A stretch of DNA of 7,287 nt from assembly GCA_003535475.1 (NCBI GenBank), contig DOHC01000314.1, forward strand, positions 1 through 7,287, given 5' to 3'. Source of the DNA: Nitrospiraceae bacterium (GTDB lineage: Bacteria > Nitrospirota > Thermodesulfovibrionia > Thermodesulfovibrionales > UBA1546). Made by a program: the position numbers and the translations under genes. Every line of letters starts with the position of its first letter. Positions within the stretch are counted from its first letter, which is position 1. The notes under the pieces are model-generated. The model worked only from the letters and a program-made list of their open reading frames with translations, was not told the origin of the DNA and did no database searches. Positions 1 through 7,287 of the stretch are shown here, piece after piece.

Positions 1-1
1 T

Positions 2-298
2 AAGATTATAGCGGAAGACAAGAGCAGGGATACAATTGAGAATGCTAAGTACACAATGGAAATTTGTAAGAAGTTAAAGTATAAAAAGCCGATTCTTGTA
101 ACATCTGCCTGCCATATGAAACGTGCTATAATGAGTTTTAGAAAAATCGGGATTGATGTTCTTCCCGTGCCTGCTAACTTCAGAACGTGGAAGAACAAAA
201 AATATAGTTGGGAAAGTTATCTGCCCGGAAACTTTGGGGATGCAAACACGGCTATCCATGAGTATTTGGGATTGTTACTCTATAAATTTGCGTATTAG
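2..298 (+). CDS. YdcF/DUF218 family protein, C-terminal part (5' end outside window)
   Basis: The open frame enters from the left edge and ends at TAG 296-298, so only about the last 98 residues are visible. The visible part carries the C-terminal signature of the YdcF/SanA/ElyC (DUF218) family: an ENAKYT helix (the D-T-IENA region), then the core strand and helix [12 protein letters not shown], then a [11 protein letters not shown] strand. In this family the conserved His and Arg of the H-M-x-RA stretch belong to the putative active cleft. Members are small, often membrane-anchored proteins linked to envelope processes, but their reaction is not established. An internal ATG at 56 is not a credible start, because homologous sequence continues upstream of it to the edge. 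The stop overlaps the pdxJ ribosome binding site, so the two genes are probably co-transcribed and translationally coupled. Confidence 0.8.
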
Positions 299-302
299 GA
301 GG
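297..302 (+). promoter_or_regulatory. Ribosome binding site deciding the pdxJ start
   Basis: AGGAGG overlaps the stop codon of the upstream gene. It sits 4 nt before ATG 307 but only 1 nt before the alternative TTG 304. This favours ATG 307 and suggests translational coupling. Confidence 0.7.
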
Positions 303-306
303 GTTG

Positions 307-1020
307 ATGATTCTCGGAGTCAATGTTGACCATGTTGCTACTGTAAGAGAGGCAAGGAAAGGCATAGAGCCCGACCCTGTTATGGCTGCAACTCTTGCGG
401 TATTAGGCGGAGCTGACGGCATTACTGTTCATCTCAGAGAGGACAGGAGGCACATACATGACAGAGATTTAAAGATATTAAGGGAAGTTATCCCTGTTGA
501 GCTAAATCTGGAGATGGCAGCTACAAAAGAGATGATAGGCATTGCGTTGAAGGTAAAGCCTGATATGGTGACGCTTGTGCCTGAAAAACGAGAGGAACTT
601 ACAACAGAGGGCGGGCTTGATGTTAAACGGCAGAAATCAAACCTTAAAAATGCAATCAGGAGGATTCAGGGCGCAGGGATACCTGTCAGCCTTTTTATAA
701 ATCCCTCAACTGATGACATTGCCGTATCTAAAGAAACAGGCGCAGATATGGTAGAGATACACACGGGGCTTTATGCTAATGCAAAGGGCGGGAAACAGGA
801 AAGAGAGCTTACAAAAGTTGCAGGGTCTGTAAATGAGGCATTGAGTCTGGGACTTAGGGCTAATGCAGGACACGGGCTTAATTATTTTAATGTTAAAAGT
901 GTTGCGGCGATTGAGGGATTAAGGGGACTGTACATAGGGCACAGCATTGTCTCAAGGGCTGTGCTTGTCGGGATAGAGAGGGCTGTGAGGGAAATGAAGG
1001 AGTTGATTAATAGTGTTTAG
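307..1020 (+). CDS. pdxJ: Pyridoxine 5'-phosphate synthase
   Basis: PdxJ is the cytoplasmic TIM-barrel enzyme that condenses 3-amino-2-oxopropyl phosphate with 1-deoxy-D-xylulose 5-phosphate to give pyridoxine 5'-phosphate, the last ring-forming step of DXP-dependent vitamin B6 synthesis. The 237-residue product has the usual family length and starts with the hallmark [14 protein letters not shown] (residues 4-17). The catalytic residues are recognisable: His42 in [11 protein letters not shown] (E. coli His45), Glu69 in ELNLEMA (E. coli Glu72) and His189 in NAGHGLNY (E. coli His193). The TLVPEKREE and E-I-HTG-YA motifs are also present. I chose ATG 307 over TTG 304 from ribosome binding site spacing and because family members begin close to the GVNVDH motif. 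It follows the YdcF-type gene by 8 nt and precedes acpS, an adjacency also known from E. coli. Confidence 0.97.
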
Positions 1021-1050
1021 TGACACTGAATACTGATTTACTGACACTAA

Positions 1051-1055
1051 GAGGT
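1051..1055 (+). promoter_or_regulatory. Ribosome binding site deciding the acpS start
   Basis: GAGGT lies 6 nt before ATG 1062, where AcpS homology begins. The longer frame opening at GTG 1020 lacks a ribosome binding site and would add 14 residues with no family counterpart. Confidence 0.6.
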
Positions 1056-1061
1056 ATTTCT

Positions 1062-1433
1062 ATGATTTACGGCGTCGGAATAGACCTTGTTAAGATTGAA
1101 CGGATGAAGGATGTTGTTGACAGGTGGGGCAGAAAATTCCTTGAAAGGGTTTTTACACAAAGTGAGATTTCATATTGCTATGAGAAAAAGAACCCTTATC
1201 TTTCCTTGTCAGTCCGTTTTGCGGCAAAAGAGGCTTTAATAAAGGCGATAGGCTCTGAGGTTACTGTATCGCTGACTGATATTGAAGTTATAAATGCTGC
1301 AAACGGCAGGCCTGATATAAAAATCAGCGGCAGGCTTAAAGAATTCTTCAGCGAGAGGTCAATAAAACAGACTGCCCTCAGCCTGAGCCACGAAAAAGAA
1401 TACGGCATTGCCTGCGTCGTGCTGGAAAAGTGA
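1062..1433 (+). CDS. acpS: Holo-[acyl-carrier-protein] synthase
   Basis: AcpS transfers 4'-phosphopantetheine from coenzyme A to the conserved serine of apo acyl carrier protein, which fatty acid synthesis requires. The product from ATG 1062 is 123 residues, normal for the trimeric bacterial AcpS type. The magnesium-binding residues are in place: Asp8 in GVGIDLVKIERM (residues 4-15) and Glu57 in RFAAKEALIKAIG (residues 52-64). The C-terminal LSLSHEKEYGIACVV matches the family's final core strands. It starts 41 nt after pdxJ on the same strand with no visible promoter or terminator between them, so one transcript is likely. A LysR gene begins 19 nt after its stop. Confidence 0.96.
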   Translation: MIYGVGIDLVKIERMKDVVDRWGRKFLERVFTQSEISYCYEKKNPYLSLSVRFAAKEALIKAIGSEVTVSLTDIEVINAANGRPDIKISGRLKEFFSERSIKQTALSLSHEKEYGIACVVLEK

Positions 1434-1452
1434 TTAGCCCAAGTGAATCATA

Positions 1453-2337
1453 ATGGATATACATCACCTTAAAGTTTTTATATCTGTATTTAAAAATAGG
1501 AGCTTCTCAAAAGCGTCGGAACAGCTTAGTCTGACACAGTCTACCATAAGCAGTCATATAAAGGCTGTCGAAGAGGAGCTCGGCTGTAAACTCTTTGACA
1601 GGTTAGGGAGGACAATAATTCCTACGAAAGAAGCCGAACTTCTTTATCCCCGTGCTTCCGAGATAATAGAAAACCTTGAAGAAATCAAATCCGGCATCTG
1701 CCAGATTAAAGATGACATGGGTGGAGAACTTATAATTGGCGCAAGCACCATACCGGGAGCATATGTAATTCCATCCATTGTTTCAGAATTCAAAAGGAAA
1801 TATAAGGAAACATCTTTTCAGGTACTTATAGAAGACTCAAAAAAAATAACTGATATGGTGGCATGCAATGAATTGCTTCTCGGTATTGTTGGGGCAAAGA
1901 TGGAGAACAGAAAGATAGAATACTGTCCCTTTGTTGAGGATGAACTTATATTCATTTCTTCCCCTGAAGTCTTAGATAGAAAAACCATCTCCATGGAAGA
2001 CATAACCGGTGTGCCGTTTTTGCTGAGAGAAGAAGGTTCTGGTACAAGAAAGACGGTGGAGAGGCATCTCTCCGAAAAGGGCATCAGCGTGAAAGATTTA
2101 AATGTTGTTGCTGTTTTAGGCTCTACAGATGCCATGAAGGAAGCCATAAAATCAGGGCTTGGCGCTTCTATACTTTCCAGAGTCGCCGTAAGAGACGAAC
2201 TTAAGACAGGAATACTCAAGGAGGTAAAAGTAAAGGGGCTTGATATGACGAGAAGTTTTTATATCATCACTCATAGAAGGCGTACACTCCCGAAGAATTA
2301 TCGGCTTTTCACCGAGTACCTTAAAGGCAAATCATAA
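1453..2337 (+). CDS. LysR-type transcriptional regulator, probably the selenium-metabolism-associated subgroup
   Basis: The 294-residue product has standard LysR length and layout. An N-terminal winged helix-turn-helix covers about residues 1-60, with recognition region SFSKASEQLSLTQSTISSHI (17-36) followed by KAVEEELGCKLFDR. A periplasmic-binding-protein-like effector domain starts near GELIIGAST (91-99) and includes the REEGSGTR motif typical of CysL/CbbR-like members. Such proteins act as tetramers that bind dyads upstream of targets and respond to a small co-inducer. From memory, a LysR subgroup of this type is annotated as selenium-metabolism-associated and co-occurs with yedF; yedF is present two genes downstream, which supports the assignment. 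The gene starts 19 nt after acpS and has only a weak ribosome binding site (AAGTGA region at 1441-1446). The co-inducer is unknown. The selenium subgroup call is inference; LysR membership is secure. Confidence 0.9.
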   Translation: MDIHHLKVFISVFKNRSFSKASEQLSLTQSTISSHIKAVEEELGCKLFDRLGRTIIPTKEAELLYPRASEIIENLEEIKSGICQIKDDMGGELIIGASTIPGAYVIPSIVSEFKRKYKETSFQVLIEDSKKITDMVACNELLLGIVGAKMENRKIEYCPFVEDELIFISSPEVLDRKTISMEDITGVPFLLREEGSGTRKTVERHLSEKGISVKDLNVVAVLGSTDAMKEAIKSGLGASILSRVAVRDELKTGILKEVKVKGLDMTRSFYIITHRRRTLPKNYRLFTEYLKGKS

Positions 2338-2350
2338 TTTCAACTTAAAA

Positions 2351-2362
2351 AATCTATAGATT
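2351..2362 (+). promoter_or_regulatory. Candidate LysR operator (perfect 12-bp palindrome)
   Basis: AATCTATAGATT is a perfect palindrome in the 107-nt gap between the LysR gene and the transglutaminase-like gene. It also contains a T-N11-A register (T2353 to A2365). Its centre lies about 68 bp upstream of the transcription start inferred from the promoter at 2389-2417, close to the usual LysR recognition site near -65. It has no loop or T-tract, so it is not a terminator. Binding is inferred, not shown. Confidence 0.4.
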
Positions 2363-2388
2363 CCATTCAATCCATCAATATTAACTAT

Positions 2389-2417
2389 TGGACATGCAGT
2401 TTCTCATTGTTTAAAAT
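2389..2417 (+). promoter_or_regulatory. Sigma70-like promoter for the transglutaminase-tRNA-yedF block
   Basis: TGGACA (2389-2394) and TAAAAT (2412-2417) are separated by 17 bp, and each matches the consensus hexamer at 5 of 6 positions. The expected start is near 2424, about 20 nt before ATG 2445. No better promoter is visible before the tRNA, so this one may serve the tRNA as well. Confidence 0.5.
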
Positions 2418-2444
2418 TTTTTATCTTTAATAACAGGAGGACGT

Positions 2445-3473
2445 ATGAAGGCGCTTCGATTTGTCTTTGTAACTGCGATAGTCTTTTCTCTTGCAGCATC
2501 TGCCTTTGCAGCAGGCGCCAAGGCAAGAGAGCGGAGCGCAGAGGTTACTGTTAATGTGGGTTTGCAGACCCCTGCAGAATCAAAAAATGTAAGGTTGTGG
2601 ATTCCCTATCCGGTATCAGACGAGAACCAGACAATTGAAGATGTAAATATTAAGGGTAACTTTTCAAAGAGCAGCATTTATAGGGATGGCAGATACGGAA
2701 ACATGGCGCTTTATGCCGAATGGAATGGTTCATCAAAGGAGAGGTTGCTGACTTACACTTTCAAGGTTAAACGGCGGGAGGTAATTAAAAAAGATTTCCC
2801 TAAAAAAGAATTATCTTTTTCAAAATACGAATTCAGAGAATATCTGACGGCAACGAGTTTCGGGCCGACAGATGGGAAAGTCAGAGCACTTGCGGAGAAG
2901 ATAACAAAGGGGGCAAAGACTAATCTTGCTAAGGCAAGGTTAATTTATGACTGGATTGTGAGCAATATGTATCGCGATCCGAATATAAAAGGGTGCGGCT
3001 TCGGTGAAGTGGACAAGCTCCTTGTTTCAATGGGAGGTAAATGCGGAGACATTCACTCAGTTTTTGTTGCCCTATCAAGGAGTATTGGTGTCCCGGCAAG
3101 AGAGATATTTGGAATACGCATACCAAAAGGCAAGGAAGGAGATATGACAAAGGCACAGCATTGCTGGGCAGAGTTTTATCTTCCGGGCTATGGCTGGGTT
3201 CCTGTTGATCCTTCTGATGTGAGAAAGGCAATGCTTGAGAAAAAGACGGACAGCTTAAATGAGGTTAAATCTCTTGTTGAATATTTCTTTGGCGCGGTTG
3301 ATGAAAGCAGGATTGCATATCAGTCAGGCAGAGACTTAATCCTTAATCCGCAGCAGAAAGAGGGGAAACTGAACTACTTTATGTATCCTTATGCAGAGGC
3401 GGATGGAAAAACATTAAATGAGGATCTGTTTGGATTCAATCTTGGATACAAGATAAGTTTTAAGGAGCTTTAG
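2445..3473 (+). CDS. Secreted transglutaminase-like (cysteine protease fold) protein
   Basis: This is a 342-residue protein with a clear Sec signal peptide: a basic start (MKALR), a hydrophobic core at about residues 6-18, and a probable signal peptidase I site after SAFA (residue 22). It should therefore act in the periplasm or at the surface. A beta-rich region (about 30-130) precedes a transglutaminase-like core. The catalytic triad is visible: Cys200 in GGKCGDIHSVFVALSR, His239 in AQHCWAEFYLPGYGWVPVD and Asp255 in VDPSD. The GVPARE motif just after the Cys helix is typical of the superfamily. Bacterial members are usually proteases, amidases or peptide-modifying enzymes; the substrate here cannot be told from sequence. 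The start has AGGAGG (2435-2440) 4 nt upstream of ATG. It follows the LysR gene and directly precedes an unusual tRNA, so it may be LysR-controlled. No selenium role is known to me for this family. Confidence 0.87.
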   Translation: MKALRFVFVTAIVFSLAASAFAAGAKARERSAEVTVNVGLQTPAESKNVRLWIPYPVSDENQTIEDVNIKGNFSKSSIYRDGRYGNMALYAEWNGSSKERLLTYTFKVKRREVIKKDFPKKELSFSKYEFREYLTATSFGPTDGKVRALAEKITKGAKTNLAKARLIYDWIVSNMYRDPNIKGCGFGEVDKLLVSMGGKCGDIHSVFVALSRSIGVPAREIFGIRIPKGKEGDMTKAQHCWAEFYLPGYGWVPVDPSDVRKAMLEKKTDSLNEVKSLVEYFFGAVDESRIAYQSGRDLILNPQQKEGKLNYFMYPYAEADGKTLNEDLFGFNLGYKISFKEL

Positions 3474-3478
3474 GAATA

Positions 3479-3575
3479 GAGGGGTATGGGACTGGCGTCC
3501 CGGCTGGTCTGCAAAACCAGTATTACGGTGGATAGAGTCTGCTGTGGTGGGTTCAATTCCCACTACCCCTCTCCA
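3479..3575 (+). tRNA. tRNA with selenocysteine-tRNA architecture but cysteine anticodon (GCA)
   Basis: The 97-nt gene encodes its own CCA (3573-3575). The acceptor stem has 8 bp (3479-3486 with 3564-3571), followed without gap by a 5-bp T stem (3547-3551 with 3559-3563) around loop TTCAATT. This gives the 13-bp 8/5 branch diagnostic of bacterial tRNA-Sec. The D stem has 5 bp, or 6 with a T-G wobble (3487-3492 with 3497-3502), closing a 4-nt TGGC loop. The anticodon stem (3503-3508 with 3516-3521, first pair G-T) closes loop CTGCAAA, giving anticodon GCA at 3511-3513. The variable arm is long: 3525-3532 pairs with 3538-3545, including three wobbles. The discriminator is T3572 (U73). Bacterial tRNA-Sec normally has UCA and G73; GCA and U73 are the main CysRS identity elements. 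The gene therefore combines a Sec scaffold with Cys identity. It starts 5 nt after the previous stop codon with no clear promoter of its own. It could be a minor cysteine tRNA or a recoded tRNA-Sec. Confidence 0.9.
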
Positions 3576-3621
3576 ATGGCAGATAGTTATTATCAAAAAG
3601 CAGGATACTTAGCATGGGTTT

Positions 3622-3627
3622 TATAAT
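3622..3627 (+). promoter_or_regulatory. Possible -10 element upstream of yedF
   Basis: A perfect TATAAT lies 27 nt before the yedF start, but no recognisable -35 element or extended -10 TG accompanies it. It may give yedF some transcription independent of the upstream promoter, or be chance in AT-rich sequence. Confidence 0.22.
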
Positions 3628-3654
3628 GCACGATGGTGAGAAAGGAGATAAGTC

Positions 3655-4257
3655 ATGCTCATAGATGCGAGAGGTCTTGGATGTCCGAAGCCTGTTATGC
3701 TGGCTGAAGATGCAGTTTCCAAAATAACCGAAGGAATAGTTGATATCCTTGTTGACAATGAGGCCTCTGTAGAGAATCTTTCAAGATTTGCAGCCAAAAG
3801 CGGTTGTTATTCCGAGGTAAAAAAACAAGATGACTGCTGGCGTGTAAAAATAGTGAAGGGTTATCCGTGCGAAATAAGTTCAGAGTCAAAAATTAAGAGT
3901 GGAGAGTTAGAAGAAAAAACAAGAAGGGACATTCTTCTTGTCATCGGCACAGATACGATGGGAAAAGAGGAATCGCTTGGCAAAGTGTTGATGAAGGGTT
4001 TTTTTGAGACAATGAAGGTAACTAAAGAAATTCCCCACACGATATTTTTTTTAAATGCAGGAGTGAAGCTGACCACCAGCAATGAAGATGTTATTCCTAT
4101 ACTTAAGGAAATCGAAACAATGGGAGTTGAGATATTTTCCTGCGGCACATGTCTGAAATACTATAATCTTGAATCTGAACTGAAAGTAGGATACCGCGGC
4201 ACTACAAATCATATTGTAGAGGGAATAAAGGACTTCCAAAAGGTTGTCTGGATATGA
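3655..4257 (+). CDS. yedF: Selenium metabolism protein YedF (TusA-like plus DsrE-like domains)
   Basis: The 200-residue product has two parts. Residues 1-70 form a TusA/SirA-like domain with the signature DARGLGCPKPV, where Cys10 of the CPxP motif is the persulfide-type carrier residue in TusA proteins. After a linker, residues 93-200 form a DsrE-like domain starting at LLVIGTDTMG and carrying C163-G-T-C166 followed by LKYYNLESELKVG. From memory, this two-domain family is annotated as selenium metabolism protein YedF and occurs in genomes with the selenium trait; its biochemical role is unproven, and sulfur or selenium transfer is inferred from the domains. The short E. coli protein also called YedF has only the TusA part. 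AAGGAG (3642-3647) lies 7 nt before ATG 3655. The gene follows the Sec-type tRNA by 79 nt on the same strand and converges with glyS 50 nt beyond its stop. No convincing terminator is visible between them. Confidence 0.92.
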   Translation: MLIDARGLGCPKPVMLAEDAVSKITEGIVDILVDNEASVENLSRFAAKSGCYSEVKKQDDCWRVKIVKGYPCEISSESKIKSGELEEKTRRDILLVIGTDTMGKEESLGKVLMKGFFETMKVTKEIPHTIFFLNAGVKLTTSNEDVIPILKEIETMGVEIFSCGTCLKYYNLESELKVGYRGTTNHIVEGIKDFQKVVWI

Positions 4258-4307
4258 TTTGGGCGCTAAAAGTTTCTGATGTGCTGAGAATAATCCACGG
4301 CAAATCT

Positions 4308-6386
4308 TTATTGCAGTTTTGAAAAATCTGCTATTGACGATGCAGTTGCCCAGATATCCTTCAGCAGCGCAAGCCTGTTGAGTTTGATTTCTTCCTGTTT
4401 GTCCATTACGAGTACATTATCGAAGAAATAATTGATCGGCTCTGTCAGCTCTGAGAGCGTTCTTATAGATTCAGAATATTTGTGCCCATCCATTAAGCTT
4501 CCGATTCCGGTTTTTATTGCGGTGAATTTCTCATAGAGGTTTTTCTCCGGATCTTCATGGAGCAGTTTTACCTTTAATGAAGGAACTGCAGTCGCAGGGA
4601 TAATATTTTTCACCCTCTTTATGGCAGTGAGAAAATCATTGCAGTCCTCTTTTTCCTTAAAATCCTTAAGAGCCTGAAGTCTTCTCCGTATTTCTTTTAA
4701 CGGGATTTCTGCAGATAGCTGGAGTACAGATTGGATTATATCGGAACCATACCCTTCTGATAAAAACAGAGGCTCAAGCCTTTGCTCAAAGAATCTAAGC
4801 GCTGTCTCTGCAATTTCTCCTGACCGATTAGTACCTTTCAGGTTTTTCAAAGAAGCATCAACAATATCTTTGAGTGATAAATTATAGCCTTTATTCAGCA
4901 GTATTGCTATGACCGCAAGAGTCTGCCTCCTTAATGCAAAGGGGTCTTCCGAGCCTGTTGGTATAAGTCCGATGGAAAAGAAAGAAGTTATATTATCCAG
5001 TTTGTCTGCAAGGCTGAGAATAGCGCCTGTCTCTGTTTCAGGGAGCCTGCCGCCATGATATGCTGGCAGATACTGTTCCATCAAAGCGGCTGCGACTTCT
5101 GTGTCTTCCTTGTCATTGCCCGCATAGTATTTTCCAATAATTCCCTGAAGTTCAGGAAATTCTCTTACGACCCCTGTCAGGAGATCTGTTTTGGAGAGAA
5201 GCGCCGCCCTTTCAACCTTTTGCGTTAGAGAGGCATTTATTTTTGACGCAAGATATGACGCAAGTTTTTGGACCCTCAATGCTTTCTCGTAGAGGTTCCC
5301 GAGTTTTTCCTGATACACCACTTTTTTAAGTCCGCTTATTCTGTCTTCAAGTTTTTTCCTGCAGTCTTCTTCAAAATAGAATTTTGCATCCTCAAATCTT
5401 GCCCTGATAACGCGTTCCGCTCCAATCTTGACAGTCTCTGAATTTTCTTCAGCGGTGTTGCTTATAATGATAAAGTAATTCGTGAGCATGCCTTTAATAT
5501 CTTCAATTGCAAAGTATTTCTGATGTTCTCTCATTACTGTTATAAGCAGTTCCTTTGGAAGTTTAAGATATTCTTTTGAGAAGCTGCCCAGTACCGGAGC
5601 AGGATATTCTACGAGATTTGAGACTGTCTCAATGAGTTCTTCGTCTTTCACGATTTTCCCGTTTATGGAAGATGAGAGCTTCTCCGCTTTCTCTGTTATA
5701 ATCCTTCTTCTTTCCTCAGGGTCGACTATTACATGGTTATTTGCAAGGAGCTTTGCATAAGCCGGTATTTCTTTTATCTGAAAAGCGGCAGGCGACAGGA
5801 ATCTGTGCCCGCGGGTCATATTGCCGCTTTTTATTCCTTCTATCTCAAAATTGATTGTTTCGTTATCAAACAGAGACAGCAGCCATCTGATCGGCCGTAT
5901 AAATCTCATGTCATTGCCGCCCCATCTCATTGATTTCGGAAGATGCACTGAAATTACAATCTTTTTGAGTATGTCAGGCAGGAGTTCTCTGACATAAATG
6001 CCTTTTTCTTCTATGACTGCAACAACGTATTCTCCTTTGTCTTTCTTTTTTACAATAAGCTTTTCCGCGCTTATGCCTTGAGAACCGGCAAATCCTGTTG
6101 CTGCTTTTGTAGGACTGCCGTCCGCGTCAAAAGCTGCTCTTTTGGAAGGTCCGAATATTTCTTTTGTTCTGTCTTCCTGCATCGGCGGAATTCCATGTGC
6201 AATCACTGCAAGCCTACGCGGAGAGCCCACTGTTTTTACTTCTGAGAACCTTATATGATTGTTTTTGAATATTGTCTCTGTGTTTTCCTTTAATTGCCGT
6301 ATGGCAGATGGCAGAAACCTCGCAGGGATGTCTTCTGTTCCTATTTCTAAAAGCAGCGATGAGCGCTGAATCTCGTTGCTTGTCAT
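4308..6386 (-). CDS. glyS: Glycyl-tRNA synthetase beta subunit
   Basis: GlyS is the large beta chain of the bacterial alpha2beta2 glycyl-tRNA synthetase; it binds tRNA-Gly while the alpha chain (GlyQ) carries the aminoacylation site. At 692 residues it is full length. Family hallmarks run in order: LLLEIGTEDIPARFL (11-25), GSPRRLAVIAHG (54-65), LPKSMRWG with RFIRPIRWL (149-169), MREHQKYF (285-292), a central HD-like region with KTDLLTGVVREFPELQGI (399-416), ADKLDN (460-465) and PTGSEDPFALRRQ (476-488), and a C-terminal DALR-type anticodon-binding domain (about 585-685) with FFDNVLVM. GAGGT (6395-6399, reverse strand) sits 8 nt before the ATG. It has its own strong promoter at 6414-6442. Unlike the common glyQ-glyS arrangement, no glyQ lies upstream, so the alpha chain must be encoded elsewhere. 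Confidence 0.97.
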   Translation of the reverse strand: MTSNEIQRSSLLLEIGTEDIPARFLPSAIRQLKENTETIFKNNHIRFSEVKTVGSPRRLAVIAHGIPPMQEDRTKEIFGPSKRAAFDADGSPTKAATGFAGSQGISAEKLIVKKKDKGEYVVAVIEEKGIYVRELLPDILKKIVISVHLPKSMRWGGNDMRFIRPIRWLLSLFDNETINFEIEGIKSGNMTRGHRFLSPAAFQIKEIPAYAKLLANNHVIVDPEERRRIITEKAEKLSSSINGKIVKDEELIETVSNLVEYPAPVLGSFSKEYLKLPKELLITVMREHQKYFAIEDIKGMLTNYFIIISNTAEENSETVKIGAERVIRARFEDAKFYFEEDCRKKLEDRISGLKKVVYQEKLGNLYEKALRVQKLASYLASKINASLTQKVERAALLSKTDLLTGVVREFPELQGIIGKYYAGNDKEDTEVAAALMEQYLPAYHGGRLPETETGAILSLADKLDNITSFFSIGLIPTGSEDPFALRRQTLAVIAILLNKGYNLSLKDIVDASLKNLKGTNRSGEIAETALRFFEQRLEPLFLSEGYGSDIIQSVLQLSAEIPLKEIRRRLQALKDFKEKEDCNDFLTAIKRVKNIIPATAVPSLKVKLLHEDPEKNLYEKFTAIKTGIGSLMDGHKYSESIRTLSELTEPINYFFDNVLVMDKQEEIKLNRLALLKDIWATASSIADFSKLQ

Positions 6387-6413
6387 TAAATATTACCTCT
6401 ATTTTTTCAGAAC

Positions 6414-6442
6414 ATTATAACCTTATGAGAGATTATTGACAA
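6414..6442 (-). promoter_or_regulatory. Sigma70-like promoter of glyS
   Basis: Read on the reverse strand, TTGTCA (6442-6437) and a perfect TATAAT (6419-6414) are spaced by 17 bp. The expected start is about 20 nt before the glyS ATG. Its -35 box overlaps that of the divergent promoter. Confidence 0.65.
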
Positions 6443-6464
6443 GAGAAGTGTGGTTTGTTAGATT
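6436..6464 (+). promoter_or_regulatory. Divergent sigma70-like promoter for the membrane protein gene
   Basis: A perfect TTGACA (6436-6441) is followed after 17 bp by TAGATT (6459-6464), which matches 4 of 6 consensus positions. Transcription from here would give a leader of about 110 nt that includes the palindromic repeat before the GTG start at 6582. Confidence 0.45.
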
Positions 6465-6490
6465 GTTTATGAAGCATTAGTAATGAAATT

Positions 6491-6562
6491 GTCGTCGCGA
6501 GGAACGTTAGTGATGAAGCAATCTCAGAAAGCAAGATTGCCGCGCTTTCGCCTCGCAATGAC
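6491..6562. repeat. Imperfect palindromic repeat (REP/MITE-like element)
   Basis: The outer arms GTCGTCGCGAGG (6491-6502) and CCTCGCAATGAC (6551-6562) pair over 12 positions with one mismatch and one G-T wobble. Inside, GCAATCT (6518-6524) pairs with AGATTGC (6534-6540) around a 9-nt loop. The GTCATTGCGAGG...GAAGCAATCT type of sequence recurs, from memory, as a dispersed intergenic repeat in many environmental bacteria. It is placed here in the leader of the downstream gene, ending 19 nt before its start. Only one copy is visible in the window, so its repetitive nature is recalled, not shown. Confidence 0.65.
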
Positions 6563-6581
6563 GGAGTAGAGGTGTTCTAAG

Positions 6582-7166
6582 GTGAAAAAAATCTTCAATT
6601 GGCAGGTTCTTCTGGGTATTTTTTTGATTGTGCTTTCCTCAGTTTTTTATCTTGTTCATTATGCAGTTTTCAGAGACAGCCACCACATATTTATTTATTT
6701 GTTGGGTGATATCGCATTCGTTCCGATTGAAGTTTTGCTGGTTACGCTGATTATACACAGGCTGCTTAACGAGAGGGAAAAGCGTGACATGTTGAAGAAG
6801 CTGAATATGGTCGTAGGTGTTTTTTTCAGCGAGGTCGGCACAGCGCTTCTGAAATCCCTCTCTGCTTTTGATTCTCAGTCTGACAAGATAGGCGTAAGGC
6901 TTATTGTCGCAGGCAATTGGTCAGAACAGGAATTTTCCATGGTGAAAAAATATGTCAAGAATTACGACTGTAGAATTGCGATCAATAGGGGAGATATTGA
7001 GGGTCTGAGGGATTTTCTTGTCGGAGAAAGAAGGTTTTTACTCGCCCTTCTGCAGAATCCAAATTTGCTGGAGCATGAATCTTTTACAAGATCTTCTATG
7101 GGCAGTATCTCATCTGACAGAGGAATTATCGCACAGGAAAGATTTGAGAACCCTGCCAATGGCTGA
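6582..7166 (+). CDS. Two-helix membrane protein of unknown function, frameshifted (upstream part)
   Basis: The frame opens at GTG 6582, with AGAGGTG (6568-6574) 7 nt upstream; an in-frame stop at 6567-6569 rules out earlier starts. Two hydrophobic segments at about residues 7-29 and 37-59 look like transmembrane helices, followed by a basic-rich soluble region that should face the cytoplasm. The native-looking sequence runs to HESFT (residue 169, near 7088). After that this frame reads low-quality sequence to a stop at 7164-7166. The neighbouring frame takes over from 7090 with DLLWAVSHLTEEL, which fits as a direct continuation. One extra A at 7088/7089 explains the break. I do not recognise a named domain, though the whole resembles a conserved hypothetical membrane protein family. 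Whether the break is a real mutation, an assembly error or recoding is open. Confidence 0.7.
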   Translation: MKKIFNWQVLLGIFLIVLSSVFYLVHYAVFRDSHHIFIYLLGDIAFVPIEVLLVTLIIHRLLNEREKRDMLKKLNMVVGVFFSEVGTALLKSLSAFDSQSDKIGVRLIVAGNWSEQEFSMVKKYVKNYDCRIAINRGDIEGLRDFLVGERRFLLALLQNPNLLEHESFTRSSMGSISSDRGIIAQERFENPANG

Positions 7167-7287
7167 TTATGAACATCTTGCAGGCGATGTAAAGAGGGCA
7201 TACATCCTGTTAATTGAAGAGTGGCTGGCGTATATGAAGCATTTAAAGGAAAGTTATCCTTATCTGTTTTCCCTTGCTGTGAGGACC
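7090..7287 (+). pseudogene. Downstream frame of the same membrane protein gene, cut by the window edge
   Basis: This 66-codon open frame has no start of its own and continues the protein of the gene starting at 6582 after a one-base shift. It reads DLLWAVSHLTEEL, later DVKRAYILLIEEWLAYMKHL and YPYLFSLAVRT, a compact and helical sequence with aromatic and charged residues like those in conserved domains. It is open to the last base of the window, so the gene extends beyond it. Joined, the visible product is about 235 residues. Confidence 0.65.

What the first reader, a model, noticed from the sequence alone, without database searches (positions are those of the whole stretch)
3479..3575. Selenocysteine-tRNA scaffold carrying a cysteine anticodon (GCA) and cysteine discriminator (U73)
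The fold is that of tRNA-Sec: 8-bp acceptor plus 5-bp T stem with no gap, extended D stem with 4-nt loop, long variable arm, and an anticodon arm nearly identical in layout to E. coli selC. The anticodon loop is CTGCAAA, one base from the opal-reading CTTCAAA, and base 73 is U, not G. Both changes point to cysteine identity, which makes a single sequencing error unlikely. Established background, from memory: Soll and colleagues described tRNA-Sec species with sense anticodons, Sec insertion at a Cys codon in Aeromonas salmonicida, and minor cysteine tRNAs that mimic tRNA-Sec. This one may be a Cys tRNA in a Sec body, or a tRNA that places Sec at UGC/UGU codons.
Basis: partly seen in the sequence, partly recalled or inferred. 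Interest (0 to 1): 0.93.

Follow-up and report, generated by a model that had tools for sequence, protein, structure and literature searches.

The report
Cysteine tRNA in selenocysteine-tRNA body
This bacterial gene encodes a tRNA with the body of the selenocysteine tRNA but the anticodon and end base of a cysteine tRNA, and it is likely a backup that would insert cysteine where selenocysteine is normally encoded; tRNAs of this kind are already described, and this one lies beside selenium-metabolism genes.

Summary
Window 3479-3575 folds as an 8/5 tRNA-Sec body with anticodon GCA and U73; the Rfam tRNA-Sec model scores 55.6 bits, the ordinary tRNA model 32.3. It is no error: in 16 genomes of its family, 23 tRNA-Sec hits over cut-off split into 15 UCA/G73 and 8 GCA/U73, none mixed, and 19 of 30 base pairs change on both sides across 26 sequences. 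The genome encodes SelA and SelB. Six of seven family genomes with this tRNA also have selC; the exception is this incomplete assembly. The kind is known: selC*/tRNA-ReC (PMC7609411, PMC11415595). The described selC* form is 8/4 with a bulge; this one is 8/5. New in my calls: 17 of 43 genomes of its class carry it, contigs labelled Chloroflexota and Actinomycetes too, and it is linked to selenium genes (yedF within 1.5 kb in 17 of 62 loci, 0 of 69 controls; selB just downstream in 7 of 62). Most likely it brings cysteine to UGA codons through SelB; charging and decoding are untested. Sec at UGC/UGU is disfavoured.

The parts
3479..3575 (+). tRNA gene: tRNA-Sec body, cysteine identity bases (8/5 tRNA-ReC-like), CCA encoded
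3511..3513 (+). anticodon GCA
3572..3572 (+). discriminator base U73
3547..3563 (+). T arm with an uninterrupted 5-bp stem (no A51a bulge)
3655..4257 (+). yedF, selenium-metabolism protein; 79 nt lie between it and the tRNA
   Evidence: TIGR03527 203.8 bits, cut-off 110; TusA domain
2445..3473 (+). transglutaminase-like gene ending 5 nt before the tRNA, so the tRNA is likely co-transcribed with it (inferred)
   Evidence: PF01841 91.6 bits; spacing
1453..2337 (+). selenium-metabolism-associated LysR regulator (LysR_Se type)
   Evidence: NF040786 307.1 bits, cut-off 250

Best explanation
The gene encodes a tRNA with a selenocysteine-tRNA body and cysteine identity bases, which is likely charged with cysteine by CysRS and predicted to be carried by SelB to SECIS-marked UGA codons, so that selenoproteins would be finished with cysteine when selenocysteine is short. 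Shown by sequence: the 13-bp acceptor/T domain, long variable arm, GCA, U73, conservation and covariation, SelA and SelB in the same genome, UGA-containing formate dehydrogenase genes in relatives that carry the same tRNA, and linkage to yedF, LysR_Se and (elsewhere) selB. Inferred: charging by CysRS, SelB binding, G34 facing A at the third position of UGA, and the backup role. It works like the tRNASec-like tRNA-Cys (tRNA-ReC) class, in an 8/5 form.
For: tRNA-Sec model 55.6 bits against 32.3 for the general tRNA model. 15 UCA/G73 and 8 GCA/U73 among 23 hits over cut-off, none mixed; that search did not select on anticodon or base 73. 26-sequence alignment: 95.9% of cells paired, 19 of 30 pairs with double changes, 0 of 500 shuffles as high. 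Own genome: SelB 380.6 bits, SelA 629 bits. In 148 phylum genomes SelB (E <= 1e-70) is in 59, and in 16 of the 17 with the tRNA pattern; 15 of those 17 have the selC pattern. A selB match begins about 37-55 nt downstream of the tRNA in 7 of 62 named loci. In-frame TGA after DHCARL in five formate dehydrogenase genes of four tRNA-bearing relatives. U73 and GCA are the major Cys determinants and U73 alone confers Cys identity on minihelices (PMC9976931, passages). A 13-bp acceptor domain suits SelB, 12 bp suits EF-Tu (PMC11231383, one passage). The Desulfotomaculum nigrificans counterpart decodes UGA with Cys, delivered by SelB (PMC11415595, one passage).
Against: No charging or decoding data. 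The bacterial minor Cys determinants G2-C71 and C3-G70 are absent (A2-U71, G3-C70 here). Neither canonical selC nor a 7/5 tRNA-Cys was found in the window's own genome, which is only 66% complete with few tRNAs assembled; SelD was not searched. G155 carries the tRNA and selC but no SelB at E 1e-70 (8 of 12 candidates scored). 42 of the 43 genomes of the class have SelB, so co-occurrence is confounded by ancestry. 26 of 62 named loci show none of the queried selenium genes nearby. Of 16 formate dehydrogenase-type matches, 10 have no in-frame TGA. GCA pairs better with UGC/UGU than with UGA.
Confidence: 0.77

Rival explanations
1. A tRNA-Sec with a sense anticodon: serylated, converted by SelA, and inserting Sec at UGC/UGU, as reported for Aeromonas salmonicida.
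For: Same 13-bp body as tRNA-Sec, the length SelA needs (PMC11231383, one passage); GCA reads UGC/UGU; SelA present in the genome; the Aeromonas case exists (PMC11415595, one passage).
Against: U73 instead of G73 in 8 of 8 GCA copies of the family while all 15 UCA copies keep G73. A separate canonical selC is present in 6 of 7 family genomes with this tRNA. UGA is kept at the site examined in five formate dehydrogenase genes.
Confidence: 0.06
2. An extra cysteine tRNA for ordinary UGC/UGU decoding through EF-Tu.
For: GCA and U73 fit; no 7/5 tRNA-Cys was found in this fragmentary genome.
Against: The 13-bp acceptor/T domain is maintained with covariation, and EF-Tu prefers 12 bp (PMC11231383, one passage). 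Linkage to selB, yedF and LysR_Se. In L164 a 76-nt tRNA-Cys(GCA) and the 8/5 form lie on one contig.
Confidence: 0.12
3. A decaying or erroneous selC copy without function.
For: The variable arm differs among relatives, and in L108 the T stem is reduced to 3 of 5 pairs.
Against: Double-sided changes in all five helices; CCA, GCA and U73 kept in all 8 family copies, which were found without selecting on them; identity to family selC at most 72%.
Confidence: 0.03

Closest known systems
selC* tRNA-Cys (Mukai et al. 2017, as reviewed in PMC7609411; its section 6 read in full)
   Same: tRNA-Sec-like body, U73, mostly GCA anticodon; reported in Nitrospirae among other phyla; in some groups followed by a selB gene.
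   Different: Described as 8/4 with an unpaired A51a; this tRNA is 8/5 without a bulge. One SelB over cut-off was found in the (incomplete) own genome, no selB* duplicate. No cysS*: one cysS-type hit at E <= 1e-30 in each of 21 genomes.
tRNA-ReC of Desulfotomaculum nigrificans (Vargas-Rodriguez et al. 2018; paper not held; the name ReC is recalled; one passage about it read in PMC11415595)
   Same: GCA tRNA-Cys with tRNASec-like structure; reported to decode UGA with Cys, delivered by SelB and not interacting with EF-Tu.
   Different: Its stem lengths could not be checked; no locus labelled Firmicutes or Clostridia came up in my 8/5 pattern scan. Function of the present tRNA is untested.
Aeromonas salmonicida tRNA-Sec with GCA (PMC11415595, one passage)
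   Same: GCA anticodon on a tRNA-Sec.
   Different: Reported to insert Sec at targeted UGC codons; the present tRNA has U73 and sits alongside canonical selC in relatives.

Membership tests
tRNASec-like tRNA-Cys (tRNA-ReC) class | tRNA-Sec-like body with long acceptor stem and long variable arm | tested here: met
tRNASec-like tRNA-Cys (tRNA-ReC) class | Cys identity elements U73 and GCA | tested here: met
tRNASec-like tRNA-Cys (tRNA-ReC) class | host also has canonical tRNA-Sec and SelB (this as a defining feature is recalled) | tested here: inconclusive
   SelB and SelA in own genome; selC not found there (66% complete) but found in 6 of 7 family genomes with this tRNA
tRNASec-like tRNA-Cys (tRNA-ReC) class | charged by CysRS, delivered by SelB, Cys at UGA | not testable with these tools
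   needs biochemistry
selC* tRNA-Cys as described in PMC7609411 | 8/4 structure with A51a bulge | tested here: not met
   five uninterrupted T-stem pairs in 25 of the 26 aligned sequences, window included
selC* systems of Desulfobacterales | second CysRS (cysS*) | tested here: not met
   one cysS-type hit at E <= 1e-30 in each of 21 genomes; own copy is cut at a contig end and the own genome is incomplete
canonical tRNA-Sec (selC) | UCA anticodon and G73 | tested here: not met
ordinary 7/5 tRNA-Cys | 7-bp acceptor, short variable loop | tested here: not met

The most novel reading that the evidence does not exclude
The tRNA is the output of a selenium-sensing circuit: LysR_Se controls a transglutaminase-tRNA-yedF operon, so that under selenium shortage the UGA codon is switched from Sec to Cys in all selenoproteins at once, a codon-level counterpart of the archaeal switch between Sec and Cys hydrogenases. 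The 8/5 form would be a Nitrospirota-centred version of the system, shared with Chloroflexota and Actinomycetota.
Probability: 0.3. Interest if true: 0.8.

Novelty: new variant of a known kind. Interest (0 to 1): 0.45.

Why it matters
If it works as predicted, UGA is ambiguous in these bacteria: Sec when selenium is ample, Cys when it is not, by a G34-A3 mismatch that SelB and SECIS must tolerate. The link to LysR_Se, yedF and selB gives a concrete way to ask how cells choose between the two amino acids. It also warns that UGA selenoproteins in such genomes cannot be assumed to carry only Sec.

Tried and rejected
Sequencing error: rejected, since relatives keep both changes. General 7/5 class II tRNA: rejected by model scores. 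Obligate UGA=Cys lineage without selC: G022, G108 and G129 carry the tRNA and SelB, but no complete selC was found by pattern, Rfam or BLAST. I did not press this because G022 also has a full-length SelA and a 5' half of selC, and nine selC matches start within 600 bases of the first base of a contig, so assembly gaps are plausible; SelA of G108 and G129 was not searched. A group I intron in the split selC: suggested by eye, not supported (no Rfam intron hit at E 0.01, no 3' half within the 3-kb loci). A second selB* paralogue: the six tRNA-linked SelBs long enough for a tree form one clade with ordinary branch lengths, which does not tell a paralogue from a lineage's only SelB. A fixed operon: in G012 the 99% identical tRNA lies after acpS, with no LysR_Se, transglutaminase or yedF match in the 10.5-kb stretch fetched around it. 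Promoter-like sites were fewer than in shuffles (3 against a mean of 6.4); terminator-like sites were 5 against 2.5, none between the transglutaminase gene and yedF.

Pattern caveat: the 62 named loci and the 17 of 148 phylum genomes were found with a pattern that fixes GCA, T73 and the 8/5 spacing, so those features are not evidence there; the pattern also missed at least G108 and G129 (longer variable arm). One non-tRNA match (G154) was dropped by eye from the selC pattern genomes (57 to 56) before the counts. A 7/5 tRNA-Cys in a complete relative, and SelD, were not searched.

Full report
What is there. Window 3479-3575 (+) is a tRNA gene with an 8-bp acceptor stem stacked on a 5-bp T stem, a 6-bp D stem (one U-G pair) with a 4-nt loop, a long variable arm, anticodon GCA (3511-3513), U73 (3572) and an encoded CCA. 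Rfam tRNA-Sec scores it 55.6 bits against a gathering score of 47; the general tRNA family gives 32.3 bits.

It is real and conserved. A tRNA-Sec search of 16 genomes of the family, not selected on anticodon or base 73, gave 23 hits over cut-off. Fifteen have UCA with G73 (in 14 genomes) and eight have GCA with U73 (in 7 genomes: G000, G001, G004, G006, G008 twice, G009, G012); none is mixed. G013 has no hit over cut-off. Six of the seven GCA genomes also have canonical selC; the exception is the window's own assembly, 66% complete in 322 contigs. GCA copies are 79% identical to each other on average and at most 72% identical to family selC, so they are a separate gene, not a point mutant. Across 26 sequences (the window and 25 others found in Nitrospirota) RNAalifold returned the 8/5 fold; 95.9% of cells pair, 19 of 30 pairs change on both sides, and no shuffle or slid register comes near.

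Distribution. An 8/5, GCA, T73 pattern was found in 17 of 148 Nitrospirota genomes: 17 of 43 in the window's own class (nearly all its own order) and 0 of 105 elsewhere in the phylum, with none for the reversed control pattern. Of the 17, 16 have SelB (59 of 148 overall) and 15 have the canonical selC pattern, but ancestry confounds this. In named genomes the pattern gave 62 loci: 50 carry Nitrospirota-type labels (Nitrospirae, Nitrospira, Thermodesulfovibrio and the like), and twelve carry others: Actinomycetes or Thermoleophilia (3), Chloroflexota or Chloroflexi, Dehalococcoidia and Ktedonobacter (4), Obscuribacterales (1), or only 'bacterium' (4). These are record labels of MAG contigs, not placements of my own. 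In L108 and L159 the T stem is imperfect (3 and 4 of 5 pairs). G108 and G129 hold longer-armed copies that the pattern missed.

Machinery. The own genome has SelA (629 bits) and SelB (380.6 bits, 634-aa open frame) and a CysRS fragment at a contig end. No 7/5 tRNA-Cys was found among its assembled tRNAs. Of 16 formate dehydrogenase-type matches in six genomes, six contain an in-frame TGA. In the five that I examined (G009, G012, G022 and two of G006) it follows DHCARL, and the 48 bases from it fold into a stem-loop. The own fragment lacks that region, so UGA use in the own genome is inferred from its genus.

Selenium gene linkage. Five nt separate the tRNA from a transglutaminase-like gene upstream and 79 nt from yedF downstream; a LysR_Se gene lies further upstream. 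In the 62 named loci yedF is within 1.5 kb in 17: 15 downstream on the same strand, one just upstream (L142), one on the other strand (L111); 51 loci have that much downstream sequence. None of 69 control loci (flanks up to 1.5 kb around selC, selB, selA, cysS and tRNA-Ser, from other genomes of the order) has it; whether each control genome has yedF at all was not checked. LysR matched in 14 of 62, L142 only weakly (27% identity); of ten LysR neighbours sent to NCBIfam (nine of those 14, plus L196), all ten exceeded the LysR_Sec_metab cut-off. A selB match starts about 37-55 nt downstream in 7 of 62; two of these (L121, L151) are near copies and in L142 the selB frame is broken. On contigs labelled Chloroflexota the tRNA lies in selenium clusters with ORFs that I read as YedE- and DUF3343-like, names given by eye and not by a family search. 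Twenty-six of 62 loci showed none of the selenium genes that I queried, among them the three labelled Actinomycetes or Thermoleophilia, the Obscuribacterales one and L164.

Reading. U73 and GCA are the main Cys determinants, while the bacterial G2-C71 and C3-G70 are not met (PMC9976931, passages). A long acceptor stem favours SelB and weakens EF-Tu binding (PMC11231383 and PMC7609411, passages). A counterpart in D. nigrificans inserts Cys at UGA, delivered by SelB (PMC11415595, one passage; the primary paper was not held). The best explanation is therefore the same action here. LysR_Se is a candidate regulator of Sec genes, and its archaeal orthologue HrsM represses Cys-containing hydrogenases (PMC5322559, passages); a selenium-controlled Sec-to-Cys switch follows as a testable idea, not a result.

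Known or new. The class is known and was already reported in Nitrospirae (PMC7609411, section 6). The published selC* description is 8/4 with A51a; this one is 8/5, so I file it as a variant. I saw no report of the yedF/LysR_Se link or of the 8/5 form in what the searches listed (20 of 41 papers shown, 10 of 14; only the yedF search, bore on that link), and I read passages of a few of them only. The two primary papers are not held, so either may contain it.

Noticed in passing
L192 (G022:C5:10020-10059) and L191 (G153:C48:3595-3637): The 5' half of a canonical selC, ending just after the anticodon loop, runs into unrelated sequence; no 3' half within the 3-kb loci and no intron family hit. Possibly an integration junction in selC.
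   Followed up: partly
L193 (G000:C240:2825-2852): In the window's own genome a selC-like 3' end lies beside an ORF that looks like a tyrosine recombinase (read by eye), with a run of N next to it; perhaps an attachment-site remnant.
   Followed up: partly
L196 (G108) and L194 (G129): Copies of the same tRNA with an enlarged D arm and a longer variable arm, in genomes where no selC was found; LysR_Se lies just upstream in both by tblastn.
   Followed up: partly
L108 and L110: One MAG (VGWY01) holds two copies of the tRNA, each followed by its own selB within about 55 nt.
   Followed up: partly
L072 1859-2042 (-): A cobalamin riboswitch (79.6 bits) starts about 70 nt downstream of one of the two copies in G008.
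   Followed up: no
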